A DNA stretch of 64,000 bases, from NCBI RefSeq assembly GCF_013294015.1, contig NZ_JABSNO010000004.1:47468-111467 (forward strand), written 5' to 3'. Within the stretch, counting starts at the first letter, position 1. Each line of letters opens with the position of its first letter. The DNA comes from Frigoriflavimonas asaccharolytica (GTDB taxonomy: Bacteria; Bacteroidota; Bacteroidia; Flavobacteriales; Weeksellaceae). Shown one piece after another: positions 1-64,000 of the stretch. A program made the translations under genes and the position numbers. The notes below the pieces were generated by a model, which was not told the DNA's origin, ran no database searches, and worked only from the letters and a program-made list of their open reading frames with translations.

Positions 1-1075
1 CTCGGATTTTTCGGGGGTTTGTTTTTTGCACAAACATTTTCCACTTTTTTAAGCTCACGGATTTCACAGATTTACACAGATTTTCTTGTCCGTAAATATG
101 TTCATTCTAAAATTAAAGACTTATCCGTGAAAATCTGTGAAATCTGTGTGCAACAATTGAATGCTAATTTTTACTAAAGCCTCGGATTTTTTCGCGGTTT
201 TGTATTTAGCACATATATTTTCCACTTTTTTTAACTCACGCATTTCACAGATTTACACACATTTTCTTGTCGGAAAAAAGGTTCATTCTAAAATTAAAAA
301 CTCATCCGTGAAAATCTGTGTAATCTGTGTGCAACAATTCAATGCTAATTTTTACTAAAGCCTCGGATTTTTTCGCGGTTTTGTATTTAGCACAAACATT
401 TTCCACTTTTTTAAGCTCACGGATTTCACAGATTTACACAGATTTTCTTGTCCGTAAAAATGTTCATTCTAAAATTAAAGACTCATCCGTGAAAATCTGT
501 GAAATCTGTGTGCAACAATTCATTGCTAATTTTTACTAAAGCCTGAAATTCTTTCGGGGTTTGTTTTTTGCACAAACATTTTCCACTTTTTTAAGCTCAT
601 GGATTTCACAGATTTACACAGATTTTCTTGTCCGTGAAAATGTTCATTATAAAATTAAAGACTCATCCGTGAAAATCTGTGAAATCTGTGTGCAACAATT
701 CATTGCTAATTTTTACTAAAGCCTCAAATTCTTTCGGGGTTTGTTTTTTGCACAAACATTTTCCACTTTTTTAAGCTCATGGATTTCACAGATTTACACA
801 GATTTTCTTGTCCGTAAAAATGTTCATTCTAAAATTAAAAACTCATCCGTGAAAATCTGTGAAATCCGTGTGCAAAAATTCAATGCTAATTTATACTAAA
901 GCCTAGAATTTTTTCGGGGTTTTATTTTTTGCACAAACATTTTCCACTTTTTTAAGCTCATGGATTTCACAGATTTACACAGATTTTCTTGTCCGTAAAA
1001 ATGTTCATCATAAAATTAAAAACTCATCCGTGAAAATCTGTGAAATCTGTGTGCAACAATTCCTTGTTAATTTCC
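1..1075. repeat. Tandem array of ~180-bp palindromic repeats (six copies)
   Basis: Six imperfect copies start near 1, 181, 362, 542, 722 and 902, with a spacing of about 180 bp. Each opens with a CCTCGGATTTTTTCGGGGTT-like segment. It then carries a left arm built of CACGGATTT / CACAGATTTA / CACAGATTTT words and, about 45 bp later, a right arm (CCGTGAAAATCTGTGAAATC) that is its near reverse complement. Each unit can therefore fold as a long hairpin. The array begins at the window edge, so more copies probably lie to the left. The short open frames at 161-358 and 327-539 are translations of the repeat itself and are not genes. No other gene is seen in 1-1234. Confidence 0.95.
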
Positions 1076-1127
1076 AATATTAGTAGACTGTGTGATATTT
1101 GTTACTGTACAAGATTTCTTACCACCC

Positions 1128-1135
1128 TATTTTTG
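1128..1135 (+). promoter_or_regulatory. Candidate -7 box for the RND efflux operon
   Basis: TATTTTTG matches the Bacteroidetes sigma-A -7 consensus TAnnTTTG. It lies about 100 bp upstream of the outer-membrane channel gene and just after the repeat array. A TTTG at 1098-1101 could be the -33 element, but its spacing is longer than usual. The call rests on motif match and position only. Confidence 0.4.
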
Positions 1136-1234
1136 TCATCAAATTAAGAACTATGAAATCGCACGAAAGAGATTTGTTTTAAAACCAAATTGATAGCGAT
1201 TGCAAGTGACCATTAAAAATATAAAAAATCACAC

Positions 1235-2530
1235 ATGAAAAAGATATTATTTCTACTCTTTATTTCTGCTAAATTTTTCGCTCAAGATACCATTCAAATT
1301 TCTAAAAAAGATTTAGAAACCAGAATTGAAGATCAAAACCTTTCTGTGAAATTAGCCAATGATGAAATAAATTCTGCACAAGCTGGTTTGCTTCAAACTC
1401 GCGCAATGTATTTGCCAAACGTAACTGCTTCTTACACAGGAACAACTACAAACAGTCCGTTAATGGCATTCGGAACAAAACTCAACCAATCTCGCATTAC
1501 GATGATGGATTTTGATCCTTCAAGTTTAAATAATCCCGATAATATTTTCAATTTCGCCACAAAATTAGAAGTGCAGCAACCTATTTTTAATAAAGATGCT
1601 ATTTATCAGAAAAAAGCAGGCGAAGTGAAAGTGGATGTTTTGAAAATTAAAGCAGAACGTACCAAAGAGTATCTTCAGTTTGATTTAAACAAAGCATATC
1701 TGCAATTACAAATGGCGTATAAAGTGGTAAAAGTTTTGGAAGAAGCAAAAAATACGACACTTGCCAACAAAAAAGTAATCGATAATTATTACAAAAACGG
1801 AATGATTCAAAAATCTGAAGTTTTGTACATGCAAGTGCGCGTTTCTGAAATTGAAAGTCAGATTCAATATGCAAAATCCAATGTGAGAAATGCTTCAGAC
1901 TATGTTTATTTTTTACTAAATGAAGATTCTGCCAACAAAGTTTTCAAACCGATGGATGAATTTTCTTATCAGGAAAATTTTTTAGAGCAAAATCCAACTT
2001 TGAACGTCAACAGAAAAGATTTGCAAGCGTATGAAAAATCTTTAGACGCTTATGATTATATGATAAAATCTGCCGATGCGAAGTTTTTACCAAAATTAAA
2101 TGCTTTCGGAAGTTTTGAATTAAATGATAATAAAGTCTATCAATTTGGTGGAAATGGCTATTTGGTTGGTGTTCAATTATCTTGGAATGTGTTTGATGGT
2201 TATAAAGCCAAAAGTGAAAAGGAAGTTTACAAAGCAGATTTATCAAAAGCGCAAACCGAAATTCAGCAATATCAAAAACAAAATCAGTTAGAACTCAACA
2301 AATCTTACCGACAAGTTTTAGATGCAGACAACAAAGTTTCTTTAACCAAATTATCTTGGGATCAAAGTGCAGAAGCGTACCGAATCCGAAAAAACAGATA
2401 CGATCAAGGTTTGGAAAAATCATCAGATTTGCTTTCCGCAGAAACTCAAATGTCGCAAAAAGAATTAGAATACCAACAAGCGATTTTCGAATACAATTCT
2501 GCGTTGGAATACTTGAAATTTCTGAAATAA
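1235..2530 (+). CDS. TolC-family outer membrane efflux channel
   Basis: The 431-residue product begins with a signal peptide ending near FAQ. It has the two-fold repeated, helix-rich layout of outer membrane efflux proteins (OEP), with QLQMAYKVV and NQLELNKSYRQV segments in the long helices. Such trimers form the outer-membrane exit duct of RND pumps. The adaptor and pump genes follow on the same strand, so it is the first gene of a tripartite efflux operon. It lacks a lipobox, so it is not a lipoprotein channel. The ATG follows a repeat-rich leader with a candidate -7 box at 1128. The substrate cannot be told from sequence. Confidence 0.9.
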   Translation: MKKILFLLFISAKFFAQDTIQISKKDLETRIEDQNLSVKLANDEINSAQAGLLQTRAMYLPNVTASYTGTTTNSPLMAFGTKLNQSRITMMDFDPSSLNNPDNIFNFATKLEVQQPIFNKDAIYQKKAGEVKVDVLKIKAERTKEYLQFDLNKAYLQLQMAYKVVKVLEEAKNTTLANKKVIDNYYKNGMIQKSEVLYMQVRVSEIESQIQYAKSNVRNASDYVYFLLNEDSANKVFKPMDEFSYQENFLEQNPTLNVNRKDLQAYEKSLDAYDYMIKSADAKFLPKLNAFGSFELNDNKVYQFGGNGYLVGVQLSWNVFDGYKAKSEKEVYKADLSKAQTEIQQYQKQNQLELNKSYRQVLDADNKVSLTKLSWDQSAEAYRIRKNRYDQGLEKSSDLLSAETQMSQKELEYQQAIFEYNSALEYLKFLK

Positions 2531-2645
2531 ATGAGACAGGAGATTAAGAGATGTGAGAAAAGAGACAACACATAAATCTCTAAATCTCATAATCTGAAAT
2601 CTCTAAGTCTCATGTCTCTAAGTCTCATGTCTCTTAATCTCAAAT
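2531..2645. repeat. Word-repeat palindrome between channel and adaptor genes
   Basis: The gap is filled by GAGATTAAG/GTCTCATGTCTCTAA-type words. The arm at 2540-2558 pairs with 2623-2641 over 19 positions if two G-U pairs are allowed. The segment CTCTAAGTCTCATGT is directly repeated inside the right half. It is a transcribed intergenic hairpin of the kind scattered through Flavobacteriia genomes. Confidence 0.8.
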
Positions 2646-2661
2646 CTCAAAAATAATAATT

Positions 2662-3738
2662 ATGAAAATATTAGTTTACTCTGTCCTTTTATTAGGATTA
2701 TCCATGAGTTGTTCGTCTGAAGAAAAAGACGCAACGCTTTCTCAAAAACCGATTCAAGTAACAGTAAGTCAATCTGGTGCAAGTTCTGAAGGTGCTTACG
2801 CAAGTGCAAGTGGAAAATTGGTGGCGAAAAACACCGTAAATGTGAGCACAAGAATGATGGGCTACATCACAGGAATGAAAGCCGAAGTTGGACAAAACGT
2901 CAATGCTGGTCAATTGTTGGTAAGCATCAATTCTACCGATATTCAAGCAAAAGGTGGACAAGCAAATGCGCAAATTTCCCAAGCTCAAGCGAATTACAAT
3001 ATTTCTAAAAAAGATTACGATCGTTTCTCTAATTTATATAAAAGTCAAAGTGCTTCCCAAAAAGAATTGGATGATATGAGAGCGCGTTACGAAATGGCAA
3101 AAGCCGGTTTAGACGCAGCAAATGCAATGAAAAGCGAAGTAAATGCACAATATCGATACACCAATGTTACGGCACCAATTTCTGGAGTAATCACTGCAAA
3201 ATATGCTGAACAAGGCGATATGGCAAGTCCAGGAATGCCACTTTTGACGATAGAATCACCTTCTTCTTTGCAAGCACAAGTTTTGATTTCCGAGCAAAAT
3301 ATTACCCAAATCACACAAGGAATGTCGGTGAAAATTACTTTGAAATCTACCAACCAAGAAGTTCCAGGAACGGTTGCAGAAATCAGTAAATCTTCTACAA
3401 ATACTGGTGGACAATACATGGTGAAAGTAAATGTTGCAGGTAGCCAAAATTTATTACCGGGAATGTTTGTGAATATTCAATTTCCGTTTAAAAATGCTGG
3501 TAAAGTAAACCAGGATTTCCAGGAAGGCGTGATGATTCCTAAATCTGCTTTGGTAGAAAAAGGTCAATTGACTGGCGTTTATACCATCAGTTCAAACAAT
3601 ACAGCGATTCTAAGGTGGGTGAAAATTGGGAAAGATTTTGGCGACCAAGTTGAGATTTTATCTGGACTTACAGCAAAAGAAGCTTACATCGTTTCCGCAA
3701 ACGGAAAACTTTTTAACGGAGCAAAAGTATCAAAATAA
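2662..3738 (+). CDS. RND efflux periplasmic adaptor lipoprotein (HlyD/AcrA family)
   Basis: The 358-residue product starts with a lipoprotein signal whose lipobox LSMSC places the modified Cys near residue 17. Next come the split biotinyl-lipoyl-like domain (GYITGMKAEVGQNVNAGQLL, and later TAPISGVITAKYAEQGD), an alpha-helical hairpin of Gln/Ala-rich coiled coil, and a beta-barrel domain. Adaptors of this family bridge the inner-membrane pump and the outer-membrane channel. It lies between those two genes, 131 bp after the channel and 103 bp before the pump, with a different hairpin repeat in each gap. Confidence 0.93.
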   Translation: MKILVYSVLLLGLSMSCSSEEKDATLSQKPIQVTVSQSGASSEGAYASASGKLVAKNTVNVSTRMMGYITGMKAEVGQNVNAGQLLVSINSTDIQAKGGQANAQISQAQANYNISKKDYDRFSNLYKSQSASQKELDDMRARYEMAKAGLDAANAMKSEVNAQYRYTNVTAPISGVITAKYAEQGDMASPGMPLLTIESPSSLQAQVLISEQNITQITQGMSVKITLKSTNQEVPGTVAEISKSSTNTGGQYMVKVNVAGSQNLLPGMFVNIQFPFKNAGKVNQDFQEGVMIPKSALVEKGQLTGVYTISSNNTAILRWVKIGKDFGDQVEILSGLTAKEAYIVSANGKLFNGAKVSK

Positions 3739-3744
3739 TAAATT

Positions 3745-3812
3745 AATGTAACAGTGTAATAATTTAACAATATAGCAATCAAAAAGTACCAAAATTGGTA
3801 AACTGTTACATT
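3745..3812. repeat. Word-repeat palindrome between adaptor and pump genes
   Basis: Eleven-base arms AATGTAACAGT (3745-3755) and ACTGTTACATT (3802-3812) are perfect reverse complements. Further TGTAATAATTTAACAAT-like words extend the similarity. It is the second transcribed palindrome in the efflux operon and differs in sequence from the first. Confidence 0.75.
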
Positions 3813-3841
3813 GATAAATTGTTCCATTAAATAAAAATATT

Positions 3842-6800
3842 ATGGAAAAAGGAATAGCAGGACGCATCGCCGAAGTCTTCATCAATTCAAAACTATCAAT
3901 TCTATTGATGGTTGCGTTGATGGCGATTGGGATGTACAGTTCCACATTAATACCGAGAGAAGAAGAACCACAGATTATTGTTCCAATGGCCGATGTAATG
4001 GTGGGTTATCCCGGTGCAAATCCTACGGAAGTAGAAAATCGTGTGGTGAAACCTTTAGAAAAAATAATTTCAAACATCAAAGGTGTAGAGCACGTTCACA
4101 GTATGGCGATGAACGGAAAAGCGATGATTATCGTGCAATTTTTCGTTGGCGAAGATACCGAACGTTCTTACGTAAAACTCTACGATGAGTTGATGAAGAA
4201 TAAAAATATTTTTCCCAAAGGCGTTTATGAACCTTTAGTTAAAACCCGATCAATAGACGATGTTCCGATGTTAGGTTTAACATTATGGAGCGATAAATAC
4301 AGCGATTTTCAATTAAGACAAATCACCGAAGAACTTTCTTCGGAAGTCAAAAAAATTAAAGACGTTTCCCTAACCAACGTGATTGGCGGAAGAAGTAGAC
4401 AATTAAAAGTGATTGTTGATAAAGATAAAATGGCAGAATCTAATGTAGATGCATTGGGAATTATGCAAATGATACAAGCCAGTAATGGAAGTTCTCAATC
4501 TGGAACTTTTGTAAGCAATGATGCCGAGTATTTGGTAACAACTGGTGAATTTTTGAGCACAGGAGAAGATGTTGGAAATCTAGTAATCGGCACTTCTCAA
4601 AATATGCCGGTTTATTTAAAACAAGTGGCAAAAATTGAAGATGGAGCCGCTACATCAACCAATTATTTGAATTTCGGATACGGAAATGCAACGGAAAAAG
4701 GCAAAAGCTTTTTATCAGAATATCCTGCGGTTACACTTTCTGTTTCTAAAGTAAAAGGTGCAGATGCAATGCATATTTCCGAAGAAATTTTAAATAAAGT
4801 GGAAGATTTAAAGAAAACTTTAATTCCAAATGATGTGCATGTAGAAGTGACAAGAAATTACGGTGAAACAGCTTCTCGTAAAGTTTCAGAATTGATGGGA
4901 CATTTGGGAATTGCAATTATTGCGGTAACTATTTTGGTGATGCTTGCAATGGGATGGAGAGGCGGATTAGTCGTTTTCTTTTCCGTACCATTAACGTTTG
5001 CATTAACGCTTTTTGCGTATTATATGTTGGGTTATACTTTGAATAGAATTACGCTTTTCGCCCTGGTTTTCGTGGTGGGAATTGTCGTAGATGATAGTAT
5101 TATTATTGCAGAAAATATGCATAGGCATTTCCACATGAAGAAGTTGCCGTTTAAGCAAGCCGCAATTTTCGCTATTAATGAAGTTGGAAATCCAACAATT
5201 TTGGCAACATTTACGGTAATTGCAGCAATTTTACCAATGGCATTTGTATCTGGAATGATGGGACCATATATGTCGCCAATGCCGATTGGTGCTTCAATTG
5301 CGATGTTACTTTCTCTTTTTGTGGCTTTAACGATTACGCCTTATTTGGGTTTCCATTTATTAAAGGTAAAAGACAGTGAGGAACATAAAGAAGTACAAGG
5401 TTTAGAAACTGGCTTCATTTATAAAATTTACAAAAAAGTTGAACAACCATTATTAGATAGCGGTAAAAAAAGATGGACAATGCTCGGAATTACGGGTGTT
5501 TTGTTAATGATTTCTATGTTTGCATTTGCAGCAAAATGGGTGGCCGTAAAAATGCTTCCATTTGATAATAAAAATGAAGTGCAAGTGGTGATTGATATGC
5601 CTGAAGGAACGACTTTAGAAAGAACTTCCGCCGTTACACAAGACATTGCACAATATCTGAAAACCGTTCCAGAAGTGGTGAATTATCAATCTTATGTTGG
5701 TTCTGCGTCGCCAATTACCTTTAATGGTTTGGTTCGTCATTACGATATGCGTGGAAGCAGCAATACTGCAGATATTCAGGTAAATCTTTTGCATAAAGAA
5801 GATCGAGATAGACAAAGTCATGATGTGGCAAAAGCGATGCGACCAGAAATTCACAAGATTGCAAAAAAATACGGTGCAAATGTAAAAATTGTGGAAGTTC
5901 CACCTGGACCACCAGTTTTATCAACCATTGTTGCCGAAGTTTATGGACCAGATTATGAAGAGCAAGTTCGGATTGCCGATGAAGTGCAGAAAATCCTCAT
6001 CAATACAGATGATGTTGTAGATGTAGATTGGATGGTAGAATCGCCACAAACAGAATTTAAAATCGTAGCCGATAAAGAAAAAGCAATGTTGAACGGAGTT
6101 GCACCTCAACAAATTGTAGGAAACCTTACCTATTTATTGGGAGAACATTCTGTTGGGAATTTATTAGATCCAAAATCAAATGATGCAGTTGACATCGTTA
6201 TGAAATTAAATAATGGTGAAAAAACCAGCATTTCTGATCTTACCGATTTAAAAGTGAAAGGACAAGCCGGAATGGTTCCAGTCGCTGATATTGTAAAAGT
6301 GCAACGAGAAACTTTAGAAAAATCTATTTACCGAAAAGACCAAAAACGAGTGGTTTACATTCTTGCAGATATGGCGGGAGGATTAGAAAGTCCGGCTTAT
6401 GCAATTCTTGGAATGGATGAAAAATTGAAAAAAATAAAACTTCCTGCAGGATATAAATTAAACGAATTATACATGAATTCGCCAAAAGACGAATCCGATT
6501 ACACCGTGAAATGGGACGGAGAATGGCAAATTACTTTGGAAGTTTTCCGAGATTTAGGAGTCGCATTTTTAGTGGTAATTCTTATTATTTATATGTTGAT
6601 TGTAGGTTGGTTTCAAAACTTCAAAACGCCAATTATGATGATGATTCCGATACCACTTTCTTTGGTGGGAATTGTACTAGGACACTGGCTTTTAGGCGCT
6701 TTCTTCACCGCAACATCGTTTATCGGAATGATTGCTTTAGCCGGAATTATGGTGAGGAACTCGATACTTTTAATAGATTTTATAGAAATTCGATTAAAAG

Positions 6801-7075
6801 AAGGAGCACCCATAAAACGAGCAATCATCGAAGCTGGAGCAGTTAGAACCACACCAATTTTATTAACTACAGGAGCAGTTGTAATAGGTGCGATTGTAAT
6901 TTTATTTGATCCTATTTTCCAAGGTTTGGCAATTTCACTGGTATTTGGAGCGATTGTTTCTACGCTTTTAACATTGATTGTAATTCCATTAATTTATTAT
7001 ATGTCTGAAAAAAATAATTGGTTACAAAACGAACCTGTAGAACCAGTTGTTATTGAAGAAAATCTTCAGGATTAA
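3842..7075 (+). CDS. RND efflux transporter permease (AcrB/CusA superfamily)
   Basis: The product is a 1077-residue, proton-driven inner-membrane pump. It has the family's duplicated plan: a first transmembrane helix near residue 15, a large porter domain, six helices from about 350 to 520, a second amphipathic linker, a second porter domain and a last helical bundle from about 895. VGIVVDDSIIIAEN carries the paired Asp of the proton relay and resembles drug-type (HAE) pumps more than the VDAA form of CusA-type metal pumps. The length is normal. It is the third gene of the operon. A terminator-like hairpin and a PII-like gene follow. The substrate is unknown. Confidence 0.95.
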   Translation: MEKGIAGRIAEVFINSKLSILLMVALMAIGMYSSTLIPREEEPQIIVPMADVMVGYPGANPTEVENRVVKPLEKIISNIKGVEHVHSMAMNGKAMIIVQFFVGEDTERSYVKLYDELMKNKNIFPKGVYEPLVKTRSIDDVPMLGLTLWSDKYSDFQLRQITEELSSEVKKIKDVSLTNVIGGRSRQLKVIVDKDKMAESNVDALGIMQMIQASNGSSQSGTFVSNDAEYLVTTGEFLSTGEDVGNLVIGTSQNMPVYLKQVAKIEDGAATSTNYLNFGYGNATEKGKSFLSEYPAVTLSVSKVKGADAMHISEEILNKVEDLKKTLIPNDVHVEVTRNYGETASRKVSELMGHLGIAIIAVTILVMLAMGWRGGLVVFFSVPLTFALTLFAYYMLGYTLNRITLFALVFVVGIVVDDSIIIAENMHRHFHMKKLPFKQAAIFAINEVGNPTILATFTVIAAILPMAFVSGMMGPYMSPMPIGASIAMLLSLFVALTITPYLGFHLLKVKDSEEHKEVQGLETGFIYKIYKKVEQPLLDSGKKRWTMLGITGVLLMISMFAFAAKWVAVKMLPFDNKNEVQVVIDMPEGTTLERTSAVTQDIAQYLKTVPEVVNYQSYVGSASPITFNGLVRHYDMRGSSNTADIQVNLLHKEDRDRQSHDVAKAMRPEIHKIAKKYGANVKIVEVPPGPPVLSTIVAEVYGPDYEEQVRIADEVQKILINTDDVVDVDWMVESPQTEFKIVADKEKAMLNGVAPQQIVGNLTYLLGEHSVGNLLDPKSNDAVDIVMKLNNGEKTSISDLTDLKVKGQAGMVPVADIVKVQRETLEKSIYRKDQKRVVYILADMAGGLESPAYAILGMDEKLKKIKLPAGYKLNELYMNSPKDESDYTVKWDGEWQITLEVFRDLGVAFLVVILIIYMLIVGWFQNFKTPIMMMIPIPLSLVGIVLGHWLLGAFFTATSFIGMIALAGIMVRNSILLIDFIEIRLKEGAPIKRAIIEAGAVRTTPILLTTGAVVIGAIVILFDPIFQGLAISLVFGAIVSTLLTLIVIPLIYYMSEKNNWLQNEPVEPVVIEENLQD

Positions 7076-7084
7076 TTAACTCAT

Positions 7085-7118
7085 TTCTCTGCTGAAAAGT
7101 TTTTCGGCAGAGAATTTT
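7085..7118 (+). terminator. Hairpin with T-run after the RND pump gene
   Basis: TTCTCTGCTGAAAA (7085-7098) pairs with TTTTCGGCAGAGAA (7101-7114) with one G-U pair, followed by TTTT. It sits in the 56-bp gap before the PII-like gene. It could stop or attenuate transcription, so that the downstream gene gets less message or its own promoter. Confidence 0.6.
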
Positions 7119-7131
7119 AAAACATCACATT

Positions 7132-7437
7132 ATGAAGTTATTACTTATCACCGCAATAAACGAATTTGAAAAAGAAGTGAAAGACATTCTTATAAAATCG
7201 GGAGCAAAATCTTTTACTTATGGAGATGTAAAAGGTTATAAAAACGGAACCGAAAATAATGTTGCAGATAATTGGTTTGCATCTTCTTACACAGAAATAG
7301 ATTCACTCTTATTTACTGTTTTTTTACCAGCAGAAAATTTGGAAAACATCTTAAAAAAAATTGAAGAATTTAATACAGAACAAGAAACGCTCTCTAAAAT
7401 TCATGTAGCAGTGCTTAATTTAGAACAGCAATTTTAG
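7132..7437 (+). CDS. Small PII-like protein next to RND pump
   Basis: The 101-residue soluble protein has a predicted ferredoxin-like alternation: strand LLLITAI, helix EKEVKDILIKSG, a loop SFTYGDVKGYKNG where PII proteins have the T-loop, strand SLLFTVFLP, helix ENILKKIEEFN, and strand IHVAVLNLE. This fits PII-like families such as DUF3240 or PII-NG, known in other phyla from genes beside RND metal pumps. It lies 56 bp after the pump gene on the same strand, behind a hairpin. The family call is made by eye. A role as regulator or ligand sensor for the pump is inference. Confidence 0.6.
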   Translation: MKLLLITAINEFEKEVKDILIKSGAKSFTYGDVKGYKNGTENNVADNWFASSYTEIDSLLFTVFLPAENLENILKKIEEFNTEQETLSKIHVAVLNLEQQF

Positions 7438-7456
7438 ATTATAAAAAAAGAAAAAT

Positions 7457-7545
7457 ATGAAATCGCCATTAGCAAGTTTATCAAACTAACACCGATAAAG
7501 ATCAGGAGATACCATGACTTGTCTCGGCAGTATGACGAGATGACC
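7457..7545 (+). other. GC-richer, possibly structured leader with two tiny ORFs
   Basis: The 131-bp gap before the DUF2892 gene is less AT-rich than its surroundings. TTTATC...GATAAA can form a short stem, and TCTCG...CGAGA another. It also holds a 10-codon frame beginning ATGAAATCG near 7457 and a 9-codon frame beginning ATGACTTGT near 7514. It does not match a riboswitch class I know. It may be a structured leader, a leader peptide or a decayed gene. Confidence 0.3.
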
Positions 7546-7568
7546 CTTAAAACAATAAACATATACAT

Positions 7569-7775
7569 ATGAAAACAAGAATAATACACGCATTTGCAGG
7601 AACCATGATTTTGGCAAGCATCTTATTAACCATTTACGTCAGCCAAAATTGGCTATGGCTAACTGGTTTTGTTGGTGTTAATTTACTACAATCCTCCATC
7701 ACAAATTGGTGTTTGTTGGATACAATTTTAGTAAAAATGGGAGTTTCCAATGAAGGAAATTCTTGTGGAGTTTAA
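7569..7775 (+). CDS. DUF2892 (YgaP-type transmembrane) protein
   Basis: The 68-residue product has two hydrophobic segments separated by a short turn, about residues 8-26 and 28-50. Its ending NWCLLDTILVKMGV is the hallmark of DUF2892, the membrane part of YgaP-like proteins. In YgaP this part is joined to a rhodanese domain; here it stands alone, which is common. The function of the free form is not known. A strong terminator follows at 7819-7854. It is preceded by the unusual leader at 7457-7545. Confidence 0.8.
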   Translation: MKTRIIHAFAGTMILASILLTIYVSQNWLWLTGFVGVNLLQSSITNWCLLDTILVKMGVSNEGNSCGV

Positions 7776-7818
7776 ATTTTTACAAACTTTTGTAAAACCT
7801 TGTCAAGGTTATTAGTAG

Positions 7819-7854
7819 AAAATCCCTGCAATTAATTTTGCGGGGATTTTTTTT
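7819..7854 (+). terminator. Intrinsic terminator after the DUF2892 gene
   Basis: AAAATCCCTGCAA (7819-7831) pairs with TTGCGGGGATTTT (7838-7850) with one G-U pair, followed by eight T (7847-7854). The form and the position after a plus-strand gene fit rho-independent termination. Confidence 0.85.
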
Positions 7855-7874
7855 GCAACTTTTGTCACATCGTT

Positions 7875-8058
7875 TGTCATTCTGAAAGAATCTCAACGCA
7901 AAGACGTTTCCAGCGTGACAAACTGTGTGGTTATATACTGTTGCTATATCCGATTGACAAGCATTTTCGTCAATTTTTTTTGTCACATCCTTTTGTCATT
8001 CCGGAGGAATCTCTGCATTATTTTTTCACATCCTTTTGTCATTCTGAAACAATTTCAA
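7875..8058. repeat. TGTCATTC hairpin repeats, left cluster
   Basis: Three copies start TGTCATTC at 7875, 7994 and 8037. The first is full length: TGTCATTCTGAAAGAATCTC, then AACGCAAAGACGTTTCCAGC, then GTGACAAACTGTGTGG, with TGTCA and TGACA ends. The second and third form a pair that occurs again at 8444-8497. The third copy overlaps the 3' end of the GIY-YIG gene. This repeat type is widespread in Bacteroidetes intergenic DNA. Confidence 0.85.
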
Positions 8059-8362
8059 AATGCCCATTCAAGAATTGAAAATCAGGATTAAAATTTTTAA
8101 TTAATTCCAATTTCAATTCTCTTCGCAAATCTTTAATTTCTCTCTCTCTCTCAATAGCAAGTTGAATCCATCCAAAATGCTCGTAGTACACTAAAAATTC
8201 CACATTATAACGAGCCGTAAAACTTTTTGGATTCTTTTCTTCTCGATGTTCTTTCAACCTTCGCCTTATATCATTGGTAACACCAGTATATAAAACCGTT
8301 TTGTTTTTATTGGTTAAAATATAAACGTAAAAATCATAAATACCTTCTGTAAACTCAATCAT
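8039..8362 (-). CDS. GIY-YIG family endonuclease (single domain)
   Basis: The 107-residue protein is almost entirely one GIY-YIG nuclease domain. The signature strands read YVYILTNKN and LYTGVTN, so the second triad is YTG. The conserved basic helix DIRRRLKEH and a glutamate-containing helix (AIEREREI) follow. Members of this small UPF0213-like group occur in many copies in Bacteroidetes; their role is not settled. The gene stands alone between direct copies of a TGTCATTC repeat, and its last codons and stop lie inside one of them. A homing or repeat-linked role is inference; DNA repair or processing is the alternative. Confidence 0.85.
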   Translation of the reverse strand: MIEFTEGIYDFYVYILTNKNKTVLYTGVTNDIRRRLKEHREEKNPKSFTARYNVEFLVYYEHFGWIQLAIEREREIKDLRRELKLELIKNFNPDFQFLNGHFEIVSE

Positions 8363-8443
8363 AAAAGTATGTTTTCACGAAATTAACTAAATATGCGTGA
8401 AATAACAAGCATTTTTCAACTCTCTTCTTTTAAACACACTTTT

Positions 8444-8650
8444 TGTCATTCCGGTGGAATCTCTACATTATTTTTTCAAGTCCTTTTGTCATTCTGAAAG
8501 AATCTCAACGCAAAGACGCTTCCAGCGTGACAAACTGTGTGGTTGAATGTGTTTTGTCATGCGTATTTATTATTCAGTTTTTACGCATCATTTTGTCATT
8601 CTGAAAGAATCTCTATGCAAAGACGCTTCCAGCGTGACAAACTGTGTGTA
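8444..8650. repeat. TGTCATTC hairpin repeats, right cluster
   Basis: Copies start at 8444, 8487 and 8594. The pair at 8444-8497 repeats, in the same direction and with few changes, the pair at 7994-8047 on the other side of the GIY-YIG gene. The copies at 8487 and 8594 are full length and end in the same AGCGTGACAAACTGTGTG tail as the copy at 7875. The 342-bp stretch 8363-8704 holds no other gene. Confidence 0.85.
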
Positions 8651-8681
8651 AAAAAATAAACCGCCACAAAAATGCGACGGT
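8650..8681 (-). terminator. Intrinsic terminator after the cytochrome lipoprotein gene
   Basis: On the minus strand ACCGTCGC pairs with GTGGCGGT (8674-8681 and 8660-8667, two G-U pairs) around a six-base loop. A run of T interrupted by one A follows. It lies 24 bp after the stop codon of the minus-strand cytochrome gene. Confidence 0.7.
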
Positions 8682-8704
8682 CTATCCTAACAACTATAAA
8701 TAAA

Positions 8705-9295
8705 CTACTTCGTTTTAATGCTAATCAAACCACGGACTTCATTATCTTTGTAACCCGTTGCTAGATCTTTTGGATAAAGTTGAGCAATTTCCGCAACCAC
8801 TTTTGGTTGAATGTTTTTCCCTGGTTCACCATGACATTGCAAACACATCGCATTCGTAAGCAATGGTTCGTAATAATGAGTTTCGGTACGAATTGGTTTT
8901 AAAATTTCACCTGCCAACAATTGTTTTTTGTAATTTTTAATCAATTTCAATTCTTCTGCATTGGCAATATTTTTCGGATTTCTCATCTTATCAGAAACTC
9001 TGGAAATGAATAAACCATGTTTATCCGACATTGATTTTGTTAATGGCATTGCTTCAATATTACAAAATTCTTCAGAAGACTCTACTCCACCTTTTGCAAT
9101 TTGTGCAGTAATATTTTTTACTAAAAGTTTCTTCGTTTCTCCAGCAAAAATTTTCAAAGAATCTGTGCTTATTTCCTCCGATTTTTCTAAATTTTCGACT
9201 GCAATTTTATCGGTTGAAACTTCTGTTTTTACATCCGATTTTGAACATTGAATAGCAAATAATGCAATTGTGGCTATTAAAAAATTTTTCTTCAT
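8705..9295 (-). CDS. Tll0287-like (DUF3365) mono-haem c-type cytochrome lipoprotein
   Basis: The 196-residue product carries a lipoprotein signal with lipobox FAIQC (Cys 17) and one haem-c site, CLQCH, near residue 155. The middle part (ESSEEFCNIEAMPLT and VSDKMRNPKNIANAEE) matches the pattern of the Tll0287-like/DUF3365 family. These are periplasmic single-haem proteins, often thought to sense or carry electrons. The product would be tethered to the outer face of the inner membrane or to the outer membrane. It has its own terminator and no redox partner gene beside it. The family is fairly certain, the role is not. Confidence 0.8.
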   Translation of the reverse strand: MKKNFLIATIALFAIQCSKSDVKTEVSTDKIAVENLEKSEEISTDSLKIFAGETKKLLVKNITAQIAKGGVESSEEFCNIEAMPLTKSMSDKHGLFISRVSDKMRNPKNIANAEELKLIKNYKKQLLAGEILKPIRTETHYYEPLLTNAMCLQCHGEPGKNIQPKVVAEIAQLYPKDLATGYKDNEVRGLISIKTK

Positions 9296-9394
9296 CGGTA
9301 TTTATTTAATTCAAAAATACTTCATTTTTTCATTTTAGTTTGTGATTACAGTTACACAACGATTTTATTTCCCGAAAACCTTATCTTTACCCTC

Positions 9395-10069
9395 ATGAAT
9401 TTCTATGATCTCTTCCTAAAACCTTACGAATCTTACCAAACGTATCAGATAATTCTAGAAATTATCGCTTCTGCATTTGGAATTGCAAGTGTTTATTTTT
9501 CTGTCAAAAAAAATATTTGGGTATATCCTACAGGAATTATTTCCACAGTTTTATACGTTTATATTCTCTTTGCTTTTGGACTTTTGGGAGATATGATGAT
9601 CAATTTTTATTATACCGTAATGAGTATTTATGGTTGGATTTTATGGTCCAAAAGTTCCGAAGATCACATTCATGTAGAAGTTTCTTGGACGAATAAAAAA
9701 GAATGGGCAATTGCTGGAATTTTATTTCTGATAAGTTTAATTTTGGTTACGATAGTTTATTATTTCAAACCATTCATAGACAATCAATTTTCTATGATCA
9801 ATGTGGAATTGGGTTTATATCATTTAGATTGGGCAAATTGGCTGGATGTTTTCACCACCGCCATTTTTTTGGTCGGAATGTGGCTCATGGCAAAACGCAA
9901 AATAGAAAACTGGATTTTTTGGATTGTTGGAGATTTAATTGTAATACCGATGATGATTTACAAAGGTCTAGGCATCACATCTATTCAATTTTTTATATTC
10001 ACAGCAATGGCCATTGTAGGATATCTGGAATGGAAACAGAGTTACGAGAAACCAAAGTTAAGAATTTAA
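9395..10069 (+). CDS. pnuC: PnuC-type nicotinamide riboside transporter
   Basis: The 224-residue integral membrane protein has about seven hydrophobic segments. The conserved PnuC features are visible: KKNIWVYPTGIISTVLYVYI near the N-terminus, MSIYGWILWSK, and W-rich helices ending DLIVIPMMIYKGLGITSIQF. The family imports vitamin-like substrates, usually nicotinamide riboside for NAD synthesis; some Bacteroidetes members carry thiamine. No riboswitch is seen in the 99-bp leader, so nicotinamide riboside is the better guess. A TATCTTTA box at 9382-9389 would leave almost no leader. A shared terminator separates it from the convergent gene. Confidence 0.88.
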   Translation: MNFYDLFLKPYESYQTYQIILEIIASAFGIASVYFSVKKNIWVYPTGIISTVLYVYILFAFGLLGDMMINFYYTVMSIYGWILWSKSSEDHIHVEVSWTNKKEWAIAGILFLISLILVTIVYYFKPFIDNQFSMINVELGLYHLDWANWLDVFTTAIFLVGMWLMAKRKIENWIFWIVGDLIVIPMMIYKGLGITSIQFFIFTAMAIVGYLEWKQSYEKPKLRI

Positions 10070-10076
10070 TATAAAA

Positions 10077-10107
10077 TAAAATTCCCACTATTTCTAATGG
10101 GAATTTA
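10077..10107. terminator. Bidirectional terminator between pnuC and the DUF6705-like gene
   Basis: AAATTCCCA and TGGGAATTT pair around a ten-base loop, with A/T-rich flanks giving T-runs on both strands. It sits between two convergent genes and can serve both. Confidence 0.75.
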
Positions 10108-10110
10108 ATT

Positions 10111-10674
10111 TTATTGTTTTGTTAATACTAAATTAGTAGGTAACGCTTGTGGTATAGGAAGATTATTTACAACATAAGGACAATCAAGAGATAAGATATC
10201 ATTATCTGGTGAATACTTCCATTGCAATTGGGTATTTGTTGAATTAACAATATTTATATAAATGTCGCCTGTGGTACATATATTTTGATCAATATACATC
10301 ATAGCATATTGAGTAATAGGAACACTAAAAAATCGTAGACCCTCAATTTTCGTATTGTTATCAGGAAGATTTGTATTATCAAAAAGTACAGCAGTTTCGT
10401 CAGCATTTAAAACCTTAAATCTACCAATCAATATATCTTTGAAATAAATATGATTAATATTGTAACTTCTCTGTTTTTTAAAACGTTCTAAATAGATGTA
10501 AATAACTTTATTATCCCATGTTCCTTTCCACGTGCCAACATAGGGTAATAAATCATTATTAAGATCTTTTACATATCCATTATTCGGAACATCAGTATTT
10601 TTGGTAATAGGATAAATCTGAGCGCAGTTTAGAACTGCAAATAGCATCATAGATATTATTAATATTTTTTTCAT
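10111..10674 (-). CDS. DUF6705-like lipoprotein
   Basis: The 187-residue product starts with MKKILIISMMLFAVLNC, a lipoprotein-type signal. The mature part includes DLNNDLLPYVGTWKGTWDNK, a TW-G-W block typical of the DUF6705 family, which is expanded in Chryseobacterium and its relatives. The remainder is rich in beta-strand-like segments (VIYIYLERF, IYINIVNSTNTQLQWKY), suggesting a small barrel or lipocalin-like fold. The function is unknown. It follows the JAMM-motif lipoprotein gene on the same strand after 40 bp, so the two are probably co-transcribed. Confidence 0.7.
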   Translation of the reverse strand: MKKILIISMMLFAVLNCAQIYPITKNTDVPNNGYVKDLNNDLLPYVGTWKGTWDNKVIYIYLERFKKQRSYNINHIYFKDILIGRFKVLNADETAVLFDNTNLPDNNTKIEGLRFFSVPITQYAMMYIDQNICTTGDIYINIVNSTNTQLQWKYSPDNDILSLDCPYVVNNLPIPQALPTNLVLTKQ

Positions 10675-10714
10675 TTTTTTATTTTAAAAATTAATTATTT
10701 TAGAAAATTATAAA

Positions 10715-11983
10715 TTATTGACAAGGTATTGGTGTATTTAAATTATTATTTGCATCTAAACTTAATTTTTTAGTATCACCACTATTTTTATCTACACTAT
10801 ACAATTCTATCCCATCTATTCCAACCCTCTCTTTTAAAAATTTTAAAAAAGCTTTCTCTACTTTATCTTGATCAAAAGATTTATCTGCATTCTGAATTGC
10901 TCTCATTTCGTCTTTATACCATTTGTTCCACCATTCCATTGTTCCTGGTCCGGGATTTGTCCAACTTGCCGTTCCATTATACTTGATTATATAATTTCCT
11001 TGTGAAGTTACTACCATAGCATAAGCTTCTGCTAATTTAACCCTTATTATATGCATTGTAGCACACAAACTCAAAAATGTATCTAAATCTGCTGGTGAAA
11101 ACATCTTTATGGTAGGATTTCCATCTGAATCAAAATTTTGATGTGTGTGAATAAAACCAAAAAAAAGACTTCCAGAAGGTGGGATGAGTTTTGTTGTACC
11201 AGAATAATTTGACATTGAGGTATAATGAGTTGATCCATTTTGAAAGAAAGCAGCATGTCCCATCTCGTGATTTAAACCAAATACATCAGGCTTATCCAAA
11301 TTTGCTAGTTTGAGCGAGAAATCATAATCGGTTAACAATTCGTTAATTTTTACGCAAGGATTTGAATCGGGTGGATTTAATGAAAAATCACCTCCACTTC
11401 CACCGCAAATATTGAAAATTTCACAATTTCCGGTCGGTGGTAGTTCTATCTCAACTAAAGCTGCTGGCTCTTTTTCTTTTGGTGGCACAATAATTAAAAC
11501 TTCCTCTATATTAGAATCTGGTCCAGAATAAGTACCCGTTTTATCCTTTTTCATTTTCTTAGAAAAAGTGTCAATAACACTTTTTACATCGTCATTTTTC
11601 ACTAGAACGTGAAATCCTACTTCAGATAATTCTTTATTCACACTCGCCATTACAACTTCTACAACATTTTCATTTAGAACAACTGGAAACAGTACATAAA
11701 CTTTACCATCATCATCAATAATTTCTTGCGATGCGAAACGAAAATCTACTTGCAAAATATTTTTATTAGAAAAATCCGGTGCATTTTCGGGATGTGCATC
11801 AAGATAAGAATAATATAAAGTCCTAAAAGCTTCTTGATAATGATTTCCCTTTCTAGATGTGTTGCTATTTGGATTATTAAAAATGCTGAAATAGCTTTGC
11901 TCTCCTTTTTCTTGCTCATAGATGGTATTATCTGTTCGGCAACTTTGGAATATCATTGTGGAGAACAAGCACAATAATAACAT
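10715..11983 (-). CDS. Lipoprotein with C-terminal JAMM/JAB-like metallopeptidase motif
   Basis: The 422-residue product has a lipobox FQSC (Cys 15). An N-terminal domain of about 170 residues, a Pro/Gly-rich linker (EIFNICGGSGG) and a C-terminal domain follow. The C-terminal part shows Glu240 in NHEMGHAAFF, His279 and His281 in GFIHTHQNF, and Ser296/Asp299 in FSPADLDTF. This is the E...HxH...SxxD pattern of JAMM zinc peptidases, like the JAB-like ends of other Flavobacteria surface proteins. A zincin HExxH is not formed. The ATG used gives a signal without basic residues; an in-frame ATT at 12004 would add RKNYFK. A surface peptidase role is inference. Confidence 0.6.
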   Translation of the reverse strand: MLLLCLFSTMIFQSCRTDNTIYEQEKGEQSYFSIFNNPNSNTSRKGNHYQEAFRTLYYSYLDAHPENAPDFSNKNILQVDFRFASQEIIDDDGKVYVLFPVVLNENVVEVVMASVNKELSEVGFHVLVKNDDVKSVIDTFSKKMKKDKTGTYSGPDSNIEEVLIIVPPKEKEPAALVEIELPPTGNCEIFNICGGSGGDFSLNPPDSNPCVKINELLTDYDFSLKLANLDKPDVFGLNHEMGHAAFFQNGSTHYTSMSNYSGTTKLIPPSGSLFFGFIHTHQNFDSDGNPTIKMFSPADLDTFLSLCATMHIIRVKLAEAYAMVVTSQGNYIIKYNGTASWTNPGPGTMEWWNKWYKDEMRAIQNADKSFDQDKVEKAFLKFLKERVGIDGIELYSVDKNSGDTKKLSLDANNNLNTPIPCQ

Positions 11984-12110
11984 TTTAAAATAATTTTTTC
12001 TAATACACTAAATTTTGTTTAATTAATTTTGTAAATTAAATGTAAATAAAAAAGCAGACCTATTCGAATAAAGAATATTTTTAGTATATTTACGACTAAA
12101 TATTACTTTT

Positions 12111-12479
12111 ATGACTGATTTAGTAAGCGATAACATACGCACAAAAAGAGAAGAAATAGGATATAGCCAAGAAGATATGGCGCACAAATTGGATATAAAC
12201 CAAGCTACCTATTCAAAATTAGAAAGAAATTCTACAAAATTAACTGTAGATAGATTGTTTCATATTGCAAAACTATTAAACACAGAAGTTGCAGATTTAT
12301 TAGGATTAAAAACACAAACCATTTTTAACCAAAAAGAAAATGAAAATGCTTTTGGACAAATAGAACATTACTATCAAGAAAATAAAGAAATAACTGCAAA
12401 ACTTGAAGAATCTTACGAAACTAGATTAAAAGAAAAAGATATAGAAATTGCTTTTTTAAAATCAATTATTAAAAAATAG
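12111..12479 (+). CDS. XRE-family helix-turn-helix regulator with coiled-coil tail
   Basis: The 122-residue protein has an N-terminal HTH_3 domain (residues 8-62): IRTKREEIGYSQEDMAHKL, then INQATYSKLERNSTKLTVDR. The tail is charged and helical (residues 75-120, KENENAFGQIEHYYQENKEI) and is predicted to be coiled coil for dimerisation. It binds DNA as a repressor or activator. It is transcribed away from the JAMM-lipoprotein gene across a 127-bp gap, so it may control that gene and itself. A TATATTTA box near 12077 could be its -7 element. Confidence 0.85.
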   Translation: MTDLVSDNIRTKREEIGYSQEDMAHKLDINQATYSKLERNSTKLTVDRLFHIAKLLNTEVADLLGLKTQTIFNQKENENAFGQIEHYYQENKEITAKLEESYETRLKEKDIEIAFLKSIIKK

Positions 12480-12535
12480 AATTTATTTCAACACTTTTTA
12501 GCAAATCCTTAACATCAATTCACTGCCAAAATCAT

Positions 12536-12543
12536 TATTTTTG
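12536..12543 (+). promoter_or_regulatory. Candidate -7 box for dapF
   Basis: TATTTTTG is an exact TAnnTTTG match, 35 bp before the dapF start codon. No clear -33 TTG is seen at standard spacing. It suggests that dapF has its own promoter rather than read-through from the regulator gene. Confidence 0.5.
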
Positions 12544-12578
12544 CATTTCAAAAAAATTTAATTTTTAAATTATTTTTA

Positions 12579-13343
12579 ATGGAATTTTACAAATACCAAG
12601 GAACAGGAAACGATTTTGTGATGATAGACAATCGTAATCTGCAATTCCCAAAAGATAAAAGCATCATAGAAAAATGTTGTGATAGACGTTTTGGAGTTGG
12701 TGGGGACGGTTTGATCTTACTAGAAAACCACGAAACTTTGGACTTCAAAATGGTTTACTATAATTCCGACGGTAGAGAAAGCAGCATGTGCGGAAATGGG
12801 GGACGTTGCATCATCGCGTTTGCTAATTTTTTAGAAATATTTGCCAATAAAACAAAATTTGAAGCCATCGATGGTTTGCACGAAGGCGAAATAAAAAACG
12901 GAATTGTCCGCTTGAAAATGTCTGACGTTTCTGAAATAAAAAACGTTGAAAATGATTTTGAACTAAATACAGGTTCACCACATTACATCCAACAAGTTTT
13001 AAATCTAGCAAATTTTGAAGTTTACAAAGAAGGAAATGCAATCAGAAATTCTGAATTGTATGAAAAAGAAGGCATCAATGTAAATTTTGTGGAGAAAATT
13101 TCTGAAAATGAAATCTTTGTAAGAACCTACGAACGTGGTGTAGAAGATGAAACTTTCAGTTGCGGAACTGGCGTTACAGCTGCAGCTTTGGTTCATTTTA
13201 ATAAAGAAAATACAAGCTCTGTGAAGGTGAAAACTTTGGGAGGGAATTTGAAAATTTCTGCAGAAAAGCATGAAGATTCTTTTAAAAACATTTGGCTGGA
13301 AGGTCCGGCTGTACAAGTTTTTAAGGGAAAAATAAAATTGTAA
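12579..13343 (+). CDS. dapF: Diaminopimelate epimerase
   Basis: The 254-residue cytoplasmic enzyme interconverts LL- and meso-diaminopimelate, for lysine and peptidoglycan synthesis. Both catalytic cysteines are present: Cys71 in SSMCGNGGRC and Cys195 in FSCGTGVTAAAL. The N-terminal YQGTGNDFVMID and VGGDGLILL blocks are standard. The length is close to the family norm. The peptidoglycan-processing gene mltG follows on the same strand 83 bp later, so both serve the cell wall. Confidence 0.97.
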   Translation: MEFYKYQGTGNDFVMIDNRNLQFPKDKSIIEKCCDRRFGVGGDGLILLENHETLDFKMVYYNSDGRESSMCGNGGRCIIAFANFLEIFANKTKFEAIDGLHEGEIKNGIVRLKMSDVSEIKNVENDFELNTGSPHYIQQVLNLANFEVYKEGNAIRNSELYEKEGINVNFVEKISENEIFVRTYERGVEDETFSCGTGVTAAALVHFNKENTSSVKVKTLGGNLKISAEKHEDSFKNIWLEGPAVQVFKGKIKL

Positions 13344-13426
13344 AAAGTTTTAAATCGGAAGTTGGAAGAAAAACTTCGCACATCGCAATCCGGATATCAA
13401 ATTTTGGATTTTTTAAATAATTATTT

Positions 13427-14461
13427 ATGAAAAAAGGTTGCTCAATTGCTATTATCGTCATCGTATTATTTGCTATAATTGGCGGATTTTTTGGGTATAA
13501 ATATTACAATACCTATTACCAAAACAATGTTGCGAAAGATGGTTTTGTCTTAATTCCGTCTGATGCTAAATTTTCACAAATTTTGGATTCCATAAGACCT
13601 TACGTGAAAGATGTAAGCTCGTTTGAAAAAGTGGCGATTGATAAAAATATGAACACTTTTTTTAAAGCGGGAAGATATAAATTTGCCAGAGGAACAGGTA
13701 ATAAAGATCTTGTGAACATGATAAAAGCTGGAAATCAAACAGAAAATAGTTTCCGCATTGGCGATTTTTTTGATGTCTATCAAATGGTTGGTAAAGTAGC
13801 TTTGAAAACGGAAGCAGATTCTGTGAAGTTTGCAAAAGATTTGGATAGAATCGCAATTGGTAAAGGTTTTAAAAATGCAGAAGATCTAAAAAAATATTTT
13901 TTTATAGATACCTATAATTTCTTTTGGACGGTGACACCTGCAGAATTCTTCAAAAAATTTGAAGATCAATACAATGATTTTTGGACGGCGGATAGAATTG
14001 CTCTACAAAAAGAAAAAGGACTTTCTAGAGATCAAGTGCATGCTTTGGCATCGATAGTTTACAAAGAATCTGGCGGAAAACCAGACGAAATGAAAACCAT
14101 TGCGGGTTTATACATGAATCGTTACAAAAAAGGTATGAAATTGCAAAGTGATCCTACAGTTATCTATGCCGTAAACAAGGCAAGCAATTTCACCACACCT
14201 ATAAAAAGAGTGCTTTACAAACATTTGAGAGAACAATCCCCATATAATACGTATGCAAATTCAGGAATTCCTCCTGGTCCAATCTGCGTAACGGACAAAA
14301 ATTCTGTAGATGCGGTTTTAAACTATGAAAGCAATGACTATATTTTCATGTGCGCCAACCCAAAAAAATTCGGCTTTCATAAGTTCACAAACTCTGCAGT
14401 AGAACATGAAAAAAATGCGAAAGAATATCAAGATTGGTTGAATTCTAAAAATATTAAATAA
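13427..14461 (+). CDS. mltG: Endolytic murein transglycosylase MltG
   Basis: The 344-residue protein has a single N-terminal membrane anchor (residues 5-28). A LysM-like subdomain and the YceG/MltG catalytic domain follow, in the periplasm. ALASIVYKESGG holds the catalytic Glu, and QSDPTVIYAV, IPPGPICVTDKNSVDAVLNY and FMCANPKKFGFHKF are the family blocks. MltG cuts nascent glycan strands and sets their length. The usual E-x-E of other phyla is Y-K-E here, which leaves the second glutamate. It follows dapF. Confidence 0.95.
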   Translation: MKKGCSIAIIVIVLFAIIGGFFGYKYYNTYYQNNVAKDGFVLIPSDAKFSQILDSIRPYVKDVSSFEKVAIDKNMNTFFKAGRYKFARGTGNKDLVNMIKAGNQTENSFRIGDFFDVYQMVGKVALKTEADSVKFAKDLDRIAIGKGFKNAEDLKKYFFIDTYNFFWTVTPAEFFKKFEDQYNDFWTADRIALQKEKGLSRDQVHALASIVYKESGGKPDEMKTIAGLYMNRYKKGMKLQSDPTVIYAVNKASNFTTPIKRVLYKHLREQSPYNTYANSGIPPGPICVTDKNSVDAVLNYESNDYIFMCANPKKFGFHKFTNSAVEHEKNAKEYQDWLNSKNIK

Positions 14462-14581
14462 GACATTTTACTAATTTTTTAAAATAAGTTTAACATTTTA
14501 CCATTTTCTGCGACATATAGATTTAACTTTTAGATAATATTTTAATCTAAATTTTTTATACAAAATTTAACTACTTCTTTT

Positions 14582-17089
14582 ATGAATTCTCACATTATCC
14601 AAAAAAGTATTAAGAAACCTGCTGTTATTGCATTTCTACTTTTAGCATCATCTTTAGCATTCTCGCAAGAAAAATTACCTATTACCACAAAAATAGTAGA
14701 TTCCCAAAATTTACCCGTTGCTTATGCTTCAATTTCTTTTAGTAATAGCGAAAGTATTACAAACAGTGATGCAGCTTTGAGTGATGAAGAAGGAAATATT
14801 ACTTTATCCTTAATGCCTGGAAAATATACTATTACTATAGAAGCTTTTGATTTCAAAAAAGCTGTATTTACCAGAACCATTGAAAAACCTGGGGAAATAG
14901 AAAATTTTAAAATAGAATTCGCTAAATCTGAAAATTTAACACCAACTCAAAATATAGAAGGTGTTGTGATACAAGCTCAAAGTACAAAACCATATCGTGT
15001 AGAATTAGACAAAAAAGTCTACGATCCAAGTTCGGATTTAATTTCAAAAGGTGGAAATTTACAGGATGTTTTGGCAAATGTACCCTCCATTGCGGTAGAT
15101 ACAGATGGCACAGTTTCTATGCGTGGCAACTCCAATATAAGATTTTTGATAAACGGAAAACCTTCTGCTCTTCTTGGTATAGATAGTGGTGCAGATGCTT
15201 TACGTTCTATTCCTGCAGACCAGATAGATAGAATTGAAGTAATCACCAATCCTTCTTCTAAGTTTGAAGCAAGTGGATCTGCTGGTATTCTAAATATTAT
15301 TTTAAAGAAAACGAAAGGTAGAGGTTTCAATGGAACAGTAACTGGAAATCTTGGTTACCTTCCACAAACATCTTTAAACGCAAACTTAAGTTGGAAAGTT
15401 AATAATTGGAATTATTTCGTCAATGGTGGTGGTGGTTACAACGAAAGAGAAAGCAAAAATACCAATGATGCTAAATATTTTGATAGCAACAATTCAATCA
15501 CTGGATACACGGAACAGGACAGTAAAAATACAAATAAAAACGATTCTTATAATGTTAATACTGGTTTTAATGTAGACATTACAGATAAGACTTCCATCAA
15601 TGCAAGTGGTTTGCTGCGTACTTTTGAAAGTGAAAGTTTTTCCAATGTGAATTACAAAACATTAGATGCTTCCAAAAACTTACTCGATAATTCTAGAAGA
15701 TATACTGTAGGAAATGGAGACAATTTCACGTGGCAAGTAGATGCTGGTTTGGATCATAAATTTGATGACAAAGGGCAAATTCTTACTGCATCCATCAGTT
15801 TACAGCAAAGTGATAATAAAAACAACTCTTTGGTAGAAGAATCTTCGAATAATATTTTTATTTTAAATAATAATATCAATCAAAATACCATCAATAAAAC
15901 TTTGGTTGGTAAAGTAGATTATGAACTTCCAATTGGAGAAAAATCTAAAGTAGAAGCTGGCTATAGAATAGATCAAAATACGAATGATTATGATTATAAG
16001 GTTACAGAATCTTTTGATCAAGTTAATTTTAATGTATTAAATGATTTCACCAGCAAAACTATTTACAAAGAAAGAACACAAGCAGCTTATGCTCAATTTA
16101 AAAGTAAAACAGGGAAAGTTGGGTATCAACTTGGTTTGCGTGCAGAAAATTCTAATATCACTGTAGATTTTAATAATTTAAGTGGTACCAATTCAGACAT
16201 TAAGAAAAATTACACAGGATTATTTCCAAGTGTATTTTTGAGTTATGATGTTGGTGAAAATGATGACAATCAACTATTGTTAAATTATTCCAGACGTATC
16301 AACAGACCAAGATCTTATTTCTTAATTCCATTTTCTTCATTTAGTGATAATAGAAATCAGTTTTTTGGAAATCCTGATTTAAATCCAGAATATACCAACT
16401 CTTTTGAACTTGGATATGCTATACAAAAGAAAAAATTCACCATCAACCCTACTTTATACTACAAAAGAACAGTGGGCGAAACACAATTTGTCGTAACAAG
16501 GGAAAATCTTACGTCAGATAATTTTGTAACAAGACCGTACAATATTGGCGCAGAAACGCAATATGGGTTAGATTTAAACTTCACCGCAGATATTTTGCCT
16601 TGGTACAAAGTATTGGGTAGCATGGAATTGTTTGGCTACAAGGTAGAAGGTATGTTTGATGATCCCGCATTGGTTTCTACACCAATAGATTTCTCTGGAG
16701 ATGGTTTTTCTTCAAGATTAAGGTTGACAAATACTTTCAAAATAGATAAAACTTTCAACATGCAGTTGCAAGGTTTCTATAGTGGTGGCGAAAAAACGGC
16801 TTTCCAAGATAGAAAAGGTTTGTACACAATTAATTTTGGAGCAAGCAAAACGGTTTTGAATGGAGATGGTACCATTACTTTCAACATCCAAGATATCTTC
16901 AATACTAGAGCTAGAACCGTCACATCCTTTGGAGATGGCTTTGAAAGAGAATCTTACAACCAATGGAATCCGCGCCAAGTTTCTTTAGGTTTCAGTTATA
17001 GATTTAAACAAGGTGAAAAAGTAACACAGAAAAAAGCTAAAAGAGATATCAATAATAATGGTGGTGGAGATGAAGAACCACCAATGTAA
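14582..17089 (+). CDS. Outer membrane beta-barrel protein (TonB-receptor-like, OMP_b-brl_3)
   Basis: The 835-residue product has a signal peptide (to about residue 28), a carboxypeptidase-regulatory-like Ig domain (residues 33-110), a plug-like region (VLANVPSIAVDTDGTVSMRG, then DQIDRIEVITNPSSKFEASG, about 160-240) and a long C-terminal barrel rich in alternating strands. This is the OMP_b-brl_3 architecture of Bacteroidetes. Such proteins resemble TonB-dependent receptors but commonly lack a clear TonB box, and none is obvious here. The cargo is unknown. It is probably a single-gene unit; the 120-bp leader is AT-rich without a clear operator. Confidence 0.9.
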   Translation: MNSHIIQKSIKKPAVIAFLLLASSLAFSQEKLPITTKIVDSQNLPVAYASISFSNSESITNSDAALSDEEGNITLSLMPGKYTITIEAFDFKKAVFTRTIEKPGEIENFKIEFAKSENLTPTQNIEGVVIQAQSTKPYRVELDKKVYDPSSDLISKGGNLQDVLANVPSIAVDTDGTVSMRGNSNIRFLINGKPSALLGIDSGADALRSIPADQIDRIEVITNPSSKFEASGSAGILNIILKKTKGRGFNGTVTGNLGYLPQTSLNANLSWKVNNWNYFVNGGGGYNERESKNTNDAKYFDSNNSITGYTEQDSKNTNKNDSYNVNTGFNVDITDKTSINASGLLRTFESESFSNVNYKTLDASKNLLDNSRRYTVGNGDNFTWQVDAGLDHKFDDKGQILTASISLQQSDNKNNSLVEESSNNIFILNNNINQNTINKTLVGKVDYELPIGEKSKVEAGYRIDQNTNDYDYKVTESFDQVNFNVLNDFTSKTIYKERTQAAYAQFKSKTGKVGYQLGLRAENSNITVDFNNLSGTNSDIKKNYTGLFPSVFLSYDVGENDDNQLLLNYSRRINRPRSYFLIPFSSFSDNRNQFFGNPDLNPEYTNSFELGYAIQKKKFTINPTLYYKRTVGETQFVVTRENLTSDNFVTRPYNIGAETQYGLDLNFTADILPWYKVLGSMELFGYKVEGMFDDPALVSTPIDFSGDGFSSRLRLTNTFKIDKTFNMQLQGFYSGGEKTAFQDRKGLYTINFGASKTVLNGDGTITFNIQDIFNTRARTVTSFGDGFERESYNQWNPRQVSLGFSYRFKQGEKVTQKKAKRDINNNGGGDEEPPM

Positions 17090-17124
17090 AATTTAAAATG
17101 CCAAAAGTTTTGAACAAAAAAACT

Positions 17125-17132
17125 TAAATTTG
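17125..17132 (+). promoter_or_regulatory. Candidate -7 box for dgkA
   Basis: TAAATTTG matches TAnnTTTG 28 bp before the dgkA start. A TTTTG lies only 12 bp upstream, too close for a normal -33 element, so support is limited to the -7 box. Confidence 0.4.
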
Positions 17133-17159
17133 TAATAGATTCTATTTTAAAATCTTAAA

Positions 17160-17531
17160 ATGAAAAATTTACAGAAACAAAATTTTTTTAAAACTTTTGA
17201 AAATGCATTTACAGGTATATTTTTAGTAATAAAAAAAGAGCGAAATTTTCAGATTGAAATTTTCGCTCTTTTTGTAAATATATTTCTCATTTACTATTTT
17301 GAATTAAATGCTGCAGAAACTTCAATTATATTGATAGTTTGCTTCGTAGTTTTGGTAGCAGAAATGCTAAATACCGCCCTAGAAAAAATGGCAGATTTTG
17401 TAGAACCCAATTTCAACTCAAAAATTGGAATTATAAAAGATATTGCAGCAGGAGCAGTTTTGATGGCTGCGATTGGTGCGGTAATAATTGGAATAATTAT
17501 TTATCAACATTATATTATGGAATTCTTCTAA
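17160..17531 (+). CDS. dgkA: Diacylglycerol/undecaprenol kinase family protein
   Basis: The 123-residue protein has three transmembrane helices (about 39-52, 56-76 and 98-118). It shows the DgkA pattern: NAFTGIF near the N-terminus, KKERNFQIE, and the active-site motif EMLNTALEKMADF. Gram-positive-type members phosphorylate undecaprenol; proteobacterial ones act on diacylglycerol. Which applies here is not decided by sequence. Codons for the KKERNFQIEIFALF segment form a near-perfect terminator-shaped hairpin (17233-17273), which is unusual inside a coding sequence. Confidence 0.92.
   Translation: MKNLQKQNFFKTFENAFTGIFLVIKKERNFQIEIFALFVNIFLIYYFELNAAETSIILIVCFVVLVAEMLNTALEKMADFVEPNFNSKIGIIKDIAAGAVLMAAIGAVIIGIIIYQHYIMEFF
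17233..17273. promoter_or_regulatory. Terminator-shaped hairpin inside dgkA
   Basis: AAAAAGAGCGAAATTTTCA (17233-17251) and TGAAATTTTCGCTCTTTTT (17255-17273) pair at 18 of 19 positions around a three-base GAT loop. The G/C-rich core GAGCG/CGCTC is followed by five T on the plus strand and seven T on the minus strand. It lies fully within the dgkA frame. Confidence 0.75.
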
Positions 17532-17620
17532 TTTTAAGATGAATTTCGCAGATTTTAAAAAAATAATAAATTTATATCTATGTCCGTTTTTGGTAATATC
17601 GTTACTAAATTAACACATTA

Positions 17621-17684
17621 TTGTCATTCCGTAGGAATCTCAACGCTTTATTTAAACGGACGCTAGATTCCTACGGAATGACAA
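17621..17684. repeat. TGTCATTCCG hairpin repeat with perfect 20-bp arms
   Basis: The arm TTGTCATTCCGTAGGAATCT (17621-17640) is the exact reverse complement of 17665-17684, around a 24-base centre. It belongs to the same TGTCATTC family as the copies around the GIY-YIG gene, but here the outer arms are complete on both sides. It lies in the 276-bp gap between the convergent dgkA and purL genes, where no gene is seen. Confidence 0.9.
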
Positions 17685-17807
17685 AAAACTGCATAAAAAG
17701 TTTTTTAAAATAAATTACGGGTATACATTTAGATCTATTTTTAATAGAAAAATATGCTCAATCTGCAAAATCTGCAAGAGATATATTAATTAAGACTTCA
17801 AAAAAAT

Positions 17808-20800
17808 CTATTTAAAGTACTCCACTCCATTTTTGAAAATATTGTGGTAATTCGCATCAGGAATATTTTTAAATAAACCTTCTGCAAACCTTTCTGGATG
17901 AGACATTCTTCCGAAAATTTTTCCACTTTCACTGGTAATTCCTTCAATTCCAAACAAAGACTGATTTGGATTAAATGGCATTCCATGAGCAATATTTCCC
18001 TCAAAATCTACATATTGAGTAGCAATTTGTCCTTTATTTAATAAATCTTGCAACACCGATATTTCAGCAACAAATCTGCCTTCTCCATGAGAAATTGGAA
18101 CGGTAAAAGTTTGTCCTTTCGTACCTTTCAACCAAGGACTGTCATCGTTTAGAACTTTCACATTTACCATTTGAGAAATGTGTCTTCCGACGGAATTGTG
18201 TGCTAAAGTTGGTGCATTTTCATTTAAATCCATGATTTTTCCAAAAGGCAACAAACCAGATTTTACCAAAGCTTGAAATCCGTTGCAAATACCGAGAATC
18301 ATTCCATCTTTTTCTAAAAATTGATGAACAGCTTCTTTCATTTTTGCATTTTTCAACACGTTTACAATAAATTTTGCAGAACCATCTGGTTCATCTCCCG
18401 CAGAAAATCCACCAGAAAAAACGAGTATTTGAGATTGGTTAATTTCAGAAACCCAAGCATCAATACTTTCATTCATTGCAGAATTATCTATATTAATGAA
18501 GGGCAAACTTTTCACCAAAGCTCCTTCTTTTCGGAAAGCGTTTTGTGTTTCGTATTCACAATTTGTCCCTGGAAAAATAGGCGCAAAAACCTTTGCTTGC
18601 GCAATTTTATGAGATTTTATCTGAATATTTTTATTAGAAAATAAATTTTCATTTTGCTCCAATTCTACCACTACTTTTTCTGGTTCTATGGTTGGAAATA
18701 AATTTTCAAACGTTTGAATATTGGCATTTAATAATTCTTCAATATCAAATTTTTGATCTATGATTGTTAAGGATTTTTCTTCCGTAGTTTTACCTATATA
18801 TCTTAATAATTCAAAATCTAATTTTTCTGAAGATTCTATTAGCAAACTTCCCACTTCTTTAGCAAAAACATCTGCTCTATCAATGCAAACTTCCGCTCCA
18901 ACTCTATTACCAAAAGTCATTTTTGCGAGTGCAATTGCAACACCACCTTCTTTTATAGTTTTAGCAGAAATGATTTTTTTTGTTTGAATATTTTCATGAA
19001 TGAAATCGAAAACTGAAATTAATCGATCAAAATTTGGCAATCCATTCTCGGAAATTTCATTTTTAAAATGATAAATAAAGTTGCCAGCTTTTTTAAATTC
19101 TGGGGAAATTACATTAGATTTTTCGCCGTTTGCACAAGCAAAAGAAATTAAAGTTGGCGGCACATTGATGTCTAAATATGTTCCACTCATAGAATCTTTT
19201 CCGCCAATTGCGGCCAAACCAAGCTTTATTTGCGCATCATAAGCTCCTAAAAGTGCAGCCAAAGGTTTACCCCATTTTTGCGGATTATCACCCAATTTTT
19301 CAAAATACTCTTGAAAACTCAAACGTATATTTCTAAAGTTTCCACCCATTGCTACAATTTTGGCAACGCTTTCTACAACTGCTAAATTGGCTCCAATCAT
19401 TGGATTTTGTTCAGAAATTTCGGCATCAAAACCCCAAGATGCAAAACTTGCAGTTTCTATTTTTTCGGCATTTAAAATTGGCAATGTTTGCACAGAACCT
19501 TCCATCAAAGTTTGTTGGTATTTCCCGCCAAAAGGCATTGCAACGGTAGTTCCACCAACAGATGCATCAAACATTTCTACCAAACCTTTTTGAGAAGCTA
19601 CATTTTTTGAAGCTAAAATTTCCAGAAAATTTTCTTTATTAAATTCTACATTTTCTAAGCTAATTTTTGCTAAATCATCTACAATTACGTCTTGCGTTTT
19701 TTTGCAACCATTGGTTTCCAAAAAGGCTCTGCTTAAATCTACTATTTTATCGCCTTTCCAGAAAATTTGCATTCTTCCAGAGTCTGTAACTTTTGCAATC
19801 TGCACGGCTACAATATTTTCTTCCTGGCAAAACTGAATAAATTTTTCTTTATCTTTTGCTTCTATCACAACAGCCATTCGCTCTTGAGATTCAGAAATAG
19901 CGAGTTCGGTTCCGTTTAATCCTTCATATTTCTTTGGTAAAACATCCAAATTTATTTCTAAAGAATCTGCAATTTCTCCAATCGCTACAGAAACTCCACC
20001 TGCGCCAAAATCGTTGGATTTTTTAATTAATCTCGTAACTTCTGGATTTCTAAATAGTCGTTGAATTTTTCTTTCCTCAACTGCATTTCCTTTTTGAACT
20101 TCTGTAGAAAGCGTTTCTATAGAGGTTTCGTCTTGTTCTTTGGAACTTCCAGTTGCACCTCCTACTCCATCTCTTCCGGTTGCGCCACCCAAAATGATCA
20201 CGACATCTCCATTTTCTGGTTGCTCTCTTTTCACCCAAGATTTTGGAACTGCACCTGCAACAAAACCAACTTCCATGCGTTTTGCTTTGTAACCTTCATG
20301 GTAAATTTCGCTGACCATTGTTGTCGCCAAACCAATTTGATTTCCATAAGATGAAAATCCGTTTGCAGCTTGTTTTGTAATCGTTTTTTGCGGTAATTTT
20401 CCGGGTAAAGTTTCAGAAATATTTTCTAAAACATTGGCTGCTCCAGATAAACGCATCGCTTGAAATACAAAAGCACGACCAGACAAAGGATCTCGAATTG
20501 CGCCACCCAAACACGTGGAAGCGCCACCAAAAGGTTCTATTTCTGTAGGATGATTGTGGGTTTCATTTTTAAACAATAAATAATACGGTTCTTTTTTACC
20601 GTCAAATTCTGCTTCTATTTCGATAGTACAAGCGTTGATTTCATCGGAAATTACCAAATTATCCAACTTACCAGTTTTGTGGAAATATTTTGCAGCAACG
20701 GTAGCAAGATCCATCAAAGAAATTGGCTTTTCCGTTCTACCAAGGAATTTTCTTTTTTCTAAATAATCATTGAAAAGGGTTTCTAAAGTTTCTTTAAATT

Positions 20801-21497
20801 GACCATCAAATTGAATATCAGTTAGTTCCGTTTCAAAAGTGGTGTGTCTGCAATGATCGCTCCAATAGGTATCGAGAACTTTTAATTCTGTTTCGGTAGG
20901 ATTTCTATTTTCTGTTTTAAAATAACTTTGAATAAATTCTAAATCGTCTAAACCAAAAGAAAAACCGTGATTCAAATAAAATTTCTCTAATTCACTCGAA
21001 TTTAGCGAATTAAAATCTTCATAAACAATGACAGGTTTCGGTTGATTTTCATTTGGAATTTCTAAAACATCAAGATTTTTAACCTGACTTTCTACTTTAT
21101 TAATTAAAATCTTCTTGATTTCTCCAATCTGATTTTCGGTTGCATTTTCTATCTCAATTAATTTTCCACTGCGCACTTTTGCGTCGCTTTTTCCAGTAAG
21201 TAAAGCAATGCATTGTTCTGCAGAATCTGCTCTTTGATCAAACTGACCTGGCAAAAATTCCATAGCAAAATGAGATTTTTGAGTAGGATTTGCCTCATGC
21301 ACAATATCTACCACCGGATCTGCGAAAGTATTTTTTACAACTTCTTCAAAGTGATTTTCATCCAGATTGAAAACATCGTAAATATTAAATACTTTCACAG
21401 ATTTCAATTCAGGAAATAATTCTTGAATTTGCTTTAAAACTTTAGCACTTTCTACATCAAATAGTGCTTTTTTCTCTACGAAAATTCTTTTGTTCAT
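17808..21497 (-). CDS. purL: Phosphoribosylformylglycinamidine synthase (single-chain PurL)
   Basis: The 1229-residue cytoplasmic enzyme carries out the fourth step of purine synthesis, making FGAM from FGAR with ATP and glutamine. It is the large form: an N-terminal PurS-like part, two AIR-synthase-like halves (KNETHNHPTEIEPFGGAST binds ATP; a second half begins near residue 650) and a C-terminal glutaminase. The glutaminase shows the nucleophile in ILGICNGFQALVKSG and FSGGFSAGDEPDGSAKF. The length fits the single-chain family. purB follows upstream on the same strand across a repeat-filled 259-bp gap. Confidence 0.97.
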   Translation of the reverse strand: MNKRIFVEKKALFDVESAKVLKQIQELFPELKSVKVFNIYDVFNLDENHFEEVVKNTFADPVVDIVHEANPTQKSHFAMEFLPGQFDQRADSAEQCIALLTGKSDAKVRSGKLIEIENATENQIGEIKKILINKVESQVKNLDVLEIPNENQPKPVIVYEDFNSLNSSELEKFYLNHGFSFGLDDLEFIQSYFKTENRNPTETELKVLDTYWSDHCRHTTFETELTDIQFDGQFKETLETLFNDYLEKRKFLGRTEKPISLMDLATVAAKYFHKTGKLDNLVISDEINACTIEIEAEFDGKKEPYYLLFKNETHNHPTEIEPFGGASTCLGGAIRDPLSGRAFVFQAMRLSGAANVLENISETLPGKLPQKTITKQAANGFSSYGNQIGLATTMVSEIYHEGYKAKRMEVGFVAGAVPKSWVKREQPENGDVVIILGGATGRDGVGGATGSSKEQDETSIETLSTEVQKGNAVEERKIQRLFRNPEVTRLIKKSNDFGAGGVSVAIGEIADSLEINLDVLPKKYEGLNGTELAISESQERMAVVIEAKDKEKFIQFCQEENIVAVQIAKVTDSGRMQIFWKGDKIVDLSRAFLETNGCKKTQDVIVDDLAKISLENVEFNKENFLEILASKNVASQKGLVEMFDASVGGTTVAMPFGGKYQQTLMEGSVQTLPILNAEKIETASFASWGFDAEISEQNPMIGANLAVVESVAKIVAMGGNFRNIRLSFQEYFEKLGDNPQKWGKPLAALLGAYDAQIKLGLAAIGGKDSMSGTYLDINVPPTLISFACANGEKSNVISPEFKKAGNFIYHFKNEISENGLPNFDRLISVFDFIHENIQTKKIISAKTIKEGGVAIALAKMTFGNRVGAEVCIDRADVFAKEVGSLLIESSEKLDFELLRYIGKTTEEKSLTIIDQKFDIEELLNANIQTFENLFPTIEPEKVVVELEQNENLFSNKNIQIKSHKIAQAKVFAPIFPGTNCEYETQNAFRKEGALVKSLPFINIDNSAMNESIDAWVSEINQSQILVFSGGFSAGDEPDGSAKFIVNVLKNAKMKEAVHQFLEKDGMILGICNGFQALVKSGLLPFGKIMDLNENAPTLAHNSVGRHISQMVNVKVLNDDSPWLKGTKGQTFTVPISHGEGRFVAEISVLQDLLNKGQIATQYVDFEGNIAHGMPFNPNQSLFGIEGITSESGKIFGRMSHPERFAEGLFKNIPDANYHNIFKNGVEYFK

Positions 21498-21513
21498 CGT
21501 TTATTTTTAATAA

Positions 21514-21544
21514 ACTTTGTCAAAGATTTTAACTTTGACAAAGT
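21514..21544. repeat. Perfect 12-bp palindrome in the purL leader
   Basis: ACTTTGTCAAAG (21514-21525) and CTTTGACAAAGT (21533-21544) are exact reverse complements around a seven-base loop, 17 bp upstream of the purL start. Each arm also reads as a short palindrome-like word (CTTTGTCAAAG). A similar ACCTTGTCAAGGT lies near 7798. It could be a repeat-family member or a leader hairpin that affects purL translation. Confidence 0.65.
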
Positions 21545-21593
21545 GGAAATACATATATTATTACTCAAATTGGAAAAAAGCGAAACTTTGCAG

Positions 21594-21725
21594 CCCGACT
21601 TGAGTGAAGCTCTTTTTTATTGGTGGCTGAGCTTGTCGAAGTCAACAATAAAAAAAGCGGGAACGGAAGGCGGAAATGTCTGCCGTAAAAAATAAAATTT
21701 ACATTCAACGAAGTTAAATGTCTGC
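21594..21725. repeat. Mosaic REP-like repeat between purB and purL
   Basis: The segment contains GGCTGAGCTTGTCGAAGTCA, a word common in Bacteroidetes intergenic repeats. It is nested inside longer arms CTTTTTTATTG and CAATAAAAAAAG. GCGGGAACGGAAGGCGGAAA and AAATGTCTGCC motifs follow. It is richer in G/C than the flanks and has no open frame. The gap holds no other gene. Confidence 0.7.
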
Positions 21726-21756
21726 CCAAATTATTCAAATTTTTAAAATAATAATT

Positions 21757-23184
21757 TTAAACCTTCAAATCAGATTTCAAACCCAGCAAATCTTTGTATT
21801 TATCCAAAATTGGTTGCACTTCATCTCTCAAAAATTCTTTAGTTTGAATTGGTGCAAAACCGATGAAGTTTTTAGGATTTAGTACTTCTTTCAATTTAGA
21901 TTTATCTAATTTTAAAGTATCATCACTCATTATTCTTTCTAATAAATCGTTTTCTTTGCCTTCCATTTTCACCTTTTTACTGGCTTCCATAGAATGTACA
22001 CGAATAATTTCATGGATTTCCTGACGATCTCCACCAGCTTTCACTTCTTCCATGATGATGTATTCTGTTGCCATAAAAGGCAATTCTTCCATGATGTGTT
22101 TGTGAATTCTGTTTTCATAGACCACCAAACCAGACATTACATTATCCCAAATAAGCAAAATTGCATCAACTGCCAAAAAACTTTGTGGAATAGCCAATCT
22201 TTTGTTGGCAGAATCGTCTAAAGTACGCTCAAACCATTGTGTAGCAGCAACTAGCGCGGAACTTGAAGAAAGCGACATCACAAATTTGGATAAGGCACCA
22301 ATTCTTTCGCTTCGCATTGGATTTCTTTTATAAGCCATTGCAGAAGATCCGATTTGAGATTTTTCAAAAGGTTCTTCTATTTCTTTTAAATTTTGAAGAA
22401 GGCGAATATCATTAGAAAATTTGTGAGCAGATTGGGCAATATTGGATAAAAGTGCCATTACTTTTGCATCTATTTTCCGATCATACGTTTGTCCAGAAAC
22501 GCCGAAAACTTTATCAAAACCAAATCTTTTAGAAAGTTCTTTATCTAAAGTTTTTACTTTACTGTAATCTCCATCAAATAATTCTAGGAAACTTGCTGCA
22601 GTTCCTGTAGTTCCTTTCACACCGCGAAAACGCAGCGTTTCTAGGAAAAAATCTAATTCTTCTATATCTAAAACCAAAGATTGCAACCAAAGTGTGGCGC
22701 GTTTTCCTACGGTTGTAAGTTGTGCTGGTTGATAATGCGTGAAACCAAGCGTTGGTAGATCTTTGTATTCATTGGCGAAATCTGATAATTTTTGAATAAC
22801 ATTCACCAGTTTTGCTCTCAAAATTTCCAGACCATCGCGTATTTGGATTAAATCTGTATTATCACCAACAAATGCGGAAGTTGCACCCAAATGAATGATG
22901 GATTTTGCGTCTGGCGCTACATCTCCGTATGCATGAACATGTGCCATAACATCATGACGGAATTTTTTTTCGTATTCGGCGGCTTTTTCGTAATCTATGT
23001 TTTCTGCTTGCTCTTTTAGTTGAGCAATTTGCGCTTCTGTAATATTTAAACCCAAATCTTTTTGAATTTCTGCGAGAGCAATCCATAATTTTCGCCAATT
23101 TCTAAATTTATGATCTGGCGAAAAATTGTAGAGCATTTCTTTACTAGAATAGCGCTCTTCTAAAGGATTTTTGTAAGTATTCAT
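21757..23184 (-). CDS. purB: Adenylosuccinate lyase
   Basis: The 475-residue cytoplasmic enzyme of the fumarase/aspartase superfamily catalyses two purine steps: SAICAR to AICAR, and adenylosuccinate to AMP. The superfamily signature is clear as SSAMAYKRNPMRSE near residue 290. HVHAYGDVAPDAKSIIHLGA and GFTHYQPAQLTTVGKRA supply the catalytic His regions. The length is normal. It lies upstream of purL in the same orientation. A TATTTTTG box lies 24 bp before the start on the minus strand. Confidence 0.97.
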   Translation of the reverse strand: MNTYKNPLEERYSSKEMLYNFSPDHKFRNWRKLWIALAEIQKDLGLNITEAQIAQLKEQAENIDYEKAAEYEKKFRHDVMAHVHAYGDVAPDAKSIIHLGATSAFVGDNTDLIQIRDGLEILRAKLVNVIQKLSDFANEYKDLPTLGFTHYQPAQLTTVGKRATLWLQSLVLDIEELDFFLETLRFRGVKGTTGTAASFLELFDGDYSKVKTLDKELSKRFGFDKVFGVSGQTYDRKIDAKVMALLSNIAQSAHKFSNDIRLLQNLKEIEEPFEKSQIGSSAMAYKRNPMRSERIGALSKFVMSLSSSSALVAATQWFERTLDDSANKRLAIPQSFLAVDAILLIWDNVMSGLVVYENRIHKHIMEELPFMATEYIIMEEVKAGGDRQEIHEIIRVHSMEASKKVKMEGKENDLLERIMSDDTLKLDKSKLKEVLNPKNFIGFAPIQTKEFLRDEVQPILDKYKDLLGLKSDLKV

Positions 23185-23207
23185 ATAGAAAATTCAATAA
23201 TTTGATA

Positions 23208-23215
23208 CAAAAATA
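23208..23215 (-). promoter_or_regulatory. Candidate -7 box for purB
   Basis: On the minus strand TATTTTTG matches TAnnTTTG exactly, 24 bp before the purB ATG. The remaining sequence to 23434 is AT-rich and shows no gene. Confidence 0.5.
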
Positions 23216-23434
23216 AGGCTTTTAAACGTAAATTGAAAGTTGCATGAGGAGAAGATTTTAATATAAAAGAAAGTAATTAATTTTATTAAAAATCTACGCA
23301 GAAAATACCAAAGTTACCGGCAAAAATTCCTAAATTGTACTCCTTGTTTTTTAATTTAGAAAAAACAATTTTATTTGGCTTAATATTTGAAAACTTGCTA
23401 AAGTTTTGTAAATTAAAAACATAAAAATCTACTT

Positions 23435-24121
23435 ATGAAAAAATATATTATTTCTGCAGCTATCATCTTAAGTTCTGGTGCATTTGTACTTTCTACAACA
23501 CAGTCTTGTACTGCATTGGCAACATCAAGTGTTGGTATTTCAATTATTAAAAATGTTCTCTTGGGTGGCATCAATAAAGCCACAAATATCTATGGTGACA
23601 AAAATGCTTTTCTAGGAAATGATCTAATAGAACAAGCAATGCCCTCTCAGTTGAGAGAAATTAATACTATTTTAGCTAAAATTTCGCCAAGTTTATTGGC
23701 CAAAGAGAAAGATTTTCTTGCCGAAGCTGCCGCTTATACGGTTAATACTTCTTCGCCAATTTTGCAAAATGCTGTAAATTCTTTAAACGCAGATGATGTA
23801 ACAAGAATTATGCAAGGTGAAAAAGGTATGGGAACTCAAATATTGAGAGAGAAAAGCTATGACGCACTCGTTGCCGCTATAAAACCGAAAGTTGATGAAA
23901 AGCTTAATCAATTTGGTATCGTAAATTCTATAAATACTGCTTTGCAAGGAAGTAATTTGCTTGGGAGTTTGCTGGGAAATTCTGGTACAAAAAGTGTAGC
24001 AAGCAATGATTTAAGTACACTTGCAGCCGAACAATTGGTGACTGGCCTTTTTAGAATTGTTCAAAAACACGAAGTAGACAATTATGATAGTATCTATAAA
24101 ATGATACCTACAAGTAAATAA
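23435..24121 (+). CDS. DUF4197 family protein
   Basis: The 228-residue product has an N-terminal signal (MKKYIISAAIILSSGAFVLS) with a Cys following in TTQSC, so it may be a lipoprotein. The mature part is mostly helical and matches the DUF4197 pattern, including GINKATNIYGDKNAFLGN and the repeated helix starts LAKEKDFLAEAAAYTV and LREKSYDALVAAIKPKVDEKL. The family is periplasmic or membrane-attached and of unknown function. The DUF493 gene follows after 22 bp, so co-transcription is likely. Confidence 0.8.
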   Translation: MKKYIISAAIILSSGAFVLSTTQSCTALATSSVGISIIKNVLLGGINKATNIYGDKNAFLGNDLIEQAMPSQLREINTILAKISPSLLAKEKDFLAEAAAYTVNTSSPILQNAVNSLNADDVTRIMQGEKGMGTQILREKSYDALVAAIKPKVDEKLNQFGIVNSINTALQGSNLLGSLLGNSGTKSVASNDLSTLAAEQLVTGLFRIVQKHEVDNYDSIYKMIPTSK

Positions 24122-24143
24122 TTTAATTTTTAAAGTAATAAAA

Positions 24144-24470
24144 ATGATAGAAGAATTTGAGGATGATTGCATCAACGAAAAATCTGAAGAACAAACGCAG
24201 AAAGATTTTTATGCATCTTTGGAAGAAAAACTGACTACAAATCATAATTTCCCGGAAGATTATCTTTTTAAATTTATATTCCCAAACAACCAGAAAAAAA
24301 TGATGCAATTGTTTCAGGTTTTTGATGACTTGAAATATACCATAAGCACTAGAGAAAGCAAAAATGGGAAATATATTTCTGCAAGTATTCTAGCTTTTGT
24401 ATTGGATGCCAACCAAATAACAGACATCTACAAAAAATCTGGTGTGATTGAAGGTATTATTATGCTTTAG
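24144..24470 (+). CDS. DUF493 (YbeD-like) family protein
   Basis: The 108-residue soluble protein has an acidic N-terminal stretch of about 20 residues. Its core, FPEDYLFKFIFPNNQKK through STRESKNGKYISASILAFV and GVIEGIIML, matches DUF493, a small ACT-like alpha/beta fold. YbeD is conserved, but its role is not established. It sits between the DUF4197 gene and the TIGR01777 epimerase gene on the same strand. Confidence 0.8.
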   Translation: MIEEFEDDCINEKSEEQTQKDFYASLEEKLTTNHNFPEDYLFKFIFPNNQKKMMQLFQVFDDLKYTISTRESKNGKYISASILAFVLDANQITDIYKKSGVIEGIIML

Positions 24471-24549
24471 ATATTTACCAACACAAAAAGAAAAATTTTA
24501 AATTTAATAATTGTCATTTTCTTGGCTAAATGCTTAAAACAAACCTGAA

Positions 24550-25446
24550 ATGAATATTTTAATAACTGGCGGAACTGGATTGATAGGATCAGCATTAGTG
24601 AAAAAACTTCGTGCGGAAAAACATGAGGTTCGTGTAGTATCTAGAAACAAAACCAGTGACAAAAATTCTTTTGTTTGGAACATAGAAAAAAATGAAATTG
24701 ACGAAAAAGCTTTCGAGAATTTAGATGGAATCATCCATCTTGCTGGTGCATCCATTGGTGAAAACTGGACAGAAGATTACAAAAAAATATTATACAGCAG
24801 TAGAATTGATAGCGCAAATCTATTATTGAAAACTTGCAAAAATTTAAATACGAAACTAAATTTTTTCATTTCTGCTTCTGGCGTCAATTATTATGGAACA
24901 TTCACTTCTGATCAAATATTAACGGAAAACGATGGTATTATTCACCAAGATTTTCTTGCGAAGTTGAGCGAAGATTGGGAAAACGCGGCCTACGAATTTT
25001 CTAATGTTGCAGATAGAATTGTTTGCGTGAGAACGGCAATGGTTCTTGCAAAAAATGGTGGCAGCTTCCCAATGCTGAAAAAAGTGGTGGATTTTAATAT
25101 TGGATCTGCAGTTGGTAGCGGAAAACAATGGATGAACTGGATACATATAGATGATCTTGTAAATATGTATGCTTATTTTGTAGAAAATTCTGCTGCAAAT
25201 GGGAATTATAACGCTGTTGCAGATGAGATTGAAACAAATAAAGCTTTTATGAGAACTTTGGCAAAAAAATCTAATAAATTCTTTTTGCCCATCGCCGCAC
25301 CAGGTTTTGTGTTAAAAATAGTTTTTGGAGAAATGTCTTCCATTATTTTGGAAGGAACAAGAGCATCCAACGAAAAAATAAAATCTGAAGGTTTTAAATT
25401 TAGATTTCCAAAATTGGAAAGTGCGTTACAAGAATTATTGAAATAA
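24550..25446 (+). CDS. TIGR01777 family NAD(P)-binding epimerase-like protein
   Basis: The 298-residue protein starts with the Rossmann motif TGGTGLIGSAL. It carries the extended-SDR features of the YfcH/TIGR01777 group: IIHLAGASIGENWTEDYKK, SASGVNYYG, and a C-terminal DUF1731 segment (PAPGFVLK-like, then EGTRASNEKIKSEGFKFRFP). The substrate is unknown. The ArsC-like gene ends four bases away on the opposite strand, so the two stops nearly touch with no room for a separate terminator. Confidence 0.9.
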   Translation: MNILITGGTGLIGSALVKKLRAEKHEVRVVSRNKTSDKNSFVWNIEKNEIDEKAFENLDGIIHLAGASIGENWTEDYKKILYSSRIDSANLLLKTCKNLNTKLNFFISASGVNYYGTFTSDQILTENDGIIHQDFLAKLSEDWENAAYEFSNVADRIVCVRTAMVLAKNGGSFPMLKKVVDFNIGSAVGSGKQWMNWIHIDDLVNMYAYFVENSAANGNYNAVADEIETNKAFMRTLAKKSNKFFLPIAAPGFVLKIVFGEMSSIILEGTRASNEKIKSEGFKFRFPKLESALQELLK

Positions 25447-25450
25447 TAAT

Positions 25451-25795
25451 TTAATCTATAAAAAAACGTACATTTTCTACAGGTCTGCAAACCATTGCCA
25501 AATTGCCTTTTACCAATATTGGCCGCTGCATTAATTGTGGATTATGCAGTATAACATCAAAGACTTCTTCCTCAGTTTGCTCAGAATATTTGTATTTTGT
25601 GCTGTATTCAGGGTCGAAATACCTTACAATTTCTTTAGCAGTCTTGCCCAATTTTTTAAGAATGGTTTTTAATTCTACCTCAGAAAGTGGATTTTTGATG
25701 ATGTCTAGAATTTCGAATTGCACGCCATTTTCATCCAAATATTCTAAGATAGCTCTCGATTTTGAACAAGTATCATTATGTAAGACTTTAATCAT
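25451..25795 (-). CDS. arsC: ArsC/Spx-type thioredoxin-fold protein (arsenate reductase family)
   Basis: The 114-residue protein has the ArsC fold. The redox Cys10 is in NDTCSKSRAIL, followed by LDIIKNPLSEVELK and the conserved Arg in LMQRPILVKG. Glutaredoxin-dependent arsenate reductases of this form reduce arsenate to arsenite. Many chromosomal copies without other ars genes, as here, have unproven function, and Spx/YffB-like proteins share the fold. A TATCTTTG box at 25866-25873 and a short word-repeat lie in its leader. Confidence 0.82.
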   Translation of the reverse strand: MIKVLHNDTCSKSRAILEYLDENGVQFEILDIIKNPLSEVELKTILKKLGKTAKEIVRYFDPEYSTKYKYSEQTEEEVFDVILHNPQLMQRPILVKGNLAMVCRPVENVRFFID

Positions 25796-25807
25796 TAGAA
25801 ATAAAAT

Positions 25808-25836
25808 TGATGATTGATAGTTGACGATTGATTTTA
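25808..25836. repeat. TTGATGATTGATAGTTGACG word repeat in arsC leader
   Basis: The segment repeats the words GATGATTGAT, AGTTGAC and GATTGAT. The same word family recurs between efp and lpxA (near 41609) and, as a long hairpin, between lpxD2 and efp (40973-41019). Here it lies in the untranslated leader of the ArsC-like gene. Confidence 0.5.
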
Positions 25837-25865
25837 AAAATCTTAGGTAAATCTACTTTAAAAAA

Positions 25866-25873
25866 CAAAGATA
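25866..25873 (-). promoter_or_regulatory. Candidate -7 box for the ArsC-like gene
   Basis: TATCTTTG on the minus strand matches TAnnTTTG about 70 bp before the ArsC-like start. The repeat at 25808-25836 would then be transcribed as part of the leader. Confidence 0.4.
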
Positions 25874-25899
25874 AAATTATATCTTTTCTTAGAAAATTT

Positions 25900-26514
25900 C
25901 TAAAATAATCCGTTTAATTCGGCATCAATTTTTTCTAAAATTAAACCAAAATCTTCGGGTTTGTCTACAAAATCCAAATTATCAACTTCAATGATCAGCA
26001 GTTTACCTTCTTGATAATTTTCTATCCATTTTTCGTATTTTTCGTTCAATTTAGAAAGATAATCTATAGAAATACTGGCTTCGTAATCTCGGCCTCTTTT
26101 GTAAATTTTCTTTACTAAGTTGGGAACGTCAGATTTTAAATAAATAAGTAAATCTGGTGCAGAAACGAAGTCTTTCATCAAATTGAAAACGGAAAGATAA
26201 TTATTGTAATCTCTTTCTGTAAGAAGATTCATATCGTTTAAGTTTTCTGCAAATATGTGGGCATCTTCATAAATGGTTCTATCTTGAATCACATTTTTTC
26301 CACTTTCACGAATTTCTTTTACTTGTCTAAATCTACTTCCTAAAAAATAAATTTGCAAAGCAAAACTCCATTTGTTCATATCTGAATAAAAATCTTCTAG
26401 ATAAGGATTGTGATCCACATCTTCGAACTGTGCTTCCCAATTGTAATGCTTGGATAGCATTGTAGTAAGTGTTGTTTTTCCGGCTCCAATATTTCCTGTG
26501 ATGGCAATGTGCAT
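25900..26514 (-). CDS. Deoxynucleoside kinase
   Basis: The 204-residue cytoplasmic enzyme has a P-loop at the N-terminus (ITGNIGAGKTTL), a VIQDRTIYEDAHIFAENL block that includes the DR(S/T) motif, and a lid region with KRGRDYEASIS. It belongs to the dCK/dGK-like deoxynucleoside kinases that salvage deoxyadenosine or deoxyguanosine. The exact nucleoside preference is not clear from sequence. The start lies 3 bp after the stop of the upstream minus-strand gene, so the two are almost certainly translated from one message. Confidence 0.88.
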   Translation of the reverse strand: MHIAITGNIGAGKTTLTTMLSKHYNWEAQFEDVDHNPYLEDFYSDMNKWSFALQIYFLGSRFRQVKEIRESGKNVIQDRTIYEDAHIFAENLNDMNLLTERDYNNYLSVFNLMKDFVSAPDLLIYLKSDVPNLVKKIYKRGRDYEASISIDYLSKLNEKYEKWIENYQEGKLLIIEVDNLDFVDKPEDFGLILEKIDAELNGLF

Positions 26515-26517
26515 ACT

Positions 26518-27303
26518 TTAATCTGTAATAATTTCGGTTTCTTTTAGAATGGGGTAAAGATAAATTTTATTGCCATTCACTTCAAAATATGTGCTATTGT
26601 TTTTATCCACAATTCTAGCATTTTCTTTATCAAAAATAATTTTATCCCTAAATTCTGCATTAAATTTTATAATGGATTTTGTACCAATCAACAGAATTTC
26701 GTCATTTTCTCTGCGTAATCTCACACCGTTGTCTGTTGGAAAAGCATTCAGTTTTTCACCCTTAAAATTGTATACTGTAAATGCTTTATTGGATAAGATA
26801 TAGATTTTTTCTTTGTAGACAATCATATCTTTCACATTTTCTACATCAAAATACATTTGATACGCTTGCAAAATATTGTCTTGTCGGAATCTGTATTGCA
26901 GCAAGCGTTTTGTACTTTCATCCAGCAACCAAATTTGCTGTTGATCTTCTACGTATGCCATTTTTATGAAACCAAACCTTCTTAAATCTACGCTTTGAAT
27001 TTCTACTAAATTGGCATCTACTAATTTTATTTCTTGCGCATTTTCAGAAAAAAGTATAATATTTAATGGGTTTTGGATATCTTGAATTTTAAAAGGCAAA
27101 GTCAATCTCATTTGTCCCAATTGCTTGCCAAGAGAATCGTATTTTGAAAAATTAAAATCTTTATTTTTATACAAATACAGATTCCCATAATCGTCTGCGA
27201 AGAAATTTTTTGCTTCTTTCACTTTTAAACTATCGAAAACTAATATTTTCTGCGCAGAAATTGTACAGATAAAAAAAGTGAAAATTAGGGTTAAAAACTT
27301 CAA
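26518..27303 (-). CDS. Secreted protein of unknown function next to QC
   Basis: The 261-residue product has a clear signal peptide ending ISAQ. Its body is of short beta-strand repeats (YGNLYLYKNKDFNF, IWLLDESTKRLLQYRF, IYILSNKAFTVYNFKG), like a beta-propeller. I recognise no named domain. The only usable start is TTG at 27303, because an in-frame stop, that of the upstream cyclotransferase, lies nine bases before it. Translation is therefore probably coupled. It sits between cyclotransferase and deoxynucleoside kinase genes; the order looks conserved-operon-like, but the link is unexplained. Confidence 0.6.
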   Translation of the reverse strand: MKFLTLIFTFFICTISAQKILVFDSLKVKEAKNFFADDYGNLYLYKNKDFNFSKYDSLGKQLGQMRLTLPFKIQDIQNPLNIILFSENAQEIKLVDANLVEIQSVDLRRFGFIKMAYVEDQQQIWLLDESTKRLLQYRFRQDNILQAYQMYFDVENVKDMIVYKEKIYILSNKAFTVYNFKGEKLNAFPTDNGVRLRRENDEILLIGTKSIIKFNAEFRDKIIFDKENARIVDKNNSTYFEVNGNKIYLYPILKETEIITD

Positions 27304-27312
27304 ATTTTCTGG

Positions 27313-28335
27313 TTAATTTATTTTTACTTCATAAATTTTTGACCAAAGTTTGCCCGTAACAAGCATATTATCTCCTTTGAATGCGATACCATTCAGCACA
27401 TCGTTTGTAGCATCTTTGGTATTTTTACTAGCCAAATCTGTAAAATCGAATTTGCCAACAACTTCTCCATTTTTAGGATTTATTTTTAAGATAATTGGTT
27501 TTTGCCAAACGTTTGCATAGATGAAACCATCGTGAAATTCTAGTTCGTTCAATTGATCGTAAGCCGAAGAATTTCCTGCTACAGAAATATATCTTATCAA
27601 TTTTGATGGATCTTTCGTATCTAAGAAATACAGATTTTTAGTACCATCAGAAAGGATTAAATCTTTTCCGTTATACGTTAAACCCCAACCTTCACCTATC
27701 ATATTGTTGTAAGGAAATTCGCTTAAAAGTTTTAAGGAATTTTTGTCATAAATAAATCCTTTTTTATTTCTCCAGGTTAATTGATAAATTTTATCTCCCA
27801 CTATTGCAGCTCCTTCCGAAAAAATATCATCTGCTTGCTTACTTTCTGCTATAGGATTTGTAGTACCAAGATTGTATTTTATCAATCTAGATTCGCCAGT
27901 TTGGCCATCACTTTCGTAGATGGTGTTTCCTTCTAATTGAAAACCTTGCACAAAATTTTTCGGATCATGTGGATATTCTGCTACGATTTCAAATTTAAGA
28001 TCTGCTTCGGGATTTTTTGCAAAAACATTGATGGTTGCATCTTGATTTAGCGTCGTTCCATCTTTTTTCTTGATGATAAATGTAACTGCATTATCTCCAA
28101 GAGTATAGAATTCATCGTCTATTTTTAATGATGATGTTTCTTTGTCTCCAAAGCTAACGCTGATAGATTCTGCATTTTTCGTAACATCTTCGGGTATTTT
28201 CAGTTCATCACCGAAATGATAACCTGTAGATTCCATTTCTGTATTGTAGGAATTGAGGCTGTTCAAAATTTCTTTGTCTTTATTACAAGAAATCATCAAA
28301 ACAGAAAATAGGAATAACAAAACTAACTTTTTCAT
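27313..28335 (-). CDS. Glutaminyl-peptide cyclotransferase (propeller type), lipoprotein
   Basis: With the ATG at 28335 the product is 340 residues and begins MKKLVLLFLFSVLMISC, a lipoprotein signal. The longer frame to 28353 would need a TTG and adds an unlikely extension. A short N-terminal domain is followed by a five-bladed propeller of the Glu_cyclase_2 family: YPHDPKNFVQGFQLEGNTIY, EGWGLTYNGKDLILSDGT, LNELEFHDGFIYANVW, and DVLNGIAFKGDN. These enzymes convert N-terminal Gln to pyroglutamate. This matters in Bacteroidetes because signal cleavage often leaves Gln (SAQ, FAQ) at exported N-termini, as in several proteins here. Confidence 0.9.
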   Translation of the reverse strand: MKKLVLLFLFSVLMISCNKDKEILNSLNSYNTEMESTGYHFGDELKIPEDVTKNAESISVSFGDKETSSLKIDDEFYTLGDNAVTFIIKKKDGTTLNQDATINVFAKNPEADLKFEIVAEYPHDPKNFVQGFQLEGNTIYESDGQTGESRLIKYNLGTTNPIAESKQADDIFSEGAAIVGDKIYQLTWRNKKGFIYDKNSLKLLSEFPYNNMIGEGWGLTYNGKDLILSDGTKNLYFLDTKDPSKLIRYISVAGNSSAYDQLNELEFHDGFIYANVWQKPIILKINPKNGEVVGKFDFTDLASKNTKDATNDVLNGIAFKGDNMLVTGKLWSKIYEVKIN

Positions 28336-28418
28336 CAATAAAAATTTTGTCAAATTTACTGAAAAAAGAAATAGTACATTTGAAAATCATTTTTAAATTT
28401 TTGATAAAAAACATTGAT

Positions 28419-28481
28419 ATGCAAAACGAACTTTTTTCTTTTCAAAGGTATTTTGATAAAAGAAAAAATAATAAATATTAA
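28419..28481 (+). CDS. Possible 20-codon upstream ORF before the Crp/Fnr gene
   Basis: An ATG at 28419 opens a 20-codon frame (MQNELFSFQRYF...) whose stop ends three bases before the regulator start. The composition is coding-like, with Phe, Gln, Arg and Lys. It could be a leader ORF that couples translation to the regulator, or the stub of an older gene start. It is too short to classify. Confidence 0.3.
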   Translation: MQNELFSFQRYFDKRKNNKY

Positions 28482-28484
28482 ATC

Positions 28485-29075
28485 ATGAGTATTGATAAAA
28501 TTTTCAAGAAGGTTGCGATTGAATTGCCCCAAAGTGATAAAAATCTAATACAAAAATATTTTACATTTTCTAAATACCGTAGAAATGATATTTTAATTAA
28601 TGATAAGGAAGATTGCAGCAAAATGTACTTCATATATAAAGGTGCACTCAGGATTTTCTATTTTACTATAAATGGTTTAGAATGCACAAGAAAATTTGGA
28701 CTGGAAGGCGAATTTTGTACAAATCTTATTTCGTTTACAAGGCAAAATAAGAATGTAGAAAATATAGAATGTTTAGAAGATTGCCTACTTTATTACATTA
28801 CAAGAGAAAATTTTTATTTAATACTTTCTCAATCGCCCAATCTCACGCATTTATATTCTAAAATTTTAGAGAAAACAGTGAAATTTAATATTGATCGGTT
28901 TCAATTTATGACGACATTAAATGAAAAGCAACGCGTAATAAAATGCCTACAAGAATTTTCTGAAATAAATAGGCGTGTAAAAGATAAAACCATCGCAACC
29001 TACTTAAATGTAACGCCGCAATACTTTTCTAAAATTAAGGCTGAATATTTTAAAAATAAAAAAACTTCTCCATAG
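28485..29075 (+). CDS. Crp/Fnr family transcriptional regulator
   Basis: The 196-residue protein has an N-terminal cyclic-nucleotide-binding-like barrel (residues 20-110; MYFIYKGALRIFYFTINGLE is the core), a long dimer helix and a C-terminal winged helix (KTIATYLNVTPQYFSKIKAE). No Fe-S cysteine cluster of the FNR type is seen, so the ligand is unknown. The stop codon lies in the loop and arm of a terminator hairpin. Two near-identical palindromes of the TTAAT-N4-ATTAA type follow at 29096 and 29784, ahead of the next two genes, and are natural candidate targets. Confidence 0.9.
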   Translation: MSIDKIFKKVAIELPQSDKNLIQKYFTFSKYRRNDILINDKEDCSKMYFIYKGALRIFYFTINGLECTRKFGLEGEFCTNLISFTRQNKNVENIECLEDCLLYYITRENFYLILSQSPNLTHLYSKILEKTVKFNIDRFQFMTTLNEKQRVIKCLQEFSEINRRVKDKTIATYLNVTPQYFSKIKAEYFKNKKTSP

Positions 29076-29088
29076 AAGTTTTTTTTGG
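29061..29088 (+). terminator. Intrinsic terminator overlapping the Crp/Fnr stop codon
   Basis: AAAACTTCT (29061-29069) pairs with AGAAGTTTT (29074-29082) around a four-base loop, followed by a long T-run. The stop codon TAG is within the hairpin. It separates the regulator from the next gene, which then needs its own promoter. Confidence 0.8.
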
Positions 29089-29095
29089 TTCATTT

Positions 29096-29111
29096 CTTAA
29101 TCATAATTAAG
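29096..29111. promoter_or_regulatory. Candidate Crp/Fnr-type operator, copy 1
   Basis: CTTAATCATAATTAAG is a 16-bp near-perfect palindrome with TTAAT-N4-ATTAA half-sites, the geometry of Crp/Fnr boxes. It is embedded in a longer shared block, CATTTCTTAATCAT through AAGTTTTT, that recurs at 29781. It lies 44 bp before the outer-membrane protein gene. Confidence 0.5.
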
Positions 29112-29155
29112 TTTTTTACGTAAAGTCTTATCTATTTTTACAAAAAAGTAAAATT

Positions 29156-29770
29156 ATGAGAAAGTATTTTGTTCTATTTTTAGTTTTGAATGCAAGTTTA
29201 ATTTTTTCGCAACAAAACAAAACACCAATTATCTATGCTGAGTCTATTTTTGGATACGGCGGAAAAATAGGAGGAGATTCTGGTTTTCTTATTGGTGGTG
29301 AAGCAAATTATCAAAACAAAAACAATCTTTTTTCTGCAAGATACATCAATAATGCACAAATAAATATTGGTCTTGTGCAATTAGCGTTGATAATTCCTTT
29401 TCCTGTAACAAAAGAAAAAAATAATATGCAAGAATATGCTTTATTATATGGAAAACGTTGGGTTGTAAACGGACATTCTTTTAGCGTTTTAGGTGGTATT
29501 TCAATCGTACAAAATCAGCAAATCATTTTTTTAGAACAAAACCAAAAAATTGACAATAAAGAAAACTTCATAGGTTTCCCTTTCGAAGCAAATTTTAGTT
29601 TATTTAAAAGTAAAAAAGCACCTTTTAGAGTGCTTTATGGCTTAATTCCAATTGGCAAACCCACCACTTTTGGCAGAAGTTTTGGGATAAAACTTGTTGG
29701 CAATATTTCTAAAAAATCATACGTAGGTTTAGGTTTCGTGTATGGTTTGGGTATTCACAAAGAATATTAA
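29156..29770 (+). CDS. Small outer-membrane beta-barrel-like protein, unknown
   Basis: The 204-residue product has a signal peptide ending IFSQ. Its mature region of alternating strands is rich in Gly and aromatics (AESIFGYGGKIGGDSGFLIG, SYVGLGFVYGLGIHKEY). The Tyr end would suit a barrel closing strand. I recognise no named family with certainty. It is flanked on both sides by copies of the same candidate operator and stands between the Crp/Fnr gene and the lipoprotein array, so it may be regulated with them. Confidence 0.6.
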   Translation: MRKYFVLFLVLNASLIFSQQNKTPIIYAESIFGYGGKIGGDSGFLIGGEANYQNKNNLFSARYINNAQINIGLVQLALIIPFPVTKEKNNMQEYALLYGKRWVVNGHSFSVLGGISIVQNQQIIFLEQNQKIDNKENFIGFPFEANFSLFKSKKAPFRVLYGLIPIGKPTTFGRSFGIKLVGNISKKSYVGLGFVYGLGIHKEY

Positions 29771-29783
29771 ACAGTCTTCATTT

Positions 29784-29799
29784 CTTAATCATGATTAAG
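29784..29799. promoter_or_regulatory. Candidate Crp/Fnr-type operator, copy 2
   Basis: CTTAATCATGATTAAG is a perfect 16-bp palindrome, identical to copy 1 except for one central base. The shared flanks (CATTTCTT upstream, TTTTTA downstream) extend the match. It lies 52 bp before the first lipoprotein gene. A perfect palindrome kept in two adjacent leaders argues for a protein-binding site rather than a terminator, since only a short T-run follows. Confidence 0.55.
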
Positions 29800-29851
29800 T
29801 TTTTATCCAAAAACTACAGGTAATGTTACTGAATAATTAAAACAAAATATT

Positions 29852-30409
29852 ATGAAAAATCTAATCACATTAATTTTCTGTGCTTTTTTAACCTTAAACT
29901 GCAGCAGAAACTCTGGAACAGATGATACTGGACAACAAGACCAACTACCTGCTGCTACGCAAATTGGTGCAAATACTGCTGGTTGCTTAGTAAATGGAAA
30001 AGTACTTTTGCCAAGAGGACAAAAAATACAAAGTGGACCTGTATTGGCATCGCAATATCAATTTTTAAATGGTGGATTTCATTTCGGATTAAATATTCAA
30101 GATAATTCCAATAATATTTTAAAAAGTGTAGGAATTGGGTCGGATAATCTAAATTTTGAAGTAGGTAAAACATATGTTTTAGAAGAAAATTTAAATAATA
30201 ATACTCAAATAAAAGCATATGCACATTATGTTAACTACGATATTGGATATTACAAAACTTCAAATAATGTTTTAGGGGAAATTAAAATCACAAATTTAAA
30301 CACAAATAATAACATTATTTCTGGAACTTTTTGGTATGATGCAGTTAATGCAAACGGTGAAAAAGTAGAAATAAGAGAGGGTAGATTTGATGTACACTAT
30401 GCACCTTAA
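29852..30409 (+). CDS. Lipoprotein paralog 1 (DUF6252-like)
   Basis: The 185-residue product starts with a lipoprotein signal, lipobox TLNC (Cys 17). The mature part opens with a Ser/Asp-rich linker and then LPAATQIGANTAGCLVNGKV, the conserved head shared with the next two genes and typical of DUF6252-like Flavobacteria lipoproteins. The rest is strand-rich and ends REGRFDVHYAP. It is the most divergent of the three paralogs. The family name is from memory; the function is unknown. It is preceded by operator copy 2. Confidence 0.65.
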   Translation: MKNLITLIFCAFLTLNCSRNSGTDDTGQQDQLPAATQIGANTAGCLVNGKVLLPRGQKIQSGPVLASQYQFLNGGFHFGLNIQDNSNNILKSVGIGSDNLNFEVGKTYVLEENLNNNTQIKAYAHYVNYDIGYYKTSNNVLGEIKITNLNTNNNIISGTFWYDAVNANGEKVEIREGRFDVHYAP

Positions 30410-30447
30410 ATTAATATTATTATGCTATACAATTCCTATTACTAAAA

Positions 30448-30472
30448 GGAAGACGATTGGCGTCGCCTTCCC
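30448..30472 (+). terminator. Hairpin after lipoprotein paralog 1
   Basis: GGAAGACG and CGTCGCCTTCC pair with a two-base bulge around ATTGG. No T-run follows. Related but shorter hairpins (GGAGCAA/TTGCTCC at 32136-32155) follow paralog 3, so the array units share a 3' stem. Confidence 0.45.
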
Positions 30473-30526
30473 AAATAATTCAAAAGCAAACAACTCTAAT
30501 TATTTAACTTTTAAAAATTCAAATTT

Positions 30527-30607
30527 ATGAAAAATTTCAACAAAATACTTTTTTGCTGCTGTCTATTTTTTTTTAAAAACCACGTATTACATTTATCTAC
30601 CATTTAA
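30527..30607 (+). pseudogene. 26-codon signal-peptide-like relic ORF
   Basis: ATG at 30527 opens a frame that begins MKNFNKILFCCCLFFF and stops at 30607, ten bases before the first ATG of paralog 2. It sits at the position where, after paralog 3, the lipase gene starts (same AATTATGAAAAA-like context). It is best read as the truncated head of an exported-protein gene left behind by the tandem duplication. Confidence 0.35.
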
Positions 30608-30662
30608 ACAAAATATTATGAAACTACAAAACCCAAAATTCTTTGATTTTAAATTTAAATTG

Positions 30663-31277
30663 ATGAATAAAAATGTACTCCTTATTCTTTTCTTTGTAAC
30701 GGTTCTTGTGCAATGCGCACGAAGTTCCGAAGATAGCACCCAAGATGCGTACAATCCACAATTACCTGCAATTACAACAACGGGTGCGAACACATTTGGT
30801 TGCAAAATTAATGGTGTTGTGATGGTGCCAAGAAACTCTATTGGTTATATTCCACCGGGAAGTAATCATTATCCTATAATTGTTGCAGGTAGTTCTAATA
30901 ATGAATATCTTTATATTCAAGCCGCCGATAAAAGAGAAACTAAACGAGGTGGAGTATTTATTTATTTGCAAAATTTATCTGCAAACAACTATTTTCAAAC
31001 TGGCGAATATGAGATTTATGACGGAATTTCACCAAGTTTTTTAAATGACAATTATAATAATTATATATATATCACTGCTTTTAAAGATGGAGTTGTTAAT
31101 AATTACAAATCTATTGCTGGAACTGGAAAAATAGTACTGCTTAAAAATGATAATGCCATTCTTTCCGGAACTTTTTTTTGCAAAGCAAGAAATGTTCAGA
31201 ACCCAAATGATATCATAGATATAACAGATGGGAGGTTTGATTTTGGAAACACTATAAATAGTACAAACTTTCCTTAA
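30663..31277 (+). CDS. Lipoprotein paralog 2 (DUF6252-like)
   Basis: With the ATG at 30663 the product is 204 residues and starts with a clean lipoprotein signal (lipobox VLVQC). An earlier in-frame ATG at 30618 would add MKLQNPKFFDFKFKL and is also conserved in paralog 3. The head is SSEDSTQDAYNPQLPAITTT through GANTFGCKINGVVMVPRNSI and is almost the same as in paralog 3. After PGSNHYP the two diverge. The C-terminal end reads ITDGRFDFGNT. The fold seems to be a small beta-sandwich; the function is unknown. Confidence 0.65.
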   Translation: MNKNVLLILFFVTVLVQCARSSEDSTQDAYNPQLPAITTTGANTFGCKINGVVMVPRNSIGYIPPGSNHYPIIVAGSSNNEYLYIQAADKRETKRGGVFIYLQNLSANNYFQTGEYEIYDGISPSFLNDNYNNYIYITAFKDGVVNNYKSIAGTGKIVLLKNDNAILSGTFFCKARNVQNPNDIIDITDGRFDFGNTINSTNFP

Positions 31278-31357
31278 AATAAAAGGACCAACTGCAATTG
31301 CTCCCAAATTAAATAGCAATCTAATCAAAAATTTAAACCATTTAATATTACAAAATT

Positions 31358-31429
31358 ATGAAAATAATCTCTTTTTCTTTTAATGAATGTTTTTACCAAA
31401 AATACATTATACTTTTATCTAACTTTTAA
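31358..31429 (+). pseudogene. 23-codon relic ORF in the duplicated leader
   Basis: ATG at 31358 (CAAAATTATGAAAATAATC) opens a 23-codon frame that ends at 31429, before the first ATG of paralog 3. The context is the same as at the start of the lipase-like gene at 32209. It is probably a remnant of that gene's 5' end, carried along in the duplication. Confidence 0.35.
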
Positions 31430-31485
31430 CCAAAAATATTATGAAACTACAAACCCCAAAATTCTTTGATTTTAAATTTAAATTG

Positions 31486-32118
31486 ATGAATAAAAATCTA
31501 CTGCTACTTCTTTTATGTGTAACGGTTCTTGTGCAATGCGCACGAAGTTCCGAAGAAAGCACCCAAGATGTGTACAACCCGCAATTACCTGCAATTACAA
31601 CAACGGGTGCGAATACCTTTGGTTGCAAAATAAATGGTGTTGTGATGGTGCCTAGAAACTCTATTGGTTATATTCCACCGGGAAGTAATCATTATCCATG
31701 CCATTATGCAAATGAAAATAATAACTATCCATTTGAAATTCTTTCTGCTTATGATTTAAGAGAATCTAAAAGAGGTGGAGCATATATTTATTTGCAAGGA
31801 GTACCAAATTATAATACTCCCATTCCAATAGGAGATTATCCTATTTTTAATGGAATAATTCCTCAAAATCCAGATTTCAATGATAATTATAAAACATACA
31901 TTCTTTTCGTCTTCTATGATGCACAGGGAATAGGTCATAATTATGTTTCAATAGAAAATACTGGATACATAAATGTCATAAAAAGCGACGCCCAAATTCT
32001 TTCAGCAACATTTAGTTGCAAAGCAAAAAATGTTAGCAATGCTAACGAAATTATTACAATTACTGACGGAAGATTTGATATTAATAAAAATACAATTGGG
32101 ATTACAAATTTTAATTAA
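31486..32118 (+). CDS. Lipoprotein paralog 3 (DUF6252-like)
   Basis: With the ATG at 31486 the product is 210 residues with lipobox VLVQC; an upstream ATG at 31441 is the alternative. The head nearly matches paralog 2 up to IPPGSNHYP, and the tail differs (GAYIYLQGVPNYNTPIPIGD and onwards) apart from the ITDGRFDIN ending. Nearly identical heads with different tails suggest recent duplication followed by tail replacement, or gene conversion limited to the head. The lipase-like gene follows 90 bp later. The function is unknown. Confidence 0.65.
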   Translation: MNKNLLLLLLCVTVLVQCARSSEESTQDVYNPQLPAITTTGANTFGCKINGVVMVPRNSIGYIPPGSNHYPCHYANENNNYPFEILSAYDLRESKRGGAYIYLQGVPNYNTPIPIGDYPIFNGIIPQNPDFNDNYKTYILFVFYDAQGIGHNYVSIENTGYINVIKSDAQILSATFSCKAKNVSNANEIITITDGRFDINKNTIGITNFN

Positions 32119-32208
32119 TTTCCCTTAAAATAAAAGGAGCAACTGTAATTGCTCCCAAATTAAATAGCAATCTAATCAAAAATTTAAACCATTTAATATT
32201 ACAAAATT

Positions 32209-32949
32209 ATGAAAAATTATGTTTCTATTCTTATGCTATTTTGTGCACCATTCTTATTTGCACAAAATTTCAATTGGGACACTGCGTTATCCCAAATCTA
32301 CGTTCCAACCTCTGGCTTTTCTCCACAAAAAGTTTTGCTAGATAAGGCGCCAATGTTTGCAGATCTGTATAATTTTAATTATCCGGAACACAACATCAGC
32401 AACGCAGATCATTTTCAACAATCGCTATCAGAATTGTATACTGCATCAAGCAACCAATATTTTGCAAACCCTACTACGTTGCCCAAATTCGAGCAAGTGA
32501 TTGGTACTGCAACAGAAATACCCATAGGTATTTTATCTACGAAAACTAGTTATTTAAACTATGATGACGAAAATAACAATAATGGAAATTTAAGACTTGT
32601 AAATGGTGTATTTTCCGCAATTAATAATATAAATCCAAAATTTATAGAGAAAGATCTGTTGGTAGTATCAACGCTATTTCCTGCTTTTACTAGCGGTACC
32701 AACAATTTTACTTTCAAAATAGATACAAATCAATTTTATCAATATGGAAATACCATCCAAAAATTGGAAGCGAATTTTGGAGATGGTGTTTGGCATTTAT
32801 TGGTGAATAATTACGTTGTACAGCCAGCAGTTTCTGTAAATTTGAATATTACCAGTGTAGAAAAAAAAACAATTAATTATAGGGCTGTTTTGCAAAATGG
32901 CAGTACAATAAATACTCCTCTACCATTTTGCTTTCCAAGAAAATTGTAG
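32209..32949 (+). CDS. N-terminal part of a frameshifted T9SS lipase-like protein
   Basis: The 246-residue frame has a signal peptide ending LFAQ and a strand-rich domain that ends with INTPLPF, followed by six out-of-frame residues. It overlaps the next frame by 22 bp. Adding one T to the TTTT run at 32926-32929 would join both frames as ...TPLPFLLSKKIVDIG.... That would make a single protein of about 1020 residues with signal peptide, N-domain, hydrolase and sorting domain. A recent 1-bp loss or a sequencing error in a homopolymer is the likely cause. Confidence 0.7.
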   Translation: MKNYVSILMLFCAPFLFAQNFNWDTALSQIYVPTSGFSPQKVLLDKAPMFADLYNFNYPEHNISNADHFQQSLSELYTASSNQYFANPTTLPKFEQVIGTATEIPIGILSTKTSYLNYDDENNNNGNLRLVNGVFSAINNINPKFIEKDLLVVSTLFPAFTSGTNNFTFKIDTNQFYQYGNTIQKLEANFGDGVWHLLVNNYVVQPAVSVNLNITSVEKKTINYRAVLQNGSTINTPLPFCFPRKL

Positions 32950-35252
32950 ATATAGGTTCAACTACTAAAGGTGGCGTATGTGGGATATCTCCATTACGCA
33001 AACACCGCTCTACGATAGCAGATGCAACTGGAATATATGGAGAAGTAGAATACAAAATATTCTATGGCAATCAAAATACTTCTTGTAGTGCTAGAAAGCC
33101 AATAATAATAGTAGATGGCTTTGATCCGGACGATAGTAGACGTATTTCCTTCGCAGATTGTCAGAATGATGCGAGATGTGTCGATGCAAATCCAAATTTA
33201 ACAGAGGGTAATTATTTATCAATTGAAAGACTAATGAGATACAATAATGGAACAACTAACCAACCTTCTTTAATTGAAGATTTAAACCAAGAAAATTTCG
33301 ATGTCATTTTAGTAAACTTTCCGTATTATAATAAAATTGAAAACAATCCAAATTCTGAACAAATATGCGCTGGAGCAGATGATATTTTTAGAAATGGTAA
33401 AACATTCGCTTCCTTCATTCAAAAAATAAATACAGATCTGCAATCTGTAGGAAGTACAGAAAAATTGGTAGTTGTAGGTCCGAGTATGGGTGGTCTTATT
33501 ACAAGATATGCTTTGTCTTATTTAGAAAAGCAAGGTATAAATCATAATACAAAACTGTGGGTTTCTATGGATAGTCCGCACAAAGGTGCCAATATACCAC
33601 TTGCTGTGCAGCAAGATATCTGGTTCTTTGGTAAAAAACTAAAACAGTTGAAAGCAAATCTGCAATTCGATAATACATTGCATTCGAAAGCCGCCGAACA
33701 GATGTTGATTGATATTATAGATTTTAATGGGTCGCCAACCAAAAATGTTAAAAACGATGCATTTCAAAGTGAAATGAACGCTAATGGTGTTTCTGGTTCC
33801 TCTGGCTTTCCTGTATCGTTTGGTATAAAAAATATAGCAATAGCAAATGGCTCACTTGCAGGAATATTGAATGTACAACCAAAAGAAAACTTTTTACATA
33901 TTGCTGCAAGTGCTAAAATAAGACTTTTCGGAATAAGAGTTGGTAGAAAGAGAATTTTTAATTTAAATAATTTTTACATGCCAAATTTTGGAAGTAGCAC
34001 TGTTTTAACTCAACTTCAAGGCAGAAACCCAGATGAAAATGTGGGTGATACATCTTATAGCACTACAATAAATTCATGGTGGAATGCAAATGGCAGTATG
34101 GATGCTGTTCCTGGTGGATCAACGAATTCTTCCAATGATTTAAAAGATATAGTGAATGGAAGTTTAAATAATCAAAATGCATTTACATTTCCTATTCCTG
34201 GTATCTATTGGTTAACAACTGATAGTAATTTAATAATAGATAATATAGTTCCTACTAATCAAACTTCTATTTTAAGTCCGCAATCGTTTATACCAACCCA
34301 TTCTTCTTTAAGTACAACTGGTTTTTCAAATTGGTATCAGCCAATAAATAAAAACATTGTTTGTTCTGGACAAACACCATTTAATAGTTTTTTTGGTGAA
34401 GGAGTAAATATGGAACATGTAACATTTTCTAATAATATGGTGACATGGTTGAAAAATAATATTGTGAATGGTTTGCAATCTCCTTGGTTTCCAATTGAAG
34501 ATTCTGCACTATCTGGCGCCGATATAATTTGTGAAAATTCTACAAGCACCTACAGTTTTTCAGATATTTGTAAACTTCCAAGTGGTGCAAATTGGACATT
34601 GAATAATAATTTTGCTCAAATTGTTTCATCCACTGCTTCAAGTGTAACACTTAAAGGTCTTTTAAATGGTGGTATTACACTGACGGCTACATTTCAAAAC
34701 GGACAAACATTAACAAAAAAAATCTGGATTGGTAAACCAAAAGTATATGTAAGTCAGGATCTTGTAGATTACGTGCATGCAACCTTAAAAAGTGAAGACC
34801 CAAATGTAACCTTGGCAGAACAAGGTGTAAATCCTACTGATGTAATTTGGAGAAGATTGTCTAATAATCTAACACAAATAGGTTACAAATATTTCTTCCC
34901 TACATTTACCAATCCCATTCCTGTAGAAGTGAAGGCTACCAATCTTTGTGGTACTACTACCTTGCAATATACAATAGAATACGAATCTCCTTGTGGAGAG
35001 TATAAAATAGCGAAATATACTGGAGAAGCTACTTATAAATTTGTAGATCCTTGCCCACCAGAACAGAATAGAATATCGAATGATGGTGGAAGTGAAAATA
35101 AAATCATTGAAATATCGGATATTTATGGCAGAGTAGTATTAAGAACAAATAAAGATATTTTTGATATTTCTAAACAACCAATTGGTACGTACTACGTAAG
35201 AGTAATCAAAAATGGAAAAATAATACATACCCAAACATTACTAAAGAATTAA
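32928..35252 (+). CDS. Lipase/esterase-like domain with T9SS C-terminal sorting domain (frameshifted half)
   Basis: The frame opens with a TTG and runs 774 residues. Its start is internal to the ancestral gene. It has an alpha/beta-hydrolase domain: PIIIVDGFDPDD, then the nucleophile elbow VVGPSMGGLITRYAL with Ser186, then SMDSPHKGANIPLAVQ. This resembles PGAP1-like lipases. A central region with an EHVTF-like His segment follows. The last 70 or so residues (IIEISDIYGRVVLRTN through GTYYVRVIKNGKI) are a type A T9SS sorting domain. Without the upstream signal peptide this half would not be exported, so the locus is probably inactive unless the shift is an error. Confidence 0.8.
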   Translation: MLSKKIVDIGSTTKGGVCGISPLRKHRSTIADATGIYGEVEYKIFYGNQNTSCSARKPIIIVDGFDPDDSRRISFADCQNDARCVDANPNLTEGNYLSIERLMRYNNGTTNQPSLIEDLNQENFDVILVNFPYYNKIENNPNSEQICAGADDIFRNGKTFASFIQKINTDLQSVGSTEKLVVVGPSMGGLITRYALSYLEKQGINHNTKLWVSMDSPHKGANIPLAVQQDIWFFGKKLKQLKANLQFDNTLHSKAAEQMLIDIIDFNGSPTKNVKNDAFQSEMNANGVSGSSGFPVSFGIKNIAIANGSLAGILNVQPKENFLHIAASAKIRLFGIRVGRKRIFNLNNFYMPNFGSSTVLTQLQGRNPDENVGDTSYSTTINSWWNANGSMDAVPGGSTNSSNDLKDIVNGSLNNQNAFTFPIPGIYWLTTDSNLIIDNIVPTNQTSILSPQSFIPTHSSLSTTGFSNWYQPINKNIVCSGQTPFNSFFGEGVNMEHVTFSNNMVTWLKNNIVNGLQSPWFPIEDSALSGADIICENSTSTYSFSDICKLPSGANWTLNNNFAQIVSSTASSVTLKGLLNGGITLTATFQNGQTLTKKIWIGKPKVYVSQDLVDYVHATLKSEDPNVTLAEQGVNPTDVIWRRLSNNLTQIGYKYFFPTFTNPIPVEVKATNLCGTTTLQYTIEYESPCGEYKIAKYTGEATYKFVDPCPPEQNRISNDGGSENKIIEISDIYGRVVLRTNKDIFDISKQPIGTYYVRVIKNGKIIHTQTLLKN

Positions 35253-35302
35253 ATAAATGAAAAAATAATGCATAAACATAACCAATAAATAGGCTATAAT
35301 TC

Positions 35303-35332
35303 ATAAACGAGTAGAAATTTCTACTCGTTTAT
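35303..35332. terminator. Perfect 30-bp palindrome, terminator of the lipase-like gene
   Basis: ATAAACGAGTAGAAA (35303-35317) is followed at once by its exact reverse complement (35318-35332), with a TTTATTAT tail. It lies 51 bp after the stop codon and fits a rho-independent terminator, although the AAATTT centre and lack of a spacer are unusual. Confidence 0.7.
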
Positions 35333-35375
35333 TATGAAAACTAAATTTTAAAAAATTAAATAAAAATTAAATTCG

Positions 35376-35383
35376 TATTTTTG
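35376..35383 (+). promoter_or_regulatory. Candidate -7 box for the thiolase gene
   Basis: TATTTTTG is an exact TAnnTTTG match ending 16 bp before the thiolase ATG. This implies a very short leader. The upstream sequence is too AT-rich to pick a -33 element. Confidence 0.45.
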
Positions 35384-35399
35384 ATTCATAAGAAAATTT

Positions 35400-36614
35400 A
35401 TGAAAGAAGCATTTATAATAGACGGAACCAGATCTGCAATCGGGAATTTTAAAGGGAGTTTGGCTGCCGTGAGAACAGATGATTTGATGGCAAGCGTTAT
35501 TAAAAATTTAATAAAGAAAAATCCAGAATTACCTTTAAATAAAATAGATGATGTCATCATTGGTTGTGCCAATCAAGCAGGAGAAGACAATAGAAACGTG
35601 GCAAGAATGGCTTCGCTTTTGGCTGGTTTGCCATGGGAAGTTCCAGGAGAAACGGTGAACAGACTTTGTGCATCTGGAATGTCGGCAATTGTGCAAGCAT
35701 ACAGAGCAATAAAATCTGGTGAAGGAGATTTATTTATTTCTGGCGGTGTAGAAGGTATGAGCAGAGCGCCTTATGTAATTTCTAAAACCTCATCGGCTTT
35801 TGGTACAGATTCTAAAATGTATGATAGCAGTTTTGGGTGGAGATTCATCAACCCAGAAATGGCAAAATTATACGGAACAGAAGCCATGGGAAATACGGCA
35901 GAAAATTTGGCTCAATTGTATAAAATTAGCAGAGAAGAACAAGATGAATTTGCTTATCAATCTCAAATGAAAGCTAGCGCTGCACAAAATAGGGGAAGAT
36001 TTGCGGAAGAAATTTCTGAAATTTCCATTCCTCAAAGAAAAAAAGATGATTTAATAATTAAAATAGACGAATTTATAAGACCAGAGACCACACTAGAAGT
36101 TTTGGCAAAATTGCGTCCCGCTTTTTTAAAGGAAAATGGAAGCGTAACCGCCGGAAATTCTTCTGGATTGAATGATGGTGCAGCTGCAGTTTTGATAGCT
36201 TCTAATGATGGCTTGAAAAATTATAATTTGAAACCATTGGTAAGAATTGTCAGTTCTGCAGTGGTAGGTGTAGAACCAAGAATAATGGGAATTGGTCCTG
36301 TAGAAGCTAGTCAATTAGCTTTAAAAAGAGCCGGACTTTCTTGGAATGATATAGATGTGATAGAATTGAATGAAGCTTTTGCCGCGCAAAGTATTGCTTG
36401 TTTGAAGGAATTAAAAATAGAAAATAATGATCCTCGGGTAAACATCAATGGCGGTGCAATTGCTCTTGGACATCCACTGGGAATGTCTGGTACAAGAATT
36501 ACGTATTCTGCAGCTTTAGAACTTCAAAGAACTGGAAAAAGATATGCGTTGGCAACGATGTGTATTGGAGTTGGACAAGGCTACGCGATTATTTTGGAGA
36601 ATATGAATTTCTAA
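35400..36614 (+). CDS. Thiolase (acetyl-CoA/3-oxoadipyl-CoA acyltransferase)
   Basis: The 404-residue cytoplasmic enzyme has all thiolase residues: nucleophile Cys90 in NRLCASGM, NEAFAAQS, the His motif GGAIALGHPLGMSGTR, and the second Cys in TMCIGVGQG. The FGWRFINP segment and overall length are like 3-oxoadipyl-CoA thiolases (PcaF/PaaJ), so cleavage of 3-oxoadipyl-CoA or 3-ketoacyl-CoA is possible as well as acetoacetyl-CoA formation. No other aromatic-degradation genes are nearby. It stands alone between two terminators. Confidence 0.93.
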   Translation: MKEAFIIDGTRSAIGNFKGSLAAVRTDDLMASVIKNLIKKNPELPLNKIDDVIIGCANQAGEDNRNVARMASLLAGLPWEVPGETVNRLCASGMSAIVQAYRAIKSGEGDLFISGGVEGMSRAPYVISKTSSAFGTDSKMYDSSFGWRFINPEMAKLYGTEAMGNTAENLAQLYKISREEQDEFAYQSQMKASAAQNRGRFAEEISEISIPQRKKDDLIIKIDEFIRPETTLEVLAKLRPAFLKENGSVTAGNSSGLNDGAAAVLIASNDGLKNYNLKPLVRIVSSAVVGVEPRIMGIGPVEASQLALKRAGLSWNDIDVIELNEAFAAQSIACLKELKIENNDPRVNINGGAIALGHPLGMSGTRITYSAALELQRTGKRYALATMCIGVGQGYAIILENMNF

Positions 36615-36650
36615 AATTTTCACCTCATATTTAATTATTAAAACAAGAAA

Positions 36651-36673
36651 AAGCGGTAAAAATTTTACCGCTT
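36651..36673. terminator. Bidirectional terminator between thiolase and barrel genes
   Basis: AAGCGGTAAAA (36651-36661) and TTTTACCGCTT (36663-36673) are exact reverse complements separated by one base. It sits between convergent genes, 37 bp after one stop and 24 bp before the other. Confidence 0.8.
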
Positions 36674-36696
36674 ATTTCTATATAATTACAAAAAAT

Positions 36697-37371
36697 TTAT
36701 TCAAAGATGTAAGCAAGACCTATGCTTACTACATGTTCTGTTTTCTTTTTGCTGATATTTGGATCTGTTCCTGGTTCGTTTCTAAGACCTTTGTAGATGT
36801 CAGAAAGTCCCATATCGTATTTTAAAGCTAATTCTAATTGTCTTTTGTAGCTATAACCTAATCCAAATCCGAGCGCGAAATTAAAACTACTTGCTTTTCC
36901 GTTCACGTTTCCTGTACCTGGAATATCCAAACCTTCTTCTGTGTAGTAAGGTTTAGATGGATCTGTAACTTTTTGATCAATTAAAAAATTAAATCTTGGT
37001 CCTGCCATTGCAAAAAATTCTGATTCTGCTTCAGAAAAATATCCTTTGAAATAAACTGGAACACTAACGTAAGAATTAGAATAAATTGCATCGTAACCAG
37101 GAGTTCCTTTTGCGTCTTTATCTTTTCCCGTTTCTCCAGCTCCATAAAAAACAACCTCTGGTTGTATATAGAATTGGTTATTTTTATCTACAGGAATTAA
37201 TGCTAAACCACCCGCTTGAAATCCGTAAATAGGACCAGATGGATTGTGTGCATTTCTTACTCTAGAATAGTTACCACCAATGGTTACACCATATCTTGTG
37301 CTGCTTAAATCTACTTGCGCAAAAGAAAATGTGGAAACCAGAACTAAACTTGCTAATATAAATTTTTTCAT
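36697..37371 (-). CDS. Outer membrane beta-barrel (porin-like) protein
   Basis: The 224-residue product has a signal peptide ending FSFAQ and an eight-strand-type barrel pattern (YGVTIGGNYSRVRNAHN, SFNFALGFGLGYSYKRQLEL, HVVSIGLAYIFE). The C-terminal Phe-Glu and the spacing fit the OMP_b-brl_2 family. The function is unknown. It ends at a shared terminator and starts 13 bp from the sucD stop, on the same strand, so it may be co-transcribed with sucD. Confidence 0.8.
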   Translation of the reverse strand: MKKFILASLVLVSTFSFAQVDLSSTRYGVTIGGNYSRVRNAHNPSGPIYGFQAGGLALIPVDKNNQFYIQPEVVFYGAGETGKDKDAKGTPGYDAIYSNSYVSVPVYFKGYFSEAESEFFAMAGPRFNFLIDQKVTDPSKPYYTEEGLDIPGTGNVNGKASSFNFALGFGLGYSYKRQLELALKYDMGLSDIYKGLRNEPGTDPNISKKKTEHVVSIGLAYIFE

Positions 37372-37384
37372 CGTATGTGTTTTT

Positions 37385-38257
37385 TTATGCTAAAATTTTG
37401 GCAACAGTAACGCCAATATCTGCAGGAGAATCTACTACATGTATTCCGTTTTCTCTCATGATTGCCATTTTTGCTTGTGCCGTATCTTCATCTCCACCTA
37501 CAATTGCACCTGCATGTCCCATTGTTCTACCTTTTGGCGCGGTTTGTCCTGCGATAAAACCAACAACTGGTTTAGTAGATCCAGATTCTTTGTACCATCT
37601 TGCAGCTTCTGCTTCTAGATTTCCGCCGATTTCTCCGATCATTACTACTGCTTCCGTTTCTGGATCGTTGATGAATAATTCTAATGCTTCTTTGGTAGTG
37701 GTTCCGATGATAGGATCTCCACCAATACCGATAGCTGTAGAAACTCCAAAACCAGCTTTCACAACTTGATCAGCAGCTTCATAAGTTAAAGTTCCAGATT
37801 TTGAAACAATACCGATTTTTCCTTTTTTGAAAACGAAACCTGGCATGATACCAATTTTTGCTTCGTCTGAAGTGATGATTCCTGGACAGTTTGGCCCAAT
37901 CAATCTGCTTTTTCTTGTCGCTAAGTATGCTTTTACTTTTACCATATCAGCAACTGGAATTCCTTCTGTAATACAAACGATAACTGCAATTCCTGCTTCT
38001 GCAGCTTCCATTATTGCATCTGCAGCAAAAGCTGGTGGTACAAAAATAATACTTACATTGGCACCTGCTTTTTCTACAGATTCTGCCACTGTATTAAAAA
38101 CTGGTTTACCCAAATGCTCAGAACCACCTTTTCCTGGGGTAACACCACCAATTACTTGTGTTCCGTACTCAATCATTTGTCCTGCGTGAAAGGTACCTTC
38201 GTTTCCGGTAAAACCTTGTACTACTACTTTAGAATCTTTGTTTACTAATACTGACAT
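37385..38257 (-). CDS. sucD: Succinyl-CoA synthetase alpha subunit
   Basis: The ATG at 38257 gives the standard 290-residue product starting [20 protein letters not shown]; the longer frame would use a TTG and has no family match. The CoA-binding domain ([18 protein letters not shown]) comes first, and the ligase domain carries the phospho-His in [13 protein letters not shown]. With SucC it makes ATP or GTP from succinyl-CoA in the TCA cycle. sucC is not next to it, as is normal in Flavobacteria. It lies at the end of the lipid A operon region, separated by two accessory genes. Confidence 0.95.
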
Positions 38258-38452
38258 GTAATTTATTTTTTTTAAATGAATTTTTACAAATTTACAAATT
38301 TTGTTTTTAATATGCTCCTTTTGCAAAATTAAAAAACGACCAATATTTGATCGTCTTTATCTTTTTTCGAAAGTCTATAAAAAATTTAATTGTAGCAAAA
38401 GTATTATACTAAATTAAATAATAAATATTTTATGAATTTATAATTTGTATAT

Positions 38453-39211
38453 TCACTCCCATTCATATTTTGTCTCTACTCCAAATCTATTACTGGGCAC
38501 TATAGATGTTCTAGTAGAACCCATCGGTGTAACTTTTTGAAGCTTCTTTTGAAATTTTGCACCATCTTCATCTTTCAAATTCACGAAATCTTTCATTTGG
38601 ATTTTATTGTATTGATTTAGCTTTGGTTTAAAATTTATCTGCTCTTTATTATCTAAATCTACTGATTCTACTTTCCATAAATCATAATCTTTGCCTTCAA
38701 CTCTTACATCTAAAATTAAACCTGGCAGTCCAAAAAATTTATATGGTCCAGAAGAATATGGAATTTCTTTTGAAAAATATGCAATTATCTTAGAACCTCT
38801 AAAAACAGCTTCAGCTTTATAACATAAAAAACCAGCAAATGTTTTTGAATTTTTATAATCAATTTTCCAGTTTGGTCGTGGCACGTTTTGATCATAAACA
38901 AAATAAGTATTTTCACCGATAATATCAAGATAAACAAAATCCTTTTGAGTTATAATATTTAAATCTGATATAAAATACAATGCTTTTGATTCTAAATTTG
39001 CAGATCCATTAGGATTTAAATTATTAGAATTTCTAGAATTAGAAATTAAAGAATCTTGAATTGAAATGACGTTCCCTTTTTTATTTATATATAAATTTTC
39101 GTAAATAGTAACAATTGGTGATCTTACATATTTATATTTAACTTTTATCTGCTGTGCATTTAAAATAATTGAAGAGAAAATAAAAATTATAAAAGCTAAT
39201 ATTAATTTCAT
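38453..39211 (-). CDS. GLPGLI family protein
   Basis: The 252-residue product has a signal peptide ending LNAQ. The eponymous motif is complete: SSGPYKFFGLPGLILDVR near residue 155. Upstream are the usual YKYVRSPIVTIYENLYI and CYKAEAVFRGSKIIAYFS strands. The family is restricted to Bacteroidetes, is often found in several copies, and has no known role; export to the periplasm or surface is likely. It lies with the DUF6624 gene between lpxD2 and sucD, where related genomes often have no genes, so this may be an insertion. Confidence 0.9.
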   Translation of the reverse strand: MKLILAFIIFIFSSIILNAQQIKVKYKYVRSPIVTIYENLYINKKGNVISIQDSLISNSRNSNNLNPNGSANLESKALYFISDLNIITQKDFVYLDIIGENTYFVYDQNVPRPNWKIDYKNSKTFAGFLCYKAEAVFRGSKIIAYFSKEIPYSSGPYKFFGLPGLILDVRVEGKDYDLWKVESVDLDNKEQINFKPKLNQYNKIQMKDFVNLKDEDGAKFQKKLQKVTPMGSTRTSIVPSNRFGVETKYEWE

Positions 39212-39367
39212 ATTAATTTAATTTAAAAACTGAAAGTAATTCAGCTAAGAATTCCTTTCAGTGTTACAAAAATAGTTATATTAAAATAAAATTTACCATT
39301 TGAAATGGTAAATTAGTTAATCTTCATAAATGAATTTGGTTTTTTTTAAAAAAAGTAATGAAAAATC

Positions 39368-40039
39368 TTATTCAAACACTTTTGGTTCTGTAATTCCTTG
39401 TTTTATAAAAAATTCTTTATTCATTTCAAAATGTCGTATTGTCATCTCATTATGATACTCTTTAAAAGTTGGCAAACCATATTCTAACCTCAATTTGTCG
39501 ATATTCAAACTATCTGACAATCCAATTTTAGGAATAGCTTGACCACTTTCATTATACGTGAGTTGAGTGCCAAACCTTTGTTTTTTGTTTTTATTAGTAG
39601 CTACCCTATCTTCCAACAAGGCATAATGACTTTTTTCAGCGTTATTTTTCTTAATTTCTTTTTCTAAAACTTTCAAAATTTTCTTTTGAAATGGTACGTC
39701 ATTATCAGCATGTTGAATACTTATCCAAAATTTATACGAATTTTCTTCTCCAACTTGTTCAAAACCTAGATAACCATATTTATTATAAAGATTTTTTACT
39801 CGTATCTGGTTATCTAAACCAACACTATCTCTTTTATCTTCAAATAATTTCCAAGCTTCATCAGAACCATATTTTGCAATCCAATCTTTTGGTGGGATTC
39901 CAGCATATTTTTGATCAATCGCTTCAATGTAATTTAATTCTGAAATTATATTTTTCCTATCCGAATTTGAAATTTTATGTACTGAATTGCAACTAGATAT
40001 AAATAAATATAGAAAAATTAAAAGATAATATTTATTCAT
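39368..40039 (-). CDS. DUF6624-like lipoprotein
   Basis: The 223-residue product starts with a lipoprotein signal with lipobox ISSC (Cys 17). The core WISIQHADNDVPFQKKILKV, YALLEDRVATNK and RFGTQLTYNESG is the DUF6624 pattern; in this family the HAD and Q-F-G-TQ residues are strongly conserved. The function is unknown. It ends 156 bp from the GLPGLI gene on the same strand and starts 12 bp after the lpxD2 stop, so it may be read from the lipid A operon. Confidence 0.8.
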   Translation of the reverse strand: MNKYYLLIFLYLFISSCNSVHKISNSDRKNIISELNYIEAIDQKYAGIPPKDWIAKYGSDEAWKLFEDKRDSVGLDNQIRVKNLYNKYGYLGFEQVGEENSYKFWISIQHADNDVPFQKKILKVLEKEIKKNNAEKSHYALLEDRVATNKNKKQRFGTQLTYNESGQAIPKIGLSDSLNIDKLRLEYGLPTFKEYHNEMTIRHFEMNKEFFIKQGITEPKVFE

Positions 40040-40051
40040 TGCTAAATTTGC

Positions 40052-40960
40052 TTAGTCTTTTAACAATCTTCTAATTTTGGCTTCTTTTTTCAAATATTCT
40101 TTGAATTCTTCAGCTAAAAGTCCGAAATAAGTTCCCTTTTTTAGATCTTTATTCACACCGGTTTTGCCCAAAAGTACAGTTCCTTTTTCTACACGAACTC
40201 CAGAAGCCATCCCAACTTGTCCCCAAACGGTAACCTCATCTTCGATGATACAACATCCTGCGATACCAACGAGGGAAGCAATCAAAACTTTTTTACCGAT
40301 GATGGTATCATGACCGATTTGTATTTGATTATCCAAAATAGAACCTTGGCCGATAATGGTAGAATCTGTAACACCACGATCGATCGTGCAATTACAACCT
40401 ATTTCTACATTATTCTCGATGATCACATTTCCGACAGATTTTAGTTTGTCGAAGTTTCCATCTAATTTTCTGTAATAAAATGCATCGCCGCCGAGAACAG
40501 TTCCGCTTTGGATAAGCACATTATCACCGATTACTGTTTTATCACCAATGACAACATTAGGCAAAATCTGACAGTTTTTTCCAATTACCACATCATTTCC
40601 CACAACTACACTTGGATGAATAAAGGTGTTCTCCCCTACTTCTACATTGTGCAATTCTTTGGTGAAATTCCAAATTTTCGTGAAATGCGTATTGATAAAA
40701 TTAAAATCCCGAAAAGGATCGTCTGAAATTAAAAGTGCTTTTCCCTCTGGGCAATCTACTTTTTTGTCTATTAAAATAATAGTTGCGTCAGAATTTAGGG
40801 CTTTGTCGTAATATTTTGGGTGATTTACGAAAACAATTTCTCCAGCTTTTACGCGGTGAATTTCGTTGGTTCCTAGAACTTCAAAATTTTCTGCACCAAC
40901 CATTTCTGCGTTGATTAATTTTGAAATAGCCTGAAGCGTTTGTGGTTGGTTGAAGGTCAT
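40052..40960 (-). CDS. Second LpxD-like UDP-3-O-acyl-glucosamine N-acyltransferase
   Basis: The 302-residue protein has an N-terminal uridine-binding-like domain, then left-handed beta-helix hexapeptides (VVVGNDVVIGKNCQILPNVV), and the catalytic-His area NQIQIGHDTIIGKK. It resembles LpxD but is a paralog of the lpxD gene at 43821. Bacteroidetes often keep this second copy after efp. Whether it acylates lipid A precursor or another UDP-sugar is not known. The leader contains the strong hairpin at 40973-41019. Confidence 0.82.
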   Translation of the reverse strand: MTFNQPQTLQAISKLINAEMVGAENFEVLGTNEIHRVKAGEIVFVNHPKYYDKALNSDATIILIDKKVDCPEGKALLISDDPFRDFNFINTHFTKIWNFTKELHNVEVGENTFIHPSVVVGNDVVIGKNCQILPNVVIGDKTVIGDNVLIQSGTVLGGDAFYYRKLDGNFDKLKSVGNVIIENNVEIGCNCTIDRGVTDSTIIGQGSILDNQIQIGHDTIIGKKVLIASLVGIAGCCIIEDEVTVWGQVGMASGVRVEKGTVLLGKTGVNKDLKKGTYFGLLAEEFKEYLKKEAKIRRLLKD

Positions 40961-40972
40961 ATTTTTGTTTGT

Positions 40973-41019
40973 TAGTTGATGGTTGTCGGTTGATAGTTTG
41001 CACCGATAACCATCAACTA
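40973..41019. repeat. Hairpin repeat between efp and lpxD2
   Basis: TAGTTGATGGTTGTCGGT (40973-40990) pairs with ACCGATAACCATCAACTA (41002-41019) over 18 positions with one G-U pair, around an 11-base loop. Each arm is built of GTTGATGGTTG-like words. It fills a short gap inside a co-directional operon, so it is transcribed between the efp and lpxD2 coding parts. Confidence 0.85.
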
Positions 41020-41030
41020 GAAACTGATAA

Positions 41031-41594
41031 CTACTTTACTCTTTCCAAGTAACTTCCGTCTTCTGTGTTTACTTTTATTTTGTCTCCAGCTTCGATGAAC
41101 AATGGAACATTTACAATTGCGCCAGTTTCCAAAGTAGCTCTTTTCAAAGCATTTGTAGCAGTGTTTCCTTTTACGCCTGGATCTGCTTCTATTATTTCTA
41201 GATAAACTGTTGGTGGAATTTCTGCAGAAAGTGGAGATTCATCTTCTTCTTTTAAAATGATCGTTACTTCTTCTCCTGCTTTCATAAATTGAGAATTTTC
41301 AATCATTTCCTTACCAATGTAAAGTTGAGAGAAATCGTCGTTATTCATAAAGTGGAAACCATTTTCATCATCATATAAATATTGAAATTTACGGGTGATT
41401 ACTTTTACTTCGTCTATTTTGTTACCTGCAGAAAAGGTGTTTTCTAGAACTTTTCCGTTGGTTACACTTCTTAATTTTGTACGTACAAATGCAGGACCTT
41501 TACCTGGTTTTACGTGCATAAATTCTATTACTTTGAAAATATCGTTGTTAAATTCAATACAAAGTCCTTTTTTAATATCTCCGCTTGTTGCCAT
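41031..41594 (-). CDS. efp: Elongation factor P
   Basis: The 187-residue protein has the three beta-barrel domains of EF-P. The ribosome-facing loop reads HVKPGKGPAF, so the tip residue is Lys, which is the residue that gets beta-lysylated or otherwise modified in many bacteria. ITRKFQYLYDDENGFHFMN and the C-terminal GDKIKVNTEDGSYLERVK are standard. It relieves stalling at polyproline stretches. It lies within the lpx operon between lpxA and lpxD2, a conserved Bacteroidetes arrangement. No modification-enzyme gene is in the window. Confidence 0.96.
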   Translation of the reverse strand: MATSGDIKKGLCIEFNNDIFKVIEFMHVKPGKGPAFVRTKLRSVTNGKVLENTFSAGNKIDEVKVITRKFQYLYDDENGFHFMNNDDFSQLYIGKEMIENSQFMKAGEEVTIILKEEDESPLSAEIPPTVYLEIIEADPGVKGNTATNALKRATLETGAIVNVPLFIEAGDKIKVNTEDGSYLERVK

Positions 41595-41608
41595 TTTTAT
41601 TTTTTATA

Positions 41609-41637
41609 ATTGATGATTGATTATGTTTGATTGATTC
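41609..41637. repeat. TTGATGATTGATTATGTTTG word repeat between lpxA and efp
   Basis: The short gap holds GATGATTGATTATG and GATTGATTC words like those in the arsC leader at 25808-25836. The words resemble the arms of the larger hairpin at 40973-41019, so it may be a worn copy of that family. Confidence 0.4.
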
Positions 41638-41642
41638 TAAAT

Positions 41643-42431
41643 TTATTCCTTTCCAGTTCCGTAACCTTTTACGATTCCGCGTGGCGAATTTTTTATAAAT
41701 TCTAATATTTCGTCTCTTTCCGCAGTTGGAAGCATTTCTCTCTCAATATAAATTGAAGCTTGGGAAACGTTCATTTTCATTTGAAAAATAGCGCGATAGA
41801 TTTTTTGAATTTCGAATATTTTTTCACTACTAAATCCTCTTCTTCTTAATCCTACAGAATTGATACCTGCGTAAGAAATAGGCGCTCTACCTACTTTTAC
41901 GTAGGGTGGAATATCTTTTCTAATGAGTGATCCTCCAGAAATCATGGCGTGTTTTCCTATTTTTCCAAATTGTTGAATGGCAGAAAGTCCTCCCATTATC
42001 GCGTAATCACCAATTTCTACGTGACCAGCAATTCCACAACCATTTGCGATGATTACATTATTACCAATCGTACAATCATGTGCAATATGAGAAGTTGCCA
42101 TTATCAAACATTCTGACCCAACTTTTGTAAAGCCAAGTGCTTTTGTTCCACGATTCACGGTTACACATTCTCTTAAAGTGGTACCATCTCCGATGATGGT
42201 TTGCGTATCTTCTCCATCAAATTTAAGATCTTGAGGCACGGCAGAAATAACAGTCCCTGGAAAAACTCTACAATTTTTGCCGATTCTGGCTCCATCCATG
42301 ATGGTTACGTTTGGTCCAATCCAAGTTCCTGTTCCTATTTCTACATCACCAGCAATTGTGGTGAAGGGTTCGATAATCACATTTTTACCAATTTTGGCAC
42401 GTTTGTCTACTGCAGCTAATTGGTGTATCAT
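41643..42431 (-). CDS. lpxA: UDP-N-acetylglucosamine O-acyltransferase
   Basis: The 262-residue protein transfers the first acyl chain to UDP-GlcNAc in lipid A synthesis. The left-handed beta helix is built of hexapeptides, the active His is in SHIAHDCTIGNNVIIANG, and the C-terminal helical region starts near residue 190. The length is normal. It follows the lpxC-fabZ gene with a four-base overlap of start and stop, a sign of translational coupling. Confidence 0.97.
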   Translation of the reverse strand: MIHQLAAVDKRAKIGKNVIIEPFTTIAGDVEIGTGTWIGPNVTIMDGARIGKNCRVFPGTVISAVPQDLKFDGEDTQTIIGDGTTLRECVTVNRGTKALGFTKVGSECLIMATSHIAHDCTIGNNVIIANGCGIAGHVEIGDYAIMGGLSAIQQFGKIGKHAMISGGSLIRKDIPPYVKVGRAPISYAGINSVGLRRRGFSSEKIFEIQKIYRAIFQMKMNVSQASIYIEREMLPTAERDEILEFIKNSPRGIVKGYGTGKE

Positions 42432-43828
42432 TCCGCAGTTTTTCTCTTTGCAACTTGTGCCATTAATTCTGCTTCCACTACCACACTATCTCCTACAAAA
42501 CCATAACCTTGCATGTGTACAATTCCTCTACGGATCGGTTGGAGAAGATCAATTTTAAATATTAAAGTATCTCCAGGAATTACCTTTTGTTTGAATTTAA
42601 CCTTATCTATTTTTATAAAATAAGTAGAATAATTTTCTGGATCTGGAACACTTGCCAAAACCAAAATTCCTGCAGCTTGTGCCATAGATTCTATTTGTAA
42701 AACCCCAGGCATTACAGGTTCTAATGGAAAATGACCCACGAAAAATGGCTCGTTCATAGATACATTCTTCAATCCAACTACATGACTATCAGATAATTCT
42801 AAAATTTTATCTATTAATAAAAATGGTGGACGATGTGGAAGTAATCTCATTATACCATTGATGTCGAAAACGGGTTCTTTCGTTAGATCAAAATCTGGTA
42901 CATTCTTCTTTTTTTGCAGTTTCCAGTGGCGGTTCAATTTTTTTGCAAATTGTGTATTTACAAGATGGCCTGGTTTATTTGCAATTACTTTACCTTTTAA
43001 TTTTACACCAACTAAAGCTAAATCTCCAATCACATCTAAAAGTTTGTGACGAGCAGCTTCATTAGGAAAATTTAAAGTTAAATTATCCAAAATACCATTT
43101 GGACGGATAGAAAGATCGTCTTTGCCAAATGCTTTTTTAAGTTTTTCAACTGTTTCTGGCGTTAAATCTTTGTCTACATAAACGATTGCATTAGAAATAT
43201 CTCCGCCTTTTATCAACCCTGCATCTAGCAGCATTTCCAACTCATGTAAGAAACTGAATGTTCTAGCTGAAGCGATTTCTTCCTTAAAATCTGACAAACA
43301 TTTTAATGTAGCATTTTGAGTTCCCAATACTTTTGTACCGAAATCTACCATTGTTGTAACTTCGTAGGTATCTGAAGGTATAATGGTTATCTCTGAACCT
43401 GTTGCAGGATCTGAATAGCTCAAAACATCTTTTATAACCAAATATTCTATTGGTTTATCTTGTTCTTCTATACCTGCTTTTTCTATTGCTTCTACAAAAA
43501 ATTTAGAAGAACCATCTAATATTGGTGGTTCCGCATTATTCATTTCTATATAAGCGTTATCTATACCGCAACCAACTAAGGCAGCAAGTAAATGCTCGCA
43601 TGTATGAATTTTTACCCCTAGTTTTTCTAGTGTAGTTCCTCTATCTGTGGTTGTTACGTAATTAACATCTGCCTCTACTTGCGGATGCCCTTCTAGATCT
43701 GTACGCACAAAAACGAAACCGGTTCCAGTTTTTGCAGGTTTTAATGTTACGTGCACTTCTCGTCCTGTGTGCAAACCAATGCCAGAAAGTGAAACTTCCT
43801 CTTTTATTGTTTTTTGAAGATCAGACAT
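42428..43828 (-). CDS. lpxC-fabZ: Bifunctional LpxC deacetylase / FabZ dehydratase
   Basis: The 466-residue fusion joins LpxC (residues 1 to about 300) and FabZ (about 325-466). LpxC shows the zinc site in [17 protein letters not shown] and the later [12 protein letters not shown]. FabZ shows [14 protein letters not shown] and the catalytic [20 protein letters not shown]. LpxC makes the committed step of lipid A synthesis, and FabZ dehydrates 3-hydroxyacyl-ACP, the same pool that LpxA and LpxD use. The fusion is characteristic of Bacteroidetes and lets both activities be made together. It overlaps both neighbours. Confidence 0.97.
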
Positions 43829-44852
43829 CTGTATTGTTTTTATTATTTTTTTCTATTGCGCTCAATCTTTTCACAATTTGTGTAAGATTTCTAAAATGCA
43901 CATAATTTCTTCTAAAGTCTCCTGCACTTATTGCGGGAGATCCATATAGTATTTCTTTATCTGCCACATCACGGATGATGCCACTTTGTGCTTGTACCAT
44001 TACTTTATTGCCAATATTAATGTGGCCCACAATTCCAACTTGTCCGCCAATCATATTCCAGTCTCCCAATGTAGTAGAACCTGCAATACCAGCTTGCGCA
44101 GCTATCACATTGTTTTGTCCCAATTTTACGTTGTGTGCAATCTGTATTAAATTGTCTATTTTAGTACCTTTTCCAATTATTGTAGAACCTAAAGTTCCCC
44201 TATCAATGGTACAATTAGAACCAATTTCTACATCATCTTCTATGATAACATTTCCCAATTGTGGAATTTTTTGGTATCCATCTTTTGTAGGTTGAAATCC
44301 AAAACCATCACTACCAATCACAGAATTTGCATGTATGATGCAATTATCGCCTATTATGCAGTAATCGTAAATTTTAACCCCACTATTGATGATGCAATTT
44401 TTACCAATTTTTACATTTTTGCCAATGTAAGCTTGTGGATAGATTTGAGAATCGTCCCCAATTTTACAATTTTCAGAAATATAAGAAAATGCTCCTAAAT
44501 AGATATTTTCTCCAAGATCTGAGGTTTCATGGCTGAAAGATGGTTGTTCTATTCCCGTTTTTTTGCTTTGCAATTTTTCATACAAATTCATCAAAACTTG
44601 GAAAGAGAGATATGCATCTTCAACAACAATAATTGTAGATTTATAAGATTCTTCAGTAATTAATTTTTTGGATACGATTAATACAGAACAATCTGAACTT
44701 TGCAGATATTCTGAAAACCTATCTTGGGCAATAAAGGAAAGAAATCCTTTTTGTCCACTTTCTATTGGCGAAACTCCAGTGATGGTGGCGTCTGGATTTC
44801 CAAGTATTTCGCCGTCGATAAACCCTGAAATTTGGGAAGCAGTAAATTCCAT
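43821..44852 (-). CDS. lpxD: UDP-3-O-(3-hydroxyacyl)glucosamine N-acyltransferase LpxD
   Basis: The ATG at 44852 gives a 343-residue protein starting [20 protein letters not shown]; the longer frame needs a TTG and adds a non-family extension. An N-terminal uridine-binding domain, hexapeptide beta helix and C-terminal helix are present. The catalytic His is in [20 protein letters not shown] and GSDGFGFQP is the usual block. It is the third acylation step in lipid A synthesis. It is followed by lpxC-fabZ with an 8-bp overlap. Confidence 0.96.
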
Positions 44853-44909
44853 ATAATGCAAAGATAAAAAAATCCACAAAATGTGGCGTTTTATTACGAT
44901 AAATATAAT

Positions 44910-46121
44910 CTAAATTTCTCTAGAAAATGATAAAATGTATTTTTTATTGCTGGTAGAAATCCCAGAAGATACTATTTGATTGGTAGATAAATGTAAAAAA
45001 ACAATGCTTCCATCCTTATGCAAAAGCTTTATAGGTTGAATATCCTTGCTATAAGGCAACAATTCTCTAGAAATTTCATTCACTAAAATTTCGCCATTAT
45101 CTATTTTAAAATATTTGTTTGTAGATTCTATTTTTTCTTGAATAAAATCTGCATTAAATGGCTCTGATGAAATAATGGTCTTCGGAAATTTACGTTGAAT
45201 AATGCATTTACAATAATATGATAGCGCCAAATCTTCGCTCTTTTGCCATAATTTTATTGCTTGCAAAATATCATTATCATCCATTTCTGTAAATCTGGCA
45301 ATATCTTCTGCACTTGCTTTTGTAGAATTATTCGGGTATAGAAAATATTTTAAATTTTCTGAACACGGCAAATTTTCTCCACCTAAAACCAATTCTTTGG
45401 CTCTTTCTAAAATTTTTATTAATAGAAATTCTGCAATGGCTGCCGTTTTGTGATAATATACTTGCCAATACATGAACATCCTTGCGGTGAGGTAATTTTC
45501 TATGGAATAAATGCCTTTTGCATCTATCACCAATTCATCTTCTGCAACATTCATCATGGATATAATTCTTTGCGTATTCACATTACCTTCCGAAACTCCT
45601 GTGTAGAAGCTATCGCGTTTTAGATAATCCAAACGATCTACATCCAATTGACTAGAAATTAATTGATTAAAGAATTTCCGATGGTAATTTCCCTGAAACA
45701 TTTCTATTGCAACAGTCAATTCTCCTTGAAATTCTTCATTCAATTGATTCATTAATAATAAGGATAGCTTTTCGTGGTGCCAATCTTCCATCAGCATATT
45801 TTCCAAAGCGTGGGAAAATGGACCATGCCCAATATCGTGAAGCAAAATTGCCAAAAGAGCAGATTTTTCTTCTACTTTAGAAATTTCTACTCCTTTCAAT
45901 TTTAAAGTTTCTAGCGCTGTGAACATCAAATGCATCGCGCCCAAAGCATGATGAAAGCGCGTATGTGTTGCCCCAGGAAATATTAAATTCAATAAGCCTG
46001 TTTGTGAAATTCTCCTCAATCTCTGAAAATAAGGATGCTCTATCACATCAAACAAAATTTCGTAGGGAATTTTTATAAAACCGTGAACAGGATCATTGAT
46101 GATTTTTAGTTTGTTTTGCAT
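44910..46121 (-). CDS. HD-domain phosphohydrolase
   Basis: The 403-residue cytoplasmic protein has the HD metal site: HTRFHHALGAMHLM and LLHDIGHGPFSHALE, with SSQLDVDRLDYLKRD as the later Asp. This is the dGTPase-like HD group that is regularly the gene before lpxD in Bacteroidetes. Its substrate is not known; nucleotide triphosphohydrolase activity is likely by family. It heads the lipid A operon here, and a TAAATTTG box lies 19 bp before its start. Confidence 0.9.
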   Translation of the reverse strand: MQNKLKIINDPVHGFIKIPYEILFDVIEHPYFQRLRRISQTGLLNLIFPGATHTRFHHALGAMHLMFTALETLKLKGVEISKVEEKSALLAILLHDIGHGPFSHALENMLMEDWHHEKLSLLLMNQLNEEFQGELTVAIEMFQGNYHRKFFNQLISSQLDVDRLDYLKRDSFYTGVSEGNVNTQRIISMMNVAEDELVIDAKGIYSIENYLTARMFMYWQVYYHKTAAIAEFLLIKILERAKELVLGGENLPCSENLKYFLYPNNSTKASAEDIARFTEMDDNDILQAIKLWQKSEDLALSYYCKCIIQRKFPKTIISSEPFNADFIQEKIESTNKYFKIDNGEILVNEISRELLPYSKDIQPIKLLHKDGSIVFLHLSTNQIVSSGISTSNKKYILSFSREI

Positions 46122-46139
46122 CTATTATATATTGATTGG

Positions 46140-46147
46140 CAAATTTA
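46140..46147 (-). promoter_or_regulatory. Candidate -7 box for the HD/lpx operon
   Basis: TAAATTTG on the minus strand matches TAnnTTTG, 19 bp before the HD gene start. The 228-bp gap to porX is otherwise AT-rich and holds divergent promoters. Confidence 0.45.
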
Positions 46148-46308
46148 ATTAAATAATAATTCAGAGATCATTTCAAATTTTCGATATTGTTATATAATTT
46201 AATTTTTATTTTATGATGTTTGAGTATTTATCATTTAAATAAAAGGTTTTAACTAACATTTAACTTTAAAATAGGACTTATTGGGAATTTAAAACCAAGA
46301 AATGGTTG

Positions 46309-46316
46309 TATTTTTG
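46309..46316 (+). promoter_or_regulatory. Candidate -7 box for porX
   Basis: TATTTTTG matches TAnnTTTG 34 bp before the porX start. A TTG at 46281-46283 is a possible -33 element, with spacing a little longer than the usual range. Confidence 0.5.
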
Positions 46317-46349
46317 ATAACATATTTAAATAATAATTAATATAAAACT

Positions 46350-47897
46350 ATGGCTAGAAAAATTTTATGGATAGATGATGAAGTAGATTTGCTGAAGCCG
46401 CATATCGTTTTTCTAGAGAACAAAGGATATTCTGTAAAACCAATTAACAATGTAAATGAAGCATTGGAAATTTTGGATTATGAAAAGTTTGAATTGGTGC
46501 TTTTAGATGAAAATATGCCCGGAATTTCCGGATTGGAGGCCATTCCAATGATTAAAGATAAAGATAGTTCTTTAAAAATAGTGATGGTAACCAAAAGTGA
46601 GGAAGAAAGCATCATGGAGGAAGCCATTGGTTCCCAGATTAGCGATTATATACTAAAACCTGTAAATCCAAATCAAATTTTACTTTCTTTAAAAAAGAAC
46701 CTGCAAGAAGATGATCTTGTGGAAGCAAAAACAATACAAGGCTATCAATCGGATTTTAGAAACCTTTCTTTAGAGCTTTCTTACCTTCGAACTTATGAAG
46801 ATTGGGCAGAATATTATAAGAAAATACTGAATTGGGAAATAAAATTTGACAAAGTTTTTGACAATGAATTTTCGGATCTTTTGCAATCTCAAAAAGAAGA
46901 AGCAAATATTCAATTTGCAAAATTTATAGAAAAAAATTACGAAGATTGGTTGAATGGAAACGCTGAGAAACCAATGATGAGCCACACACTCTTCAAAGAT
47001 GTGGTGAAAAAAGAGGTGGAAAATGAAAAAGTTTTGCTTCTGATGGTAGATAATTTGCGCTATGACCAATGGAAAGTGATAGAACCACTGTTTACCAAAT
47101 ATTACAATAAAGTTTCTGAAGACTATTACTACAGTATACTTCCAACTGCAACGCAATATGCAAGAAATTCATTTTTTGCTGGACTTTTGCCTTCAGAAAT
47201 TGAGAAAAGATTTCCCGACAAGTGGCATAATGATAATGAAGAAGGCAACAAAAATGAGCACGAAGGTTTCTTTTTAGCAGATCAAATGCAGCGTCTAGGT
47301 TTGTCTGATAAGACTATCAAATATTTGAAAATTCTAAATTCTGATTATGAAAAGAAGATTCTGGATGAATTTAATCAATATAAAAACATCGATCTTTTGG
47401 TGATTGTTTACAATTTTATAGATATTCTTTCCCATGCGAAAACGGATAATAACATCGTTAATCAATTGATCAGAGACGATAAAACCTTTAGATCTTTAAC
47501 TTCTAATTGGTTTGAGAATTCTTCTTTAATAAAGATTATAAAATTGGCGGCAGAAAATGGATTTAAATTAGTTTTAACCACAGATCACGGAACTATTTAT
47601 GTAAAAAAACCGAGCAAAGTGATTGGAGATAGAGAAACATCTACCAACATTCGCTACAAGACGGGAAAAAGTTTGACGTATGAAGATAAAGATGTTTGGG
47701 CGATTGATAAACCTGAAAAAATCTATTTACCAAAATCCAATTTGAGTAGCAAGTATATTTTCGCAAAGAATAATACCTTCCTTGCATATCCAAAAAATTA
47801 CAATCATTATGTTAATTATTATAAAGAAACCTACCAACATGGAGGAATTTCTTTAGAAGAATGCATCATCCCAATTTGTGTTTTAGAACCCAAATAA
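46350..47897 (+). CDS. porX: PorX, T9SS response regulator with PglZ domain
   Basis: The 515-residue protein has an N-terminal receiver domain (residues 3-120; IDDE and the phospho-acceptor Asp53 in LVLLDENMPG; Lys in YILKPVNP). A helical linker and a C-terminal PglZ domain of the alkaline-phosphatase superfamily follow (LLLMVDNLRYDQWKVIEPL, SILPTATQYARNS, LVLTTDHGTIYVKKPSK). In Porphyromonas and Flavobacterium PorX works with the sensor PorY and with SigP, and it acts on T9SS gene expression and on linear oligonucleotides. PorY is not next to it. Two terminators follow. Confidence 0.95.
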   Translation: MARKILWIDDEVDLLKPHIVFLENKGYSVKPINNVNEALEILDYEKFELVLLDENMPGISGLEAIPMIKDKDSSLKIVMVTKSEEESIMEEAIGSQISDYILKPVNPNQILLSLKKNLQEDDLVEAKTIQGYQSDFRNLSLELSYLRTYEDWAEYYKKILNWEIKFDKVFDNEFSDLLQSQKEEANIQFAKFIEKNYEDWLNGNAEKPMMSHTLFKDVVKKEVENEKVLLLMVDNLRYDQWKVIEPLFTKYYNKVSEDYYYSILPTATQYARNSFFAGLLPSEIEKRFPDKWHNDNEEGNKNEHEGFFLADQMQRLGLSDKTIKYLKILNSDYEKKILDEFNQYKNIDLLVIVYNFIDILSHAKTDNNIVNQLIRDDKTFRSLTSNWFENSSLIKIIKLAAENGFKLVLTTDHGTIYVKKPSKVIGDRETSTNIRYKTGKSLTYEDKDVWAIDKPEKIYLPKSNLSSKYIFAKNNTFLAYPKNYNHYVNYYKETYQHGGISLEECIIPICVLEPK

Positions 47898-47933
47898 TTT
47901 TTTTTATAGTTTATTTATTTTTTGGGTTCATTG

Positions 47934-47964
47934 CGGAAGTAATTTTTATTACTTCCGTTTTTTT
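47934..47964 (+). terminator. Intrinsic terminator of porX
   Basis: CGGAAGTAAT (47934-47943) and ATTACTTCCG (47948-47957) are exact reverse complements around a TTTT loop, followed by seven T. Confidence 0.9.
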
Positions 47965-47965
47965 A

Positions 47966-48000
47966 TATAAAAAACCCTCCAAAAATGTTTTTGAAGGGTT
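47966..48000 (-). terminator. Intrinsic terminator of the thioredoxin-like pseudogene
   Basis: AACCCTCCAAAAA (47973-47985) and TTTTTGAAGGGTT (47988-48000) pair with one G-U on the minus strand, where a T-run and TATATA follow. It lies 19 bp past the ancestral stop of the minus-strand pseudogene, which supports that gene's true end at 48020. Confidence 0.8.
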
Positions 48001-48019
48001 ATAAATTATAAAAATTGCT

Positions 48020-48622
48020 TTATTTTATAAGTAACGACTCTTTCTTTTGTAAAAGAGGTACGATCAATCTTGTGATCATCGGTTTATCGTCTTTCAAATC
48101 GGGATCATCTTTGCTATCATTCCAGTTGGTTACTAATTGCACTTCGCCTTTTTGGTTAAGGACAATGTATTTAGACATGTCATCAATATTTTGGAATTTT
48201 GAAGGAGTAATATTTTTTAGAAAATCTTTATATTTTTTAGATTTTCCTCCCTTATCTAAATCCTAAATAACTAAAATTTTTGCATCTGGAAAGGTTTCCA
48301 AAACCATGTCTCTCGCTTCTTCTGTAAATCGATGATTTTCTTTATCAACCAACAACACATAATGATCAACATTATAATATTTCTTAATTAAAAAAAAATT
48401 TGGTATATGATAGATACAAGGTACACACCAACTAGCAAATGTAAATAAAATTGTATTAGGCTGTTCAGAATTTTTGGCAAGACATTTAACATCTTCAGAT
48501 GTTACAGAATATATTCCATCGTAGAAAGATTTATTTATTTTGCACTTTTCTATAGGAGTTTGTGAATGCATTTTTGCAAAGCAAAATATACATACTAGAA
48601 TAAAAAATGGAAATTTTTTTAT
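48020..48622 (-). pseudogene. Thioredoxin-like (TlpA-type) exported protein, broken
   Basis: A minus-strand frame from about 48622 to 48020 codes for a signal peptide (IKKFPFFILVCIFCFA), a thioredoxin-like domain with FASWCVPCIYHIP, and a C-terminal part. Two lesions interrupt it. There is no ATG at the head: the codon where the signal peptide should begin is ATA (48620-48622), and the first ATG (48571) lies after the signal. A TAG at 48263-48265 splits it after ...DAKILVI; the same frame continues as DLDKGGKSKKYKDFLKNITP and so on to the TAA at 48020. Redox maturation of exported thiols would be its former role. The short frame 48263-48571 is what is left open. Confidence 0.8.
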
Positions 48623-48699
48623 ATTATTTTTACTTGAAGAACAGCTACTTTAAATTTAAAATAACTATTTTTAATCTTGTAAATATAATAAAATAAACA

Positions 48700-49464
48700 A
48701 TGAAAATCATCACCTACAACGTCAACGGAATTCGTGCCGCATTTACCAAAGATTTTCTCGGTTGGCTGCAAGTGGCAAATCCAGATGTGATCTGCATACA
48801 GGAAAGCAAAGCTGGGACAGATCAAATAGATATAGAAAGTTTAGAAAAATTGGGCTATTTCAGCACATGGCATTCTGCACAGAAAAAGGGATACAGCGGA
48901 GTTGGTATTGCTTCTAAAATTGCCCCAAAACACATAGAAATTGGTTGTGGCATAGAAAGATATGATTTTGAAGGCAGAATAATGCGTGCAGATTTTGAAA
49001 ATTTTTCTGTGCTATCTGTCTATGTTCCGTCTGCTTCTAATATAGATAGGCTAGAATTTAAAATGGAATTTTGCGAAGATTTTTTGCTCTACATTCAAAA
49101 TTTAAAAGAGAAAATACCCAATTTAATTATCTGCGGAGATTTTAATATTTGCCACGAAGAAATTGACATTCACAATCCGAAAATGAAAAACGTTTCTGGT
49201 TTTTTACCGATGGAAAGAGATTGGATGACGAGATTTTTAGGAGAATGCAAGCTGACAGACACATTTCGATATTTGCACCCAGAAAAACAGCAATTTTCTT
49301 GGTGGAGTTACAGAGCAGGAAGCCGAGCGAAAAATTTAGGTTGGAGATTAGATTATCATTTTGTGACAGAAGCTATCAAAAATAAAATGACGAGAACTGT
49401 AATTCTAAATGAAGCTGTGCATTCCGATCATTGTCCTGTGATGATGGAATTTGAGAATGATTGA
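48700..49464 (+). CDS. xth: Exodeoxyribonuclease III
   Basis: The 254-residue cytoplasmic enzyme is of the EEP family. MKIITYNVNGIRAAF holds the metal-binding Asn, VICIQESKAG the Glu, ICGDFNICHEEIDIHNP the Asp/Asn pair, and HSDHCPVMMEF the catalytic Asp-His. It acts as AP endonuclease and 3'-5' exonuclease in base excision repair. The length fits. It is transcribed alone between an AT-rich gap and a bidirectional terminator. Confidence 0.96.
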   Translation: MKIITYNVNGIRAAFTKDFLGWLQVANPDVICIQESKAGTDQIDIESLEKLGYFSTWHSAQKKGYSGVGIASKIAPKHIEIGCGIERYDFEGRIMRADFENFSVLSVYVPSASNIDRLEFKMEFCEDFLLYIQNLKEKIPNLIICGDFNICHEEIDIHNPKMKNVSGFLPMERDWMTRFLGECKLTDTFRYLHPEKQQFSWWSYRAGSRAKNLGWRLDYHFVTEAIKNKMTRTVILNEAVHSDHCPVMMEFEND

Positions 49465-49646
49465 TAAGTGAATATTTATCTTTGAAAAATGATGTTTCAA
49501 CTTTTTTACAGTAATTGAGCTGTTTCTTTGCTCTATTTTCTAGTATCAGAGTTTTACTACAATTAATAAATTTCTATAGCAATAGATGCTAATTTTATTT
49601 AAAGTTGAGATAAGATTCTTTACCAAAATCCTATTTGCACCATAAA

Positions 49647-49679
49647 AAAACCGTCCTGATTTTACATCAGGACGGTTTT
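49647..49679. terminator. Bidirectional terminator between xth and rlpA
   Basis: AAAACCGTCCTGAT (49647-49660) and ATCAGGACGGTTTT (49666-49679) are exact reverse complements around a five-base loop, with A and T runs on the outer sides. It serves two convergent genes. The rest of 49465-49702 holds no gene. Confidence 0.9.
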
Positions 49680-49702
49680 AATTTTAATTTTAAATTTTGT
49701 GC

Positions 49703-50071
49703 TTAGTTCAAAATTTGATATTCAATAGGCATTGTTCCTCTGTCTAAATTTCCTATTTCATCAAAGGCTGCTTTTGTAAGGTCTAACGCTCTTGAAGAAT
49801 GAAAAGGTCCTCTATCATTAATTTCTACTATTACGCTTTTATCGTTTCTTAAATTAGTAACGCGAACTCTTGTTCCAAAAGGTAAAGATCTATGTGCGGC
49901 AGTTAAATCTGAATTATTAAAAATTTCGCCGCTTGCTGTTTTTCTTCCATTAAATTTGTCATGGTAATAAGATGCTATCGTTGTTAAAGTTTCGTTTTCA
50001 CTATTTGCAAATGAAGAAATACCTAAAGTGGAAATCAACATTATTAAAATTAGCGTACATTTTTTTATCAT
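49703..50071 (-). CDS. RlpA-like double-psi beta-barrel protein
   Basis: The ATG at 50071 gives a 122-residue exported protein with a signal peptide (MIKKCTLILIMLISTLGISS); the longer frame uses a TTG. The mature domain is one double-psi beta barrel: ASYYHDKFNGRKTASGE, then TAAHRSLPFGTRVRVTNL, and VIVEINDRGPFHSSRALDLT. RlpA proteins of some bacteria are lytic transglycosylases for denuded glycan; the short Bacteroidetes forms without SPOR domain are not well studied. No septal partner gene is near. The gap to rimO (228 bp) is AT-rich with no gene. Confidence 0.88.
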   Translation of the reverse strand: MIKKCTLILIMLISTLGISSFANSENETLTTIASYYHDKFNGRKTASGEIFNNSDLTAAHRSLPFGTRVRVTNLRNDKSVIVEINDRGPFHSSRALDLTKAAFDEIGNLDRGTMPIEYQILN

Positions 50072-50299
50072 ATCTATAATTTTTTGACGGGGCAAATGTA
50101 TTACGATATTGAATTATACACTATTGAATTAGTTAAATACTGTTAAATTACTGTTAACAAAATATTAATTCTTTTCGAATGCGCCTATTCAAAGGCTTTT
50201 CAAGATAGTGTTAAAGTGTGTTAAAAAAAGTTTACTAACGTTAATTTTATTAACTTTAAAATTGTTAATTAATCAGAAAACGCCTTTCTACAAAGGTTT

Positions 50300-51607
50300 T
50301 TAAGCATTTACAAGTTCTCCAAATAAATCAAACTCTTCTGCGGAAGTAATCAAAACATCTGCAAATTCACCAATAGAGATATAGGTATTTTCTGCGGGAA
50401 CCAAAACGGTATTGTCAACATCTGGAGAATCAAACTCTGTTCTACCAACAAAATAATTGCCTTCTTTTCTATCAAATATACATTTGAAAGTCTTTCCTAT
50501 CTTTTCTTGGTTTTTTTCCCAAGATATTTGAGATTGCAATTCCATTATTTCTTCTACTCTCGCTTCTTTCACTTCTTGCGGCACATCATCTTCTAAAACA
50601 TAGGCAGTAGTATTCTCTTCATGAGAATAAGTGAAACAACCCAATCTATCAAATCTTTGCGTACGAACCCATTCTTTCATTTCTTGAAATTTCTCTTCAG
50701 TTTCTCCTGGAAATCCGCAAATAAGCGTAGTTCTAATCGCCATATCTGGCACTTTTATGCGAAATTTATCTAAAAGTGCATTCGTTTTCTCGAAAGTTGT
50801 ACCACGTTTCATGGCTTTCAATAGTTCTGTATTGATGTGTTGAAGTGGAATATCTATATAGTTACAGATTTTTGGTTCGGTGCGAATAATATCCAAAACA
50901 TCTTCTGGAAAACCACTTGGGAAAGCATAATGCAAACGAATCCATTCTATGCCCTCAATTTTCACTAAAGCTAAAAGCAATTCTCCAAGTGCTCTCTTTT
51001 TGTATAAATCTAAACCGTAGTAAGTAAGATCTTGTGCAATTAATATCAACTCTTTTGTACCTTTTGCGGCCAATTTTTGAGCTTCTATTATTAAATTTTC
51101 TATAGGTGTAGAAATATTTTTACCACGCATCAAAGGTATTGCACAAAAGGAACAAGGTCTATCACAACCTTCTGCAATTTTTAAATAAGCATAATGTTTT
51201 GGTGTGGTGATCATTCTTTCACCTACCAACTCGTGCTTATAATCTGCACCAAGATGTTTTAATAATAAAGGAAGATCTCTTGTCCCAAAATATTGATCTA
51301 CATCTGGAATTTCTCGCAACAAATCTGGTTTGTATCTCTCAGAAAGACAACCAGTAACGAAAACTTTCTCTACTTCACCTCTATTTTTTGCTTCTACAAA
51401 TTCTAGAATCGTATTGATGGATTCTTCTTTAGCATTATCTATAAATCCGCAGGTATTGATCACGACGATATCTCCTTTATCTTCGTGTACTACTTCCTTT
51501 CCGTTGGCTTGCAATTGCCCCATTAATACTTCAGAATCGTATACATTTTTGGAGCAACCTAATGTAACGATGTTTATTTTTTTATTTCCAGTGGATTTTG
51601 TACGCAT
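50300..51607 (-). CDS. rimO: Ribosomal protein S12 methylthiotransferase RimO
   Basis: The 435-residue radical-SAM enzyme adds a methylthio group to the Asp of ribosomal protein S12. The N-terminal UPF0004 domain carries GCSKNVYDSE, VINTCGFID and VFVTGCLSE, the auxiliary cluster cysteines. The radical SAM domain carries CDRPCSFCAIP, and a C-terminal TRAM-like domain follows. GCSKN rather than GCQMN separates RimO from MiaB. It has no close operon partner. Confidence 0.96.
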   Translation of the reverse strand: MRTKSTGNKKINIVTLGCSKNVYDSEVLMGQLQANGKEVVHEDKGDIVVINTCGFIDNAKEESINTILEFVEAKNRGEVEKVFVTGCLSERYKPDLLREIPDVDQYFGTRDLPLLLKHLGADYKHELVGERMITTPKHYAYLKIAEGCDRPCSFCAIPLMRGKNISTPIENLIIEAQKLAAKGTKELILIAQDLTYYGLDLYKKRALGELLLALVKIEGIEWIRLHYAFPSGFPEDVLDIIRTEPKICNYIDIPLQHINTELLKAMKRGTTFEKTNALLDKFRIKVPDMAIRTTLICGFPGETEEKFQEMKEWVRTQRFDRLGCFTYSHEENTTAYVLEDDVPQEVKEARVEEIMELQSQISWEKNQEKIGKTFKCIFDRKEGNYFVGRTEFDSPDVDNTVLVPAENTYISIGEFADVLITSAEEFDLFGELVNA

Positions 51608-51650
51608 ATCTTTTTTTCAGACTGCAAATTTAGTGAGAATATATTGGAAA

Positions 51651-52877
51651 CTATGCTTCCGCTATTTCTTTGTTTACTTTTTCGTTTTTCGATGGCTTAT
51701 CTCCTTCGTTTTTTTTGTCTTTTTTGGTAAACATAAGCCCAAACATCATGATTAATGTAGTCATTAAAATAACTTGCAAAAGTATGGTTTGGTTGAAAAT
51801 TGGTAATAACTGATCAGAAGTAATGCTGAGATACAAAAGGATGGTTATCAATCCGCGTGGTGCAATGTAGAGAAAAGTTTTTATATCTAATTTCATCAAT
51901 TTCAAGAATGCAATTCTTATTACAAAAATTGTGAGTACTATTGCTCCAGACCAGATGAGATAATCTGTGTTGAAGATTTCTGCAGTATCCATCACGTATC
52001 CAAAAAGCAGGAAAAACAGCGATCGAATAACGAATGTTGCTTCTATCACCACCTCTTTAAAATGAAAGACCTCCCGATTCATTTTCGTGAATTTTATATT
52101 TTTGAAATATTTAAAATTCCGGAATTCATCTATATTTCCTAAAATTAAACCAAATAATAAAATGAAAATCAGCGATGGAAGATGATAAACTTTTGCAATC
52201 TCATAGATTAAAATACAAATAATAATGATGGGACCATACTTTATATGATGATCTATTTTACCTAAAAGCAGTGCCAAAAGTAAGGATGCAATTAATGAAA
52301 TAACGATCATCAAGAGCAATTGCCAAAGAAACGTGAGACCGCCGCCAAAAGTAATGACGGTACCAAAAGTGGCGAAATTAAATAAAATAACCCCAAAAAT
52401 ATCTGAAAAACTACTTTCGTAGGTTACAAATTCTTTTTTACTCGCAGAAAGATTGATGGCACTTGGTATTGCAATTGCGCTAGAAATAACGGCAAATGGC
52501 ACCACATTGATAAGACTTTCTTTAAAATTAAATCCCCATTCATATTTTAAATAGAGGGCAAAACCTACTGCCATTATAAGCAAAGGAGCAAAAGCCATCA
52601 ACGAAGATTTGCGTACAATTCTCATCTTAGATTTATTGAGTTCTAATTCTAAAGCACCTTCTAAGACGATTAAAATCAGCCCAATTGTCCCTAAAAGTGG
52701 CAAAATTGGAAATAAATCTGGTATGACAAAATCAAACAAACCACTTACTTGTTGCACAACCCAACCTACTGCCAATAATAAAATTACGGAAGGGATTTTG
52801 GTGAAATTTGTAGTGATATCAAAAAAGTAAGAAATCAATAACAGCACACAAATGCTTATTATAACGGCTGCAACCAT
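51651..52877 (-). CDS. Cation/proton antiporter (CPA family)
   Basis: The 408-residue membrane protein has about twelve hydrophobic segments and the Na+/H+ exchanger domain: SSAIAIPSAINLSASKKEF and FSDIFGVILFNFATFG contain the Ser/Asp residues of the ion site. A charged cytoplasmic tail (KKDKKNEGDKPSKNEKVNKE) ends the protein. It probably exchanges Na+ or K+ for protons to hold pH and ion balance. It lies between rimO and the polysaccharide cluster without a close link. Confidence 0.88.
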   Translation of the reverse strand: MVAAVIISICVLLLISYFFDITTNFTKIPSVILLLAVGWVVQQVSGLFDFVIPDLFPILPLLGTIGLILIVLEGALELELNKSKMRIVRKSSLMAFAPLLIMAVGFALYLKYEWGFNFKESLINVVPFAVISSAIAIPSAINLSASKKEFVTYESSFSDIFGVILFNFATFGTVITFGGGLTFLWQLLLMIVISLIASLLLALLLGKIDHHIKYGPIIIICILIYEIAKVYHLPSLIFILLFGLILGNIDEFRNFKYFKNIKFTKMNREVFHFKEVVIEATFVIRSLFFLLFGYVMDTAEIFNTDYLIWSGAIVLTIFVIRIAFLKLMKLDIKTFLYIAPRGLITILLYLSITSDQLLPIFNQTILLQVILMTTLIMMFGLMFTKKDKKNEGDKPSKNEKVNKEIAEA

Positions 52878-52926
52878 ATTACAAATATATTGATTTTAAA
52901 TTTAGCATCAAAAATGCAGAAATATC

Positions 52927-53475
52927 TTAGCTATATTTGTTTTCTTTGAAGAAAGGAAGTATTTGATCTTTATCAGAAACAATGATTTTATCTTCTGGTA
53001 ATTTCCAATCTATTTTCAGATCTTCATCATTATACATAATCCCAGATTCTGATGCTTTGTTGTAATAATTATCACATTTATAAGCGAAAATTGCAGTTTC
53101 TGAAATCACAGAAAAGCCATGTCCAAAACCTCGTGGAACGTACAATTGCAATTTATTTTCGGCGGTTAATTCTATCCCGAACCATTTGCCAAAGCTTGGA
53201 GAATCTTTCCTTAAATCCACAGCAACATCCCAAACTTTGCCTTCTAAACAAGAAACCAATTTGGCTTGTGCATTATCACCTTTTTGCAAATGAATTCCAC
53301 GCAAAACGCCATAGCTGGATTTTGAAATATTATCTTGCACGAAATGTCCTTGAATTCCAGTAATCTCCTCAAATTTTTGTTGATTGTATTTTTCGTAGAA
53401 ATACCCGCGTTCGTCTTCAAAAACGGTAGGTTCTATGATGTAGCAATCTTTAAGCGGCGTTTTTTGTAATTTCAT
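52927..53475 (-). CDS. rfbC: dTDP-4-dehydrorhamnose 3,5-epimerase
   Basis: The 182-residue cupin enzyme has the catalytic His in LRGIHLQKG (base) and the Tyr region near AYKCDNYYNKASE, with YVPRGFGHGFSVISE as the conserved cupin segment. It normally epimerises the keto-sugar to dTDP-L-rhamnose precursor. rfbA, rfbB and rfbD are not in the window, so either they lie elsewhere or this enzyme serves another sugar. It is the last gene of the minus-strand polysaccharide cluster. Confidence 0.93.
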   Translation of the reverse strand: MKLQKTPLKDCYIIEPTVFEDERGYFYEKYNQQKFEEITGIQGHFVQDNISKSSYGVLRGIHLQKGDNAQAKLVSCLEGKVWDVAVDLRKDSPSFGKWFGIELTAENKLQLYVPRGFGHGFSVISETAIFAYKCDNYYNKASESGIMYNDEDLKIDWKLPEDKIIVSDKDQILPFFKENKYS

Positions 53476-53504
53476 AATATGAACAATCTTTCTTTTGCGA
53501 TTTT

Positions 53505-54638
53505 TTATTTTCTTAAATTATCAACAACTTTCTTTATTCTATCTAAATCTTCTATTGATAAATTGGAACCAGATGGCAAACAAAGTCCATTTTCGAATAA
53601 ATTTTCTGCAACATCTGTTCCGTAGTAAGGTGCGTCTGCAAAAACGGGTTGTATGTGCATTGGTTTCCACAATGGTCGCGATTCTATATTATCTTCCAAA
53701 AATTTTAATCTTAAATCTTCTCGAGAAAATCCAGCAACACTTTCATCTACTAAAATTGCAGAAAGCCAATGATTAGAATAGAAATTTTCGTTTGGCTCGG
53801 AAAAAACAGAAATCCCTGCAAAATCTTTAAATAAATCCACATAAAAGTCGTGATTGGCTCTTCTTTGCAGGATTCTTTGTGGCAAAACTTCCATTTGTCC
53901 ACAACCAATACCCGCAGAAATATTGCTCATTCTGTAGTTATAGCCTATCTCGGAATGTTGATAGTGAGGTGCATCATCTCTAGCTTGTGTAGCAAGAAAT
54001 ATTGCTTTTTCTTTCTGTTTATTATTCTTACAAACCAAAGCACCGCCACCAGAAGTGGTAATAATTTTATTTCCGTTGAAACTTAAGATACCAAAATCTC
54101 CAAATGTTCCACATTTTTTATTTTTGTAGGTACTTCCGAGAGCATCCGCTGCATCTTCTATCAATGGAATTTCAAATTTCTGTGCTATTTTTTGAATTTC
54201 ATCTATGTCGCAAGGCATACCATAACCATGAACTGTGATGATGGCTTTTGGTTTTTTGCCTAATTTTATTCTGTCTAAGATTGCATTTTCTAAAAATACA
54301 GGACACATATTCCAAGTATCTTTTTCGCTATCTACAAAAATAGGAATTGCTCCTAAATATTTAATAACATTTGCGCTCGCCACGAAAGTGAAAGTTTGGC
54401 AAATAACCTCATCTCCAGCTTTTACACCACTCAATATTAAGCTCAAGTGCAAAGCAGCAGTACCAGAATTTAAGGCGCAAATATTTTGATGATTTATAAA
54501 TTTTTCAATTTCCTGCTCAAAATATTCCGTGTTTTTTCCACCAGGTGCAATACAATTATCAGAAATAGCTTTTTCAATATAAGATAATTCTGAGCCTTGA
54601 AGATGAGGAGAAGAAAGAAATATTTTAGGAAGTTTCAA
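53505..54638 (-). CDS. DegT/DnrJ/EryC1/StrS sugar aminotransferase
   Basis: The 377-residue PLP enzyme has the internal aldimine Lys in LSFNGNKIITTSGGG, with GSTYKNKKCGTFGDFG before it and IEDAADALGS as the PLP Asp block. The family transaminates nucleotide-linked keto-sugars. The N-terminus IFLSSPHLQGSELSYIEKA and length are like PglE/PseC-type enzymes, so a 4-amino-4,6-dideoxy sugar is likely. The only start in frame is a TTG at 54638, overlapping the upstream gene by 14 bp. Confidence 0.9.
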   Translation of the reverse strand: MKLPKIFLSSPHLQGSELSYIEKAISDNCIAPGGKNTEYFEQEIEKFINHQNICALNSGTAALHLSLILSGVKAGDEVICQTFTFVASANVIKYLGAIPIFVDSEKDTWNMCPVFLENAILDRIKLGKKPKAIITVHGYGMPCDIDEIQKIAQKFEIPLIEDAADALGSTYKNKKCGTFGDFGILSFNGNKIITTSGGGALVCKNNKQKEKAIFLATQARDDAPHYQHSEIGYNYRMSNISAGIGCGQMEVLPQRILQRRANHDFYVDLFKDFAGISVFSEPNENFYSNHWLSAILVDESVAGFSREDLRLKFLEDNIESRPLWKPMHIQPVFADAPYYGTDVAENLFENGLCLPSGSNLSIEDLDRIKKVVDNLRK

Positions 54639-55605
54639 TTTGCTTTTTAATTTTAAGTTTTAAAAATAGGTAAAAAAAAGAACTTGCAGGAACAATTAGC
54701 ATTAAAGTGTAAAAATCATTCAAGTTCATTGCAATTATGGCAAAACTGATGATAATTTGACATATTGAATATCCCAAACTTACCAAACGATGATCTACTT
54801 TTAAATCATTTGCAAACAGTTGATATAAATGATGACGATGAGCTTCAAAAATATTTTCTTTTAGCTTTAATCTTTGGATAATGGTGAAAATAACTTCTAT
54901 ACCATAAACTGTCAAAAACAAAATCCATTTTATCTCCCTTGTTTCTAGCATTAACAAACCTAATAATGCCAAAACCCAAAATGCAATTGCCATACTTCCA
55001 ATATCTCCAAGGAAGCATTTTGCTTTTTTCCGAAAATTAAAAAAAAGAAATACCAAAGCCGCAAGCATTGGATAAATAATGAAATCTACATCAGTAAACA
55101 TTATAACATATTGATTTACATACCAAAGTGACCCTAAAACCACCAAAGTATAAATACCAGACATTCCATTAATGCCATCCATGAAATTGTAAGCATTTAG
55201 GGTTCCGATAATCATTATATAGCAAATAGGAATTGCCCAAAATGGTAAAAGTTGAAAAATATTTAGAAAATACAGCAACAATGAAACGGAAATAAAATGA
55301 AAAATCAATCTTATTTTGCTCGATAAATCCATCATATCATCAATAAAACTGATGGTACAGATAGTAAGCAAACCAATCCCAAAAATGAAATAGTTTTCTA
55401 CATCCATTAATAATTCAGCATGATAAATTTGAAATCCTAAAAACATTAAAAAAGCAATCGGGAAGATAATACCGCCACCACGCAAAGTAATTTCCGTATG
55501 CGCACTTCTATGGTTTGGTTTGTCAATGATATTGTATTTGTCGGCTATTTTGAAATAGACGAGCATTGCAATAAAAAGTACAACCGTGGTTATAATATAA
55601 ATCAT
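54625..55605 (-). CDS. MraY/WecA-family glycosyl-1-phosphate transferase (initiating)
   Basis: The 326-residue membrane protein has about nine to ten helices. It shows the polyprenyl-phosphate GlcNAc/MurNAc-transferase features RGGGIIFPIAFLMF, FIDDMMDLSS (catalytic Asp pair), NAYNFMDGINGMSG, and CFLGDIGSMAIAFW. It transfers a sugar phosphate to undecaprenyl phosphate to start a repeat unit. The epimerase gene directly before it mirrors the WbpV-WbpL pair, so QuiNAc or FucNAc is the likely first sugar. Genes overlap on both sides or nearly so. Confidence 0.92.
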   Translation of the reverse strand: MIYIITTVVLFIAMLVYFKIADKYNIIDKPNHRSAHTEITLRGGGIIFPIAFLMFLGFQIYHAELLMDVENYFIFGIGLLTICTISFIDDMMDLSSKIRLIFHFISVSLLLYFLNIFQLLPFWAIPICYIMIIGTLNAYNFMDGINGMSGIYTLVVLGSLWYVNQYVIMFTDVDFIIYPMLAALVFLFFNFRKKAKCFLGDIGSMAIAFWVLALLGLLMLETREIKWILFLTVYGIEVIFTIIQRLKLKENIFEAHRHHLYQLFANDLKVDHRLVSLGYSICQIIISFAIIAMNLNDFYTLMLIVPASSFFYLFLKLKIKKQIETS

Positions 55606-55607
55606 TA

Positions 55608-56504
55608 TTAAATTTCTAAATTTTGTAAAACATGAGTAGGCTGAAAATTTAATTCATCTCTAATTTTTTTATTTGAAAAAGTAAGTGACGTGGTTATTTT
55701 TAATAACTTAGTTGAATTGATAGGAAACCAAGAACCGAGTATATCACCGACATTAGCGACTATTTGTATGAAAAATAAAGGAATATTAATAGGTGTTTTC
55801 TTTCCCAGTTTTGAAGATATAGTTTTAGAAATCTCATAAAAATCTGGATTTTCATCCGCAGAAACATTAAAAATTCCGCCATTTTTGCCAATTCCTTTTT
55901 CAATAATCTGCACGAAATCTGCAGCTAAAATTATACTTTTTTTTGCTTTTCCTCCTGCAATATTTGCATATCTACCATTTTTTATAGCCTTAGTCATATC
56001 ACCCAAATTTCCTGGTGCATTTTTACCAGCAATAAGAGAAGGCCTTAAAATGTAAAGCACGACATTATGTTTTTGGCACCACTTTATCAAAAATTCTTCT
56101 GCCAAAATCTTACTTTTTGCATAGGGAGTATTACCCTTTAGTTGTTCATTTTCTGCAAGTAAATCTCCAGTCTCTGCTCCGTAAACAGCAACGGTACTGA
56201 TGAAAAAGAAGTATTTTGGGAGTATCATTTTTTCAATTGCCTCGCAGATATTTTTTGTTCCTTGCAAATTGACGGCAAAAAAATCTTCATTTTCCTGCTG
56301 ATTGCTGGGTATAATATGTGCTTTTCCTGCAGCGTGAAAAATTATATCAAACGATCTTTGAAAATTTGGAATTTCTGTACCTATATTCAAATTGTAATCG
56401 CAATCTTTTTGACCCAAAGTGCTTACTTCAAAATTTCTGCTTTGCAGAATTGGAATGGTGTTTCTACCCAAAAAGCCTTTTGCTCCTGTAAATAATAAAG
56501 TCAT
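55608..56504 (-). CDS. NAD-dependent sugar epimerase/dehydratase (WbpV-like)
   Basis: The 298-residue SDR protein has the Rossmann motif FTGAKGFLGRNTI, DIIFHAAGKAHI, and the catalytic SerTyr-x3-Lys in NTPYAKSKILAEEFL. It is of the WbpV/UDP-QuiNAc C4-reductase type by its position before a WecA/WbpL-like transferase and by size. The exact reaction is inferred. It lies two bases before the transferase gene, so the two are coupled. Confidence 0.85.
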   Translation of the reverse strand: MTLLFTGAKGFLGRNTIPILQSRNFEVSTLGQKDCDYNLNIGTEIPNFQRSFDIIFHAAGKAHIIPSNQQENEDFFAVNLQGTKNICEAIEKMILPKYFFFISTVAVYGAETGDLLAENEQLKGNTPYAKSKILAEEFLIKWCQKHNVVLYILRPSLIAGKNAPGNLGDMTKAIKNGRYANIAGGKAKKSIILAADFVQIIEKGIGKNGGIFNVSADENPDFYEISKTISSKLGKKTPINIPLFFIQIVANVGDILGSWFPINSTKLLKITTSLTFSNKKIRDELNFQPTHVLQNLEI

Positions 56505-57703
56505 TAAATTGCAATTAAAAATTTATTGATAATAAGATTTTCAGAAAAATTGGCAGAAGCTAAATTTCTCGCATTTTTGCTTTTTATAGTAAGATTTTCT
56601 ATAAATTCTTCACCAATTTGATTGAAAAATTGAATTATTTCACCTGAATTATATGGCTCAAAATGATATCCAATATCATATTCCTTTATTAACAAAGCTA
56701 TCTCACTATTAGAATCTCCGAAATAGAGGATAGGTTTACCAGCTGCAAGCAAATTGTATAACTTTGATGGAACTCCCAGACCAAACATTCCATCTGCTAA
56801 AGTAATAATAGCAACATCTGCGCTGTTTAGAATTTCATTTTGCTCTTGCCTTTGATAAGAATCTGCAAAAAATATATTCTTCATTTTTTGCTTTGTTACA
56901 AAAGCCATCATTTCATTTTTTACTGCGCCATCACCTACAAATTGAAAGACAATCTTATTATTATTTACTTGCATCACATTCTCCAACAATCCCATTAAAC
57001 CTTGGACTCTGCCAATATTTCCTGCATATTGGAATGCAACCTTATGTAAAAGTGGTGCATCTGATTGCAAAACAGATTCTTTATTTTTAGGAAATATATT
57101 TTCAGTATCTCCCCAATTTTCTATAATTGTTATTTGTGTTTTACTTTTCCATTTGTTAATTTTTCCCTGCATAACAGCCTTCATATCTCGTCCTAATACA
57201 ATCAATTGGTCGGATGAAGCATAAGACCAATCAAAGAAATATTTAATTAGTTTATATGTAAATGCATCTTTAGATGGGAAAATTTTTGCTGGGATTCCGT
57301 TTTCTGGAAAAACATCATGTACCAAGATTACAAAATCAAATTTCTTAATCTTTTTAGCAACAGCAACCATAAAAATAAGAAATACAGGATTTGTTACTAT
57401 AAATACTTTATCGGTGCTCTTACAATTAAAAAGAAGTTTGAAAAATATTTTAAAACTAAACCAAATTGAGACTAGCGCTCTTTTTTTTAAATTGGCTTTG
57501 CTATTTTCTCCAGATATTAGCCTTTCCACTTGTACTCTTCCATCCAACACAAAATAATTCTGCTCTGCAGCTAGTGCAGTTGCACAAAGCACTTTTGTTT
57601 CATACTTATCGCATAATTTATTTGCAATTTTTGTCAATATAAACGATGTGGAAGTTTCATCCGGATAAAAAAGTTCCGTGGCAATCCAAAGTTTTTTCAT
57701 CAT
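56504..57703 (-). CDS. Glycosyltransferase family 4-like (WbuB-type)
   Basis: The 399-residue protein has a Rossmann-like N-half (IATELFYPDETSTSFILTKI) and a GT-B C-half with VAFQYAGNIGRVQGL and IITLADGMFGLGVPSKLYNLLAAGKP, the donor-binding Glu/Gly-rich block. It is like WbuB, which adds L-FucNAc to lipid-linked sugar in E. coli and staphylococcal-type clusters. Since the CapEFG enzymes upstream make UDP-L-FucNAc, that is its likely donor. The start and stop codons overlap by one base with both neighbours. Confidence 0.88.
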   Translation of the reverse strand: MMKKLWIATELFYPDETSTSFILTKIANKLCDKYETKVLCATALAAEQNYFVLDGRVQVERLISGENSKANLKKRALVSIWFSFKIFFKLLFNCKSTDKVFIVTNPVFLIFMVAVAKKIKKFDFVILVHDVFPENGIPAKIFPSKDAFTYKLIKYFFDWSYASSDQLIVLGRDMKAVMQGKINKWKSKTQITIIENWGDTENIFPKNKESVLQSDAPLLHKVAFQYAGNIGRVQGLMGLLENVMQVNNNKIVFQFVGDGAVKNEMMAFVTKQKMKNIFFADSYQRQEQNEILNSADVAIITLADGMFGLGVPSKLYNLLAAGKPILYFGDSNSEIALLIKEYDIGYHFEPYNSGEIIQFFNQIGEEFIENLTIKSKNARNLASANFSENLIINKFLIAI

Positions 57704-58845
57704 TAAAATTTACTCCAAACTACTCTGTTCACATAATCTGTATAACTCAAGATTATTCTCACCACTTTTTCCGAAACATTGGGCATAGAATAATCTGCAA
57801 CTTGACGATAATTTCTTTCTGCACCAATTTTTTGTTGCTGCAGCTGCGCTAATCCTTGCAAGATTCTTTCTGGTGAAAGTCCTACCATCATTACACTTGC
57901 TTCTTCCATTGCTTCTGGTCTTTCATGTGCTTGTCTTATATTCAAAGCGCGGAAATTTAAGATAGAAGATTCTTCGGATATAGTTCCAGAATCTGAAAGT
58001 ACTGCATAACTTCGCATTTGCAAAGCATTGTAATCATGAAAACCGAGAGGTTTTAAGAGTTGAATATTTTCATGCAGTTTCACATTCATTTTCTCCATCA
58101 TATTTCTAGTTCTTGGATGCGTAGAAATGATGACAGGAAACTGATATTCTTCGGCAATGGTGTTCAAACTTTCCATCAAGCCTAAAAAATTCTTTTCAGA
58201 ACTGATGTTTTCTTCGCGGTGTGCAGAAACTATAAAGTATTTTCCTTCCTCTAAATTTAATCTTGAAAGTACGTCAGATTTTTTGATTTGAGGTAAATAA
58301 TGATTTAAAACTTCAAACATTGGCGAACCAGTTTTGATGATTCTATCTGCAGGCAGACCTTCTCTTAAGAGATATTCTCTCGCGATATCGCTGTAAGTAA
58401 GATTTACATCTGAAGTATGATCTACTATTTTTCGGTTGGTTTCTTCGGGAACTCGCTGATCAAAACATCTGTTTCCTGCTTCCATGTGGAAAATTGGGAT
58501 TTGTCTTTTTTTCGCCGGAATTGCACAAAGGCAAGAATTGGTATCTCCTAACACTAAAAAAGCATCGGGTTGCAACTCTTCCAAAAGTGGATCTATTTTA
58601 ATTAAAATAGTACCGATGGTTTCCGTAGCAGTTTTGCCAGCTGCTTCTAGAAAATAGTCTGGTTTTCGCAATCCTAAATCTTCAAAAAATATTTGATTCA
58701 GTTCGTAATCGTAATTTTGCCCAGTGTGAACAATGATATGTTCGATGGATTTTGATGCATCTAGCGCATCTAAAACACGGGATAATCTAATTATTTCTGG
58801 ACGGGTTCCTACTACCGTCATTACTTTCATTTTCTTCATTTGCAT
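57703..58845 (-). CDS. capG: UDP-N-acetylglucosamine 2-epimerase family (CapG-like)
   Basis: The 380-residue enzyme shows MTVVGTRPEIIRLSRVL, GDTNSCLCAIPAKK, HMEAGNRCFDQRVPEETNRK, and SDSGTISEESSILNFRALNI. The last two blocks are like CapG/FnlC, which change C2 of the deoxy sugar to form UDP-L-FucNAc, rather than WecB, which acts on UDP-GlcNAc. The context of CapE and CapF supports this. Three in-frame ATG codons lie close together (58845, 58839 and 58830); 58839 starts the typical MKKMKVMTVV. The start overlaps the 3' end of the polymerase gene by up to 59 bp. Confidence 0.9.
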   Translation of the reverse strand: MQMKKMKVMTVVGTRPEIIRLSRVLDALDASKSIEHIIVHTGQNYDYELNQIFFEDLGLRKPDYFLEAAGKTATETIGTILIKIDPLLEELQPDAFLVLGDTNSCLCAIPAKKRQIPIFHMEAGNRCFDQRVPEETNRKIVDHTSDVNLTYSDIAREYLLREGLPADRIIKTGSPMFEVLNHYLPQIKKSDVLSRLNLEEGKYFIVSAHREENISSEKNFLGLMESLNTIAEEYQFPVIISTHPRTRNMMEKMNVKLHENIQLLKPLGFHDYNALQMRSYAVLSDSGTISEESSILNFRALNIRQAHERPEAMEEASVMMVGLSPERILQGLAQLQQQKIGAERNYRQVADYSMPNVSEKVVRIILSYTDYVNRVVWSKF

Positions 58846-60016
58846 TGCTTATACTAATACCAATTATGATGCTGCTAAAGTACAAAAATTCTGGCACGGA
58901 ATAAAGCGTAAAAGAGGTACAAACCAAAACAAAATATTGAAGAAAAAGTGTAAAAAATAAAATGTAATACAGATTTGTATTTTTTCTGGAGTAAATTTTC
59001 AAATTTCGTACAACAGGAATAAATTTTATGCAATATAAAACAAAACCAAAAATTCCGGTAGCCATCAAAAGCTCTAATACAATGTTATGCGGATACATAC
59101 CATCCTCAAAATGAGTTCTACCACCAAGTATTGGATTGGATTTGAAAATACCAATCGCAGTTTCAAATAGCGGTGTGCGCAAACTATTATCTCCTTCGAA
59201 TAGCCAAAGATAAGTTCTATCAATAAACATTAAATGAAAATCATCACTTTTTCCAAATATGTAAATTATAATAACGGAAAGTAATAATAAAATTAAAAAT
59301 AAAGCAATCAGTTTATAATTTTTTTTAAGAATTAATAAATATGGAATTACAACCATTATTGCTAAAAATGGACTTCTAGCACCTGCAATCATAATAGTAA
59401 CGATACCTAAAATCAAACCAAAATATAACAAGTAAGTAGAAATTTCTTTAGGTTTGAAAAATAGAAAAAATATAGATAGCAAAGCCAAAGTAGTTCCTAG
59501 ATGACCGTAAGAAATATAATACATACTGAAAATATACCTTATTTGAATCCCATAAGGTGTAACCGCGGCATAAATTAAGTTTAGCATCAACATCGTAGTT
59601 AAGACATAGAAAAAACCTTTCGCTACCAGAGAAAAATTTATTTTTTTGTAATCAATAAATAATAAAGCAACCGAAGGAACCAATGCAATAACAATAATTC
59701 TAATATAAATTTCCGATATTTGAAGATGAAAAACCTCATCATACAAGTCATTTGTGAAGCTGATATAGCTCTTCAATAAATAGAAAAGCCAGAAAAATAC
59801 AACTGATAAAACTGCAATGTTTTTAAATTTACTGATCGAAAAATTCTTGTAAATAATAAAAATTGAAAATCCGAAAATTAAAAATCTAAAGGGAACAGAA
59901 AAGATTCTACTCTCTTCTATTTGAAATGGTATCGCAAATGCACTAAAAAAAGTGTATCCTACTACAATTAATAGGATAAACCACTCTTCTATATTTAATT
60001 TTCTAATTATCTCCAT
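58787..60016 (-). CDS. O-antigen polymerase/ligase-like membrane protein (Wzy)
   Basis: The 409-residue membrane protein has about eleven helices and a large periplasmic loop (residues 245-320) with GGRTHFEDGMYPHNIVLELL, a Wzy/O-antigen-ligase signature in which PHN is conserved. It probably polymerises the repeat units made by this cluster. No Wzx flippase is in the window. The C-terminal tail overlaps the capG start by 59 bp in another frame, a longer overlap than usual for the cluster. Confidence 0.82.
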   Translation of the reverse strand: MEIIRKLNIEEWFILLIVVGYTFFSAFAIPFQIEESRIFSVPFRFLIFGFSIFIIYKNFSISKFKNIAVLSVVFFWLFYLLKSYISFTNDLYDEVFHLQISEIYIRIIVIALVPSVALLFIDYKKINFSLVAKGFFYVLTTMLMLNLIYAAVTPYGIQIRYIFSMYYISYGHLGTTLALLSIFFLFFKPKEISTYLLYFGLILGIVTIMIAGARSPFLAIMVVIPYLLILKKNYKLIALFLILLLLSVIIIYIFGKSDDFHLMFIDRTYLWLFEGDNSLRTPLFETAIGIFKSNPILGGRTHFEDGMYPHNIVLELLMATGIFGFVLYCIKFIPVVRNLKIYSRKNTNLYYILFFTLFLQYFVLVCTSFTLYSVPEFLYFSSIIIGISISNANEENESNDGSRNPSRNN

Positions 60017-61135
60017 CTATACAACTTCAAAATAGGTATCAGGATTTGCAGCGTCGAAAGGCTCATTGATCCAAAAGTGGGTTAAAAGTTCTTCTTCGCC
60101 AATGTTTTTAATATTATGGGTAAACCATATCGGCATATCTACATACGAAGGTTCATCTCCGTTTAGTTCGAAATTAAAAATTTCTTTTGTTCCAATTTTT
60201 CTTAATTGAATGAGTGCTTTCCCTTTAATTACGGTAAATCTTTCAATTTTTCTGGTATGATAATGATTTCCTCTCGTAATTCCTGGTACTGTGGTAGAAA
60301 AGGATGCTTGTCCGCCAATTCCCAGTCGTATTATTTCCACAAATGCTCCCCTTTCATCTATATTTTTTACCAATTGTACAGGATAATGCTTTTCAAAATC
60401 AAAATAACAGCGAAAAGTATTGAATAACTGATAATCAAAACTGGATTTCAATTCTGGAATTTCACCATTATCAAAATATAAATTTTTAAAATTTTCTAAT
60501 TTATTTAAAACTTCAGATACTTTTGTAGATGTTGTGGATGGAACAAAATATTGCTCCTGGGTTTCCCCGATTTTTATTTGATGGATGATTTCCGCCACTA
60601 ATTCTCCAACGTATATAAGATTTACATCTCCATCATTATCAATAGTTGGAATTTCGCCGTGTGTTAATTTATAACAGAAAGTAGCGATAAAAGAATTATA
60701 ATTTGGTTTGCCAAATGGCCCGAAAACATTCGGTATAACTAATCCTGTGAAAGTTCCGTTGTTATTTTTTGCCCAATTGGCCAGTAATTCTCTGCCATCT
60801 TTTTTAGATTTTCCGTAGAGATTGTCTTTTCCCTCTTGTGAAGAAGAAGAGAATAAAACGTGCGCTTTGGATTTTGTTCTTTCTAAGGATGCAACTAAAT
60901 CTTTAACCAAATTGATATTCTGGTCATAAATTTCTTGCGGATCTGGATTTCTATTTACGGCTGCAAGATGCACTATTACGTCGCAATTTTTTACGAAATT
61001 ATCTAAGGATTCTTTACCTTCAAAAAAATGATTTTCAAAATCTACACGTTGAAATTCTTCCGGATTTAATCCTAATGTATTGTATAAATGTTTCCCCACG
61101 AAACCATTTTGCCCCGTTATTCCTATATTTATCAT
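60017..61135 (-). CDS. capF: CapF, bifunctional reductase/cupin for UDP-L-FucNAc
   Basis: The 372-residue protein has an N-terminal SDR domain (NIGITGQNGFVGKHL; SSSSQEG and the LYGKSKKDGRELL active block) and a C-terminal cupin (GITRGNHYHTRKIERFTVIK, with the metal His residues). In Staphylococcus the cupin epimerises C3 and the SDR reduces C4 of the CapE product. The two-domain form and length match CapF. It starts between the WxcM-like and Wzy genes on the same strand. Confidence 0.93.
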   Translation of the reverse strand: MINIGITGQNGFVGKHLYNTLGLNPEEFQRVDFENHFFEGKESLDNFVKNCDVIVHLAAVNRNPDPQEIYDQNINLVKDLVASLERTKSKAHVLFSSSSQEGKDNLYGKSKKDGRELLANWAKNNNGTFTGLVIPNVFGPFGKPNYNSFIATFCYKLTHGEIPTIDNDGDVNLIYVGELVAEIIHQIKIGETQEQYFVPSTTSTKVSEVLNKLENFKNLYFDNGEIPELKSSFDYQLFNTFRCYFDFEKHYPVQLVKNIDERGAFVEIIRLGIGGQASFSTTVPGITRGNHYHTRKIERFTVIKGKALIQLRKIGTKEIFNFELNGDEPSYVDMPIWFTHNIKNIGEEELLTHFWINEPFDAANPDTYFEVV

Positions 61136-61150
61136 TTCTTTTTCTCTTTT

Positions 61151-61567
61151 TTATCCAACAAAATAATCATTGGCAAATCTATATTCATCTTCAATTTCAT
61201 TCAATTCAAAATTTGAGAAAAGCAATAATTTAGATTTCTCTTCCAATGCTTGTATTGAAGATATAAAACCTTGAGGAACATGTAAAATATCAAAAGTGTG
61301 TGAACTTAGAATAAATTCAATTGGCTTTAAATCTTTACTCGGTGTCTCCCAATGATCTATTTCTATTAATTTAATTTTAAAACTTCCCTCAATTGCAGAA
61401 AACCATCTTTGCTCAATTTTATGACCTTGCCATGCACGAACAAAATTTACAGAATTATTTTCGATAGTATAAACTCTCTTAATTTCAGACATATTAAAGT
61501 CATTATTAAAAGTCAATGTACCACGAGAATCTGTGTGATTGCTTCCTGCTATTATTTTTGGCTGCAC
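61151..61567 (-). CDS. WxcM/FdtA-like cupin sugar isomerase
   Basis: The 138-residue protein is one cupin domain. DSRGTLTFNNDF opens it, AWQGHKIEQRWFSAIEGSFK and TFDILHVPQGFISSIQAL are the barrel strands. It resembles FdtA and WxcM, which isomerise dTDP-keto-sugars, though the metal ligands are not all clear. The start is GTG at 61567, since an in-frame stop lies upstream and no ATG fits. Its substrate in this cluster is unknown. Confidence 0.75.
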   Translation of the reverse strand: MQPKIIAGSNHTDSRGTLTFNNDFNMSEIKRVYTIENNSVNFVRAWQGHKIEQRWFSAIEGSFKIKLIEIDHWETPSKDLKPIEFILSSHTFDILHVPQGFISSIQALEEKSKLLLFSNFELNEIEDEYRFANDYFVG

Positions 61568-61644
61568 TGGTTTTTATTTTATCTGAAATTTTCTACATTT
61601 GAAATCATCGAAATTATGAATTTTTATTTTCTATGTCCTAACTT

Positions 61645-62679
61645 TTATATTAAATATTCTTGAACGTCTTCTCCAAGAATTTCTTTTCTTATCAAGGGTA
61701 AAGTTGAAATTAACTTTTTCAAACCTTCTATACCTTCTTGATCAGCATTGTGAGAATGGTAATCTTCAATTTTAGAAATATCTTTTTCTCCTTCAGAAAA
61801 ATATTTCGCGTAATTCAAATCTCTATTATCTGCGGCAACTCTATAGAAATCTCCCATATCTTCGGCATTCAGCATTTCTTCGCGGGTGCAAAGCGTTTCA
61901 TATAATTTTTCGCCGTGTCTGGTTCCTATTATTTTTATAGGCACTTCTTTGTTAGAAAGTTCCATCAAGGCTTTTGCTAAATCGCCAATTGTACCTGCAG
62001 GTGCTTTGTTCACAAATAAATCTCCAGGATTTCCGTTTTCAAAAGCAAACAATACCAAATCTACAGCATCGTCTAAAGACATAAAAAAGCGGGACATATT
62101 GGGATCTGTAATCGTGATTTCTTCCCCTTTTTTAATTTGGTTTAGAAATAATGGAATTACAGAACCTCTAGAAGCCATTACATTACCGTATCTGGTAAGA
62201 CAAACGGTGGTTTCTGATAAATTTCTAGATTCTGCAACGGCAACTTTTTCCATCATCGCTTTAGAAATTCCCATTGCGTTGATAGGATATGCTGCTTTGT
62301 CTGTGCTGAGGCAAATTACTTTTTGCACTTTATTGTAAGCTGCAGCACGAATTACGTTTTGCGTACCTTCTACATTCGTTTTCACGGCTTGCATTGGGAA
62401 AAATTCACAAGAAGGAACTTGTTTCAAAGCAGCGGCATGAAAAACATAATCCACACCTCTAGTTGCAGGTTCTACGCTTGTAAAATCTCGCACATCACCG
62501 ATGTAATATTTAATTTTATTGTCTCTATAGAGATTTCGCATATCGTCTTGCTTCTTCTCATCACGAGAAAAAATACGAATTTCTTTAAAATGATCTGTTT
62601 TCAGAAATCTGTTTAAAACTGCAGTTCCGAAAGAACCAGTTCCGCCAGTGATTAAAAGTACTTTATCTTTAATTTTCAT
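61645..62679 (-). CDS. capE: CapE/FnlA, UDP-GlcNAc 4,6-dehydratase/5-epimerase
   Basis: The 344-residue extended SDR protein starts ITGGTGSFGTAVLNRF and has FHAAALKQVPSCEFFP, with the modified active site AMGISKAMMEK in which Met replaces the usual Tyr. This is typical of CapE/FlaA1-type sugar dehydratases. The C-terminal part has RHGEKLYETLCTREEM. It starts the pathway to UDP-L-FucNAc from UDP-GlcNAc, followed by CapF and CapG. It starts three bases after the asparagine synthetase stop. Confidence 0.94.
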   Translation of the reverse strand: MKIKDKVLLITGGTGSFGTAVLNRFLKTDHFKEIRIFSRDEKKQDDMRNLYRDNKIKYYIGDVRDFTSVEPATRGVDYVFHAAALKQVPSCEFFPMQAVKTNVEGTQNVIRAAAYNKVQKVICLSTDKAAYPINAMGISKAMMEKVAVAESRNLSETTVCLTRYGNVMASRGSVIPLFLNQIKKGEEITITDPNMSRFFMSLDDAVDLVLFAFENGNPGDLFVNKAPAGTIGDLAKALMELSNKEVPIKIIGTRHGEKLYETLCTREEMLNAEDMGDFYRVAADNRDLNYAKYFSEGEKDISKIEDYHSHNADQEGIEGLKKLISTLPLIRKEILGEDVQEYLI

Positions 62680-62681
62680 AA

Positions 62682-64000
62682 TTAATTTGTGTCTGTTTTT
62701 GAAATTTTCATTTCAAATATTTCTTCCCAGATGGCAATATTATATAATTTCCACTGCATTTCTCTATTTTTAATATTGCTTATTTTTTTTGAAAATAATT
62801 CTTGTATGATTTTTGAATCATTGATTTTTTCATATATTTTTTCCGAAATTGGCCACCATTCATCTGTTGGAGCTTCAAATCCAATTTTTCTTTTTCTCCA
62901 TGTGATTTCATCTGGAAGTTTACCTACCATGTTTTTACGCAGAATAAATTTAGACCAACCTTCTTTTATTTTAAAATTATTATTAATAGATAAACAGGTT
63001 TCTACAAATTTATAATCTAAAAATGGCAATCTTGTTTCTATACCATAAGCCATGGCATTTTTGTCTTCAAAACGGAGCAATTCTGGTATTTGCGCGCTAA
63101 ATACTTCTAATTTTTGCATTTTGAAAATTTTCGAATAAGAATTTGTCAATTTTTTCATTAAAGAAAAATCGATTAACTTTCTATATTTAGGTTTCAAAAT
63201 TCTTCCTCTAAATTTGATGCGTAATTTTCTTACCAAAAATACACTAAAATATAGATATGTAAGCAGGCCTTCTACAAAAGAAATCCCATAATGGCTCTTA
63301 ATTTTTGATAAAAATTTAATATTTTTAAAAAGAGAATGATTTCTTAAATAAGCTGCAGTATATCTACTATATCCAAGTAATATTTCATCTGCACCTTGAC
63401 CATCTAATAATACTTTTACTCCAGTTTTTTTTGTTTCGCTCATCAAAAAATTCTGCATATATATGGAAAGACCACCAAATGGTTCTTCTTGCGAAATAAT
63501 TACTTTTAAAATATTGTTTTCAAACTCTTCCGTTGTAGGATAAATAATGTGATTGGTTAAATCTAGATGACTGGAAACTAATTTGCAGTAGTAACTTTCA
63601 TCGTTATTTTTATTTTTTGATCCAACTGAAATTACCTCAAATTTACTTTTTTCTTCTTCTCCAAGAATTTCTGAAGCTAGAGTGGCAATATAAGAACTAT
63701 CTAAACCACCGCTTAAAGCAGAACCATTTTTGACGTCAGATCTTAATCGAAGTTCTACAGATCTTTCCATTTCTTTCTGGAATAGAGCGGAAGATTCTTC
63801 AAAATTTAATTTAGAAATAACTGCATTGAATTCTATATCGTAATATCTTACAATTTTGAAGGTGTTATTAGACAGATCATAAATTAAATTATGAGAGCCG
63901 AGAAGTTTTTTTATCCCATCAAAAAAAGTCTCGTCCGTTTGTTCGGTAAGATTTACAGTGATGAATTGAAGTATCACTTGCACATTGAGCTCTGTAACTT
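62682..64000 (-). CDS. Asparagine synthetase (glutamine-hydrolysing), 5' end outside window
   Basis: The frame runs off the window edge. Its visible part of about 439 residues is the synthetase domain: the ATP pyrophosphatase loop SALSGGLDSSYIATL, LLDGQGADEILLGYSRY, and RLPFLDYKFVETCLSI. The glutaminase domain should lie upstream, beyond 64000. The frame shows no start codon other than a GTG at 63983 and continues upstream of it, so that GTG is not the true start. In surface-sugar clusters AsnB-like enzymes often amidate a sugar acid. It lies upstream of capE on the same strand. Confidence 0.9.
   Translation of the reverse strand, partial: VTELNVQVILQFITVNLTEQTDETFFDGIKKLLGSHNLIYDLSNNTFKIVRYYDIEFNAVISKLNFEESSALFQKEMERSVELRLRSDVKNGSALSGGLDSSYIATLASEILGEEEKSKFEVISVGSKNKNNDESYYCKLVSSHLDLTNHIIYPTTEEFENNILKVIISQEEPFGGLSIYMQNFLMSETKKTGVKVLLDGQGADEILLGYSRYTAAYLRNHSLFKNIKFLSKIKSHYGISFVEGLLTYLYFSVFLVRKLRIKFRGRILKPKYRKLIDFSLMKKLTNSYSKIFKMQKLEVFSAQIPELLRFEDKNAMAYGIETRLPFLDYKFVETCLSINNNFKIKEGWSKFILRKNMVGKLPDEITWRKRKIGFEAPTDEWWPISEKIYEKINDSKIIQELFSKKISNIKNREMQWKLYNIAIWEEIFEMKISKTDTN

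Follow-up and report, generated by a model that had tools for sequence, protein, structure and literature searches.

What is a nuclease of 107 residues doing in the midst of a run of short palindromes, one of which provides its stop codon? The question is raised by a locus of Frigoriflavimonas asaccharolytica (family Weeksellaceae) that lies in the window, by which we mean the whole stretch of 64,000 nucleotides that was analysed (Table 1). A preliminary description of this DNA had placed a GIY-YIG nuclease gene there, between two direct copies of a 'hairpin-repeat pair'. The block at 7994-8047 does recur in the same orientation at 8444-8497, as part of 68-nt copies that are 91% identical, and the gene that separates them is indeed of the GIY-YIG type, with a PF01541 score of 61.3 bits for a curated cut-off of 22.6. 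A domain search finds nothing besides PF01541 in the product, and no HUH/Y1 transposase domain. The columns that are invariant among 11 aligned sequences include Y14, Y25-x-G27, R35, H39 and E73, which we take to be residues of the catalytic type in a putatively active enzyme. The 3′ end of the gene was correctly located within a repeat: the TGA stop (8039-8041) and the final residues, FEIVSE, of which that description gave FEIVS, are encoded by the copy at 8036-8056. Further copies flank the gene, as 71-nt imperfect dimers at 7874, 8486 and 8593 (the two that were folded are both weak, with a z of -0.8 for 7874-7921 alone), and the relative noticed at 17621 is paired with an inverted one at 17668. 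It is the wording 'hairpin-repeat pair' that has to be amended. The repeats are real, but they form a series of heads with a TGTC tag, most of which have a stem of 5 bp; the head that carries the stop codon is degenerate.

Table 1. Nuclease gene and palindromic repeats of the window (positions are those of the whole stretch).
Feature	Position	Strand	Basis or remark
GIY-YIG nuclease gene, 107 aa, class 2a	8039..8362	-	ORF, PF01541 E=1.1e-16
Bracketed segment, 450-bp period	7991..8508	.	Direct 68-nt copies 7991-8058 / 8441-8508 around the gene
Imperfect REP dimer, head to head: TGTC-ATTCT-gaa-AGAAT and a second TGTC head, inverted and diverged	7874..7921	+	
REP head TGTC-ATTCC-gga-GGAAT-CTC	7993..8013	+	
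Degenerate REP head with the nuclease stop and last codons	8036..8056	+	
REP head TGTC-ATTCC-ggt-GGAAT-CTC, direct copy of 7993-8013	8443..8463	+	
Head-to-head REP dimer, head ATTCT/AGAAT and inverted head with stem ACGCT/AGCGT	8486..8533	+	z -1.3
TGTC-tagged hairpin, different 7-bp stem ATGCGTA/TACGCAT	8555..8589	+	Sequence inspection
Head-to-head REP dimer, third copy of the 71-nt unit	8593..8640	+	
Solitary dimer (head to head) of this repeat family, distant from the gene	about 17621..17684	.	Inverted copy at 17668

The typical unit of this family is a head, which consists of TGTC, a short stem beginning with AT, a loop, the complement of the stem and then CTC. Heads are often paired head to head. 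Lone heads occur too. Within the window, TTGTCATTCTGAAAGAA has 8 matches with up to 3 mismatches against 0.94 expected, and none of 100 shuffles reaches 8. The repeats are dispersed over the genome (3.43 Mb in 67 contigs): the 21-nt TTGTCATTCYGNNNGAATCTC, with 2 mismatches at most, matches 26 times where the reversed control has no match, and the variants in TCTGAAA are all found at the nuclease locus. Away from the gene, the solitary dimer of the window folds strongly as DNA (-21.3 kcal/mol, z -9.4). Such dimers are present in some relatives and absent in others at an orthologous site. At the solitary-dimer site L339, extracted from 17 of 20 loci, the dimer is plain in six (L339, L381-L384 and L386), several of the others are decayed or of another type, and at least four (L394, L396, L400 and L403) have none; at a second such site, L340, four sequences span the place, with both heads in three of them and one head in the fourth. 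Neither a target duplication nor an insertion boundary can be read at the solitary dimers, where the orthologous intergenic stretches are too diverged. As an observation apart, genome G181 (C1:1675500-1679500, L345) holds a tandem array of units of about 165 bp, each of them a TGTCATTCC head-to-head dimer; a GIY-YIG gene was not recognised by eye in 2 kb of these 4 kb.

Palindromes of a similar make have been described. CGTC-tagged REPs were defined by Di Nocera et al. (2013; PMC3733652), who noted TGTC variants and head-to-head dimers. According to the retrieved passages of that paper their hosts include Bacteroidetes, some of them are equated with Neisseria dRS3 and Rickettsia RPE-4 and RPE-6, and they are not tied to transposase genes: they 'apparently lack a dedicated transposase'. 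The window repeats share with the elements of these passages the unpaired CGTC/TGTC tag (here TGTC), the AT-initial stem and the head-to-head dimers, seen at 17621-17684 and at many loci. They differ from them in the stem, which measures 8-9 bp in the published type, whereas the forward heads of the window have AT-initial stems of 5 bp, and one of 7, and in the tail, CCA there and CTC here. Several loci outside Bacteroidota resemble the described type, and CCA is found in several alpha-proteobacterial ones. The same passages present the REPtron, a RAYT gene with its GTAG REPs, and there too a gene is flanked by its own dispersed, often dimeric REPs; the difference is that a RAYT is an HUH/Y1 enzyme and the tag is GTAG, in place of GIY-YIG and [CT]GTC. 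Among the open-licence PMC matches listed, there is no paper tying GIY-YIG proteins to REPs: 'palindrom' and 'Bacteroid' have 0 occurrences in the retrieved text of the 2006 GIY-YIG survey (PMC1564403), the retrieved main text of RepRanger 2025 (PMC12306157) holds no transposase or nuclease words, and in the retrieved text of PMC9465073 GIY-YIG and a REP term are both present and unrelated. Among solved structures the profile matches two sequences only, UPF0213 1zg2 (BH0048) and 1ywl (EF2693), which are likewise single small GIY-YIG domains. They were deposited as hypothetical proteins, and a link to repeats was not found for them in the papers searched.

We think it probable that the window holds a 'REPtron'-like locus, where a stand-alone GIY-YIG nuclease is the cognate enzyme driving the copying of TGTC/CGTC REPs. 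The enzyme would recognise the GTC tag together with the palindromic stem of a dimer of facing heads, most likely folded into a hairpin or a cruciform. A nick or cut made there, at the tagged palindrome, would drive the copying of dimers into new intergenic sites, which we infer to be the origin of their dispersal. The nuclease gene, long resident at a few chromosomal sites, would be the master locus, as RAYT genes are for GTAG REPs. The orientation of the heads beside the window gene, mostly one way, counts against this explanation. The direct-repeat bracket is one local arrangement, and an inverted pair around the gene, or a full dimer on each side, is also common.

Elsewhere in the family, too, the gene and the repeats are mostly co-located. 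A PF01541 search was made of 59 Weeksellaceae genomes, that of the window included; regions around short reading frames were taken among the matches listed, and long PF01541 reading frames (UvrC-like and other fusions) were excluded. A short GIY-YIG gene is confirmed by the profile in 57 of these 58 loci, again among the matches listed, and the printed flanks of 20 loci away from tRNA genes place most genes amid inverted or direct repeats of the TGTC/GTC type. When arrays, loci near tRNA genes and loci near contig ends are taken out of the 57, 36 single loci remain. In 27 of them the sharing of repeats between left and right flanks exceeds the 99th percentile of control genes taken from the same loci; of the 374 controls themselves 7 do so, and of the 96 small ones 5. 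Genes like that of the window (class 2a, E<1e-40) number at least 53 in at least 51 of the 296 family genomes, about one copy per genome, and are common to a few sites, A to D; since scoring was limited to 16 candidates per genome, some may have been missed. Ten of the 53 genes found have internal stops. With up to 2 mismatches allowed, the core TGTCATTCCGNNGGAATC lies within 1.5 kb of the gene in 28 of the 30 best class-2a loci and on both sides in 23, and these counts become 23 and 19 of 25 when the five loci, window included, that were query seeds with flanks seen beforehand are left aside. In L150 and L151 the repeat is absent within 1.5 kb, while in L131, L147 and L152 the nearest one is more than 600 nt from the gene. 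At L095, L121 and L084 the starts or ends of reading frames are possibly read from a flanking repeat (as in MSFRRNLS... and MSFRGTRN...).

RAYT-type genes (PF01797, Y1_Tnp) were considered as mobilisers of the TGTC repeats and are disfavoured. None of 30 such loci, the best matches in 25 chosen genomes (24 of the 30 in genomes with at least 20 repeat copies), carries the class-2a repeat, which sets them apart from the GIY-YIG genes, and four genomes with 43-66 repeats (G279, G209, G316 and G149) have no PF01797 match. In the genome of the window, a RAYT-type gene (L222, C25:49200-49541 with its flanks) sits beside a different repeat array of its own, ATTGGGCGGCGCTTTGCTTACCCAATG.

The association extends well beyond the family. 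A protein search of plasmid records gave 33 matches, of which 16 were chosen to span genera that include Neisseria, Azospirillum, Shinella, Rhizobium, Sphingobium, Spirosoma and Planktothrix. By eye, palindromes of the CGTC/TGTC type lie on both sides in 12 of these loci and clearly on one side in 4; at the S. meliloti plasmid locus the tag is CCTC. The repeats of L237, which we take to be dRS3 from the name used by Di Nocera et al. and from the dRS3 sequence, have longer stems than those of the window, and so do those flanking L239. Some neighbourhoods deserve mention in passing. In Azospirillum lipoferum (L239, from the annotation) and in Shinella sp. PSBB067 (L251, from the flanks) the GIY-YIG gene and its REPs apparently lie between sufB and sufC, and on a Planktothrix plasmid (L245) the gene and arrays of TGTCATTCTGAG lie between an MmeI-type restriction gene and the DISARM gene drmA.

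Species genomes were also scanned by protein pattern, with no use of the flanks, and the best 80 of at least 580 confirmed relatives were kept, so that this set leans to the subfamily of the query; the alignment on which the scan was based drew in part on loci whose flanks were known beforehand. The 80 loci come from 16 named phyla, plus 7 unassigned. Within 300 nt of the gene, 71 of them have palindromes with a [CT]GTC tag and a stem of 5 bp, and 42 have them on both sides; nine have no tagged palindrome in this range. The earlier conjecture, that nuclease and repeats are partners in the manner of RAYTs and REPs, thus has strong support, and the partnership holds well outside Bacteroidetes. 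A 6-bp stem is too strict as a general definition (16 of the 80 matched), and the 5-bp stem was adopted after that result had been seen, with 18 other tags and a comparison with control genes as guards. Each of the other tags is found at 8-27 of the same 80 loci on any side and at 0-7 on both. Where flanks are complete, tagged palindromes accompany 67 of 74 loci against 38 of 176 control genes on any side, and 40 of 74 against 2 of 176 on both (1 of 53 for controls with non-coding flanks). Their density near the gene is 3.72 per kb, compared with 1.02 in distant intergenic DNA. Repeats are far commoner near GIY-YIG genes than near other genes, here as in the family, and this was one of the two points on which the preliminary description had hung its proposal.

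Could it be that REPs simply gather in intergenic stretches where small nuclease genes also lie? Both are intergenic, and the tagged palindromes near 38 control genes point the same way. Such a coincidence is nevertheless highly improbable: the association is far weaker or absent at control genes, in other intergenic DNA, with other tags and at RAYT loci, and the repeats are specific to subclades. On balance we incline to see in stand-alone GIY-YIG nucleases the mobilising enzymes of CGTC/TGTC REPs across bacteria, a second system, evolutionarily independent of RAYT/REP, of which tRNA-associated arrays would be a further branch using the 3′ parts of tRNA genes instead of REPs.

This specificity deserves closer attention. 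Within 300 nt, TGTCATTCCG is found exactly at 19 of 30 class-2a loci and at none of 9 Chryseobacterium 2b loci, while GTCATTGCGA is found at none of the former and at all nine of the latter; these named 2b loci come from another collection than the genomes of genus g21, presumably also Chryseobacterium, that are used below. The repeat dimers named for the 2a and 2b proteins are TGTCATTCC and GTCATTGCG. Paralogues in one genome have different repeats: G012 (L113 and L114) and G006 (L094 and L093) contain both types, each accompanied by a repeat of its own. On a tree of 128 proteins, 107 of them labelled by their stem (55 ATTGC), the stem type changes 26 times, against at least 40 times in each of 300 shuffles. 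Between phyla, stems are identical in 24%, 50%, 59% and 71% of pairs as protein identity goes from the 40s to the 70s percent, the pairs not being independent. The stems ATTCC, ATTGC, ATTCT and ATCCC form, together with matching nucleases, a natural series open to direct biochemistry.

Homing endonucleases of the I-TevI type, which are GIY-YIG enzymes, have genes that adjoin their presumed target. The main rival to a copy-driving nuclease follows this model: selfish genes of the homing type would land in REPs or in tRNA genes, the repeats would spread otherwise and the gene would be a lodger. We hold this to be unlikely, and a serious rival all the same because tRNA-linked arrays exist. The catalytic domain and the position by a presumed target are shared, there is a weak similarity, below the cut-off, to group I intron endonucleases, and the window gene with one repeat copy makes up the 450-bp period of a direct duplication. 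On the other hand, a GIY-YIG domain is all that was found in the window protein, and the sites that lack the gene are mostly free of repeats.

These sites are best seen where the gene is resident at places shared between genomes. At site A a class-2a gene lies behind the mevalonate diphosphate decarboxylase (MVD) gene, in genera g7, g9, g13 and g21. Site B, that of the window, lies between YgaP-like and Tll0287-like genes and is also occupied in G180 and G194 of genus g27. Two more shared sites are known for this class. Gene-free versions of site A were taken from 30 g21 genomes, 14 of them rich in the repeat and 16 of which say little because they hold no such repeat anywhere; no repeat lies within 800 nt behind MVD in 29 of the 30, and in 13 of the 14 repeat-rich ones. 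One gene-free site A (L179) has a lone repeat copy behind MVD, and another has one at a different place in the extracted region. In L155 the neighbours are adjacent where relatives have repeat, gene and repeat. Among 22 g27 loci at site B the gene is present in three (L185, L190 and, in two frames, L187). Two others of these loci, in a genus different from that of the window, have no nuclease at this site, with only 182 (L192) and 172 bp (L193) between the flanking genes, and L193 bears half of another repeat type. Finally, G268 has no gene and keeps repeats at what reads, by eye, as site A (L347), a possible footprint.

The empty sites that the preliminary description had sought do exist, at L192, L193 and behind MVD, but as they are mostly without repeats they do not demonstrate the entry of a gene into a pre-existing repeat pair; only L179, with its lone copy, and L347 approach the empty site with one repeat pair that had been imagined. 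Repeats without a gene at these two would fit homing. Against it speak the 13 repeat-rich genomes with no repeat at site A, the use of the same few sites in several genera at about one copy per genome, and the agreement of subclade and stem type even between phyla. RAYT genes likewise occur in few copies per genome and are retained by descent, as class-2a genes seem to be. Retention at shared sites and the strong fold of the solitary dimer would also suit a housekeeping nuclease that resolves REP hairpins or cruciforms and is held nearby by selection, without moving them. We find this improbable: the distribution is patchy (at least 51 of 296 family genomes have class 2a, and 10 of the 53 genes found have internal stops), and a repair role needs no adjacency to repeats.

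The number of repeats goes along with the presence of the nuclease, a correlation with clear exceptions. In genus g21 the median number of repeats is 34.5 (range 3-66) for the 34 genomes with class 2a and 5 for the 115 in which no 2a was detected, 26 of which have none, 40 at least 12 and one 79 (Mann-Whitney p=1e-10, ancestry being ignored and copies at the nuclease locus included). Repeats also occur in many genomes that are negative for 2a, and a strict one-to-one presence of the two was therefore rejected. In the eight g27 genomes that bear 2a the main repeat is matched only 0-8 times, and a variant repeat is found at L084. Homing would fit the correlation as well, since more repeats make more targets.

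The partnership of nuclease and repeat is well supported. A large class of bacterial repeats has been missing its partner enzyme, and the GIY-YIG nuclease is the best candidate for that role. The widespread CGTC-tagged REPs now have a specific, testable candidate enzyme of about 90-110 residues. If the nuclease does drive their copying, a function would be found for a widespread family with two solved relatives deposited as hypothetical, and short palindromes would have a second, non-HUH route for spreading.

In other GIY-YIG subfamilies the gene follows immediately upon a tRNA gene, often in tandem units that include a copy of the tRNA 3′ part, and it is here that homing finds a further argument. 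Among the matches listed, 15 of 57 short GIY-YIG loci have the gene directly behind a tRNA gene of the same strand, a count that leaves out L099, which lies behind a tRNA-like remnant. In the genome of the window (C13:15040-16400, L036:4005-5413), tandem units of about 340-410 bp follow directly behind an intact tRNA gene, and tandem tRNA-linked units are also seen at L119, L120, L081, L074, L101, L085 and L111. Each unit comprises a GIY-YIG reading frame and the 3′ part of a tRNA, in which a short palindrome, for example TCCGCC-GGCGGA or CCCGAT-ATCGGG, takes the place of the anticodon arm and sometimes of the T arm as well.
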